Positions 1 through 34,504 of a DNA stretch of 34,504 nt are shown piece by piece. The notes beneath the pieces are model-generated. The model saw only the letters and a program-made list of their open reading frames with translations, did no database searches and was not told where the DNA came from. Made by a program: the position numbers and the translations under genes. Positions within the stretch are counted from its first letter, which is position 1; the number at the start of each line of letters is the position of its first letter. The DNA lies in the IMG/VR virus record IMGVR_UViG_3300047474_000958, positions 1 through 34,504 of that record; one strand, given 5' to 3'. This stretch comes from a virus.

Positions 1-2
1 AT

Positions 3-299
3 GATTGGGTTAAACAGATCTTTGACACGGAAACATATAGTGTAAGCTATAAGGTAGATCATGTATGTGATGTAATTATACAACAATTGGATAAAGAAAA
101 CAATCCAATATATGCAGTTAAATTAAAAAATGCATTCCCTACATCGTACGCTGGGATGCCTTTAAGTAATGATGCGGCGGATACTACTCAGGTATTGAGT
201 GTAACGTTCTCATATGATAAATTTGAAACACTTAATCCAGTAGCTGGCATTGGAGCTGGTATAAAATCTGTAGCAGATAGGATTATAAATATATTATAA
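3..299 (+). CDS. Tail-tube-fold protein (gp19/gp54-like), 5' truncated by window edge
   Basis: The reading frame is open from base 3 to the TAA at 297-299, so only the C-terminal ~98 residues are visible and the true start lies before the window. The visible part contains NAFPTSYAGMPLSN followed by a VTFSYDKFE strand. This pattern, a 'P.S...L.....' turn leading into 'v.F.Y..w', is what I know from the C-terminal half of T4-type tail tube proteins (gp19) and of gp54, the tube initiator that shares the fold. A TTG at 87 could be read as a start, but nothing supports it because the upstream codons read sensibly as protein. It precedes a baseplate gene, which suits a tube or tube-initiator role. 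Whether it is gp19 or gp54 cannot be decided from this fragment. Confidence 0.6.
   Translation, partial: DWVKQIFDTETYSVSYKVDHVCDVIIQQLDKENNPIYAVKLKNAFPTSYAGMPLSNDAADTTQVLSVTFSYDKFETLNPVAGIGAGIKSVADRIINIL
284..291 (+). promoter_or_regulatory. T4-type late promoter (TATAAATA)
   Basis: An exact TATAAATA octamer lies 34 bases upstream of the ATG at 326. It overlaps the last codons of the tube-like gene. T4 late promoters consist essentially of this octamer at -10, recognised by gp55 with gp33 and the clamp. The gene order (late tail genes downstream) and an AGGAGAAATATA ribosome site before the ATG fit. Confidence 0.7.
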
Positions 300-325
300 T
301 GAATTGGTAACTTAGGAGAAATATA

Positions 326-1033
326 ATGGCTTTACCACAAGTAAATAGTTCACGGTATACAGTATTTGTACCAGGACTAGGCAAGGAGGTTGAATTTAGA
401 CCATACCTTGTTAAGGAAGAAAAAATACTCATGGTAGCAATGGAATCAAATGATCAAAAACAGATTCTAGGTGCTATTAAAAATGTCATTGAAGCGTGTG
501 TTTTCGAAGACATTGACGTTAATAAACTCGCAGTGTTTGATCTAGAGGTATTGTTCCTCCATTTAAGAGCAAAGTCTGTAGGTGAAAGAATTAGTGTTAA
601 TGTTAAATGCCAGGCTAAAGAGTGTGGATTAGAATCACCCGTTGAGATTGACTTAGATGATATCAAATCACCTGAAATAAGTGATGATGATAAAATCGTT
701 ATGTTATCTGAGGATATTGGTCTCACATTGAGATATCCATCATTCGAAGATATACAAAAGTTTGACCCAGAATACCTAGAAAAGATTGATGGTATTATGG
801 AACTATTAGTGTTATGTATTGATAATATATTTGATACTGAAGAGGTATATGAAGACTCTAGTGATAAAGAAAAAATGGAATTTATTGAAAATTTAAATAC
901 TGATCAATTCCAAAGTATTTCTAGTTTCTTCGATAGTATGCCATCACTAAAACATGATATAAAGTTTACGTGCGTTAAATGTGAGCATGAGAATAAGGTA
1001 GAACTAAAAGGTATTCAAAGTTTTTTTACCTAA
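326..1033 (+). CDS. 26: gp26-like baseplate/tail assembly protein, zero-frame product
   Basis: This 235-residue protein resembles the T4 gp26 baseplate family: an N-terminal GLGKEVEFRPYLVKEEK strand region, then a helical region with LEVLFLHLRAKSVGE, then acidic linkers. T4 gp26 is 208 aa, so the length is similar. Two cysteine pairs (C95/C100 and C216/C219, the latter CVKC) could bind one zinc as a split ribbon. The ribosome site GGAG precedes the ATG by 7 bases and a late promoter lies just upstream. The 3' end carries a run of seven T in exactly the X_XXY_YYZ phase, and the -1 frame is open for another 65 codons (see separate entries), so a second, longer product of about 299 aa is likely. 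That layout matches the tail assembly chaperones of many long-tailed phages. Confidence 0.75.
   Translation: MALPQVNSSRYTVFVPGLGKEVEFRPYLVKEEKILMVAMESNDQKQILGAIKNVIEACVFEDIDVNKLAVFDLEVLFLHLRAKSVGERISVNVKCQAKECGLESPVEIDLDDIKSPEISDDDKIVMLSEDIGLTLRYPSFEDIQKFDPEYLEKIDGIMELLVLCIDNIFDTEEVYEDSSDKEKMEFIENLNTDQFQSISSFFDSMPSLKHDIKFTCVKCEHENKVELKGIQSFFT
1021..1027 (+). promoter_or_regulatory. Putative -1 ribosomal frameshift slippery site (T TTT TTT)
   Basis: The zero-frame codons are AGT-TTT-TTT-ACC-TAA, so the heptamer T_TTT_TTT sits in the phase required for tandem -1 slippage, two codons before the stop. The -1 frame has a stop at 976-978 and then stays open through the slip site to 1222-1224. No strong downstream stem is obvious to me by eye. 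Confidence 0.6.
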
Positions 1034-1224
1034 GCCTCTCACATGATAATCTGGTAAACCATTTTAAAACAAACTTTGCTATGATGCAGCATCATAACTA
1101 TAGTTTAACTGAATTAGATGGTATGTTACCATGGGAGAGGGAGATATACGTTACTCTTCTTAGTGAACATATCAAAGAAGAGAATAGAAAAGCTGAACAA
1201 CAGCAAAGGAAAATGAACCGATGA
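1027..1224 (+). CDS. -1 frame extension of the gp26-like gene (gp51/gpT-like C-terminal part)
   Basis: After slippage this frame adds 65 residues. It contains SLTELDGMLPWEREIYVTLL and ends in a charged helix rich in E, K and Q. The motif 'L..MLPWERE.....L' recalls the C-terminal parts of frameshifted tail assembly chaperones (lambda gpT type). Its stop TGA overlaps the ATG of the next gene (ATGA at 1221-1224), which shows that this frame is translated up to that point. In-frame ATGs at 1081 and 1084 have no ribosome site, so independent initiation (47 aa) is less likely than frameshifting. Positionally it could also be named gp51, which follows gp26 in T4, but it is far shorter than T4 gp51. 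Confidence 0.6.
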   Translation, partial: YLSLSHDNLVNHFKTNFAMMQHHNYSLTELDGMLPWEREIYVTLLSEHIKEENRKAEQQQRKMNR

Positions 1225-1553
1225 GCGAAGAAGAAGTAAAGAGTAGTAACCAAACACATCCGGCCGATACAAACGGTGATGGTAAGGTTTCGAAAGAAGA
1301 ACACGATATGTATCTTGAATTTAAGCGTAAAGAACTTGATGACCAAGACGCTATGCGAGATGCTCAACGTAAGATGGCATGGTTTTCATTAGGTGGTATG
1401 TTACTATATCCATTCGCAGTTGTTTTAGCCAGTTTAGTAGGTTTAGATCAAGCACAAAAAACATTAGGAGATATGGCTCCTACATATTTCGTAGCTGTCG
1501 CCGGTATTGTAGCAGCATTCTTTGGTGCTCAAGCATTTTCAAAAGGTAAATAA
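1221..1553 (+). CDS. Small membrane protein with one canonical EF-hand loop
   Basis: This protein of 110 residues has a hydrophilic N-terminus carrying a textbook calcium-binding EF-hand loop at residues 16-27 (DTNGDGKVSKEE, with D1, N3, D5, G6, V8 and E12 positions all met). A charged helix follows, then two hydrophobic segments (about residues 53-72 and 87-103). The ATG overlaps the upstream stop by four bases, so translation is coupled to the frameshift product. The gene sits between the chaperone-like gene and the tape-measure candidate, suggesting a tail or virion role, perhaps membrane contact at DNA delivery. A holin is an alternative because of the two membrane spans, but the late tail context favours a structural role. 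The function is not established. Confidence 0.65.
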   Translation: MSEEEVKSSNQTHPADTNGDGKVSKEEHDMYLEFKRKELDDQDAMRDAQRKMAWFSLGGMLLYPFAVVLASLVGLDQAQKTLGDMAPTYFVAVAGIVAAFFGAQAFSKGK

Positions 1554-1555
1554 TA

Positions 1556-3352
1556 ATGGCTGATGATATTAAAAAAGACGCAGACTCTCAAAGAGCCAAA
1601 CAAGCTCCACAACCAAGAGAAAAGGGAGATAGTGGGTCGCTTTCTAGTGTCATCGATGCTGTAAAAAAAGGTAACGAAGAACAAACAAGAACTACTGAAG
1701 CTGCTACTGGATTAGTGGCTAATATGGTTAATATCGCTAATTCAGTTGAAAGAGTTGGATTGGCTGGTAATGCTGCGATTGATACTCTTGCGAACAACCT
1801 AAGTGGTAATAAACTAAAAGAGTTAGAAACCGCTAAAGAGAACGAAAAAAGAGACGATAGGACTAATGAGTTACTCGAAGAGTTAGTTGATAATACTGAT
1901 ACTGGATTACTAGAATCACCTAAGGGTTTCTTTGGTACAGCTTTGGCTGTACTTGGTGGTTTAACCGGTGCATTGGCTGGTCTTATTGGTGGATTTGCTT
2001 TAGGCGTATTAGAATCTATTAAACTTATGGGTAAAGGCTTTAAAAACTTAGGTGGTAGAATCTTTACTTTTATTGATGATCTATTTGGAAAAAATATATC
2101 TAAGGGATTAAACACTTTAAAAGGTGGATTTCAATCTAGATTCATTACTCCTGTTGATGATTTTTTTAAAAATATTAATCGAGCATTTAAAGCTGGATTC
2201 AGAGGAGAAAAGATATTTACACGAGTCAACGGTCGATTTGGTAAGTTAGGTTTCTTTGGTACAATAGGTACAAAATTAGGAAAGGCATTTAGATCTCTTT
2301 CAAAAGGTGTTGACTTTGCAAAAGGATTAAAAGCTACTGTTACTACATTTTTTGGTAGTATAGGTACAAGAGTTAGTGGATTGTTTAAAAACTTTAAACT
2401 TCCTATGGGATTAGGTGATGATATTGATAAGGCTGGTAAGTCAATGAGATCAATTGGAACCTTTGTTAGAGATACAATTAGACCATTTACTAAAACTACA
2501 GAACAAGCTGATAAGCTTAAAGACATTGTAATGTTAATAGTACGACCGTTTAAAGCTTTTAAAGAATTCTTTTCCTTCTTCGCTGCAAAATTTAAACCAT
2601 TAGGTAAAGTATTAGGTAAACTCTTCTTACCAATCACAATCATTATGGGAATCTTTGATGGTATCAAGGGTGCTATATCAGGTGCTGAAGAAGAATCAGG
2701 TACCGCTGGTAAATTTGTAGGTGGACTCATGGGTGCTATATCAGGTATCTTAGTAGGACTAGTTGGTATGCCATTAGATCTATTAAAGGATTTAGTATCT
2801 TGGATCGCTGGTAAGATGGGAATGGATGGAGCATCTGAATTCCTAGATTCTTTTTCATTTAGTGATATAATTAGTGGTGTATTTGATGTGGTCAAAGATT
2901 TCTTTATGGCTATTGTAGACTTCTTTACTGATCTCTTCAGTGAAGGTCCTTCAGCTGCATTTGGTAACCTAGGGACTAATATTAACGAATTGTTTAAAAA
3001 GATTCTAAGAGGTATACTACCAGATCCTTCTGTTGAACGTGAATGGTATAACCCTATTGGATTTATTCAAAGAGCTATTCCTGATGGTCTATATGAATAC
3101 GCCGGAATGGATCCTAAGACGGGCGAAATTGATGCCCAATATAAAGAAGCTATTGATGCTGAAGTTAAAAAGACCGGTGACGATCTTAATAACGCTAGTA
3201 TTGAAAATGAATCTAATAAGAGTAAGTCAGATGGTTTAACTGCAAATACAGCAGTTGACAATTCAACTAAGAGTTCTTCAAATCAAACCATTAATATAAT
3301 GGGACCATCACTTGGTTTAGCAACCGCTAACGAACTCAGATTCCAGGGATAA
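1556..3352 (+). CDS. Tail tape-measure / hub protein candidate (gp29-like)
   Basis: The protein is 598 residues, almost the length of T4 gp29 (590), the tail-length determinator. The N-terminal 120 residues are polar and helical. They are followed by a Gly/Ala/Leu-rich hydrophobic stretch (about residues 126-155), long Lys/Phe-rich amphipathic segments with repeated GKxF and KAF patterns, and a second hydrophobic region (about 345-410). The C-terminal ~70 residues are polar. Such alternation of amphipathic helices and hydrophobic patches is typical of tape measures. Its place directly after a frameshifted chaperone-like gene, with only two bases after the EF-hand gene, is the standard location for a tape measure. 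I do not recognise a specific sequence motif of gp29, so the assignment rests on length, composition and position. Confidence 0.55.
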   Translation: MADDIKKDADSQRAKQAPQPREKGDSGSLSSVIDAVKKGNEEQTRTTEAATGLVANMVNIANSVERVGLAGNAAIDTLANNLSGNKLKELETAKENEKRDDRTNELLEELVDNTDTGLLESPKGFFGTALAVLGGLTGALAGLIGGFALGVLESIKLMGKGFKNLGGRIFTFIDDLFGKNISKGLNTLKGGFQSRFITPVDDFFKNINRAFKAGFRGEKIFTRVNGRFGKLGFFGTIGTKLGKAFRSLSKGVDFAKGLKATVTTFFGSIGTRVSGLFKNFKLPMGLGDDIDKAGKSMRSIGTFVRDTIRPFTKTTEQADKLKDIVMLIVRPFKAFKEFFSFFAAKFKPLGKVLGKLFLPITIIMGIFDGIKGAISGAEEESGTAGKFVGGLMGAISGILVGLVGMPLDLLKDLVSWIAGKMGMDGASEFLDSFSFSDIISGVFDVVKDFFMAIVDFFTDLFSEGPSAAFGNLGTNINELFKKILRGILPDPSVEREWYNPIGFIQRAIPDGLYEYAGMDPKTGEIDAQYKEAIDAEVKKTGDDLNNASIENESNKSKSDGLTANTAVDNSTKSSSNQTINIMGPSLGLATANELRFQG

Positions 3353-3354
3353 AA

Positions 3355-3378
3355 AAACCCCAGCTGCAGCTAGGGTTT
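3355..3378. terminator. Bidirectional terminator between convergent genes
   Basis: The sequence AAACCC-C-AGC-TGCA-GCT-A-GGGTTT forms a hairpin just after the stop of the tape-measure-like gene. On the - strand it is followed by an unbroken run of seven T, a strong intrinsic terminator for transcripts leaving gp32. On the + strand the run is only three T, so termination there should be weaker. Confidence 0.8.
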
Positions 3379-3488
3379 AGTGGCAATTTACTCTGTAACT
3401 TATATGTAAAGGTTTTCGTTACTTTGTCCGAGCGGAAGGACGCCAATCGACTCTATTTAATACCCTACGACTTTACTGGGTTCTCCTC

Positions 3489-4379
3489 TTAGTTATCCTG
3501 CGCAAGCTTCGCAAAGTAAGACAATGTATCATCCTCATTACTTTCAGCCGTTACCGTTGGAGCGGCTTCAGCTACTGTTTCACTTGGAGCAGGTGCGTAC
3601 TGCATATCCTCAGGAGCCATTGAAGGTCCTGCGTCTACACCTAGTACTCTATTTAACTTAGCCTTTAATTCAGCATAAGTCTTATAGTTTTCAGGTTTAG
3701 TGAAATCGCTTAGAGAATATAGTTTATTGTATATACCCTCAAGTGCTTGTTCATCACCACCGGCTACGGCAGCTGGAGCAGCGAATTCAGACTTATCATA
3801 GTTTGTCCAACCTTCGACCTTTCTGATTTTGATCTTAAAGTCAGCACCTTCCCAAAAATCGAAAGGGTTCACTGGTTCTTCATCTTGGAACTGAGGTTGC
3901 ATTTGGTCCATAATCTTATCAAAGATTTTTTTACCAAACTTGTAAAGGAATACTTTACCTTCAGCCTCTGGGTTCGCAGAATCAGATACCACCATAATGT
4001 TAGACACATAATGTAAACGTCTTTTCCTATCCCTAGCGGTTTGCTTATCTTCTTCTCTACCAGAGTTCCATAGTAAACCATTGGATTCACTAACAGGATC
4101 TGGTTGTCCGATTGAAGTTAAGCTGTTTTCGATATACCACAAACCAGTAGGTCCTTTGAACCCATGGTCCCAATATCGTACCCAAGGTAGATCCTCACCT
4201 TCTTTCGCAGGAAGGAACCTAATAACGGCATAACCATTACCAGCTTTATCTTGAGTAGGTTTCCAGAAGCGATCATCCGCGTATGATTTCGTTTCTGTTT
4301 TAGTTGAAACTGCTTCCGCAGCTTTTACGAGTTGGTCGATAGACGAGCCTCGTGAGCTCTTTAGATTTGCAAATGACAT
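3489..4379 (-). CDS. 32: Single-stranded DNA-binding protein, gp32
   Basis: This protein of 296 residues (T4 gp32 has 301) binds single-stranded DNA in replication, recombination and repair. The core matches T4 gp32 clearly: AGNGYAVIRFLPAKEGE, then DHGFKGPTGLWYIE, SNIMVVSD, PEAEGKVFLYKFGKKIFDKI, PFDFWEGADFKIKI and GWTNYDKSEF. An acidic C-terminus (NEDDTLSYFAKLAQDN) corresponds to the protein-interaction tail. The zinc-site histidine is kept (H72), but the three cysteines that complete the T4 zinc finger are absent and the whole protein has no cysteine. The gene follows gp59, as in T4, and has its own promoter overlapping the end of gene 59. The ribosome site GGAG lies 7 bases before the ATG. 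Confidence 0.97.
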   Translation of the reverse strand: MSFANLKSSRGSSIDQLVKAAEAVSTKTETKSYADDRFWKPTQDKAGNGYAVIRFLPAKEGEDLPWVRYWDHGFKGPTGLWYIENSLTSIGQPDPVSESNGLLWNSGREEDKQTARDRKRRLHYVSNIMVVSDSANPEAEGKVFLYKFGKKIFDKIMDQMQPQFQDEEPVNPFDFWEGADFKIKIRKVEGWTNYDKSEFAAPAAVAGGDEQALEGIYNKLYSLSDFTKPENYKTYAELKAKLNRVLGVDAGPSMAPEDMQYAPAPSETVAEAAPTVTAESNEDDTLSYFAKLAQDN

Positions 4380-4444
4380 ATATTTTCTCCGTATTGCATT
4401 GTATTTACTGAATTATCCACTTTACTCATAATATAATAGTATAT

Positions 4445-4473
4445 ATTATAACACATAATTAAGCCAATGTAAA
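4445..4473 (-). promoter_or_regulatory. Sigma70-like promoter of gene 32 (P1)
   Basis: On the - strand this reads TTTACA, 17 bases, TATAAT. It lies 66 bases upstream of the gp32 ATG, and its -35 region overlaps the last codons of gene 59. It lets gp32 be made at a higher level than the genes ahead of it. Confidence 0.85.
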
Positions 4474-5028
4474 GGCTTTCTTAGTAATATTAATATATTT
4501 CTCCCGATCGAATTTTACGAACGGTTGATACTTTGTAATCTTTCTAGAAAGATCAGGCCAAAGAATAGTCTCTGTTATTTTCTTTCCTTCCCAATATACA
4601 AAGCTCGTTAATGAATCAAGAATAACTACTGTTTCCAATGTTATTTCCTGATGCATCCATTTCTCGATAATCAATGGCGCTTGGTTATCCCTTGCAGCCA
4701 ATAGTTCATCAAAAGCGTGGTCCGCTGATAATTTATTTATATCAGCTTGAAATGTTCTTGTTAAAGATTCATGAATTTTTTTATGTTCGGTATAATACCT
4801 ATCTTGCATTTCAGTAATGTACTTTACGTCTTCAATAAAATTAAACACATAGTAATTCATTAAATCCTTTTGGTTCTTCGCCAATTTAGCGAAGAAGTAT
4901 TTGTCCTTTCGTTTAAAGAAAGAATTAGGTGAAGCATTGGTCTTAAAGTTATACTTAATAGCATCATAACTACCTTCAAAGTGCAGCTTTAAAGCGTTGT
5001 ATAACTTATAAGACTCAAATGGATCCAT
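4459..5028 (-). CDS. 59: Loader of DNA helicase, gp59
   Basis: This protein of 189 residues loads the replicative helicase onto gp32-coated forked DNA. The N-terminal pattern matches T4 gp59: YKLYNALKLHFEGSYDAIKYNF, then FFKRKDKYFFAKLAK, and later VVILDSLTSFV with LWPDLSRKITKY near the end. T4 gp59 has 217 residues, so this version is slightly short, mainly in the middle. It starts two bases after the stop of the DsbA-like gene without a strong ribosome site, which suggests translational coupling. The order gp33, DsbA, gp59, gp32 preserves the T4 replication/late-transcription cluster. Confidence 0.92.
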   Translation of the reverse strand: MDPFESYKLYNALKLHFEGSYDAIKYNFKTNASPNSFFKRKDKYFFAKLAKNQKDLMNYYVFNFIEDVKYITEMQDRYYTEHKKIHESLTRTFQADINKLSADHAFDELLAARDNQAPLIIEKWMHQEITLETVVILDSLTSFVYWEGKKITETILWPDLSRKITKYQPFVKFDREKYINITKKAFTLA

Positions 5029-5030
5029 GG

Positions 5031-5291
5031 TTATACCATTACTCCTTCATATAAAGACTCTACATCTTCAATTTCACCTACTACCTCGGCAAGGTTCTGC
5101 TTATGGTAGATTTTAGCCATCTTTCGTAGATGTTTTTTATCGATCTCAACATCTTCAGCGCATGACGCAATTGCTTCTTTAATGAAGTCGCGTTCTGCAT
5201 CCATTCGAGTCATAGAGTTTGAAATCTCTTCAATACATCCTTTGATGCGCTTTTTATCTTCGTCACTCGACGGTATAATTACATTACTCAT
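5031..5291 (-). CDS. dsbA: DsbA-like double-stranded DNA-binding protein
   Basis: This 86-residue helical protein has a C-terminal half (DKKHLRKMAKIYHKQN, then a VESLYEGV end) that lines up with T4 DsbA (DGKMFNRLLALYHKDN and VVELYDTV). T4 DsbA binds double-stranded DNA near late promoters and aids late transcription. In T4 the transcription order is dsbA, 33, 59, 32, whereas here the gp33-like gene comes first, so the two small genes are swapped. A GGAG ribosome site precedes the ATG. Confidence 0.8.
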   Translation of the reverse strand: MSNVIIPSSDEDKKRIKGCIEEISNSMTRMDAERDFIKEAIASCAEDVEIDKKHLRKMAKIYHKQNLAEVVGEIEDVESLYEGVMV

Positions 5292-5299
5292 GGTTTCTC

Positions 5300-5569
5300 C
5301 TATATTGGTAGTGTATTTTTCTTGGAACCTCGAATAAGGTTTAAGCCTTCCGCTTCAACTTCTAACTTAGATTTAAGAGCAGGTGACATAAGCTTTTTTA
5401 TCTGCCTATAGTCCATACCTCTTTCTTCTATGATATAAGTCATAGCATCAAGATAACTCATATTGTTTTTTACAACACATGCTTCAACGGCTTTAGTAAA
5501 CCTTTTTTTGGTCATTATTTTATGATCTAATTCTTCCATACATATTAAAGTACTCTTAGTAGAATACAA
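5300..5569 (-). CDS. 33: Late transcription coactivator, gp33-like
   Basis: The segment MSYLDAMTYIIEERGMDYRQ and the following KLMSPALKSKLEVEAEGLNL match T4 gp33 (MSYLEATTAFLEENSIPETQ, then SGIIEKIQSEAIDENLL). T4 gp33 ties the RNA polymerase beta flap to the sliding clamp for late transcription. T4 gp33 ends in a clamp-binding LDFLL tail; here the chain ends KKNTLPI, so that tail is missing or replaced. Two starts are possible. The ATG at 5569 gives 89 residues and overlaps the upstream gene by 25 bases. The ATG at 5539 gives 79 residues beginning MEELDHKIM. Neither has a good ribosome site, so the choice is open. Confidence 0.85.
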   Translation of the reverse strand: MYSTKSTLICMEELDHKIMTKKRFTKAVEACVVKNNMSYLDAMTYIIEERGMDYRQIKKLMSPALKSKLEVEAEGLNLIRGSKKNTLPI

Positions 5570-6699
5570 TCTTTGTTAATTCTACCAGTTGGTTTCTTAA
5601 CTTTGGTAGTAAGACTAGATAAAACTTTAGTAATTTGTTTCTCTGTCTTAGTTAATATCTGAGGAAGTATATCATCAGGCTTCCTCAATGTAGTACACAT
5701 GGAAGCTTTATCATCCCAATTATATACTGTTGAACCTCTTACTTCAAATCCAGCTGATGAATCGTTTTCATACATGTACAATACTTTGTTCTTGGTATTA
5801 TATACGAAAAGTTTATTCTTTCCTGGAATAAGTACAGGATTGATTGATACTAATTTAGCATCATCATCCTTTTCTTTATAGTTAAGTTTTTGAATCTGTT
5901 GATCAGAAGCTTTAGGCTTCTTCGCTTTTGGAATACGAGTAGCTTTTGTATTGGTTTGCATCCTTTCGATGTCTTCAATAATACCATTAAGTTGATCAAG
6001 CATTTTTCTTTGATCACCTTTTTTGATATGTGAATAAGCTTCAACCGCTTGGTCACATGTTTTATTGTATGCATCTGATACAAGATCAAGTTCAAATTGA
6101 ATTTTCTCTTTAAACATATTAAGTCCAGCGCCTTTAATTCTATGAAGCTGTAATAGACTATATGTAGGAAAAGTTACTTTCTTCTTATCAAATTCGCCTT
6201 CCATCCATTTATCAACTACCATAGTATCGAAGTCAGCGTAAATAGTTTCCATAACTTTTTTACGCATCCTGACAGCAGGTGGAATTACAACAGGTTTCGG
6301 TTTATTATCATCTTCTTTAACAAGAACCTTACCTTGTTTTTCGCATTCAATAAGCTTATTATTGATATCATTTAAACGTGATTCGTCAAGTGGATATCCT
6401 TCCCAACCAACATTAAGCATTTCAATGTGTTGATAAGCACCCATACGATATTTGTAATCAGGAAGCTTTTTGATATTTGCGAGTTTAGTTTTGTTAAACT
6501 TAAGAACTTTTTTACAATAAGCTAGAACAGTTTCACTAGACTTCTTTTTATTTTCAAAATAGTAGAACCAATGAGTAGCTCTTCGATATTCTCTATCCCT
6601 GTCTTCTTTACTTTCTGGAACAGGATTGTGTGGACCATAAGATGGTCTTGGACCCATGAATGCTTCATCAGCATTTTTAATTCTTTTCTTAGCTGGCAT
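5545..6699 (-). CDS. Unknown 384-residue protein in the gp33-gp32 operon
   Basis: I do not recognise the family. The N-terminus is basic and Pro-rich (MPAKKRIKN, then MGPRPSYGPHNPVPE). A helical middle part has a Lys/Glu-rich linker, and around residues 255-280 there is a basic patch (RIPKAKKPKAS). The C-terminal third looks beta-rich, with alternating NKLFVYNTKNKVLYMYE and VRGSTVYNWD strands, and ends in another basic segment. The basic patches and the position upstream of gp33, DsbA, gp59 and gp32 suggest a nucleic-acid-related role in replication or late transcription, but this is inference. Its ATG is three bases after the upstream stop. Confidence 0.75.
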   Translation of the reverse strand: MPAKKRIKNADEAFMGPRPSYGPHNPVPESKEDRDREYRRATHWFYYFENKKKSSETVLAYCKKVLKFNKTKLANIKKLPDYKYRMGAYQHIEMLNVGWEGYPLDESRLNDINNKLIECEKQGKVLVKEDDNKPKPVVIPPAVRMRKKVMETIYADFDTMVVDKWMEGEFDKKKVTFPTYSLLQLHRIKGAGLNMFKEKIQFELDLVSDAYNKTCDQAVEAYSHIKKGDQRKMLDQLNGIIEDIERMQTNTKATRIPKAKKPKASDQQIQKLNYKEKDDDAKLVSINPVLIPGKNKLFVYNTKNKVLYMYENDSSAGFEVRGSTVYNWDDKASMCTTLRKPDDILPQILTKTEKQITKVLSSLTTKVKKPTGRINKDCILLRVL

Positions 6700-6702
6700 A
6701 TA

Positions 6703-6885
6703 TTATTCTCCCATTTCTGCGAATCTTTTGTTACATACATCTTCGATTAAACTATCGACTGCATCTCTTCTGATTCCAACGCATCTCCATGGTTGTCCAA
6801 TTTCGTGGGCCATAGCTCCTAAAGTCATTTTTTCAACATCTTCGATGATTGATTCCATGATTTGTGTATTAGTTATATTTGACAT
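6703..6885 (-). CDS. Small unknown protein, first gene of the replication operon
   Basis: The product is 60 residues, with MSNITNTQIMESIIEDVEK at the start and HEIGQPWRCVGIRRDAV in the middle. The ATG at 6885 is chosen because GGAG stands eight bases before it; an upstream ATG at 6927 would lie within the promoter's start region. It is the first gene after promoter P2 and is followed directly by the 384-residue gene. No family is recognised. Confidence 0.75.
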   Translation of the reverse strand: MSNITNTQIMESIIEDVEKMTLGAMAHEIGQPWRCVGIRRDAVDSLIEDVCNKRFAEMGE

Positions 6886-6915
6886 TTTTTTCTCCTTATC
6901 ATTAAATATAAGTAT

Positions 6916-6944
6916 ATTATAACACAATTTTCAGAGAATGTAAA
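6916..6944 (-). promoter_or_regulatory. Early sigma70-like promoter P2
   Basis: This reads TTTACA, 17 bases, TATAAT on the - strand, with TG before the -10 (extended -10). An A-rich stretch with a GTGAAAA box begins 21 bases upstream of the -35. It drives the 6703-6885 gene and the gp33 to gp32 genes behind it. Confidence 0.88.
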
Positions 6945-6979
6945 CAGTTTTTTAAAACTTTTTTCACTTTTTTTAAGGT

Positions 6980-7031
6980 GCCCTCCACTCCCCCGCGTTG
7001 TGATAAGGAGTTAATTTGGGAGAGGGAGGGC
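6980..7031 (-). repeat. Intergenic hairpin upstream of P2
   Basis: The arms GCCCTC/GAGGGC (6980-6985, 7026-7031) and CTCCC/GGGAG (6988-6992, 7018-7022) form an interrupted 11-bp stem around a 25-base loop. It is far more GC-rich than its surroundings. It lies between the end of one early unit and the promoter of the next. On the - strand it is followed by A, not T, so it is not a classical intrinsic terminator; an mRNA 3'-end or processing structure is more likely. Confidence 0.6.
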
Positions 7032-7038
7032 GAAAACA

Positions 7039-7248
7039 TTAAAGCTTTTTAATTTCCATGACATAGTTTTCTGCAGCGTTTTCTGCATACTCCTCACTAT
7101 GTCCTTCATAGATTTCATCTATTTGCCATACACCATCTTTGTAAAATCTAGTTCCAAAGTGACCAGCTTCAGTAATAAAGGTCGATGCTTTTAAACCTAA
7201 AGTTTGATCTGTGTAAGTGGACAGAATTTTTTCAGCTATTCTCATCAT
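7039..7248 (-). CDS. Small unknown early protein (69 aa)
   Basis: This is the last gene of the early unit that begins at promoter P3. The product has an AEKILSTYTDQTLG start and an acidic Glu-rich end (EGHSEEYAENAAENYV). The stop of the upstream gene overlaps its ATG (TAATG), and GAGGA sits seven bases before. No known family is recognised. Small acidic proteins in early T4-like units often modify host functions, but nothing specific can be said. Confidence 0.7.
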   Translation of the reverse strand: MMRIAEKILSTYTDQTLGLKASTFITEAGHFGTRFYKDGVWQIDEIYEGHSEEYAENAAENYVMEIKKL

Positions 7249-7514
7249 TATGTATTCCTCTTATACTCTTGTACTAAATCACTACCTTTCAGTGGTGTAC
7301 CAAAAGTATGAATTAATTTTCCTTCTTGATATCTTTCTACAATACCACTATTGTATTCTTTATCAGTGACTGCACCATTCTCAGTATCCTCTGGGCGATC
7401 GTCATAATGCATAGAGCTCAAAGAATGTGAGTGTATTGATTTAACACCTTTAGCCCATTCCTCAGCTTCCAATAACAGCCTTTGCTGTTCTACTACGTAA
7501 TCATATTGTCCCAT
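7248..7514 (-). CDS. Small unknown early protein (88 aa)
   Basis: This soluble, acidic protein starts MGQYDYVVEQQRLLLEAEEW, a predicted helix, followed by a His/Ser-rich turn. A GGAGG ribosome site lies within the upstream gene, nine bases before the ATG. It overlaps the small gene upstream by 14 bases and the gene downstream by one base. No family is recognised. Confidence 0.72.
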   Translation of the reverse strand: MGQYDYVVEQQRLLLEAEEWAKGVKSIHSHSLSSMHYDDRPEDTENGAVTDKEYNSGIVERYQEGKLIHTFGTPLKGSDLVQEYKRNT

Positions 7515-7665
7515 CTAGTTGTGCCTCCACTAATTTTCTAACTTTATTTTTACTGTACCAAAGTCCTGAGTACATTTGTGATCTACCGTCTTTCCATTCA
7601 ACGATATATCTTTTATAACCATACGGCCTTGCGATATAAATTATACAATCACCGTAATTTTCCAT
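7501..7665 (-). CDS. Very small unknown early protein (54 aa)
   Basis: The gene starts at the ATG at 7665 (MENYGDCIIYIARPYGYKR) and continues YIVEWKDGRSQMYSGLWYS. It ends at TGA 7501-7503. The alternating hydrophobic pattern suggests a small beta-sheet protein. It fills the gap between two neighbouring early genes, is preceded by GTGAGAG, and its 3' end contains the ribosome site of the next gene. These features support it as real despite its size. Confidence 0.65.
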   Translation of the reverse strand: MENYGDCIIYIARPYGYKRYIVEWKDGRSQMYSGLWYSKNKVRKLVEAQLDGTI

Positions 7666-7673
7666 AACCGCTC

Positions 7674-7907
7674 TCACTTTGAAACCATGTATTTTTCTAC
7701 AGGTTTTAGTTCAATAAACTTTCTTCGAGTCTTTTCAAAGCGCTTCAAGGGATTTTTAAATTGAGTGTATTCACCGCTTCCACTTTTTCTATAGCCAACT
7801 AAATGACCTTTAGGGTTTAAGATGTATACATGATTTGGAACATGGTGTCCAACTTCATCCCAAGAAGTTATCTCTTTAAGAGCTTTAAGTTCAGATTTGA
7901 TAGACAT
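7674..7907 (-). CDS. Small unknown early protein (77 aa)
   Basis: The product reads MSIKSELKALKEITSWDEVG at the start, then HHVPNHVYILNPKGHLVGYR, and has a basic C-terminal half (KRFEKTRRKF). The start at 7907 follows AAAGG, and an ATG at 7913 is equally possible. The gene overlaps the end of the upstream gene by 17 bases. No enzyme motif is visible. The basic tail hints at nucleic acid or ribosome contact, which is speculation. Confidence 0.7.
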   Translation of the reverse strand: MSIKSELKALKEITSWDEVGHHVPNHVYILNPKGHLVGYRKSGSGEYTQFKNPLKRFEKTRRKFIELKPVEKYMVSK

Positions 7908-8208
7908 ATACATCCAACCTTTCAGCAAATTTAAGTGGAAGACTTTGATCAAACGCTCTAGGGTTTCTACCTAAAGCTATGGCAAATTCAGTCCTAGGAC
8001 CTCTTCCTTGACACTTAACTCTATACCTAGGTGATTTACTAGGTATCGTAGATGACCAACCATTATCAAAACGATATTGATTAATCCTATCACTTTCTTT
8101 AGCCATTTTATTAATGGATTTTATAGTCTTTCGAACTGTTTCAAGTTCAAGCATATCACCTGCAGAAGCAGTATGTGCAGTCATTACGTAAGAATCAGAA
8201 GCTCTCAT
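7891..8208 (-). CDS. Unknown early protein (105 aa)
   Basis: The ATG at 8208 is chosen because AGGAG lies eight bases upstream and the ATG overlaps the previous stop (TAATG); a GTG at 8217 is less likely. The protein is basic in the middle (SKSPRYRVKCQGRGPRTEF) with a helical N-terminal part (ETVRKTIKSINKMAKES). No family is recognised. Confidence 0.72.
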   Translation of the reverse strand: MRASDSYVMTAHTASAGDMLELETVRKTIKSINKMAKESDRINQYRFDNGWSSTIPSKSPRYRVKCQGRGPRTEFAIALGRNPRAFDQSLPLKFAERLDVYVYQI

Positions 8209-8513
8209 TAGTCCCACTCCTGATCTACTTTATGCGCGTTATACGCATCCATATATGATGTACCTTCAAGATACCTAGCAGTATCTTTTTCTGAATAATA
8301 CATGTTTTCTGGTGAATTGAACTCCAAGGATCCTGGAGCTGCGTGGCCAGCCTTTTTGACTGCCGCAGTAAGCTTTTTATGAAGCTTCATTTCTTCTTTG
8401 ATTGCAGCTTTACGAGCATCTAGTTTAACAATAGACGCTTGGAAATCCGCCTCTTCTTTTCTTTTAGCCTGGGCTTTTTCAGCTGCGGCTTTGATCATTT
8501 CTAATCTATTCAT
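8208..8513 (-). CDS. Helical early protein (101 aa), first gene of the P3 unit
   Basis: Residues 1-55 form a long charged helix rich in Ala, Lys and Glu (MIKAAAEKAQAKRKEE and KAAIKEEMKLHKKLTAAVKK), probably a coiled coil. The acidic C-terminus has NMYYSEKDTARYLEGTSYMD. The ribosome site AAGGAG lies six bases before the ATG, directly after promoter P3. Function is unknown. Confidence 0.78.
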   Translation of the reverse strand: MNRLEMIKAAAEKAQAKRKEEADFQASIVKLDARKAAIKEEMKLHKKLTAAVKKAGHAAPGSLEFNSPENMYYSEKDTARYLEGTSYMDAYNAHKVDQEWD

Positions 8514-8548
8514 AATTAACTCCTTAATTTATTATCGAATATATGTAT

Positions 8549-8577
8549 ATTATACACCATTTTTAAGCGAATGTAAA
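8549..8577 (-). promoter_or_regulatory. Early sigma70-like promoter P3
   Basis: This reads TTTACA, 17 bases, TATAAT on the - strand. A GTGAAAA box in an A-rich tract starts 11 bases upstream of the -35. It drives the six genes from 8513 down to 7039. Confidence 0.85.
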
Positions 8578-8603
8578 GGTTTTTTTTCACTTTTTTTCAA
8601 TTA

Positions 8604-8688
8604 TTTTTAGTGAAAATACTAGGGAGATGATTACCGGGTAGTTTATAACCGTCATATGATGTCCCGAACCTAGTATTCTCATTAAAAA
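8604..8688 (-). repeat. Long intergenic stem-loop upstream of P3
   Basis: The arms at 8604-8623 and 8669-8688 pair over 19 of 20 positions, with one A.C mismatch and one G.U pair; AATACTAGG/CCTAGTATT is a perfect nine-pair core. The 45-base loop holds a further CGGG/CCCG pairing. It lies between the end of the 8704-8898 gene and promoter P3. No run of T follows on either strand, so it differs from an intrinsic terminator. Confidence 0.7.
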
Positions 8689-8703
8689 TAACCAGTATTT
8701 TCA

Positions 8704-8898
8704 TTATGTATTGTCACCATCACGGTAAACAACATCAGACTTATCAAAAAGTTTTTTCTTAACTCTATTAAATAAGCCACCTTCTTCCCACAGAAGAGGT
8801 ATATGTTTCTTCTGCCTATGTTCTTCTTGAATATGAGTACCCATGTATACAAACAATGACATAACAAGAAGCATTAAAATTCCAATTAAAGTTTCCAT
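8704..8898 (-). CDS. Small membrane protein (64 aa)
   Basis: The N-terminal 20 residues (METLIGILMLLVMSLFVYMG) are a single membrane span, and the rest is a charged tail with QEEHRQKKH and VKKKLFDKSD. The ATG overlaps the upstream stop (TAATG). It is the last gene of the early unit that starts at P4. A role at the inner membrane during takeover is plausible, but no family is recognised. Confidence 0.72.
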   Translation of the reverse strand: METLIGILMLLVMSLFVYMGTHIQEEHRQKKHIPLLWEEGGLFNRVKKKLFDKSDVVYRDGDNT

Positions 8899-9203
8899 TA
8901 TTTTCCAATATGCTCCACGTCGTTACGAGGAATTACTTGATAAGCACCTTTGTTATATGCAGGAGCTACAGTAAAGTTCTTCGAAGCTTCTTTTTTCCAT
9001 GATTGATCTTCTGAAGGAGCATAAGATGTATCTCCAGTCCAAGATGGATACTTTTCATTAAAAGCTTCCATTTGTATTTGAGCATAAGACTTTTCTGGTT
9101 TGTATTCTTTAAAGACCGGCTTAGCTTTACGCTTAGGTCTAAGAGAAGTTGTTTTACGTTTACGACCAGTTGGATCGTAACGAAGAGATCCTATCATATT
9201 CAT
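8898..9203 (-). CDS. Unknown early protein with basic N-terminus (101 aa)
   Basis: The first 40 residues are strongly basic (PTGRKRKTTSLRPKRKAK). The C-terminus ends in APAYNKGAYQVIPRNDVEHI, a segment I associate with conserved hypothetical proteins of marine T4-like phages. Its ATG overlaps the upstream stop by four bases. The basic arm suggests nucleic acid binding; this is inference only. Confidence 0.75.
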   Translation of the reverse strand: MNMIGSLRYDPTGRKRKTTSLRPKRKAKPVFKEYKPEKSYAQIQMEAFNEKYPSWTGDTSYAPSEDQSWKKEASKNFTVAPAYNKGAYQVIPRNDVEHIGK

Positions 9204-9526
9204 AGAGAGTACTCCTCATCAGAGATCTCCATTTCGAGTTCATCGAATTGAAGTTCTACTTCTCTTTTCTTGTCTTCAAAGGGTGATACTAATTCGTAGA
9301 TTGCTGATTCTAAATCATTAACCTTTTGAATGATATCATTAATTTCAGTATCAACACTTAAGCCATGTTCATCAGCCAAAGATTGAACTTTGAGATAAAT
9401 ATTACTTGGAGTGTCAGCGTACTTGATATCTTTTGTGATACCATTAACGTTATTGACTACTAGTTCCAAGTCAAATTTTGCGTTATCCAACGCTTCTAGT
9501 TTTTCTTTTTTATCAATTAGAGACAT
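9200..9526 (-). CDS. Acidic coiled-coil early protein (108 aa)
   Basis: The start at 9526 is chosen because GGAGG lies nine bases upstream; an ATG at 9541 would precede that site. The protein begins MSLIDKKEKLEALDNAKFDL. Long helices with heptad-like spacing follow, and the C-terminus is very acidic (ELEMEISDEEYSL). It overlaps the upstream gene by 14 bases. No family is recognised. Confidence 0.72.
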   Translation of the reverse strand: MSLIDKKEKLEALDNAKFDLELVVNNVNGITKDIKYADTPSNIYLKVQSLADEHGLSVDTEINDIIQKVNDLESAIYELVSPFEDKKREVELQFDELEMEISDEEYSL

Positions 9527-9701
9527 ATTTGGTTCCTCCATAATAATATGATTTAAGATAATCCTTTCGATACTTTTCAGATAGGTTTTCTAGAAACCCG
9601 ACTGAGTTAACTTTAGAATGTAAATACTCCATAAAAGTTAAAGAGATATTTACTGGAGTTTTTTGTGTTCCAGGACCAGTTAAAAAGTTAGCAATAAACA
9701 T
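9513..9701 (-). CDS. Small unknown early protein (62 aa)
   Basis: The product begins MFIANFLTGPGTQKTPVNIS and ends in a Tyr-rich segment (YLKSYYYGGTKYVSN). Its ATG overlaps the upstream stop (TAATG at 9701) and its 3' end carries the ribosome site of the next gene, which supports translation. Function is unknown. Confidence 0.65.
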   Translation of the reverse strand: MFIANFLTGPGTQKTPVNISLTFMEYLHSKVNSVGFLENLSEKYRKDYLKSYYYGGTKYVSN

Positions 9702-9970
9702 TACGCTGCCTCCATGATTGATAGTGGAACATCGAAACGTCTACCATTAATTGAGACGATAGCCTTTTTAACTTTGACCTTTTCAATTACTCCAAATTCA
9801 ACACCTGCACGAGATGTTACTTTAACTTTATCGCCAATACTAAATACTGCACGAGCTTGACGAGCAAGGCTACTACGTAGTAATTTTTGTTGGTCTTTTA
9901 AAGCATCGATCACAAGGTTGAGATCAGATATGTTGTCGATTTGACGGATTTGGTTTATCACTTTTTTCAT
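9701..9970 (-). CDS. Small SH3/KOW-like protein (89 aa), first gene of the P4 unit
   Basis: The N-terminal half is a helix (MKKVINQIRQIDNISDLNLV). The C-terminal half looks like a small beta barrel: FSIGDKVKVTSRAGVEFGVI followed by short Val/Ile strands, the 'G.kV......G..G.v.' pattern of KOW or SH3-like folds. The start at 9970 has GGAG seven bases upstream. Similar proteins occur in marine T4-like phages as hypotheticals. A nucleic-acid or RNA-polymerase contact is possible but unproven. Confidence 0.75.
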   Translation of the reverse strand: MKKVINQIRQIDNISDLNLVIDALKDQQKLLRSSLARQARAVFSIGDKVKVTSRAGVEFGVIEKVKVKKAIVSINGRRFDVPLSIMEAA

Positions 9971-10002
9971 AATTAACTCCAATTAATTTATTTTATATGT
10001 AT

Positions 10003-10031
10003 ATTCTAACACAGTTTTCAGTAAATGTAAA
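10003..10031 (-). promoter_or_regulatory. Early sigma70-like promoter P4
   Basis: This reads TTTACA, 17 bases, TAGAAT on the - strand. A GTGAAAA box starts 11 bases upstream of the -35. It drives the genes from 9970 to 8704. Confidence 0.83.
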
Positions 10032-10060
10032 GGATTATTTTCACTTTTTTTAGAACATTT

Positions 10061-10078
10061 AGTTATATCCATATAACT
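10061..10078. terminator. Short hairpin between early units
   Basis: AGTTATA-TCCA-TATAACT is a perfect seven-pair AT-rich hairpin followed by five T on the + strand. It touches the end of the 10081-10584 gene. On the - strand, where the genes are, it is followed by AAATG, so its role as a terminator there is doubtful. Confidence 0.45.
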
Positions 10079-10080
10079 TT

Positions 10081-10584
10081 TTATGCTGCTGCAGTATCAA
10101 CTAACCAAGAAGATAGTTCTTCCTGGCTATTACAGAAGTCGCCATCTTCCATAAGGAATTCAACCTTATAGTTCTTACGACCTGTATCTGAGTCTAGACA
10201 ACCTGTCCAGGTTTCGATCTTTTCTAAGATTTCAGATCTCATATAACCGAATTCACGATTGTCAGTGACTTTCATGAAATAGATAGACCCATCTTCCATG
10301 AGCCTGAATTGTGTTACAGATTCCCAATCTTCACATACTTTAGCGGTATAATCAACTACACTAGTATCGAGTATATACTCTTCAACGTATTCGTTTGAAT
10401 CAGTAATATATGGAGAAACCATAGCCTCAACATCAGCTAAGTCTACATCAGAACCACAATTAAGCAATACATAGGTAGATCCACCTTTGAATTTCCAATG
10501 AGGAGCAGAAACACCGTGGACATAATCCTCGTTGTGAGCTGCATAGTTTTCTTTATACTGGGTTTGAATTACTAATTTTTTCAT
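10081..10584 (-). CDS. Unknown early protein (167 aa), conserved-looking in phages
   Basis: The product begins MKKLVIQTQYKENYAAHNED and continues with PHWKFKGGSTYVLLN, a pattern I associate with hypothetical proteins of T4-like marine phages. It is acidic, with several predicted beta strands and four cysteines (in LNCGSD, KVCEDWE, TGCLD and DFCNS). The gene stands alone between promoter P5 and the next unit, with GGAG seven bases before its ATG. No catalytic motif is seen. Confidence 0.8.
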   Translation of the reverse strand: MKKLVIQTQYKENYAAHNEDYVHGVSAPHWKFKGGSTYVLLNCGSDVDLADVEAMVSPYITDSNEYVEEYILDTSVVDYTAKVCEDWESVTQFRLMEDGSIYFMKVTDNREFGYMRSEILEKIETWTGCLDSDTGRKNYKVEFLMEDGDFCNSQEELSSWLVDTAAA

Positions 10585-10617
10585 AATTAACTCCTTATTT
10601 AATTATTTAATATAGAT

Positions 10618-10646
10618 ATTATAACACAGTTTTCAGAGAATGTAAA
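10618..10646 (-). promoter_or_regulatory. Early sigma70-like promoter P5
   Basis: This reads TTTACA, 17 bases, TATAAT on the - strand with TG before the -10. Upstream are an ATGAAAA box at 11 bases and a GTGAAAA box at 21 bases from the -35, and these lie partly in the 3' end of the metalloprotease-like gene. Confidence 0.88.
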
Positions 10647-10655
10647 GGCTTTTTT

Positions 10656-11072
10656 TCATTTATTTTCACTTTTTTTCGGAAAACACTTCTTGTATAGCTT
10701 TTCTTCTTGAGCATGAGCTCTTAATTCCCATGGTTGATTTTCATACACGCATTCACTAAAATTACGACCTTTGTACATAAAGGTATCGGTTAGATCACCT
10801 CGTAGGAATTGCTCAGCATGAACCATTTCATGAGCTAGAGTTTTCATTTGATCTTCAAACGAAAGTTGTTTTGAAATATTGATTTTGACGTATTGAGTAT
10901 CACCAATACAATCACCGTCTGCAGTGCCTTCTTGAACCCATTTCTTAAAGGTTATATCAATAAGACGAGAATAAAGACGGTTGATTTTTAACTCCTTTTG
11001 CAGATTATCTAGGTATAAATCGACAGTAGGAATATCCTTCTTAAGTACGCCATTCAGTAGTGTTATTGCCAT
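10656..11072 (-). CDS. SprT-like putative zinc metallopeptidase
   Basis: This protein of 138 residues carries an HExxH zinc motif at residues 81-85 (AHEMVH, with H81, E82 and H85). A conserved downstream glutamate/histidine region follows (QPWELRAHAQEE, around E116). The helix-loop order and the size fit minimal zincin or SprT-like domains. T4-like phages carry such small peptidases of unknown substrate. It is a single-gene unit behind promoter P6, so it is expected early and could act on host proteins. The HExxH motif is direct evidence; the SprT relation is by pattern and not certain. Confidence 0.75.
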   Translation of the reverse strand: MAITLLNGVLKKDIPTVDLYLDNLQKELKINRLYSRLIDITFKKWVQEGTADGDCIGDTQYVKINISKQLSFEDQMKTLAHEMVHAEQFLRGDLTDTFMYKGRNFSECVYENQPWELRAHAQEEKLYKKCFPKKSENK

Positions 11073-11104
11073 AAAATATGCCTTGTTTCATTCAATATAG
11101 GTAT

Positions 11105-11133
11105 ATTCTAACCTATTTTGGCCCAAATGTAAA
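11105..11133 (-). promoter_or_regulatory. Early sigma70-like promoter P6
   Basis: This reads TTTACA, 17 bases, TAGAAT on the - strand. A GTGAAAA box starts 10 bases upstream of the -35. It lies 32 bases before the ATG of the metallopeptidase gene. Confidence 0.82.
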
Positions 11134-11172
11134 GGTTTTTTTCACTTTTTTTCATATTATTTTGTTATAAGC

Positions 11173-11253
11173 ATATACCTTTTTATAACTGTGCACCAGC
11201 GTGAATATGGCAAGGTATATACCCTATTCATTTAATTCTATGCACGCTGGTGC
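11173..11253. repeat. Interleaved inverted repeats with pseudoknot potential
   Basis: Two pairs of perfect arms interleave. ATATACCTT (11173-11181) pairs with AAGGTATAT (11212-11220), and GCACCAGCGTG (11193-11203) pairs with CACGCTGGTGC (11243-11253). The second pair alone is an 11-bp stem with a 39-base loop, and the loop contains the palindrome GGTATATACC. The element lies between the end of the cyclase gene and promoter P6. On the + strand it is followed by CCTTTTT. Confidence 0.75.
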
Positions 11254-11258
11254 CCTTT

Positions 11259-13109
11259 TTACGGTACCTTTTTAGGGCTATATATGGTTATTTGTTCATC
11301 TTTACCCTTTACCTTGATTTTCCCTATCTCTGAACAGACATATCCTGAAGGTAATTGTTTATAGGTAAAGCTTGATATGATGGTCTTATAGTCTACATAT
11401 TCATGACGGGCAGCTGTGGCCTCGAGCCTTGCTGCAAGATTAACTGCGTCTCCGATGACTGAATAATCAAATCTGGATTCAGAGCCCATGTTACCAACAA
11501 TACAAGTCCCGGTGTTAATGCCAGTACCAACATTAATATCAGGAAGACCACGTTCTTCGTAGATTCCTTTGAGTTCATTTACTTCCTCTTCTATTTCTAT
11601 AGCTGATTTGACTGCCATTTCAGCATGATTATCACAGGGTAATGGAGCGTTCCAAAACGCCATTATACAGTCTCCCATGTATTTGTCTATAGTTCCACCA
11701 TTATTAAGAATGATTTTTGTCATCTTATCTAGGAATTCATTAACTAATTCGACTAGTCCTTCTGGGTCATCGTTATTTTTATAGTGTTCTGATATAGGAG
11801 TAAACCCACATATATCCATAAAAAGAAATGTCATTTCCTTTCGTTCTCCACCAAGTTTTAACATGCCTGGGTTTTTCTGTAATTGTTTAACTAGATCTGG
11901 AGATACGTATGTACCAAACTGTTTCTTAATTTGTTGTCTTAATATGAATTGTTTATAGAATTGACTAAAGCTCGTTGAAGTGAGCAATATTATATATATT
12001 AATAGAGAAGCGGTTAAGTCGAGGAGTATCTTAAATTCGTACCAAAAGTACCAAGAAGAAAATACAGATCCGGCAACGATCCCGGCGAAGATCGCAATCC
12101 CATAATAAATCGAAAGATAAGACATAGCAAGGATTATCAGTGTCGATCCCACAGCAATTAGACCTATTTCCAGAGTATCTGCCCATACAGGACGAGATAT
12201 CGAAGAACCATCCATCACACCCTGTACAACTGAAGCTTGAATTTGGTGAGGATAGTATAACCCCTGAGGAGTGGGAAGCTGCGGAGCAACTCCTTTTGCA
12301 CTCAAACCGATTATTACAGTCCTACCGTTCAAATTAGGTAATGGTTCACCATATTCTATTTCATCAAATGTATAATTTGTATTTAACCATATTGTACCAT
12401 TTGAATCTGTCTTCATAGGTTCATACGGTGGAATCATTACGTCAACTATTCCATATTCCTCTACGTTCATTGTATAAGATTTCTTATCTTGTAAAACTCT
12501 TATTATCTCAAGCGCAAAAGATGGATAAAGCTGGTTATTTACTTGACTTATTAGCGGTATTCTTCTTGTTATGTTATCTACTTCTTGTGCTGCATTAATA
12601 AGACCTACACCCCAAGCTTGTTCTTCTAACTGAGATATATTAGTTACTAATCCATCATATTCATACGCAAAATTATATGGATCTCCAATTCCTTTTACAG
12701 CAGTTCCAACATAAGGTGCCTTTTTACTTCTTCCGTTTGAGTCAGCATCTTGTGCTAATATAATACCATTGTCTTTTATCCAAGAAGCGAATACTTTATC
12801 TCCACCAAACCTATCAGCTTCTGGAAACATAAAGGTAAACGCAATCATACCAGCATTTGCATTACGCAAATCTGATATCATTTGAGCGTATGTTTGTCTA
12901 GGGAATGGATATTGACCAAGTTGTTCTAATGAATTTTCGCCTATGTTTAAAACTACTATTTGATCTGATTTCTTATCTGGTAGTGATTGTATATATTGAT
13001 CAAATGTAATTAAACGAACCTGTTCAACCAATGGCAGATCAAAAACTCTTAATCCTAAAAGCCCGACAAATAAGAAAACTGTAGTCCAAATACTAGTTAT
13101 ATATTTCAT
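11259..13109 (-). CDS. CHASE2-domain class III adenylate cyclase
   Basis: This is a 616-residue membrane enzyme predicted to make cAMP from ATP. Order of parts: a membrane segment at about residues 5-22; a CHASE2 extracytoplasmic sensor at about 25-300 with typical elements (DQIVVLNIGENSLEQLG, VDNITRRIPLISQ, YPSFALEIIR, GRTVIIG); three membrane spans at about 312-380; and a cytosolic class III cyclase domain at about 425-615. The metal-binding aspartates are D432 (FMDICGF) and D480 (YMGD). The ATP-type lysine is K476, and the transition-state pair is N557/R561 (VNLAARLE). Ser550 stands where many eukaryotic enzymes have Asp, as in bacterial class IIIb. All catalytic residues are present. The gene ends the late curli operon and overlaps the previous gene by four bases. 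Receptor cyclases are very unusual in phages. Confidence 0.95.
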   Translation of the reverse strand: MKYITSIWTTVFLFVGLLGLRVFDLPLVEQVRLITFDQYIQSLPDKKSDQIVVLNIGENSLEQLGQYPFPRQTYAQMISDLRNANAGMIAFTFMFPEADRFGGDKVFASWIKDNGIILAQDADSNGRSKKAPYVGTAVKGIGDPYNFAYEYDGLVTNISQLEEQAWGVGLINAAQEVDNITRRIPLISQVNNQLYPSFALEIIRVLQDKKSYTMNVEEYGIVDVMIPPYEPMKTDSNGTIWLNTNYTFDEIEYGEPLPNLNGRTVIIGLSAKGVAPQLPTPQGLYYPHQIQASVVQGVMDGSSISRPVWADTLEIGLIAVGSTLIILAMSYLSIYYGIAIFAGIVAGSVFSSWYFWYEFKILLDLTASLLIYIILLTSTSFSQFYKQFILRQQIKKQFGTYVSPDLVKQLQKNPGMLKLGGERKEMTFLFMDICGFTPISEHYKNNDDPEGLVELVNEFLDKMTKIILNNGGTIDKYMGDCIMAFWNAPLPCDNHAEMAVKSAIEIEEEVNELKGIYEERGLPDINVGTGINTGTCIVGNMGSESRFDYSVIGDAVNLAARLEATAARHEYVDYKTIISSFTYKQLPSGYVCSEIGKIKVKGKDEQITIYSPKKVP

Positions 13110-13372
13110 GAAAATTTTCTTTGAATATATTTAAAAATTGCGTATATGGATAAACCATAAAAAGCTAATACACTCATTGGTAATGCTATATATGCCAACT
13201 CCCATGGAGTTAAAAATAATACTTGCCATGTAAAATCAGCAACCGCTTGAGCATCACTGATTTCTGCCATTTCTAATTCACCACTTAGATCTATTTCGTA
13301 TTCATTTACAAAATCATACCACTGTTCGTCAGTCATGCAAATCATATCATCTGGACATTTAAATTCTTCCAT
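13106..13372 (-). CDS. Small single-span membrane protein between curlin and cyclase
   Basis: The product has 88 residues: an acidic N-terminus with a C-x5-C pair (CPDDMIC), then a Trp-containing amphipathic segment, one membrane span at about residues 57-80 and a basic end (KYIQRKFS). A strong AGGTGAG ribosome site precedes the ATG, and the stop overlaps the cyclase start (ATGA). Its fixed place next to the CHASE2 cyclase suggests a partner or regulator at the inner membrane. No family is recognised. Confidence 0.75.
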   Translation of the reverse strand: MEEFKCPDDMICMTDEQWYDFVNEYEIDLSGELEMAEISDAQAVADFTWQVLFLTPWELAYIALPMSVLAFYGLSIYAIFKYIQRKFS

Positions 13373-13374
13373 TA

Positions 13375-14106
13375 TTACTCACCTTGTTGAACGCTTATAG
13401 TACATCCACTAACTGTAATACAATTTTGTGTTAGACTATAACTTTGAGTTGTTGTTCCTAATTGTTTTAATATTAAATCAGTACCATATGACCCATCAAG
13501 CGTTATACTCGCAGTGTGTGTTGCACCATTACCTTTTTGCCGAATAAACACATCATTATAGTCATTATAAATTGTCAGATCTATGGTTTTTTCACCATCA
13601 CTTTGTTGCTTTATTTTAACTTCGTTACTATCACCAGCTAAATGTAAATCAAAGTCATGGCCGTCGGTTGAATTTGATTGGTTTGTTTGTTGTACTGCTA
13701 ATTGATTATAGTCACCATACATAGTAATATCAATTTCATGGCCACCACCTTCGAAACTATCATAGTACCACGTTAAATCAGTATCAGAATCAAGTGTATT
13801 CCAAGCACAACCTTGGCAAAGTTTCATTTGATTACCAGTACCACTTACTTCATCAAATATAATTGTATTAGGATTAGCATTAGGGTTTCCATTTATTTGT
13901 ACCAAGTATAAACTAAGACTTGATGCAGTAATATATGAATTACTGTCTAACATTTTAATTTCGTTACTATGGCCTTGCTGCTCTATACCTAATAGCAGAT
14001 TATCACCTGACTGTTCTATATTTATTGAATTATCATCCGCCTTGGCGAATGGTGATAATAACAGACTGACCATCGCCAACGATAATATTATTCTTTTTTC
14101 CTTCAT
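13375..14106 (-). CDS. Curlin-repeat secreted protein (CsgA/CsgB-like), copy 1
   Basis: The 243-residue product begins with a Sec signal peptide (MKEKRIILSLAMVSLLLSPF, cleavage after AKA near residue 23). The mature chain opens with the curlin pattern (SINIEQSGDN, then LGIEQQGHSN). Later repeats include NQLAVQQTNQSN, EVKIKQQSD, DVFIRQKGNG and LILKQLG. This alternation of short strands, Gln, Gly and Asn is the signature of amyloid-forming curli subunits. Two cysteine pairs (CQGC and CITVSGC), absent from E. coli CsgA, may form disulfides. The chain ends CTISVQQGE, again a curlin-type strand. The start overlaps the FecR gene by 74 bases and has a weak ribosome site. Export through the CsgG protein of the same operon is inferred. 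Confidence 0.85.
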   Translation of the reverse strand: MKEKRIILSLAMVSLLLSPFAKADDNSINIEQSGDNLLLGIEQQGHSNEIKMLDSNSYITASSLSLYLVQINGNPNANPNTIIFDEVSGTGNQMKLCQGCAWNTLDSDTDLTWYYDSFEGGGHEIDITMYGDYNQLAVQQTNQSNSTDGHDFDLHLAGDSNEVKIKQQSDGEKTIDLTIYNDYNDVFIRQKGNGATHTASITLDGSYGTDLILKQLGTTTQSYSLTQNCITVSGCTISVQQGE

Positions 14107-15196
14107 TTTCTGTGTCCAAAGTTACGTTAGATCCTATCGGTATTCTAATCGATACGATTCCATTTACTTCTCTATAAAACCATATTTGACCAGCGCCCTG
14201 ATCTATGATAGTATTGTATTGAGTATCTTTATCAAATCCTGGAGCAATAGTTCCTATTATATCACTACCATCACCAGCACCAGCAGTTTTTCTATTGAAG
14301 ATACTTACTTCTTCCAGCGCCACCAAAACATCTTGTAAGAAATCGACGTCAAGTAAATCCATATCGAGTTCATTAAACTCTAAATCGTCTTCAGCTAAGT
14401 AATCATCAGCTAAGTAATCTGTATCGAGATCAGTGAAATCGAGAATATTGTTATCAACATTCCCAGTTCCATTTGTTCCTTCATCTTCTCTTTCTTTAAT
14501 TTCATCTGGTGGACTCACGATAAACATATTGTCTATCATATTTAAATTTATATTATTTAAAACAATTGGTTTAGTTGGTATAGTACTAATACTTGACACC
14601 ATTGTAGCTTGATAAGCTTCGGTTAAAGTTACAACTCCACCTTCGTTCGTTACTGTTATTTCTCCGCTTGGAGAACAATCACCATCAATAGTACATTCTG
14701 TTTCTGGTAGAAGTATAATTAGACTTCTTCCTAATTCATCTACTGATGTTGAAAAATCTGTACCCCTAATACCAATAGACGCAGTAGGAGTTTCAATTTT
14801 TATATTTTCTTTTGGTACTAATCCTAGTCTACCAGTAGAAAATCTAGCTGTTCCGGAAACAAAATTCATAGCCATTCTGGAATCAGCTTTTTTGTTTGGA
14901 TCATAATAATATTCGGTTAACGTTACTTCTGTATGCTCAGTTAATCTTACAACTGAATCATCCAAAAATTTCATTAATAATCTGCCGTCGACAGTTTGAA
15001 CATGGTCCATTTGTTGGACACCTAATCCAAGTTCAGTGATGATACTCTCACCTTGACGAGTTATACCACCACTGCCCTTGTGTTCTTCTATACCGCCTAT
15101 ATCATCAGCAAAAGCTACTGAGCTTAATAATAAACTAGTCGCCAGTATCTTTTTGCTTAATGTTAACAACAGCGTTTTCAGAATCAAATTCTGCAT
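14033..15196 (-). CDS. FecR-domain secreted protein
   Basis: The 387-residue product starts with a signal peptide (KKILATSLLLSSVAFA, cleavage near residue 30). Residues about 35-190 match the FecR domain: G-rich start, VQTVDGRLLMKFLDDSVVRL, an FVSGTARFSTGRLG strand, and IETPTASIGIRGTDF. A very acidic low-complexity stretch follows (about 250-290, with LADDYLAEDDLEF). The C-terminal domain ends SVIITIRQGG, like a curlin strand. FecR domains are periplasmic sensors or surface proteins, and they occur beside CHASE2 cyclases in some bacterial genomes. The ATG at 15196 has GGAG six bases upstream. The gene overlaps the curlin genes on both sides (62 and 74 bases). A C-x5-C pair (CTIDGDC) is present. 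Confidence 0.88.
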   Translation of the reverse strand: MQNLILKTLLLTLSKKILATSLLLSSVAFADDIGGIEEHKGSGGITRQGESIITELGLGVQQMDHVQTVDGRLLMKFLDDSVVRLTEHTEVTLTEYYYDPNKKADSRMAMNFVSGTARFSTGRLGLVPKENIKIETPTASIGIRGTDFSTSVDELGRSLIILLPETECTIDGDCSPSGEITVTNEGGVVTLTEAYQATMVSSISTIPTKPIVLNNINLNMIDNMFIVSPPDEIKEREDEGTNGTGNVDNNILDFTDLDTDYLADDYLAEDDLEFNELDMDLLDVDFLQDVLVALEEVSIFNRKTAGAGDGSDIIGTIAPGFDKDTQYNTIIDQGAGQIWFYREVNGIVSIRIPIGSNVTLDTENEGKKNNIIVGDGQSVIITIRQGG

Positions 15197-15863
15197 TAAT
15201 TACTCCATAACAACTGGTTATGCCTGTTGGACAAGTTCCAGATGATTGTAATATATCAATATCTCCATTACTACCAGTCCATTCCATTGTAAGAGACTGA
15301 TAAGCACCGTCTGACTGTGTTGTCAAAAAGTCATTAGAACTACCAATAACATCAACATTCCACGTTACATCATCTGCTTCGATATCAATATTCCAAGTAT
15401 TTGAGCCACCTGTAATATCTAAATCAAAGTCCAATCTTTCTGACGAAGCCGAATAACCCCAATCTATATCGAAGGTATTAGAACTTCCAGATATTGCAAC
15501 ATCAACGTCTGAACTATCAGCACTTCCACCGTAACCTACATTCCAGTCCCACACATTTGAATTCCCTGTTAATGATAAATCAACAGTTGTAGAATCAAAT
15601 AATGTCGGTCCATATATTTGGTTAAGATTACCAATCATATCAATATCAATAGTTAATGTATTACCAGTTAGAACCCAATCAGAAGCACAAGCTCCTGAAG
15701 ATACTGATCCACATAATTTATTGCCATAACCTACTTGGTCTATGGTTAAATTAAGCGTATCACCACTTTGATCTAGTAATATTTCATTATCATTAGTTCC
15801 AGCGTGTATTAACACAGGGCATAATAAAAGAGTAAATGCTATAAATTTATTCAACATTTTCAT
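15135..15863 (-). CDS. Curlin-repeat secreted protein (CsgA/CsgB-like), copy 2
   Basis: The 242-residue product has a signal peptide (MKMLNKFIAFTLLLCPVLIH, cleavage after HA near residue 21). The mature start EILLDQSGDTLNLTIDQVGY parallels copy 1 (INIEQSGDNLLLGIEQQGH). The centre is a regular beta-solenoid-like series with GNSN, GSSN, GGSN and GSSN turns each followed by a WD- or FDID-type strand. The end (VVNIKQKDTGD) is again curlin-like. Two cysteine pairs (CGSVSSGAC and CPTGITSC) may staple loops. GAGGAAAATAAAA precedes the ATG, and the start overlaps csgG by 17 bases. The Asp/Asn/Ser-rich central repeats differ from the Gln/Asn ladder of CsgA, so this could be a nucleator or a surface adhesin rather than the bulk fibre. 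Confidence 0.85.
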   Translation of the reverse strand: MKMLNKFIAFTLLLCPVLIHAGTNDNEILLDQSGDTLNLTIDQVGYGNKLCGSVSSGACASDWVLTGNTLTIDIDMIGNLNQIYGPTLFDSTTVDLSLTGNSNVWDWNVGYGGSADSSDVDVAISGSSNTFDIDWGYSASSERLDFDLDITGGSNTWNIDIEADDVTWNVDVIGSSNDFLTTQSDGAYQSLTMEWTGSNGDIDILQSSGTCPTGITSCYGVINAEFDSENAVVNIKQKDTGD

Positions 15864-16755
15864 TTTTATTTTCCTCTATCGCGTGAGAATCGTTTGTTCC
15901 ATCATCCTGATGGGGGTGACGATGCCCCGCTTCTATTTTCCAAAATCCTCTGTCGTGACCTTGGTATATTAGTTCCAAAACGGCAGCTTCAATCGTTGAT
16001 CGCAGCGATCTGGTTACCGATTCATTTTCAGTCATACCATCTTCTATTTCTACAAGGTTGGTACTCATATCGATAAATTTAAAAACATCGTAGCCACTTG
16101 CAACAGACAATATAGTCTTCGATGTTTGCACATTTAATAAAATCTCACCCGTCAATGTGCTAACGGCTCTTAAATGTACAGTTACTATGTCTCTTCTATA
16201 AGCTCTTTGTGAACCTACTCCAAGATATCTAGCTCCTGCTCCACCAGTCTCTATGTTAGTGTCAAATCCTATAACACCTCCTTCGAGAATAATACCGGCA
16301 AATAGTAAGGGCGCTAACCCAGTTTCATCCTCTTCACCGTACTGTTGTCTTGTTGTTCTAACAATTTGTCTTTCTCTTGTTAAATGGTCTATACCTACTC
16401 TTTCAACTACTCTAAACCATTTACCTCTACCTGCTGTTTTCAAAGCATCGATTAACATTGTGTCCGATCCTTGTGATACTGCAGTACTAAACATTGCTAC
16501 ATCGCCTTTTTGTTTTCTTTGACCAGTCTGATCATTAAACTTATAAACAGCTACAATTGGCTGTTTCTCTGGAGATGGCAACTCCAATAATTCTTGGTGT
16601 GTAGGTAAATGCACCACCACTGGTTTTTCTACACATTCACCCATAATTTTCATTAATCCTTTAGTACAACTATCAGTCATACTCGGAATTGAAGCACAGC
16701 TTGTTAATGTTGCTATGGCAATCAATGCACTTAGCTTTTTAACCACCTGATCCAA
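15847..16755 (-). CDS. csgG: Curli secretion channel lipoprotein CsgG
   Basis: The 302-residue protein is clearly a CsgG family member. CsgG forms a nonameric outer-membrane pore that exports curli subunits. A lipoprotein signal ends in LTSC (C20). Matches to E. coli CsgG include VAVYKFNDQTGQRK, MFSTAVSQGSDTML, WFRVVERVGIDHL, GGAGARYLGVG, STLTGEILLNVQTSKTIL and DRGFWKIEAG. In the constriction, F89 matches the conserved Phe of E. coli (NFSTAV), but the neighbouring Asn is Met and the Tyr site is changed. A His/Asp/Glu-rich tail follows. The start codon is not ATG: TTG at 16755, or GTG at 16746, which would give MVKKLSALIAIATLTSC. It overlaps csgF by 17 bases. Confidence 0.97.
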   Translation of the reverse strand: MDQVVKKLSALIAIATLTSCASIPSMTDSCTKGLMKIMGECVEKPVVVHLPTHQELLELPSPEKQPIVAVYKFNDQTGQRKQKGDVAMFSTAVSQGSDTMLIDALKTAGRGKWFRVVERVGIDHLTRERQIVRTTRQQYGEEDETGLAPLLFAGIILEGGVIGFDTNIETGGAGARYLGVGSQRAYRRDIVTVHLRAVSTLTGEILLNVQTSKTILSVASGYDVFKFIDMSTNLVEIEDGMTENESVTRSLRSTIEAAVLELIYQGHDRGFWKIEAGHRHPHQDDGTNDSHAIEENKNENVE

Positions 16756-17269
16756 CGCTACCAGCTCCTATTGGAATAACAATGGTTGTTTCAGATCCTT
16801 CGGAGTCAGTAATGGTCATAATAATAACATCTTCGCCTTGATTACATGCATACAAAGAAGCATCACATGTAGTTCTTTGATAGTTAATAGTATTTCCTTC
16901 AATAACAAAACTACCAAAGTTAGATACTGAACATGTTGGATCTGCAATATCACATTGTCTAAATAAATTTTCTACTAAGTCTTTACTAATTTGAGCATAA
17001 ATTCTACTTTCTAAATTTCTCATAAACTTAGCTAGGGTTGTGTTTTCGGCATCTCTTTGTGCTTGTAATAGAGCTGATTCTATATCATCTGCTATTGCTT
17101 TCTTACGAGAAAATTCTTGATTCTCGATAGTTAAATAATGCGAAGAAGTACCTATACCACTAAAAGAAGGACTTTTAAACTTATGAACTAATTCATCTGC
17201 AATTGCAATCTGTGCAGTAAAAAATAGTATTATAAGTAATACTCCTAAATGTGTTCCACTAATTTTCAT
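16739..17269 (-). CDS. csgF: Curli assembly factor CsgF
   Basis: The product has 176 residues with a signal peptide (MKISGTHLGVLLIILFFTAQ, cleavage near AIA). The mature start DELVHKFKSPSFSG matches the CsgF start (MTFQFRNPNFGG) that inserts into the CsgG pore. The LAKFMRNLESRIYAQI helix and the final TITDSEGSETTIVI strands also match. It is longer than E. coli CsgF (138), with an insertion containing two C-x6-C pairs (CDIADPTC, CDASLYAC). The ATG at 17269 has AGAAGAG before it, and a GTG at 17296 is less likely. CsgF and CsgG adjacent and overlapping indicate a working secretion-nucleation pair. No CsgE gatekeeper is found nearby. Confidence 0.9.
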   Translation of the reverse strand: MKISGTHLGVLLIILFFTAQIAIADELVHKFKSPSFSGIGTSSHYLTIENQEFSRKKAIADDIESALLQAQRDAENTTLAKFMRNLESRIYAQISKDLVENLFRQCDIADPTCSVSNFGSFVIEGNTINYQRTTCDASLYACNQGEDVIIMTITDSEGSETTIVIPIGAGSVGSGG

Positions 17270-17516
17270 TTTCTCTTCTCTTTTTTTCGTTTTCACGATA
17301 TTCTAATACAACATCAACCTTCTGTTGTAGACGTATTAAATCTTGATCTAACATCCGTGTCTGATCAATAACTCTTATAAGAGCAATATGCATCTTTTCT
17401 AATGCAGGGTCTATCTTTTCATTTATAAATTGCCAAATAAAGAATATAAAGTAACCCATTCCAACAGCCATTATAATTGGAAATCCGTAATCGGATATTG
17501 CTTGTGCTATATCCAT
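17259..17516 (-). CDS. Small membrane protein, holin/YvrJ-like, copy 2
   Basis: The product has 85 residues: a short N-terminus (MDIAQAISDYGFPIIMAVGM), one membrane span to about residue 30, then a long charged helix (LIRLQQKVDVVLEYRE) ending in Lys/Arg/Glu/Asn. The 'IsdyGFPi' start and layout resemble small phage YvrJ or BhlA-type holin-like proteins. It resembles the gene before it in layout (an acidic 'ADVGAPIAG' start and a single span), suggesting a diverged pair. The two genes are joined by a TAATG overlap, and the end overlaps csgF by 11 bases. It could be a holin, or an inner-membrane partner of the curli module. Confidence 0.7.
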   Translation of the reverse strand: MDIAQAISDYGFPIIMAVGMGYFIFFIWQFINEKIDPALEKMHIALIRVIDQTRMLDQDLIRLQQKVDVVLEYRENEKKRRENEN

Positions 17517-17812
17517 TAGTCTCTCCTGACGTCGAGTTTTCCATCCTCTATAAAGTTTTCTGCGCGGGCGACTCTTTCAATATCAGGTCGTAATTCTAAA
17601 GCAGATGAAACTAACATATCAATTTTTATCATTTCATTACTCATTGTTCTGGCTCGATTTTCTAAACTCTCACAAAAAATAGTAAGTGTTTTAATTTGGT
17701 CTACTATACCTTCTAGTATTTGTTTTAGTACTAGAAAAATAAAGAAACCCATGACTAATGCACCCGCAATAGGCGCACCAACATCAGCAATTAAAGTTAA
17801 AATCTCGCTCAT
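17516..17812 (-). CDS. Small membrane protein, holin/YvrJ-like, copy 1; likely leaderless
   Basis: The product has 98 residues: MSEILTLIADVGAPIAGALV leads into one membrane span (to about residue 31), then a helical tail (LENRARTMSNEMIKIDMLVS) and an acidic/basic end. It is the first gene of the curli operon. The ATG lies only five bases after a TATAAATA late promoter, where the T4 late start point would fall on the A of the ATG itself, and there is no ribosome site. A leaderless mRNA is therefore predicted. Its layout is similar to that of the next gene. Confidence 0.7.
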   Translation of the reverse strand: MSEILTLIADVGAPIAGALVMGFFIFLVLKQILEGIVDQIKTLTIFCESLENRARTMSNEMIKIDMLVSSALELRPDIERVARAENFIEDGKLDVRRD

Positions 17813-17817
17813 GTAAC

Positions 17818-17825
17818 TATTTATA
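17818..17825 (-). promoter_or_regulatory. T4-type late promoter of the curli/cyclase operon
   Basis: An exact TATAAATA octamer on the - strand lies between the IscA gene and the first holin-like gene. From here to 11259 all nine genes overlap or nearly touch, and no other promoter is evident. Late expression of the curli module is predicted. Confidence 0.7.
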
Positions 17826-17833
17826 AGGTTGGA

Positions 17834-18154
17834 TTATTCGAAATGAACAGAAACACCACATCCACATGCCATTGAAACATTTGGATTGGCGAATTTAAAC
17901 GATGTGTTTAAACCTTCTTTTTGAAAATCTAGGGTACTACCTTTTAAATAAGGTAATGAATCTGGATCTATGACGATAATAAACTTATCAAAGTCTAGAA
18001 TATTATCGTCTTGATTGATAGACTCGGCGAATTCTATGATATACTCATATCCACCACAGCCACCACCAGTTATTCCAACTCTAATAGCTGGGTCTAACAT
18101 TTCGTGGGTTTTTATCAGAAGATGCTTAATAGCCTCATCTGTAAGCTCGATCAT
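17834..18154 (-). CDS. A-type iron-sulfur cluster carrier (IscA/HesB-like)
   Basis: The product has 106 residues with the three conserved cysteines of A-type carriers: C33 in GGGCGGYEY and C97/C99 in ACGCGVSV. The DEAIKHL start and the 'DPDSLPYLKGSTLDF' strand also fit the fold. These proteins hold and deliver Fe-S clusters and are common auxiliary genes of marine T4-like phages. The gene overlaps the upstream small gene by one base (TAATG) and is probably driven by the late promoter at 18426. Why a phage needs it late is not known; a virion or host Fe-S protein is a possible client. Confidence 0.93.
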   Translation of the reverse strand: MIELTDEAIKHLLIKTHEMLDPAIRVGITGGGCGGYEYIIEFAESINQDDNILDFDKFIIVIDPDSLPYLKGSTLDFQKEGLNTSFKFANPNVSMACGCGVSVHFE

Positions 18155-18405
18155 TAGTGTTTAAATGCTACTTCAGTTGCTAATGATGTTGCAACACCAT
18201 GTAATTTATCAGTAGGATTTTTAGCAATATATGCTACTTCTCCAGCAGCTAAAGTTACAACACCTAACACTTCTCCCGCAGCAGATGTATATGTGATAGG
18301 TTGAACTGATGTTTTATTGTTTAGTACTCTCACTAGTTTAGCTCTTCCAACATCTGTTGCTGAAGCTAAATTAATTTCTGGTGCTAATATTTTAATTATA
18401 TTCAT
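18154..18405 (-). CDS. Small late, probably virion-associated protein (83 aa)
   Basis: The product is beta-rich with NLASATDVGRAKLVRVLNN, TYTSAAGEVLGVVTLAAGE and IAKNPTDKLHG. Similar short proteins are familiar as hypothetical, possibly structural proteins of marine T4-like phages. It has AAAGGAAAA before the ATG and an exact late promoter 21 bases upstream, so it is the first gene of a late unit. A structural role is inferred from timing and composition only. Confidence 0.72.
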   Translation of the reverse strand: MNIIKILAPEINLASATDVGRAKLVRVLNNKTSVQPITYTSAAGEVLGVVTLAAGEVAYIAKNPTDKLHGVATSLATEVAFKH

Positions 18406-18425
18406 TTGTTTTCCTTTTAAATTAG

Positions 18426-18433
18426 TATTTATA
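18426..18433 (-). promoter_or_regulatory. T4-type late promoter (18154 unit)
   Basis: An exact TATAAATA on the - strand lies 20 bases before the ATG at 18405, with a normal ribosome site between. It overlaps the stop region of the lysozyme gene and drives the small late gene and iscA. Confidence 0.78.
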
Positions 18434-18893
18434 CTTCTTCAAGCCTAGACATAAGTCTTTCTGCTCTATTAGTAACTTGTCTATACCACTTGGAATCTCT
18501 TCCTTCTACAGCAGCTTCTTTCCAATCACCACTTACTAAAGCAGCATTATGTTTCTTAAACTTACTTAATCTTGTTCGGCCCATATTAAACATCATGTTA
18601 GCAACTACTTGTTTAACTTCTTGAGGATAACCATCCCAACCATCATGTAATATCTTACAATCGTCTAGTACTGATTCTAAATCAGATTCGAATAGTTCTA
18701 CACATCTTTCTTCTGTGATTTCTGTTCCCAAAGGTTTTCCACTTTCTTCATCAGAATCAAGGATGAGATGGCCAATACCAACAGTAGGAAGACCAAGATG
18801 GTCGTGATAAATTTCAAGTACTTTTCCTTCGTCTATAGTTAATTGTTCTCTTAATTGATCTACATCAATATCTGTTTCTTTATTCCAAAACAT
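18429..18893 (-). CDS. e: T4-type lysozyme (GH24 endolysin)
   Basis: The product of 154 residues (T4 lysozyme has 164) cleaves the peptidoglycan glycan strand. The catalytic triad spacing of T4 (E11-D20-T26) is kept as E22-D31-T37, in IDEGKVLEIYHDHLGLPTVG followed by IGHLI. Further family elements are MMFNMGRTRLSKF and the AERLM end. No signal peptide is seen, so it needs a holin or another route to the periplasm; the holin-like genes lie just downstream in the next unit. Its ATG overlaps the upstream stop (TAATG) and it belongs to the late unit starting at 21118. A tail-associated role, as in T4 gp5, is less likely for a free-standing domain. Confidence 0.93.
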   Translation of the reverse strand: MFWNKETDIDVDQLREQLTIDEGKVLEIYHDHLGLPTVGIGHLILDSDEESGKPLGTEITEERCVELFESDLESVLDDCKILHDGWDGYPQEVKQVVANMMFNMGRTRLSKFKKHNAALVSGDWKEAAVEGRDSKWYRQVTNRAERLMSRLEEV

Positions 18894-19609
18894 TATTCTG
18901 GTTCTCCTATTGTCCCTGCATCTTCAGGCCAACCGAAAGGGCCAAAGTAAAATAAGGGTGTTGAATTATCGGCTAGTTTTTCTGGAGTATATCCACCTTC
19001 CATTACCCAGCCGGCTCTGTTGTCTCTTGTGACCCAAGCTTTTTGTATTTTTCCAGTTGGAATACCATACCATCTTTTACATCCACCATCATCACAAACG
19101 CCGGCTATGTGAGATCTTGTTTCTAGTGTTGGAACTTTAGCAACTTCATCGGCGAATCCTTCTATATCCCATCCATCACGAGCCCATTCAGATGATCCAT
19201 CTGGATCTGTCATATTCATACTCATTAATAAAGCACATGTATCTTTTTGATAATTAGGTACAATTTCTGCAATGGTGTCTATTTCTTTACTAAACATCGG
19301 TACTCTTATAAACACCTGAATCATAATTGGTTTACTATCACTTTTAGCTACATGAAAAAATCCAGGGCCAGTGAGGATGTAATCTTCATACAGATTTTTT
19401 ATAAAAAGTAGTGCTTGATATGCTGGAGTATTTCCATTTTTTTCTGCTTCTGATTCTATTTGATCAGCAATTTCTTGATTTTGAAATTCAGAATACGACT
19501 TATGGTACCACATCGGCCATTGATTCTCTTCCCAAAGAGTTTCCCATATTTCTAAAGATGGTGATGAATTATGATAATATTCGTGAGTTATATTTTGATG
19601 TGTAGCCAT
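18893..19609 (-). CDS. Unknown late protein (238 aa)
   Basis: I do not recognise the family. The N-terminal part is rich in Trp, His and Tyr (SLEIWETLWEENQWPMWYHK). A central beta-like domain has GPGFFHVAKSDSKPIMIQVF and the C-terminal part has CDDGGCKRWYGIPTGK and a GPFGWPED end. The C-x4-C in CDDGGC may bind metal or form a disulfide. It lies between the fibre-like protein and the lysozyme in a late unit, so a virion or host-interaction role is reasonable. The ATG is at a one-base overlap with the upstream stop. Confidence 0.72.
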   Translation of the reverse strand: MATHQNITHEYYHNSSPSLEIWETLWEENQWPMWYHKSYSEFQNQEIADQIESEAEKNGNTPAYQALLFIKNLYEDYILTGPGFFHVAKSDSKPIMIQVFIRVPMFSKEIDTIAEIVPNYQKDTCALLMSMNMTDPDGSSEWARDGWDIEGFADEVAKVPTLETRSHIAGVCDDGGCKRWYGIPTGKIQKAWVTRDNRAGWVMEGGYTPEKLADNSTPLFYFGPFGWPEDAGTIGEPE

Positions 19610-20832
19610 TATACTAACAACCTTAAGACAACCATTGAGTTTTGACCATCTCCTGTATGGCCTCCGGAGCCTCTAATTGTAAGAATTCTAGAAGGACTAG
19701 TGGTGAAGCCACCTTTAAAGCCTGATGTTGCAACTTCTTGATATTGGCCTAAAGCAAGTGCATATTTTGTAGAACCACCCGGAGTGCTTCCATGGTATCT
19801 TGATGTACTATTGTCAGTACCTTGAGTGTTATTAAAGATACTTGCTGCGTATGGTGTCATATCAGCAAATATCATCACTTCACCACTACCTAATAGTGAT
19901 CCCATGATTGCGCTTTGGTGTTCATAATCGTCTGATGCAAATGTAGCAGCTGATGCGACCCGGCCGTCAACCGCGGTTGAAGACGATGGTGATCTTATTA
20001 ATCCACACATATGAGTATAATTACCACTACTATAGTTTAGTCTATGATAACAATATCTTTCACCACCTTTACATATTTTAACATCTACTACTGTCCATCT
20101 ATCATGGCCGTCTTTGAGCTCTAATTGATAGTTAAGTAACGTAGTAGATGAAGTATTAATACTACTAGTACTCCAAGCTGGATACATTGCTGATGATGTA
20201 TATGGTTGTTGACCACTACTTGTTACAGCTATAGACCACATAATATCGCCTGGAGCTGCATGAGTTTTTAAGTCTATATAATTGGTATTATTAGGCGCTC
20301 TTTGACCGTGAACCTGAGCGTATTTTGGAAGATTACTATTTGTATCACTACTTCCCATACCTGATTGATAATTCTGAACTGCTTGTCCCGGTTTAAATGC
20401 ACCTACACCTTGATGATATTTAGTATTAGCAGTATTACCATCCTCACCAATAACAGCTGTATTTGAATTAAAGTTAGAAGTTCCAGCGTGTGGAACATTT
20501 GCTGTACCAATTAGATCACCATAAGAAACATTAGATAAAGATGTTTTTGGCACAGTTTTAGTTGGAGCACTACTAGAACTATATGTTGTTGTTAGTGTAT
20601 TAAATACAACTCCAGCAGTTTCGTATGGTAACTTTCCAGTATTCATTTTTGCAGTGCTAGTACTGCTTGCGTTTCTAGTAGGACTAGTAATTACACCGGC
20701 CACAAGAGTGTTATTTGCGCCTCGAACAGTTTCTCTAATAAAACTACTCATAGCAACCTCTCCACTTTCATTCTGAAACTCAGCTCTCAGTGCAGCTGCT
20801 CTAACATTAGTTGTAACATGCGACATTGGCAT
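19609..20832 (-). CDS. Ser/Thr/Asn/Gly-rich fibre-like virion protein (407 aa)
   Basis: The composition (Ser, Thr, Asn, Gly and Ala dominate) and the lack of signal peptide or enzyme motif fit a tail fibre or decoration protein. The N-terminal part contains AALRAEFQNESGEVAMSSFI, like the 'start of fibre' segments seen in marine T4-like phages. The rest is beta-rich, with a compact domain around DRWTVVDVKICKGGERYCYH that includes three Cys, and a hydrophobic end MVVLRLLV. It overlaps the small coiled-coil gene upstream by one base. The late promoter at 21118 drives it. Receptor binding is plausible but not shown by any motif. Confidence 0.6.
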   Translation of the reverse strand: MPMSHVTTNVRAAALRAEFQNESGEVAMSSFIRETVRGANNTLVAGVITSPTRNASSTSTAKMNTGKLPYETAGVVFNTLTTTYSSSSAPTKTVPKTSLSNVSYGDLIGTANVPHAGTSNFNSNTAVIGEDGNTANTKYHQGVGAFKPGQAVQNYQSGMGSSDTNSNLPKYAQVHGQRAPNNTNYIDLKTHAAPGDIMWSIAVTSSGQQPYTSSAMYPAWSTSSINTSSTTLLNYQLELKDGHDRWTVVDVKICKGGERYCYHRLNYSSGNYTHMCGLIRSPSSSTAVDGRVASAATFASDDYEHQSAIMGSLLGSGEVMIFADMTPYAASIFNNTQGTDNSTSRYHGSTPGGSTKYALALGQYQEVATSGFKGGFTTSPSRILTIRGSGGHTGDGQNSMVVLRLLV

Positions 20833-21098
20833 TATCGTATAATCTCCGATATGTGATCTTCAAAGGCCTCAATCTTTGAGGTGCGATTAGGCCAGAGAAT
20901 ATATTCTTTTTCTGGATTCTTTTTTAAGTTTGAGAGTAATGGAAGTATTGCATTATAAAGATTGTTAAGCTTATCTTCCAATACTTTTACTTCGGCTTCG
21001 GTAGTAGAAGCTTTTGTACTAATTTGTTGTACGGCTTCCAGCTCGCTTTCATCAACAGCTGTAAAACCAAAATCAAATTTTAATAGATCATCTGCCAT
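20832..21098 (-). CDS. Small conserved-looking coiled-coil protein (88 aa)
   Basis: The start MADDLLKFDFGFTAVDESEL and the later NLKKNPEKEYILWPNR are segments I associate with a conserved hypothetical protein of T4-like marine phages. A predicted coiled coil lies between (about residues 32-58). GAGGA precedes the ATG by 7 bases and a late promoter lies 19 bases before the ATG. It is followed directly by the fibre-like gene, so an assembly or chaperone role for that protein is possible; this is inference. Confidence 0.78.
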   Translation of the reverse strand: MADDLLKFDFGFTAVDESELEAVQQISTKASTTEAEVKVLEDKLNNLYNAILPLLSNLKKNPEKEYILWPNRTSKIEAFEDHISEIIR

Positions 21099-21100
21099 AT

Positions 21101-21322
21101 TTATTCCTCTATTAATCTATTTATACTTCTATGCTTCTCTTCTTTAGGTAATTTTTTCTTTTTATTGGTATGAATTTGAGTTATAGAGTGATCAGGTTGA
21201 TGTTTACGAGCTTTAATTTCTGGCTTTTTCTTTCCAAAAATAGCCTCCCAACCATCAGCATAAGCTTTCTGGTCGGTTCCACGTGGTTTATCACCCTTTC
21301 CACCATGCCATTGTTTTCCCAT
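21101..21322 (-). CDS. Small basic unknown protein (73 aa)
   Basis: The start at 21322 overlaps the previous stop (TAATG), and GGGTGG lies before it. The product begins MGKQWHGGKGDKPRGTDQKA and has WEAIFGKKK, a pattern ('KG..PR.......W..IFGKK') I recognise from small T4-like phage proteins near recombination genes. The rest is very basic (HTNKKKKLPKEEKH). Nucleic acid binding is likely from charge alone. Confidence 0.72.
   Translation of the reverse strand: MGKQWHGGKGDKPRGTDQKAYADGWEAIFGKKKPEIKARKHQPDHSITQIHTNKKKKLPKEEKHRSINRLIEE
21118..21125 (-). promoter_or_regulatory. T4-type late promoter (fibre-lysozyme unit)
   Basis: An exact TATAAATA on the - strand lies 19 bases before the ATG at 21098, within the 3' end of the neighbouring gene. 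It precedes the coiled-coil, fibre-like, unknown and lysozyme genes. Confidence 0.78.
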
Positions 21323-21486
21323 TAAATCCACCCTTTGATTATATTAGCCATAATTAATATAGCACATAATAGATTTATGCCTAAAATTATAGTTCTTATA
21401 ATTGTTATTTGATCTTCTACTGGCGCGGTGTCTTCGTCATTAAATGACCCAAGAGCGTATTTCCAAATAGTCCAAATTCTTTTCAT
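21322..21486 (-). CDS. Very small membrane protein (54 aa)
   Basis: The product reads MKRIWTIWKYALGSFNDEDT, then a membrane span of about 20 residues (ILGINLLCAILIMANII) near the C-terminus. Its ATG overlaps the SET gene stop (ATGA) and its TAA overlaps the next ATG, so it is embedded in a coupled operon and very likely real. No separate ribosome site is seen. Confidence 0.68.
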   Translation of the reverse strand: MKRIWTIWKYALGSFNDEDTAPVEDQITIIRTIILGINLLCAILIMANIIKGWI

Positions 21487-21818
21487 GTTTTGTTACTATA
21501 AAGGATTCCAACTAAACTATCTGGAGTAGTATCAACCTTATATTCGGTATAGTATACTGTTATTTCATCACCCGCTTTAATTTTTTTAATTACAATAAGT
21601 TCTCTAAAATTAACATTTTTAAGAATAAACGCATTAGGTGTTTCTGAGTGATTTACAAAACCACCCATTGGTGTTCTAATCAGGTGGCCTTCGAATTCGA
21701 CATGCGACCAACCTAATCTATCAGAAGGATCTAAGTCTTTTATTGCAAATAGACCTAGCCCATCAATAGAGCTTTCTTTTACTGTAACTCTATGATCAAG
21801 TGGTCGGTACGTACTCAA
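21483..21818 (-). CDS. SET-domain protein (putative lysine methyltransferase)
   Basis: The protein has 111 residues and is nearly a bare SET domain. Visible motifs are SSIDGLGLFAIKDLDPSD (N-terminal SET strand), GGFVNHSETPNA (the NHS..PN motif that lines the SAM/lysine channel) and IKAGDEITVYYTEY (C-terminal GDE...Y motif). SET proteins methylate lysines using SAM; substrates of phage versions are not known. The start codon is TTG at 21818, supported by GAGGA eight bases upstream. It lies in the early unit behind P7, which fits modification of host proteins. The short pre-SET region and absence of a zinc-binding post-SET cysteine cluster are notable. Confidence 0.85.
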   Translation of the reverse strand: MSTYRPLDHRVTVKESSIDGLGLFAIKDLDPSDRLGWSHVEFEGHLIRTPMGGFVNHSETPNAFILKNVNFRELIVIKKIKAGDEITVYYTEYKVDTTPDSLVGILYSNKT

Positions 21819-22002
21819 TTTTAATTCCTCTTCGAACTAATTCATTTCTGCACTTTTGTTTAATTTTAGATTTTCCATTTGAACTATTAATGTATTCAAA
21901 CAATTCTTCTTTTGGCGTTCCCTTAATAAAAAAATGTGTAGTTTCATATTTACCTGTTTCTCTATTTCTTACAGCCTGAGAAGGCTTAAATTTAATTGGC
22001 AT
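21796..22002 (-). CDS. Small conserved-looking basic protein (68 aa)
   Basis: The product begins MPIKFKPSQAVRNRETGKYE and continues with FIKGTPKEELFEYINSSNGK, then KQKCRNELVRRGI. I associate this pattern with small hypothetical proteins of T4-like marine phages. It overlaps the SET gene by 23 bases and its ATG shares a base with the upstream stop. Function is unknown; it is basic and probably helical. Confidence 0.77.
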   Translation of the reverse strand: MPIKFKPSQAVRNRETGKYETTHFFIKGTPKEELFEYINSSNGKSKIKQKCRNELVRRGIKIEYVPTT

Positions 22003-22595
22003 TACACTTCTCCAGTTATATGCTTATATATTTCTTTCCATTTCCAAAACCTAGGGATATCGCTATCAGCATCATAGTTATGGTCATGAGCTACTAAGAT
22101 AGGATTTAATCCAACCTTTTCTCCAGCAACAGCATTTTCTGGTTTATCTTCAACCCACCAACATTCGCTTCCTTTGTATTTTTCCAATACTTCATCTTTG
22201 TCAGCACCACATGGTAGGTATATAAACTCATCAAATATTTCTTTACCAAAGAGTAATTCTAAGTTTTGAGTTCTTAATCTCTGCGCATATTTGTTATCAC
22301 TTAAAGAAGTAATACAATGGAACCTATATCCATGTAACATGTTCAATCTTTTGATATAATATACAGCATCTCTTAAAGGAGGTAAAAACGCAATAGCTGC
22401 AGAATCATTAAATTCTGCTACAAATTTTCTACCTTCTTCTTTAGTTATTCCAAACCTAAGACCCACGTTATATTCGTTAAAATCTAACACAGGAATGTTT
22501 TTGTTATGTTCCATCCAATGTGTGAAGGCATAACCCCAGTCACACAAAACGCCGTCACAGTCGACTAAAATAACGTTTTCTTTCATTTCTTTCAT
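22002..22595 (-). CDS. HAD-superfamily 5'-nucleotidase-like protein
   Basis: The product has about 197 residues. Motif I is VDCDGVLCDW (nucleophile and acid/base aspartates). Motif II is CITSLSDN, and motif III/IV is CWWVEDKPENA. This arrangement matches the deoxyribonucleotidase (NT5C) type of HAD phosphatase, which dephosphorylates nucleotides. Phages use such enzymes in dNTP pool control or to destroy host nucleotides; which applies here is not known. GGAG lies six bases before the ATG at 22595, and the ATG at 22598 and a TTG at 22607 are alternatives. It is the first gene behind promoter P7. Confidence 0.88.
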   Translation of the reverse strand: MKEMKENVILVDCDGVLCDWGYAFTHWMEHNKNIPVLDFNEYNVGLRFGITKEEGRKFVAEFNDSAAIAFLPPLRDAVYYIKRLNMLHGYRFHCITSLSDNKYAQRLRTQNLELLFGKEIFDEFIYLPCGADKDEVLEKYKGSECWWVEDKPENAVAGEKVGLNPILVAHDHNYDADSDIPRFWKWKEIYKHITGEV

Positions 22596-22618
22596 CATTA
22601 ACTCCAATTTATATGTAT

Positions 22619-22647
22619 ATTATAACACAGTTTTAGGAGTTTGTAAA
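22619..22647 (-). promoter_or_regulatory. Early sigma70-like promoter P7
   Basis: This reads TTTACA, 17 bases, TATAAT on the - strand, with TG before the -10. A GTGAAAT box starts 21 bases upstream of the -35. It drives the HAD, SET and small genes down to 21101. Confidence 0.88.
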
Positions 22648-22675
22648 GGTTTATTTTAAATTAATTTCACTTATT

Positions 22676-22879
22676 TTAAGTGTTTTTAAAGTGTTTTTGA
22701 ACAGTTTCTAGCTTATCATTAGCTTCAGCAATTTTACCCACTTCAGCCTCAATAGCTTCAATGATACCAGGATGTTCCCCAATACCTGCTGGATTTTTAA
22801 CATATACCATGATATTGGCTTTGGCTACTTCGATTTCGCCTTCTAGTTTTTTAGTCAAAGCATTAAGTAAATAATTCAT
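22676..22879 (-). CDS. Small conserved-looking helical protein (67 aa)
   Basis: The start at 22879 is chosen because GGGAGA lies before it; a TTG at 22891 is unlikely. The product begins MNYLLNALTKKLEGEIEVAK and has a YVKNPAGIGEHPGII turn followed by a helix. I associate this layout with T4-like phage hypotheticals. A TATAAATA lies about 43 bases upstream, within the nuclease gene. Function is unknown. Confidence 0.75.
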   Translation of the reverse strand: MNYLLNALTKKLEGEIEVAKANIMVYVKNPAGIGEHPGIIEAIEAEVGKIAEANDKLETVQKHFKNT

Positions 22880-22880
22880 T

Positions 22881-23555
22881 TTATCTCCCAAATAATTTAC
22901 GTCTTTTGTATTCAGTAATTGTATTTATAAGCTCTTTAGTCCAGTTATCTCTATCCTCAATAAAGACTTGAGTACCTTCATCACCAGCCACAAATACTAC
23001 CAGTTGTTTCATTGGCATACCAGTCCTTTCTTCCCACATAATAGCATAAGCTGCGCATTGCATAAAGTAACCAGATATCCATTCTTTCTTTTTAAGTTTT
23101 CTAGAAGTTTTATAGTCAATAATACTATCAACTCCATTCCATTGTCCAACACAATCTACTCTTCCTGCAACTCCTAAGTGCTTAGAATATAGTGGAGCTT
23201 CTTGACAATATACTTTTGTAATAGATTCATCAAGTATTTTTTGAGCATCTTTAAACGTTTGTATATTGTGTGGCATTACACCTTCTAAATAATCCGGATC
23301 GTTATTCACATATTTTTCAAATATATTATGAACTGCAGTTCCGCGAGTACTTGCTTGTTTACTTATTCTATTTGCTTCTTCTTCACCAACTCTAGCTCTC
23401 CATTTTTGTATAGCTTCTTCGCTTAAGATCGAAAGGACAGTAGTAATAGAAGGATAAGTATTCCCATCAGGATCGGTGTAGACTCTACCAGATCTAGAAG
23501 TTTGTGCAGTAAGATCGTTATATCCGAGATCAATTGATTCATGTTTAAATTTCAT
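22881..23555 (-). CDS. PD-(D/E)XK nuclease (RecB/Cas4-like exonuclease)
   Basis: The protein of 224 residues carries the core of a RecB-type nuclease: GTAVHNIFE (H76), then GVAGRVDCVG (D134) and SIIDYKTSRK (D147, K149), and a GYFMQCAAYAIMWE helix with the Gln-Tyr pattern of motif IV. These enzymes cut single- or double-stranded DNA from an end. No Fe-S cysteine cluster as in Cas4 is seen. The gene lies in a unit with other DNA genes and overlaps the next one upstream by four bases. A part in recombination, in degradation of host DNA, or in end processing is possible. Confidence 0.88.
   Translation of the reverse strand: MKFKHESIDLGYNDLTAQTSRSGRVYTDPDGNTYPSITTVLSILSEEAIQKWRARVGEEEANRISKQASTRGTAVHNIFEKYVNNDPDYLEGVMPHNIQTFKDAQKILDESITKVYCQEAPLYSKHLGVAGRVDCVGQWNGVDSIIDYKTSRKLKKKEWISGYFMQCAAYAIMWEERTGMPMKQLVVFVAGDEGTQVFIEDRDNWTKELINTITEYKRRKLFGR
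22922..22929 (-). promoter_or_regulatory. Possible T4-type late promoter inside the nuclease gene
   Basis: An exact TATAAATA on the - strand lies in the 3' end of the nuclease gene, 42 bases before the ATG at 22879. Distance and strand allow late expression of the 67-residue gene, but a chance match in AT-rich coding DNA is also possible. Confidence 0.4.
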
Positions 23556-23800
23556 TTTGTTTTAATATTACCTCTTAGTCTAGGAGGCATTCCACTTTGT
23601 ATTCTTTGTTGGACTTCTTTCCAACCATCACCAGCTTTTTTCAAAGTAGCGCTTCCAGATGAATTATAACTATGATTGATAGTTCCAATTTGTTGTTGTA
23701 GATCTGGATTATCTTTTTTAAATTGGTCAAGATCTTTCCATGACATAGTGTATTCTTTAACTTCACCAGTCTTTAAGTTTTTAAAATCGTATCTAGGCAT
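23552..23800 (-). CDS. Small unknown protein (82 aa), FmdB-like layout without cysteines
   Basis: The start at 23800 gives MPRYDFKNLKTGEVKEYTMS, which has the 'MP.Y.f.....G......' opening of small FmdB-type zinc ribbons but none of their cysteines. The middle is KDLDQFKKDNPDLQQQIGTI and the end GWKEVQQRIQSGMPPRLRGN. This pattern is familiar from marine T4-like phages. CGGAG lies 11 bases before the ATG. The gene overlaps its neighbours by 8 and 4 bases. Function is unknown. Confidence 0.75.
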   Translation of the reverse strand: MPRYDFKNLKTGEVKEYTMSWKDLDQFKKDNPDLQQQIGTINHSYNSSGSATLKKAGDGWKEVQQRIQSGMPPRLRGNIKTK

Positions 23801-24341
23801 ATGTAAACCACTCCGGTACTTCTCTTTTGGTCCAATCCATTTTGAACCTATGTTGCTTTGTTTCATAAAAATTACGATATGATTCTACTGGGTCTTCAGT
23901 AATACATTCTGGAAATGAAGCCATTGCTAGTTTAAAGGGAGTCATTTTCTTTACCGGTATATTATCTGGTAAAACTGATAAAGCTTCTCTTAGTTTTACA
24001 TCAGTAGCATGCACCTTATCATACCTATATGTATATTCATCACATAAAGCAATAAAATGCTTGTAATGCCACATATAATTGTGCATTGATTCTCTAGTCC
24101 ATATTGTAGATGGATGATTGAAATGGCATGCTTTGTAAAGCAAATCTTCTCTTTCATCTTCCAAATAAAAGTATTGTATCATAGAACCACTCTTAGATTT
24201 TCTACGTTCCATTACACCATCAAGCATTCGATGGACAGTAGATAACATTTGAGCTGATTCTACAATCATTTTTACAACGTGTTTGTCACATTGCATTTGT
24301 GCCGCAATCACGGGATCATTGTCAAGTATAAAAATATTCAT
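23793..24341 (-). CDS. Conserved phage protein (182 aa), likely leaderless
   Basis: The product begins MNIFILDNDPVIAAQMQCDK, continues HVVKMIVESAQMLSTVHRML, and has FNHPSTIWTRESMHNYMWHY and PFKLAMASFPECI. I recognise this as a conserved phage protein sometimes labelled pyrimidine-dimer glycosylase-like. That label is weak, and I see no proven catalytic site, although the conserved His, Cys, Asp and Trp residues suggest an enzyme. Its ATG lies seven bases after the -10 of promoter P8 with no ribosome site, so translation from a leaderless mRNA is predicted. Confidence 0.78.
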   Translation of the reverse strand: MNIFILDNDPVIAAQMQCDKHVVKMIVESAQMLSTVHRMLDGVMERRKSKSGSMIQYFYLEDEREDLLYKACHFNHPSTIWTRESMHNYMWHYKHFIALCDEYTYRYDKVHATDVKLREALSVLPDNIPVKKMTPFKLAMASFPECITEDPVESYRNFYETKQHRFKMDWTKREVPEWFTYA

Positions 24342-24348
24342 AATGTAT

Positions 24349-24377
24349 ATTATAACACAGTTCTCATTAAATGTAAA
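24349..24377 (-). promoter_or_regulatory. Early sigma70-like promoter P8
   Basis: This reads TTTACA, 17 bases, TATAAT on the - strand with TG before the -10. Only seven bases separate the -10 from the ATG. The GTGAAA box of other early promoters is absent. Confidence 0.87.
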
Positions 24378-24432
24378 GGTTTAATTTATATATTATTTAG
24401 GTACTTTGAATACCTGAATATGCTATTTTTTA

Positions 24433-24482
24433 AACCAAAAAAGGGTTAAGCTCCGGAACCTAACCCTTATGGTTTTTTGGTT
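24433..24482. terminator. Strong terminator, bidirectional
   Basis: The inner stem AAGGGTTA/TAACCCTT (24441-24448, 24461-24468) has a 12-base loop, and the outer AACCAAAAAA/TTTTTTGGTT arms extend it. On the - strand the stem is followed by TTTT, ending the RNase H unit. On the + strand TTTTTT follows after ATGG. It is the best intrinsic terminator in the early region. Confidence 0.85.
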
Positions 24483-24531
24483 GTTCTCCTCCTATGAAAT
24501 TACTATTAAGAAAATATCACAAAGTTAGATA

Positions 24532-24545
24532 GGATCACCTCCTTA
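24532..24545 (-). promoter_or_regulatory. Orphan perfect Shine-Dalgarno sequence (14 nt) in a 3' UTR
   Basis: On the - strand the TAA stop of the preceding gene begins TAAGGAGGTGATCC. This is the complete complement of the 16S rRNA 3' tail (GGATCACCTCCTTA, which the + strand spells exactly). A second site, TAGGAGGAGAAC, lies about 40 bases further. No start codon with an open frame follows either one before the terminator. Confidence 0.7.
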
Positions 24546-25049
24546 GCTGTTGTTATCACTCCCCTTTGTTCCATCTTTTTTCACTTTTGGAACTCTGGAC
24601 CTTGGATTAGCCATTGGCTTCACAAGGAGATTGGGGAATGCTTCAGCAACTAATGCTGAGGTTATTCCATTGTATTTACCCATAAGACTTTTCTCCTTCA
24701 TATTAAGAACCAGCTCTGCTTCGTCACAATGTAGAGATTCTAGAATCCCAATAAACATTGCTTCTCGGCGAGCTGCGGGCAGATTATCGCCTACTCCACC
24801 TTTCACGAAATGTTTAAATTTTTTACTTTGTTTATGAAGACTTACCATCTCAAATCCTTTAGGAGCATCATCCTTTTTATAAGGAGGTTTTCCTTCAGGT
24901 AAATTCCATACGACAGCATCATCGTATGCACCTTTCAATATTGTTTGTAATGGTATAGTACCATTTTCTCTAAGATAATCGATTTTATCTTGTTTTGTTT
25001 TTTGATCACCAGCACTTGTAAGTACTTCTGATATTAGTTTTCTAGCCAT
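24543..25049 (-). CDS. Conserved phage protein (168 aa, DUF6433-like)
   Basis: The start at 25049 is chosen because GGAGG lies nine bases upstream. The product begins MARKLISEVLTSAGDQKTKQ and has LRENGTIPLQTILKGAYDDA, LPEGKPPYKKDDAPKGFE, REAMFIGILESLHCDEAELV and LVAEAFPNLL. I recognise this as a conserved T4-like phage family, which I believe is DUF6433 (not checked). It probably is helical, and the function is unknown. It overlaps RNase H by eight bases, and the shared operon suggests a link with DNA replication. Its mRNA ends in the orphan Shine-Dalgarno elements and the strong terminator. Confidence 0.82.
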   Translation of the reverse strand: MARKLISEVLTSAGDQKTKQDKIDYLRENGTIPLQTILKGAYDDAVVWNLPEGKPPYKKDDAPKGFEMVSLHKQSKKFKHFVKGGVGDNLPAARREAMFIGILESLHCDEAELVLNMKEKSLMGKYNGITSALVAEAFPNLLVKPMANPRSRVPKVKKDGTKGSDNNS

Positions 25050-25884
25050 TGTAAAATTCCTCCACAACTTCAATAAGATTATTACATCTCTTTTTAATTA
25101 AATAATTCAATACTCGCATTTTCATAGCAGGTTTTTGATCATCATATGTATTGACTATATTATTATATATATCATTTGGAATCTCATTGAGATCAATTAA
25201 CTTCTTATTTCTTTGATAATTCCTTTTTATTTCTTCAGGCATTATAGAATCATCATCTATCCAAGTATCAATTAGATTTTGTTTTAATGGTGTTTGTCTA
25301 ATTTCATCGACAAAACAATTATCCGGAGAAAGCACATTAGGTATACCATCACCTTTATCTCCACGACAAACATGTTCAAATAGATATTTTCTTGGGTGCT
25401 TCTCTGTTACAGCTTTTTTCTGAATTGGCGAAAATTGTTTCACGTTTGAAAACTTTTGTAACTGAATGAAATCTTTATCAGATGAAATAATCATGACAGG
25501 TTCAAATTTACCGAACTCTTGTGTTTCATAAGTAAGTGCACCAATAATATCATCAGCTTCACATCCTTCCATGTGTAATACTTTATATGGTAGGTTTTCT
25601 TTAATTTCATCTCTTACTAAATTAAGTACTCTAAAGATTTCTTGCCAATCTAATCCAGAGCTATCACGACCTTTTTTACGACTGGCTTTATATTGTGGAT
25701 AGAATTCTTTACGCCAGGTATTCATACCATCTGCGCAAATGACCATTTGACCATAGTCATTTCTATATTTTTTATTGTACATACGAATACTGTTTAGTAT
25801 CATATGTCTAATCATGTTTTCATCATTAAGTTTCTGCACTATGATGTTAGATAGTGCGATCTGACTATAATCAAGTAATATCAT
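25042..25884 (-). CDS. rnh: RNase H / 5'-3' flap exonuclease (T4 Rnh-like)
   Basis: The product of 280 residues (T4 RNase H has 305) is a FEN-1 family nuclease that removes RNA primers and flaps during lagging-strand synthesis. Metal-binding acidic groups are visible: ILLDYSQ near the start, VICADGMNTWRKEFYPQYKA, MEGCEADDIIGAL, MIISSDKDFIQL and GDKGDGIPN (helix-hairpin-helix part). These are the family's conserved Asp motifs in the right order. In T4 rnh is linked to dsbA and 33; here it lies 19 kb away in a separate early unit behind P9. The end has a basic helix (NYLIKKRCNN). Confidence 0.95.
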   Translation of the reverse strand: MILLDYSQIALSNIIVQKLNDENMIRHMILNSIRMYNKKYRNDYGQMVICADGMNTWRKEFYPQYKASRKKGRDSSGLDWQEIFRVLNLVRDEIKENLPYKVLHMEGCEADDIIGALTYETQEFGKFEPVMIISSDKDFIQLQKFSNVKQFSPIQKKAVTEKHPRKYLFEHVCRGDKGDGIPNVLSPDNCFVDEIRQTPLKQNLIDTWIDDDSIMPEEIKRNYQRNKKLIDLNEIPNDIYNNIVNTYDDQKPAMKMRVLNYLIKKRCNNLIEVVEEFYNG

Positions 25885-26206
25885 CTTGGTATTTTTCTAG
25901 TTCCATAATTCGGTCTTTAAGAATATCTAAATCTTCTTGGAGTACATGTTTCAGCCCTTGGTCTCTTAATAGTGATGACACTAAAAGATTAAGAATTACA
26001 AACATATCTCCTTTTAAATCTGGATTACTACTGTAATCAAAATCTAAACCATATTCTTCTAAACCGGTTTCAATTAAATCCAAAGCATATCTTCCGAGAT
26101 CAATGGATTGCTCAAATAAATCCTGTGCAATAAAATCTTCATCGAGTTCTTCTTGAATAAGCTGAGCTTTTCGAAGTTCGATAAAATTATTAAGAATCTT
26201 TGCCAT
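25871..26206 (-). CDS. Conserved-looking small acidic protein before rnh (111 aa)
   Basis: The product begins MAKILNNFIELRKAQLIQEE and is helical and acidic, with LGRYALDLIETGLEEYGLDF and FVILNLLVSSLLRDQG. It overlaps rnh by 14 bases and starts after AAAGGAAAAA, the first gene behind P9. I associate similar proteins with the RNase H neighbourhood of marine T4-like phages, but the function is unknown. Confidence 0.78.
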   Translation of the reverse strand: MAKILNNFIELRKAQLIQEELDEDFIAQDLFEQSIDLGRYALDLIETGLEEYGLDFDYSSNPDLKGDMFVILNLLVSSLLRDQGLKHVLQEDLDILKDRIMELEKYQDDIT

Positions 26207-26230
26207 CAGTTTTTCCTTTTATTAATATAT

Positions 26231-26259
26231 ATTATAACACAGTTTCATATAAAAGTAAA
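26231..26259 (-). promoter_or_regulatory. Early sigma70-like promoter P9
   Basis: This reads TTTACT, 17 bases, TATAAT on the - strand, with TG before the -10. It lies 25 bases upstream of the ATG at 26206 and drives the small acidic gene, rnh and the DUF6433-like gene. Confidence 0.85.
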
Positions 26260-26706
26260 CTATTTTTTTAAACTTTTTACGCTTTGACCGCCAATTTTGC
26301 AACTAATTATACCATTATAGTATTCGTCGGTGAGTAAAACTTCCCTTTCAAACTGTTCTTTAGCTTCATAGTAAGCGCATTCACCTTTAGTCTTACACAA
26401 ATGAAGTATTTCTCTATGATATATATCATTACCAGCTACTTCTCTTTCTTCATTTAATACTCGATTAGATCCAAAATATTCTCTCCAATCAGATTCCACA
26501 TAAGTAATTTTTCGACGCTTTCGAGTCTTTGTCTTTTGTAGTGTTTTCTTCGACCAAAAGAATTTTTTGCCGATATATTTCTTTGCTGTGGCTCTATTAG
26601 TAATTAAATAAACAAACCCATACCATTGTTTTCCATATTTTTCATAACAGAAATCTTCAGGTGGGTTAAACTTCATCCCTTGATAGTTCCAATCGTTCCA
26701 TTCCAT
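26260..26706 (-). CDS. GIY-YIG-like nuclease family protein
   Basis: The product has 148 residues. The segment WYGFVYLITN followed ten residues later by KKYIGKKFFWS corresponds to the GIY...YIG core. Further conserved parts are SDWREYFGSN, a KTKGECAYYEAKEQF helix with the candidate catalytic Glu, and LLTDEYYNG. I recognise this as a phage family close to GIY-YIG endonucleases (T4 DenA is one). A basic KTKTRKRRK stretch may bind DNA. Homing or host-DNA degradation is possible. The gene has no clear ribosome site and follows the zinc ribbon gene closely, at the end of the nrd unit. Confidence 0.75.
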   Translation of the reverse strand: MEWNDWNYQGMKFNPPEDFCYEKYGKQWYGFVYLITNRATAKKYIGKKFFWSKKTLQKTKTRKRRKITYVESDWREYFGSNRVLNEEREVAGNDIYHREILHLCKTKGECAYYEAKEQFEREVLLTDEYYNGIISCKIGGQSVKSLKK

Positions 26707-26714
26707 ATATGTAT

Positions 26715-26912
26715 TTATTCATCCCAAATATCATCGTCTTCTTCAAAATCAACATTATCGAAATCTAATGGATCGAGTTCTTCTTTGACGCCACAATTTG
26801 GACAGAATATATTTTCTGGAGCTTGCTCTGGATATTCCCAGTTAAGTTTTACTGAGGTATAACAATGAGGGCATTCGTGGTTCATCCAATGAGTTGGATT
26901 ATTTGTACTCAC
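26715..26912 (-). CDS. Small zinc-ribbon protein with acidic tail (65 aa)
   Basis: Two CxxC knuckles (CPHC at residues 14-17 and CPNC at 37-40) form a zinc ribbon, followed by an acidic tail (DFDNVDFEEDDDIWDE). The start is GTG at 26912 with AGGA seven bases before, overlapping the glutaredoxin stop. Such ribbons often contact RNA polymerase or nucleic acids; the acidic tail argues for protein contact. Function unknown. Confidence 0.78.
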   Translation of the reverse strand: MSTNNPTHWMNHECPHCYTSVKLNWEYPEQAPENIFCPNCGVKEELDPLDFDNVDFEEDDDIWDE

Positions 26913-27141
26913 GAATTATCCTTTCAAATTCGTTATAACCACCAATTGATTCTCCATCAATTTTTATTTGAGGAAAGGTTCTTGCTGTTGGAAACATTTC
27001 TAACATTTTATCTCTGTCAAAATCTACTCCTAACATAAATTTTTCATATTTGTGCTCAGATTCCTGAACGAATGATTGAGCTATTCTTACTGCCATATCA
27101 CAATATGGACATTGTTCTTTGCTATAAATTTCTATATTCAA
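26899..27141 (-). CDS. nrdC: Glutaredoxin (NrdC/NrdH-like)
   Basis: The 80-residue protein has the redox motif CPYC (C11, C14) in YSKEQCPYCDMA, the conserved TFPQIKIDG with its cis-proline, and GGYNEFE, the glutathione-binding end. It supplies electrons to ribonucleotide reductase. The start codon is TTG at 27141, supported by GGAG seven bases upstream and a four-base overlap with the previous gene's stop. Its place in the nrdA-nrdB unit confirms the role. Confidence 0.93.
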   Translation of the reverse strand: MNIEIYSKEQCPYCDMAVRIAQSFVQESEHKYEKFMLGVDFDRDKMLEMFPTARTFPQIKIDGESIGGYNEFERIIREYK

Positions 27142-27311
27142 TTTACTACTCCATTAATTATCCAAAACGCTAAAAGCATTAATCCAAATACGCATACTTG
27201 AATTATAGATGCCCAAAATACTTGGCGCATTGGGTGTATTTCTGTTAATTTTTCTACCCAGGATTCACTAGGTGATAAATTAACTACTTGTAATATTTTT
27301 TCTTCCTTCAC
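27138..27311 (-). CDS. Very small membrane protein (57 aa), GTG start
   Basis: The product begins with a GTG-encoded Met and reads KEEKILQVVNLSPSESWVEK, then HPMRQVFWAS and a membrane span (VFGLMLLAFWIING) near the C-terminus. AGGA lies five bases before the GTG. Its start overlaps the upstream stop (GTGA), and its stop overlaps the glutaredoxin start (TTGA). The double overlap makes it convincing. Function unknown. Confidence 0.65.
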   Translation of the reverse strand: MKEEKILQVVNLSPSESWVEKLTEIHPMRQVFWASIIQVCVFGLMLLAFWIINGVVN

Positions 27312-27487
27312 ACAGATCCTATATCATGTTTACGAATAACTGTTTCTAATAATTGACCATTTTTGTCATAAGTAAAAACAGTTTCATTTTGCATATTATC
27401 CGTAACTCTAACTACAGTTTGTTTATATACTATATTAGTTTGAGAGTTTGGATACAAATAAACTGGCATTGAAGCATTTATTTCCAT
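27308..27487 (-). CDS. Very small unknown protein (59 aa)
   Basis: The product reads MEINASMPVYLYPNSQTNIV, then a beta-like VVRVTDN and ETVFTYDKNGQLLETVIRKH. Its ATG overlaps the nrdB stop (TAATG) and its stop overlaps the next start (GTGA). It fills the space between nrdB and the small membrane gene. It is probably a small beta protein with unknown function. Confidence 0.65.
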   Translation of the reverse strand: MEINASMPVYLYPNSQTNIVYKQTVVRVTDNMQNETVFTYDKNGQLLETVIRKHDIGSV

Positions 27488-28560
27488 TATAGTGATAATC
27501 CTGATAGTGTGTTTTGATCTACATCTTGTTTAACACCACCAACAACATAAGAACTAATTTCTGTTTCCTGTGGTGCAACCTGAACATTACCACCACCAAT
27601 CCATTTTTCAGTCCATGGTAATGGGTTTAATTTTGATACACTGAATGGACATTCTAATCCAATGGCACGCATTCTTTTAGCACCTATCCATTCAATGTAG
27701 TCTCCTAGTAACTTTTCATTTAATCCAATCATTGAACCATCTTTAAATAAATATCTCGCCCATTCTTTTTCTTGTTCAATAACCTTAACGAATAAATTTG
27801 TTACTTCGTCTTTTAGTTCGATGGATATCTTTTCCATCTCTTTATCTTCCTTTACCATATTTTTTAACATGGTAGTAGTACTAGCTAAATGTACGTTTTC
27901 GTCTCGCGCAATAAACTTAATGATCTTAGCGTTACCCTCCATTTTCTTAAGTTCAGCAAACGCCCATGAACAAGCAAATGATACATAAAATCTTATCCCC
28001 TCTAATGCGTTAGCACTATTCATACACATCCATAGTGCTTTTTTATGTTGGACTCTGTTAGTTGCAGAGTTATTACAATCTATCAAATCGTCATAATATT
28101 GAGCAATATCATTCCCGCATTCAATAATCTGCTTAATGTCTAATAGATTATCAAATACTATGGAAGGATTCGGATATATGTTCCGGATAATATGTGTATA
28201 AGATCTACTATGTATGGTCTCTGAAAATGACCATGTTTCAATCCAATTTTCTACTTCAGGTAATGAAGCAATTGGAAGGAATGCTATATTAGGAGCACGT
28301 CCTTGTACACTATCCAGTAATATTTGTCTTTTTAAGTTTGATGTAAAGATATGTTGTTCGTGTTCTGTAAGATTTTCAAAATCCTTTTTATCTTTTGAAA
28401 TATCTACCTCTTCGGGCCTCCAAAAGAATCCAAGTTGTTTGTCTGTAATCTTATCTAACGCTGGATATTTTAATTGATCATAACGCTGAATATCAACAGA
28501 CTCATCAAGGAACATCATTTTATCCATGTGTGATTTTTTATTCTTCTTCAATATTGCCAT
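27487..28560 (-). CDS. nrdB: Ribonucleotide reductase class Ia, small subunit NrdB
   Basis: The 357-residue subunit carries the diiron-tyrosyl radical. Ligands match E. coli NrdB: D83 (ILLDSVQGR), E114 and H117 (SFSETIHSRS), Y121 as the radical tyrosine (SYTHII), E187 (ALEGIRFYV), E221 and H224 (ARDENVHLA). The LTEHEQHIFTSNLKRQ and AFAELKKMEGNAKIIKFIAR segments are nearly identical to the bacterial enzyme. AAGGG precedes the ATG. The gene overlaps the small basic gene upstream by 23 bases and follows nrdA in the same operon. The C-terminal tail that docks NrdB to NrdA is present (GGVKQDVDQNTLSGLSL end). Confidence 0.97.
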   Translation of the reverse strand: MAILKKNKKSHMDKMMFLDESVDIQRYDQLKYPALDKITDKQLGFFWRPEEVDISKDKKDFENLTEHEQHIFTSNLKRQILLDSVQGRAPNIAFLPIASLPEVENWIETWSFSETIHSRSYTHIIRNIYPNPSIVFDNLLDIKQIIECGNDIAQYYDDLIDCNNSATNRVQHKKALWMCMNSANALEGIRFYVSFACSWAFAELKKMEGNAKIIKFIARDENVHLASTTTMLKNMVKEDKEMEKISIELKDEVTNLFVKVIEQEKEWARYLFKDGSMIGLNEKLLGDYIEWIGAKRMRAIGLECPFSVSKLNPLPWTEKWIGGGNVQVAPQETEISSYVVGGVKQDVDQNTLSGLSL

Positions 28561-28714
28561 TCAATTTCCCTTGTTTTCTAAATCGTTTATTGTAACCCTT
28601 CTTGATACTTTTGGTAACTCCAGGGCTAGTTAAGTACTTATACCATTTACGTGCTGGTGTAAGTGCGTCGAACTCGCTACCACCTTTTAATGGTATTCGT
28701 TCTTTCTTTTTCAT
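28538..28714 (-). CDS. Very small basic protein between nrdA and nrdB (58 aa)
   Basis: The product reads MKKKERIPLKGGSEFDALTP, then ARKWYKYLTSPGVTKSIKKG and NKRFRKQGKL. Its ATG overlaps the nrdA stop (ATGA), and its 3' end overlaps the nrdB start. I associate the 'LKGGSEFDAL' motif with conserved small proteins of T4-like phages. It is strongly basic. It may bind RNA or assist the reductase; unknown. Confidence 0.72.
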   Translation of the reverse strand: MKKKERIPLKGGSEFDALTPARKWYKYLTSPGVTKSIKKGYNKRFRKQGKLNGNIEEE

Positions 28715-31002
28715 ATTTTACAACTTTCGCAATCTTCATCATCGATATCAGATAGTGCTAAAGGTTCATCCTTCATGTCATCTGACTGATCATGTGTATT
28801 GAAGTAATATAATTGCTTTAATCCAAATTGATACGCCATAACTAAGTCCTTAATCATTAGAGACATAGGGACTTTGTTATCTTCAAAGTGTTCTGGATTA
28901 TAAGAGGTATTAACACTAATACCTTGATCAATATATTTTTGAAGAATAGCACAGATTTTTAAGTATCCTTCTGGAGATTTTTGATCCCACAATAAGTCAT
29001 ACTTATTTTTAAGGTGATGATAGCCTGGGACTACTTGAGCCATGACTCCATCCTTACTTTGTTTATATGATACTAAAGCTCTAGGAGGTTCAATACCATT
29101 TGTACTATTACTAATTTGTGCAGATGTTTCTGCAGGCATTAATGCCATTAACGTACTATTTCTAATACCATGTTTAATTAGAGCGCTTCGCAGCGAGTCC
29201 CATGGTAGTGTAGATTTACGCTTCACTAAATTATCTACTGCACCTTTATATGTATCATTTGGCAGTTTTCCAGATGCATATTTTGTGTCATCTGAGAGTA
29301 AACATGCACCTTTTTCTTCAGCTATTTCCATTGAAGCCTTAATTAAATAATAAGACCATGCTTCAGCATACTCATCAATAAGGTCAAAAGCTTCTTCATT
29401 ATATTTTAATCCACGTTTAGCTAGAAAATATGCTAGATTGATAATACCTACACCTAAAGGTCTACGATTCATTGTAGCATTTTCTGCAGCTTTAATTGGA
29501 TATTCTTGATAATCCAATAGGTTATCCAATGCTCTTACAGATAGTGTACAATACTTTTCAAAATCTTTTGTGTCGTCAATAAGACCCCAATTGATTGCAG
29601 ATAAAGTACACAAGGATATTTCACCATTCTCATCATCATATGATTCTAATGGTTTAGTCGGAAGATCAATTTCACAACATAGATTACTCATACGAATAGG
29701 AGCTTTCTTTGTATCAAATGCTCCATGGTCATTAGCGTGATCAACATTCATAATATAGATCCTTCCAGTATCCTTTCTCTCTGTAAGGATTGATTGGAAA
29801 ACTTCAAGAGCCGGTAAGGTTTTCTTTCTTATACTATAAGCTCTTTCATACTTCTCGTATAATTCTTTAAATTTATCTTGATCAGCAAAGAATGCTTCAT
29901 ATAATCCTGGAACATCATTAGGATCAAATAAAGTAATATCTCCACCGCTGATTAAACGTTCATACATTAATTTGTTAAATTGAAATGCATAATCCATATG
30001 GCGAACTCTATTCTCTTCAGTACCTTTATTATTTTTAAGTACTACTAGATCTTCAAATTCATAGTGCCATACCGGTAGATATACAGTAGCTGCTCCACCC
30101 CTTACTCCACCTTGAGAACAGGATTTTACTGCTGATTGAAAGTATTTAAGGAATGGAATTAGTCCAGTATGAACTACTGAACCATCACCAACTCTTGCGC
30201 CGGCTGCTCTGATTGAACCGGCTCCAATGCCTATACCTGCCTTTTTACTTATATACTTAACAATGCTAGTACTAGTAGCATTAATGGAATCCAAACTGTC
30301 TCCGGACTCAATAAGTACACAAGATGAAAATTGGCGAGTAGGCGTTCTAACTCCTGCCATAATTGGCGTAGGGAGCGAGATATAAAATTGACTAATCGCG
30401 TCATAATAATGTTTTACCCATGCTATTCTATTTTTAGTTTCTTTTGCAAACAATGTTGCAGCAACCATCATATACAATATTTGTGGAGTCTCATAACACT
30501 GTTTAGTTCTTCGGTCTTGTACTAAGTACTTACCTCTAAATTGTTCCATACCAGCATAAGTAAAAGTATCATCTCTTGCATGCTTAATGTAACTATCTAG
30601 TTCTTGTAATTCTTTATCTGTATAATAGGAAAGAATTGCTGAATCATAAACACCTAAATCAATATTCTTTTTAACAACATTGAGAAGAGGTAATGGATCA
30701 AATTGGCCATATACTTCTTTACGCAACTTATAAGAAATAAGTCTAGCTGCTACAAATTGATAGTTTGGTGTATGATCTGATATAAGTTCAGATGCAGATT
30801 TAATTAACAACTCATGAATATCATAAGCTGGAATTTTATCGTATAACTGAATATTTGATCTTAATTCTATTTCTGATTGAGATACATTTGATATATCTTG
30901 AGTTGCCCACTCTAATACTTTGTGAATCTTTTCTAAGTCAAATGTTTGTACTGTACCATCTCTTTTAGTGACGTGTATCATTGATGTGTTTATTCCGTTC
31001 AT
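28711..31002 (-). CDS. nrdA: Ribonucleotide reductase class Ia, large subunit NrdA
   Basis: The 763-residue catalytic subunit reduces NDPs to dNDPs. The N-terminal ATP-cone is present (VTKRDGTVQTFDLEKIHKVL). Active-site cysteines occur at C228 (QFSSCVLIE), C442 (SNLCCEID) and C465 (ISLCTLSAIN), with the three-residue offset to E. coli C225/C439/C462 constant. The glycine-rich KSCSQGGVRGGAAT and the end CESCKI (redox pair of the C-terminal tail) complete the set. Similarity to the enterobacterial enzyme is very high by eye. The ATG at 31002 has no ribosome site; an ATG at 30981 (MIHVTKRDG) is an alternative. It is the first gene behind promoter P10. Confidence 0.97.
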   Translation of the reverse strand: MNGINTSMIHVTKRDGTVQTFDLEKIHKVLEWATQDISNVSQSEIELRSNIQLYDKIPAYDIHELLIKSASELISDHTPNYQFVAARLISYKLRKEVYGQFDPLPLLNVVKKNIDLGVYDSAILSYYTDKELQELDSYIKHARDDTFTYAGMEQFRGKYLVQDRRTKQCYETPQILYMMVAATLFAKETKNRIAWVKHYYDAISQFYISLPTPIMAGVRTPTRQFSSCVLIESGDSLDSINATSTSIVKYISKKAGIGIGAGSIRAAGARVGDGSVVHTGLIPFLKYFQSAVKSCSQGGVRGGAATVYLPVWHYEFEDLVVLKNNKGTEENRVRHMDYAFQFNKLMYERLISGGDITLFDPNDVPGLYEAFFADQDKFKELYEKYERAYSIRKKTLPALEVFQSILTERKDTGRIYIMNVDHANDHGAFDTKKAPIRMSNLCCEIDLPTKPLESYDDENGEISLCTLSAINWGLIDDTKDFEKYCTLSVRALDNLLDYQEYPIKAAENATMNRRPLGVGIINLAYFLAKRGLKYNEEAFDLIDEYAEAWSYYLIKASMEIAEEKGACLLSDDTKYASGKLPNDTYKGAVDNLVKRKSTLPWDSLRSALIKHGIRNSTLMALMPAETSAQISNSTNGIEPPRALVSYKQSKDGVMAQVVPGYHHLKNKYDLLWDQKSPEGYLKICAILQKYIDQGISVNTSYNPEHFEDNKVPMSLMIKDLVMAYQFGLKQLYYFNTHDQSDDMKDEPLALSDIDDEDCESCKI

Positions 31003-31020
31003 AATCTGTTAATAGTATAT

Positions 31021-31049
31021 ATTATAACACAATTCGTGTCAAATGTAAA
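31021..31049 (-). promoter_or_regulatory. Early sigma70-like promoter P10 (nrd operon)
   Basis: This reads TTTACA, 17 bases, TATAAT on the - strand, with TG before the -10. The ATG at 31002 is 18 bases after the -10, so the leader is only about 12 bases. It drives nrdA, nrdB, glutaredoxin and the genes to 26260. Confidence 0.87.
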
Positions 31050-31051
31050 GG

Positions 31052-31369
31052 TTATTTATTCTTTTTTTCTAGTTTCTCTATTCTATCTATCAAGTCTGGA
31101 TATGCATCAAATTCGTGTAACTCTTTACAAGGATGAGAATTTTGTTCTAATTTATCTAATCTTTCAGCTTGGAGAGGATATTGTTTTCTAAATTTAGAGT
31201 CTTTTTTAGCTAACTCTAAATCATATTTTTCAGCAAAGTGCTGCATAAATTTATCTACTTGCTTTTGAAACCATATACCCATTTTGGTACCTTGGAACCA
31301 ATTGTAGAAAGATGAACCAATAACTGAACTTAAAATAGACTTCAGTGATAGTATTAAGAGAAAATACAT
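31052..31369 (-). CDS. Membrane-anchored helical protein, conserved-looking (105 aa)
   Basis: The N-terminal 18 residues (MYFLLILSLKSILSSVIG) form a membrane anchor or signal. The following helices contain GIWFQKQVDKFMQHFAEKYD and a RLDKLEQNSHPCKELHEFD segment, and the end is a short coiled coil (RIEKLEKKNK). The 'KYD.EL' and 'LEqNSHP..eLHEF' parts are familiar from marine T4-like phages. It overlaps the lipase gene by one base (TAATG) and probably shares its unit. A role in lysis or membrane change fits the neighbours but is unproven. Confidence 0.75.
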   Translation of the reverse strand: MYFLLILSLKSILSSVIGSSFYNWFQGTKMGIWFQKQVDKFMQHFAEKYDLELAKKDSKFRKQYPLQAERLDKLEQNSHPCKELHEFDAYPDLIDRIEKLEKKNK

Positions 31370-32124
31370 TACTTAGCCTTTTTAAGTTTATTCAAAGCTT
31401 TTACATAGTTTGGCATGCCATGGTCAACAATACCATCAAAGAATTTCCATCTCTTCCAAGAATTTAAAACACCTTTAAGTAAGTCTTTCCATGTTGGTTT
31501 AGGTTGTCTTACACCATCTGCATTAAAGTAAATCATTTCTCCATGGTGTCTAAATCCTAACCATGCTGGAGGAATTCTACATACGATGTCATTATTGTTC
31601 ATGAATCTGTAGTGTTTACATTTGATGTTTTTGATGAATTTTGGTCCTCCGACTCTTGGTGATCCAAAGGTGAAGAGTTCAAGAGGTTCATGACGTGTGG
31701 CACTAATAGTAGCCATAGCAGCACCCAGACTATGCCCAGTAAAATATACATCTTTTTTAACCTTTAGTTGATTGTTATGTTCTATTTCTGCTAATACATC
31801 CATCCATAAGTCATTTACTTCTTTTTGAAATCCACTATGAACTTTTCCACCAGCCAGAGCTGCGCCTTTAATTACATTAAGGTCAGCCATTACATCATTT
31901 AATTTAGAAGGTTCAGTACCTCTAAATGCAAACCAAAGATCATTACGATCTTTAGCAATAAGTACTTCAGCACCATCTCTAGAAACTAATTTTGCCCATG
32001 GAAACCCAAGCTTTTTACAATCAGCAATTGCTGCCTTTTCAGACTTATATGCTATTGCAGATAGTTTCGCGGCTACTACTGCTCTCCCCCATTTATTCTC
32101 TTGATCTTTAATTCTTGTCGCCAT
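31369..32124 (-). CDS. Class 3 lipase-like alpha/beta hydrolase
   Basis: The start at 32124 has GGAG seven bases upstream (251 residues). Catalytic triad candidates are S132 in YFTGHSLGAA, D179 in NNNDIVCRIP and H235 in VDHGMPNYV. The oxyanion region FAFRGTEPSKLNDVMADLN is typical of class 3 lipases. No signal peptide is seen; the N-terminus is basic (KWRNK upstream of the chosen start). Such lipases occur in marine T4-like phages and could free fatty acids or disturb the membrane at lysis. The gene overlaps the spanin-like lipoprotein by 17 bases, which supports a lysis-related cluster. Confidence 0.9.
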   Translation of the reverse strand: MATRIKDQENKWGRAVVAAKLSAIAYKSEKAAIADCKKLGFPWAKLVSRDGAEVLIAKDRNDLWFAFRGTEPSKLNDVMADLNVIKGAALAGGKVHSGFQKEVNDLWMDVLAEIEHNNQLKVKKDVYFTGHSLGAAMATISATRHEPLELFTFGSPRVGGPKFIKNIKCKHYRFMNNNDIVCRIPPAWLGFRHHGEMIYFNADGVRQPKPTWKDLLKGVLNSWKRWKFFDGIVDHGMPNYVKALNKLKKAK

Positions 32125-32611
32125 CTTGTTTCTCCACTTTAATTTCAACTGCTCCAGCTTCTTCATCATTTATCGTTACATTCCTATAGTAAACTATCAC
32201 CTCACCGAGCTGATTAATATATCTTTTAATTTCTTGCGTATTATAAGACATAAGCTCATAATCGGCAACTGTCATAGCGTAGAATACAATATCTCCACCA
32301 TGCTTCTTTTTAATATCTTCGATAAATTTATCGAGATATGTATGTCCTTCTGGGTATAGATCTTCTCTACCTAATTTACAATCAGGTTTTTTAGTCTCTG
32401 GATTCTTTAGACAATTCTCAATTATCTTCGCATCAGATACTACATACCATTTGGGTTCTTTTAAATCTATTGATCTTGGTAATGTTGGTTGAACAATATC
32501 AATTTTAACCGGTTTTGTTACAATTTCAACTTCTCTTGGAGCCTGTTGTAATAGACTACAACCACTAATCGTTAAGAGAGCTAATACGCTGACTATCTGC
32601 TTCAATCGCAT
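32108..32611 (-). CDS. Outer-membrane lipoprotein, putative o-spanin
   Basis: A lipoprotein signal (MRLKQIVSVLALLTISGC, C18 acylated) is followed by a Pro/Val-rich stretch (REVEIVTKPVKIDIVQPTLP), typical of o-spanins. A folded domain of about 100 residues with a CLKNPETKKPDC pair and an acidic C-terminus follow. The start at 32611 has AAGGAGG six bases upstream, inside the previous gene. The 47-base overlap with the coiled-coil membrane gene resembles overlapping Rz/Rz1 pairs. At 167 residues it is larger than most o-spanins, so it may do more than bridge the membranes. A plain structural lipoprotein is the alternative. Confidence 0.65.
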   Translation of the reverse strand: MRLKQIVSVLALLTISGCSLLQQAPREVEIVTKPVKIDIVQPTLPRSIDLKEPKWYVVSDAKIIENCLKNPETKKPDCKLGREDLYPEGHTYLDKFIEDIKKKHGGDIVFYAMTVADYELMSYNTQEIKRYINQLGEVIVYYRNVTINDEEAGAVEIKVEKQDGDKN

Positions 32612-32960
32612 CAAATGCCTCCTTAGTTTTATTATTGGCTCTAAGCTCTATCATACCTGGTTTAGCGGATGCTAGCTTAGCAAGATTATGACGTCTAAAT
32701 ATATCTAAATATTCAGACATTTCAGTTTCATACTGTTGATTTTTTATTTGTAAACCACTCAACGCTTGAGTAGTCTTTTGAAGATTACCTTGAATTGCTT
32801 CAATAGTAGCTTTTTGTTCTTGATCTCTTAAATCTTGAGCCAATATAACTTTGGCTTGTTCTTCTAGTTTGTTCTTCATTGGAACAACTGAAAAATTATA
32901 ATACATGAAACCACTTAGGCCCATAGATATGAGTATACCAATTAGTACTTTATTTAACAT
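32565..32960 (-). CDS. Membrane-anchored coiled-coil protein, putative i-spanin
   Basis: The 131-residue product has an N-terminal membrane anchor (MLNKVLIGILISMGLSGFMY) and then a periplasmic helix of about 90 residues with heptad character (KLEEQAKVILAQ, TIEAIQGNLQKTTQALSGLQ). This is the layout of inner-membrane spanin Rz. It is followed with overlap by a lipoprotein gene, and the pair is next to a lipase. Together they could fuse inner and outer membrane in the last step of lysis. The identification is by topology and arrangement, because spanins diverge beyond sequence recognition. Confidence 0.65.
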   Translation of the reverse strand: MLNKVLIGILISMGLSGFMYYNFSVVPMKNKLEEQAKVILAQDLRDQEQKATIEAIQGNLQKTTQALSGLQIKNQQYETEMSEYLDIFRRHNLAKLASAKPGMIELRANNKTKEAFDAIEADSQRISSLND

Positions 32961-33105
32961 TGTCCTTTTTGGTTACCTCATTTCTTTTCATCATCTTAGC
33001 TTTCTTTTTCTTCCTGTCATGTTGAACATCGGCAGGCATAGAAACACCTCCTCCACCTACAGAGTTAGCAGCCATTTCCCACATTTTAAATGTTTTTAAG
33101 TTCAT
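32950..33105 (-). CDS. Very small basic protein (51 aa)
   Basis: The product reads MNLKTFKMWEMAANSVGGGG, then VSMPADVQHDRKKKKAK and a basic end. I associate the 'K.F......NS.G.GGVSMP.D' motif with small proteins of T4-like marine phages. Its stop overlaps the i-spanin start region by 11 bases. There is no ribosome site; the 17 bases before the ATG resemble those before the 34112 start (see findings). Confidence 0.72.
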   Translation of the reverse strand: MNLKTFKMWEMAANSVGGGGVSMPADVQHDRKKKKAKMMKRNEVTKKDNVK

Positions 33106-33123
33106 ATTATTATATATAAATTA

Positions 33124-33738
33124 TTACCTTGTAATGTCGTGGTTTGTGATAAATAATTCTTGTTTAGTTAGTTTATGCTTAACCTTATAAACAGAACAAT
33201 TAAGAAAAGTATCATAGGGTTCAGTTACATCTTCAACAACCACTTTTGATTTAGCAAATCCAATATACTCACCTGTAATTGGAGATGCAATGTCTCTGGT
33301 TAGTGTATATTCTCCAGGGTTTAGCTGATTGTCTTCATTTTGAAACCATTTGGATTCATTCACAGGTAACTGATCCCAATCTGTATTATCCATTTGTGTT
33401 AATACATCTTTCAATTGATCTTCAGACATACCAGTGTGGTCTTTAAGAAGAAATAATGCAGAAGCATATGTAGCTATTTTACCAGCTACTCCTTGTCCTG
33501 CAGCATTAAGAAGTCTTTTAAGGTTAAAAACTAATCTATGAAAAATTGTATAAGATGCTTTTTCTACAGGCAATTCGGGTTTCTTTATCTTTTTACCTTT
33601 ATCGTTAATAATTCCCTGTTTAAAAGCTTCCATTTTATTCCAAGGAGTTACAAGAAGCTTTAGAAACCTAAAGGCATAGGCAATATCAGCACCTCTTTGA
33701 AAGATACCTTCATTTAAATTTTCTGTATTTGAATTCAT
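33124..33738 (-). CDS. Conserved-looking unknown protein (204 aa)
   Basis: The segment YAFRFLKLLVTPWNKMEAFK and then GIINDKGK, FHRLVFNLKRLLNAAGQGV and KIATYASALFLLKDH is a pattern I know from conserved hypothetical proteins of T4-like marine phages, probably virion or head associated. A Gly-rich KLLNAAGQG linker separates a helical N-terminal half from a beta-rich C-terminal half (PITGEYIGFAKSKVVVEDV). AAGGAACCT precedes the ATG. The true role is unknown. Confidence 0.78.
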   Translation of the reverse strand: MNSNTENLNEGIFQRGADIAYAFRFLKLLVTPWNKMEAFKQGIINDKGKKIKKPELPVEKASYTIFHRLVFNLKRLLNAAGQGVAGKIATYASALFLLKDHTGMSEDQLKDVLTQMDNTDWDQLPVNESKWFQNEDNQLNPGEYTLTRDIASPITGEYIGFAKSKVVVEDVTEPYDTFLNCSVYKVKHKLTKQELFITNHDITR

Positions 33739-34112
33739 AGGTTCCTTAATACCTCTACTATACCTTTATCCATTCCTATTTCAACCTTTTCGTAATTAGG
33801 TAAGTAATGTAAAAATACTAAGAATGGTTTAATAAAATGATAGTGCTCATTTTCGATTTTAAACCAAATCATTTTATTCGCTGCTTCAATACCAAACACA
33901 TTGTATATTACTATAAGGTGGTTTAATATTAAACGTTCTTGCAAATCGCCATGATCTGCATATCTTCTTAAAAGCCGCTTTATATATTTAAAACGACTTA
34001 AATCATCTTTAAACTCTTCGATATCCATACACTCAGGATTATTGTAATGTTTGGCCGCGAAGAGCTCAAAGTTTTTACGTGTTAACTTTTCAAAGTTATC
34101 ATTTTGCTTCAT
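33735..34112 (-). CDS. Conserved-looking helical protein (125 aa)
   Basis: The product reads NFEKLTRKNFELFAAKHYNN, then EFKDDLSRFKYIKRLLRRY, RLILNHLIVIYNVFGIEAAN and FIKPFLVFLHYLP. I recognise this layout from a widespread family of hypothetical proteins in T4-like phages. All helical by appearance. It overlaps the next gene by four bases (ATGA) and its ATG has no ribosome site. Function unknown. Confidence 0.82.
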   Translation of the reverse strand: MKQNDNFEKLTRKNFELFAAKHYNNPECMDIEEFKDDLSRFKYIKRLLRRYADHGDLQERLILNHLIVIYNVFGIEAANKMIWFKIENEHYHFIKPFLVFLHYLPNYEKVEIGMDKGIVEVLRNL

Positions 34113-34147
34113 AATATTATATATAAGTCAAAAAATTAAATTTTTTA

Positions 34148-34501
34148 CTATACTTTATCGTCCCAGTTTGCACTAAAGTCGCTTTGTGGGTAATTTGCAA
34201 ATGATTTTAATTTACCTAATTGAGCTACCAAAGGTCCTAGATCAAATTCACCTAGTTGTGATCCCTTAGGTAATTGTACATTATTTGGAAAGTCTAAAAA
34301 TACATCAACGGCAAAGTTCATATCAAAATCGCCTACTTTAATTTTATTTTTAGATGCAGTATCTTTAGGGCCAACATAAATTTTAGGTACTGGCTTAAGC
34401 TTTAATTTCTTAAGGTAAGTATCTGTAATTTTTTGCGCCTTTTTAAAATCATCGACAACTTGTTTTCCATAGTTAGCTTCATCAGTAGCGCTTTGAGCCA
34501 T
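34148..34501 (-). CDS. Unknown protein (117 aa) at the window edge
   Basis: The product begins MAQSATDEANYGKQVVDDFK and continues with KKLKLKPVPKIYVGPKD, VGDFDMNFAVDVFLDFPNN and a Gly/Leu/Pro part. Low charge and repeated small residues suggest a soluble, possibly structural protein. The ATG lies three bases from the window end, so its ribosome site and promoter cannot be seen. No family is recognised. Confidence 0.65.
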   Translation of the reverse strand: MAQSATDEANYGKQVVDDFKKAQKITDTYLKKLKLKPVPKIYVGPKDTASKNKIKVGDFDMNFAVDVFLDFPNNVQLPKGSQLGEFDLGPLVAQLGKLKSFANYPQSDFSANWDDKV

Positions 34502-34504
34502 TTT

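Follow-up and report, generated by a model that had tools for sequence, protein, structure and literature searches.

A marine virus fragment of 34.5 kb carrying T4-type genes (IMG/VR record IMGVR_UViG_3300047474_000958, positions 1 to 34,504, all of which is referred to here as the window) encodes a catalytically complete, CHASE2-containing class IIIb adenylate cyclase (AC) as the last gene of a curli (T8SS) operon preceded by a T4-type late promoter. The enzyme is under purifying selection, and its pairing with a FecR-domain protein recurs in phages equipped with a second kind of exporter. We see about an even chance that the AC is a late, membrane-bound homodimer that serves as a periplasm-facing export sensor and signals through cAMP, either to a noncanonical receiver or in hosts that possess a canonical one. 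The features of the operon are listed below, with hol1 and hol2 being names given in the present analysis.

11259..13109, minus strand: AC, 616 aa, consisting of CHASE2, three transmembrane (TM) helices, and a class IIIb adenylate cyclase (Pfam, catalytic residues, AF2, PDB fold match)
13106..13372, minus strand: 88-aa single-TM protein, found in 15 loci (no Pfam or PHROG family)
13375..14106, minus strand: Cur2, curlin-repeat secreted protein, CsgA/B-like (Curlin_rpt, E 1.3e-7)
14033..15196, minus strand: FecR-domain protein with an N-terminal signal-like helix (FecR, E 9e-10; AF2; fold match)
15135..15863, minus strand: Cur1, curlin-like secreted protein (weak Curlin_rpt, E 0.08; position and family conserved)
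15847..16755, minus strand: CsgG, outer-membrane curli secretion pore (PF03783, E 1.8e-51)
16739..17296, minus strand: CsgF (PF10614, E 1.4e-9)
17259..17516, minus strand: hol1, 85-aa TM plus coiled-coil protein (no Pfam family; kept beside T8SS and T1SS modules)
17516..17812, minus strand: hol2, 98-aa TM plus coiled-coil protein, first gene of the operon (no Pfam family)
17818..17825, minus strand: T4-type late promoter TATAAATA, at -13 relative to the hol2 start codon

Pfam assigned residues 16-325 of the AC to CHASE2 (E 1.7e-37) and residues 424-608 to Guanylate_cyc (E 1.1e-20). An N-terminal TM helix (residues 7-23) is followed by the periplasmic CHASE2 domain, three TM helices (about 309-331, 334-359, and 366-385), a linker, and the cyclase at 424-608. 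This layout, with CHASE2 held between one N-terminal and three further TM helices, is that of a CHASE2 receptor, and it bears out the initial annotation of this DNA, which had placed a sensory CHASE2 domain in the periplasm. Structure prediction, which the same annotation had proposed as a check, yielded an AF2 monomer model (pLDDT 89, pTM 0.73) composed of one N-terminal helix, the CHASE2 α/β domain, three further long helices, and a cyclase with the fold of known adenylyl cyclases (TM-score 0.90 to CyaB of P. aeruginosa, 3r5g, and 0.86 to CyaC, 1wc1). PHROG 35576 matches the AC over its entire length (E 4e-196), which places the full-length protein in an already recognized phage family. Given such small E-values and a gene order kept in dozens of phage contigs, this picture of domains and neighbors is not a product of chance.

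The claim of catalytic completeness, originally made for D432, K476, D480, N557, and R561, stands: all five are present in the AC, as is S550, a second substrate residue that was absent from that list and follows the class IIIb pattern. D432 and D480 are the two metal aspartates, K476 and S550 form the substrate pair of Lys plus Ser/Thr, and N557 and R561 are the transition-state Asn and Arg. A Lys together with Ser/Thr is the mark of class IIIb adenylyl cyclases. In pairwise matches, the position of K476 is taken by Glu in the guanylyl cyclase Cya2 (2w01) and by Lys in its artificial phytochrome-regulated form 6fht, and ATP is thus the expected substrate. A single chain carries both halves of the active site, which is what homodimerization requires. 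The AC is predicted to be a homodimer with ATP cyclase activity. Few residues decide substrate choice in class III enzymes, and Pfam and the phage annotations alike read adenylate/guanylate; nevertheless, the fit of K476 and S550 to the adenylyl cyclase pattern and the contrast with Cya2 make it extremely unlikely that the product is cGMP or another cyclic nucleotide instead of cAMP.

Conservation of the active site extends well beyond the window. D432, K476, D480, and R561 are invariant in 83 aligned phage genes, and S550 and N557 occur in 82 of the 83, the single exception being the copy in Methylophilales phage Melnitz (L003:9001-11052). The cyclase half of the Melnitz protein is strongly diverged and displays I475, E540, D550, and S557, with I475, D550, and S557 replacing D, S, and N; judged from these substitutions, its activity may be changed or lost. 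All six residues are invariant in the 73 genes of a second, sister phage clade, which leaves the catalytic set intact in 155 of 156 phage genes when both clades are pooled, and the six are likewise kept in 80 of 80 bacterial relatives, five of which carry Thr in place of Ser at position 550. The median pairwise dN/dS of the whole AC is 0.20, with values of 0.13 for the cyclase, 0.09 for the linker, 0.21 for CHASE2, and 0.42 for the TM block; the corresponding medians for CsgG, the FecR-domain protein, and the phage ssDNA-binding protein are 0.21, 0.31, and 0.13.

In the phage operons, the gene order is hol2-hol1-CsgF-CsgG-Cur-FecR-(Cur)-AC, and the AC, in last place, is separated from the preceding gene by a median gap of 3 nt. 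The pelagiphage T8SS module set of CsgF, CsgG, curlin repeats, FecR, and AC is found complete within the one operon; the CsgD regulator and the CsgE gate, which belong to the classical curli operon, were not among the families that Pfam returned for the operon proteins scanned. The FecR protein and the curlin-repeat proteins are neighbors of the AC as first described, with Cur2 clear and Cur1 weak by Pfam. Linkage to curli genes is not universal in this branch, as the T8SS-clade ACs at L068:2466-4403 and L079:2456-4393 lie in stretches where curli genes were not detected, and the former comes after a reductase-like gene, away from visible curli genes. Cur1, the FecR-domain protein, and Cur2 (13375-15863, minus strand) share a similar short C-terminal strand (VVNIKQ, VIITIRQ, and TISVQQ, respectively), possibly an export or assembly signal.

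Expression late in infection, originally a guess, is supported by the promoter. In 32 of 49 loci, the 60 nt preceding hol2 contain TATAAATA, most commonly at -13, compared to 1.05% of random windows; upstream of internal operon genes, the motif is found in just 0 to 4 loci. Across the whole window, the motif is not more frequent than expected by chance, and only its position ahead of the operon stands out. If the T4 geometry holds, the transcription start would coincide, exactly or nearly so, with the hol2 ATG, and the -13 spacing in many loci predicts a leaderless late mRNA.

Components of this system have been described before. Pelagibacter phage HTVC008M encodes a full-length homologue of the AC with 44.5% identity (gp019, YP_007517885.1, annotated as "adenylate/guanylyl cyclase") and shares the CsgF-CsgG-curlin-(FecR-like)-curlin-AC order and the T4-like setting; the window differs in its additional 88-aa TM gene before the AC and in its diverged sequences. 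Melnitz gp104 is 35% identical to the AC and lies in an operon of the same order, with the differences being the diverged cyclase half and the substitutions given above. A curli cluster was reported in pelagimyophages (PMC7029224), and a 2022 study (PMC9599517) describes, for podo- and myophages, a T8SS module that includes FecR and an adenylate cyclase and has the same components as the window. Where that study placed a "histidine kinase", the window has the two small upstream genes hol1 and hol2 (17259-17812, minus strand); Pfam found no kinase domain in either. The same study reports the absence of the CsgE gate from pelagiphage modules and discusses cAMP by analogy with E. coli, where cAMP-CRP drives csgD. 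The suggestion that the cyclase represents a new phage strategy consequently has to be withdrawn, given the annotated homologues in HTVC008M and Melnitz and the module described in PMC9599517. In its accessible part, that study says nothing on the late promoter, on the pairing of FecR with type I secretion (T1SS) in phages, on the absence of a cAMP receptor from phage and host, or on any cellular operon with matching gene order. Of most use among the new results are that FecR and CHASE2 are paired alongside two different exporters, that a late promoter precedes the operon, and that no cAMP receiver could be identified.

The FecR-domain protein (14033-15196) is predicted by AF2 with moderate confidence (pLDDT 71) to comprise a signal-like helix at residues 2-24 and a β domain from residue 34. 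A FecR profile retrieved no homologue among PDB sequences; FecR/PupR domains emerged only from the fold search, in which the β domain matched PupR-type structures in their periplasmic domain only. It also matched the cell-surface anchoring domain 5ix9, over 66 residues at 1.2 Å. The protein is probably periplasmic or exported. Assignment as a FecI/FecR-type anti-sigma regulator was rejected, as the protein starts with a signal-like helix and lacks a cytoplasmic anti-sigma part, and an iron-dependent label is not justified by the sequence.

A sister clade with a different exporter was found by scanning with the AC of the phage-like contig L086. In this large clade of marine phage contigs (L179:513-9923, L201, L214, L219, and others within L173-L252), the AC belongs to a T1SS operon, in which it comes after the genes for a FecR-domain secreted protein, an OEP/TolC-type outer-membrane protein, a membrane protein resembling PrtD, and HlyD, usually with hol2/hol1 at its flanks. 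A FecR domain is present in 7 of 7 giant secreted proteins with an intact N-terminus, three of which are identical copies, and some of the FecR-domain secreted proteins also bear cadherin or RTX repeats. The PrtD-like phage protein measures only about 250 aa (L179:6197-6949 and L086:3950-4696), and an ABC ATPase domain was not detected in it. The contigs L175 and L238 possess both kinds of exporter with a separate AC for each. Phylogenetically, the phage ACs constitute one clade (support 100) with T8SS-linked and T1SS-linked branches, to which there are a few exceptions in linkage. Because the T1SS operons also pair a FecR domain with a CHASE2-AC, the constant element is this pair and not curli. 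The proposal that the enzyme monitors curli export or the envelope accordingly survives in its link to export and the envelope, whereas FecR plus an export system fits better than curli alone. A search of the accessible literature for phage T1SS with adenylate cyclase returned no relevant paper.

FecR is also over-represented, about 12-fold, near the closest bacterial CHASE2-ACs. A FecR domain lies within 10 kb of the AC at 18 of 80 bacterial loci, compared to about 1.5 expected (P about 4e-14), and 13 FecR-linked loci remain versus 1.4 expected when Thalassospira loci are collapsed. The expectation derives from the measured density in 25 of the same genomes (98 FecR domains in 85.3 Mb), a sample that included known positives, so the enrichment estimate is conservative. 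Upstream neighbors of the bacterial ACs (n=61 scanned) comprised 18 ABC exporters, 7 HlyD, 7 FecR, and 5 cNMP-binding proteins. In two small marine alphaproteobacterial genomes, the gene directly before the AC encodes HlyD fused to an N-terminal cNMP-binding domain (L155:8234-9949 and L163:1500-3218). After the AC comes a gene for a small cNMP-binding protein, and the cluster also encodes a FecR-RTX protein. We infer that, in these two loci, the exporter itself is very probably a target of cAMP. Judging by its N-terminus, L124:2753-4477 resembles such a fusion. No relevant paper on cNMP-HlyD fusions beside CHASE2 was found in the accessible literature. An apparent Acinetobacter "phage" match (L004) was set aside, being surrounded by bacterial housekeeping genes.

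One cellular locus reproduces the phage operon. A Caulobacteraceae MAG contig (L085:5992-12049; GC 57.5%) encodes CsgF-CsgG-curlin-curlin-FecR-AC in the same order as the phages, flanked by glycosyltransferase-like and TonB-receptor-like genes, and in the tree its AC forms a long branch among those of T8SS phages. The idea that curli operons of Alphaproteobacteria normally include FecR and AC was rejected, since neither occurs at five other curli-type CsgG loci; the published view of the two as noncanonical thus largely holds, with this MAG as the one cellular exception. Its identical order, like the substituted Melnitz active site, would suit an AC that is a functionless passenger of an export module taken whole from a bacterium. 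Retention of the catalytic set in all but one of the pooled phage genes and the low dN/dS argue against such an origin without function, which we regard as very unlikely.

In the favored model of a late export sensor, the AC, encoded at the end of the phage curli operon, would be a product of the late phase of infection, and its periplasmic CHASE2 domain would most likely respond to the condition of the curli substrates and of the FecR-domain protein encoded alongside as export proceeds. The three TM helices and the FGxYVSP linker would then relay the signal and activate conversion of ATP to cAMP. It is gene neighborhood that points to FecR as the putative CHASE2 ligand. In Sinorhizobium meliloti, CyaD1, CyaD2, and CyaK are CHASE2 class III cyclases that, like the proposed phage sensor, perceive an external protein signal, which reaches them via an outer-membrane barrel partner (PMC13001267); their output is the CRP-family regulator Clr, and a curli operon is not described there. 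The Burkholderia BiofilmReg operon, which has a biofilm phenotype, encodes a LysM-FecR protein plus a CHASE2 histidine kinase (PMC5192318). This is an independent pairing of a FecR-domain envelope protein with a CHASE2 sensor, as in the window; signaling there runs through a histidine kinase and response regulator instead of cAMP. The FecR-CHASE2 pairing offers a specific, testable guess for the CHASE2 ligand. A more general version, possible though on the unlikely side, is that CHASE2 plus FecR forms an export checkpoint in which CHASE2 cyclases directly sense periplasmic FecR-domain secretion substrates and cAMP controls the same exporter. Phages would have taken up this circuit twice, for curli and for T1SS, with a noncanonical cAMP receiver, and if true, it would run in hosts otherwise without cAMP signaling.

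The receiver of the signal is a concrete question, as most SAR11-family genomes have no apparent cAMP receptor. The cNMP-binding domain PF00027 was found in 0 of 9 phage records including HTVC008M and Melnitz and in 0 of 12 sister-clade records, hence in 0 of 21 overall, some of which are fragments. In the family of G329, 138 of 147 genomes lack this domain, although incomplete genomes and diverged receptors may hide some, and the other nine have it. We take this family to be SAR11, as the 16S genes of G329 and G240 match four SAR11 probes. The two PF00027 matches that were read (L318 and L319) resemble FNR-type regulators with N-terminal cysteines. A host class III cyclase was not found in the family, the two matches over the cutoff being phage-type ACs in phage-like loci. 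With PF00027 missing from most of these genomes, a cAMP-CRP response is improbable in a SAR11 host, which leaves a noncanonical receptor or hosts that have a canonical one. The idea of late second-messenger signaling is retained as regards late transcription, and a classical receptor response in a SAR11 host is an unlikely form of it.

Binding of phage cAMP to a host Crp-like regulator that changes host transcription is fairly unlikely for the same reasons, and the curli operon moreover carries its own late promoter. What speaks for it is the intact class III AC and the existence of some streamlined marine alphaproteobacteria that each have two cyclases besides 4-6 cNMP-binding proteins and could host some of these phages. 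The scarcity of receptors could also mean that the product acts outside cytoplasmic signaling, either as an ATP drain or as cAMP released to neighbors as the envelope opens. Late expression and the CsgE gate's reported absence (PMC9599517) are in keeping with this. However, an unregulated drain has no need of the conserved periplasmic sensor and linker, and bacterial relatives bear cAMP-binding domains on the exporter; we hold an action outside cytoplasmic signaling to be distinctly unlikely. Should the sensor model be correct, a late, sensor-controlled second-messenger enzyme tied to surface-fiber export would allow the phage to monitor, and perhaps time, the remodeling of the dying cell's surface, and phages of this kind are widespread in the ocean.

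As host indicators, NrdA and gp32 were uninformative: NrdA matched best to jumbo phages that infect enterobacteria and xanthomonads, and gp32 retrieved T4-like relatives only. Neither tRNAs nor riboswitches or other known RNAs were found in the window. It also encodes a class 3 lipase (31369-32169, minus strand), a small EF-hand-like protein (1221-1553, plus strand), and an IscA-type iron–sulfur protein (17834-18154, minus strand).
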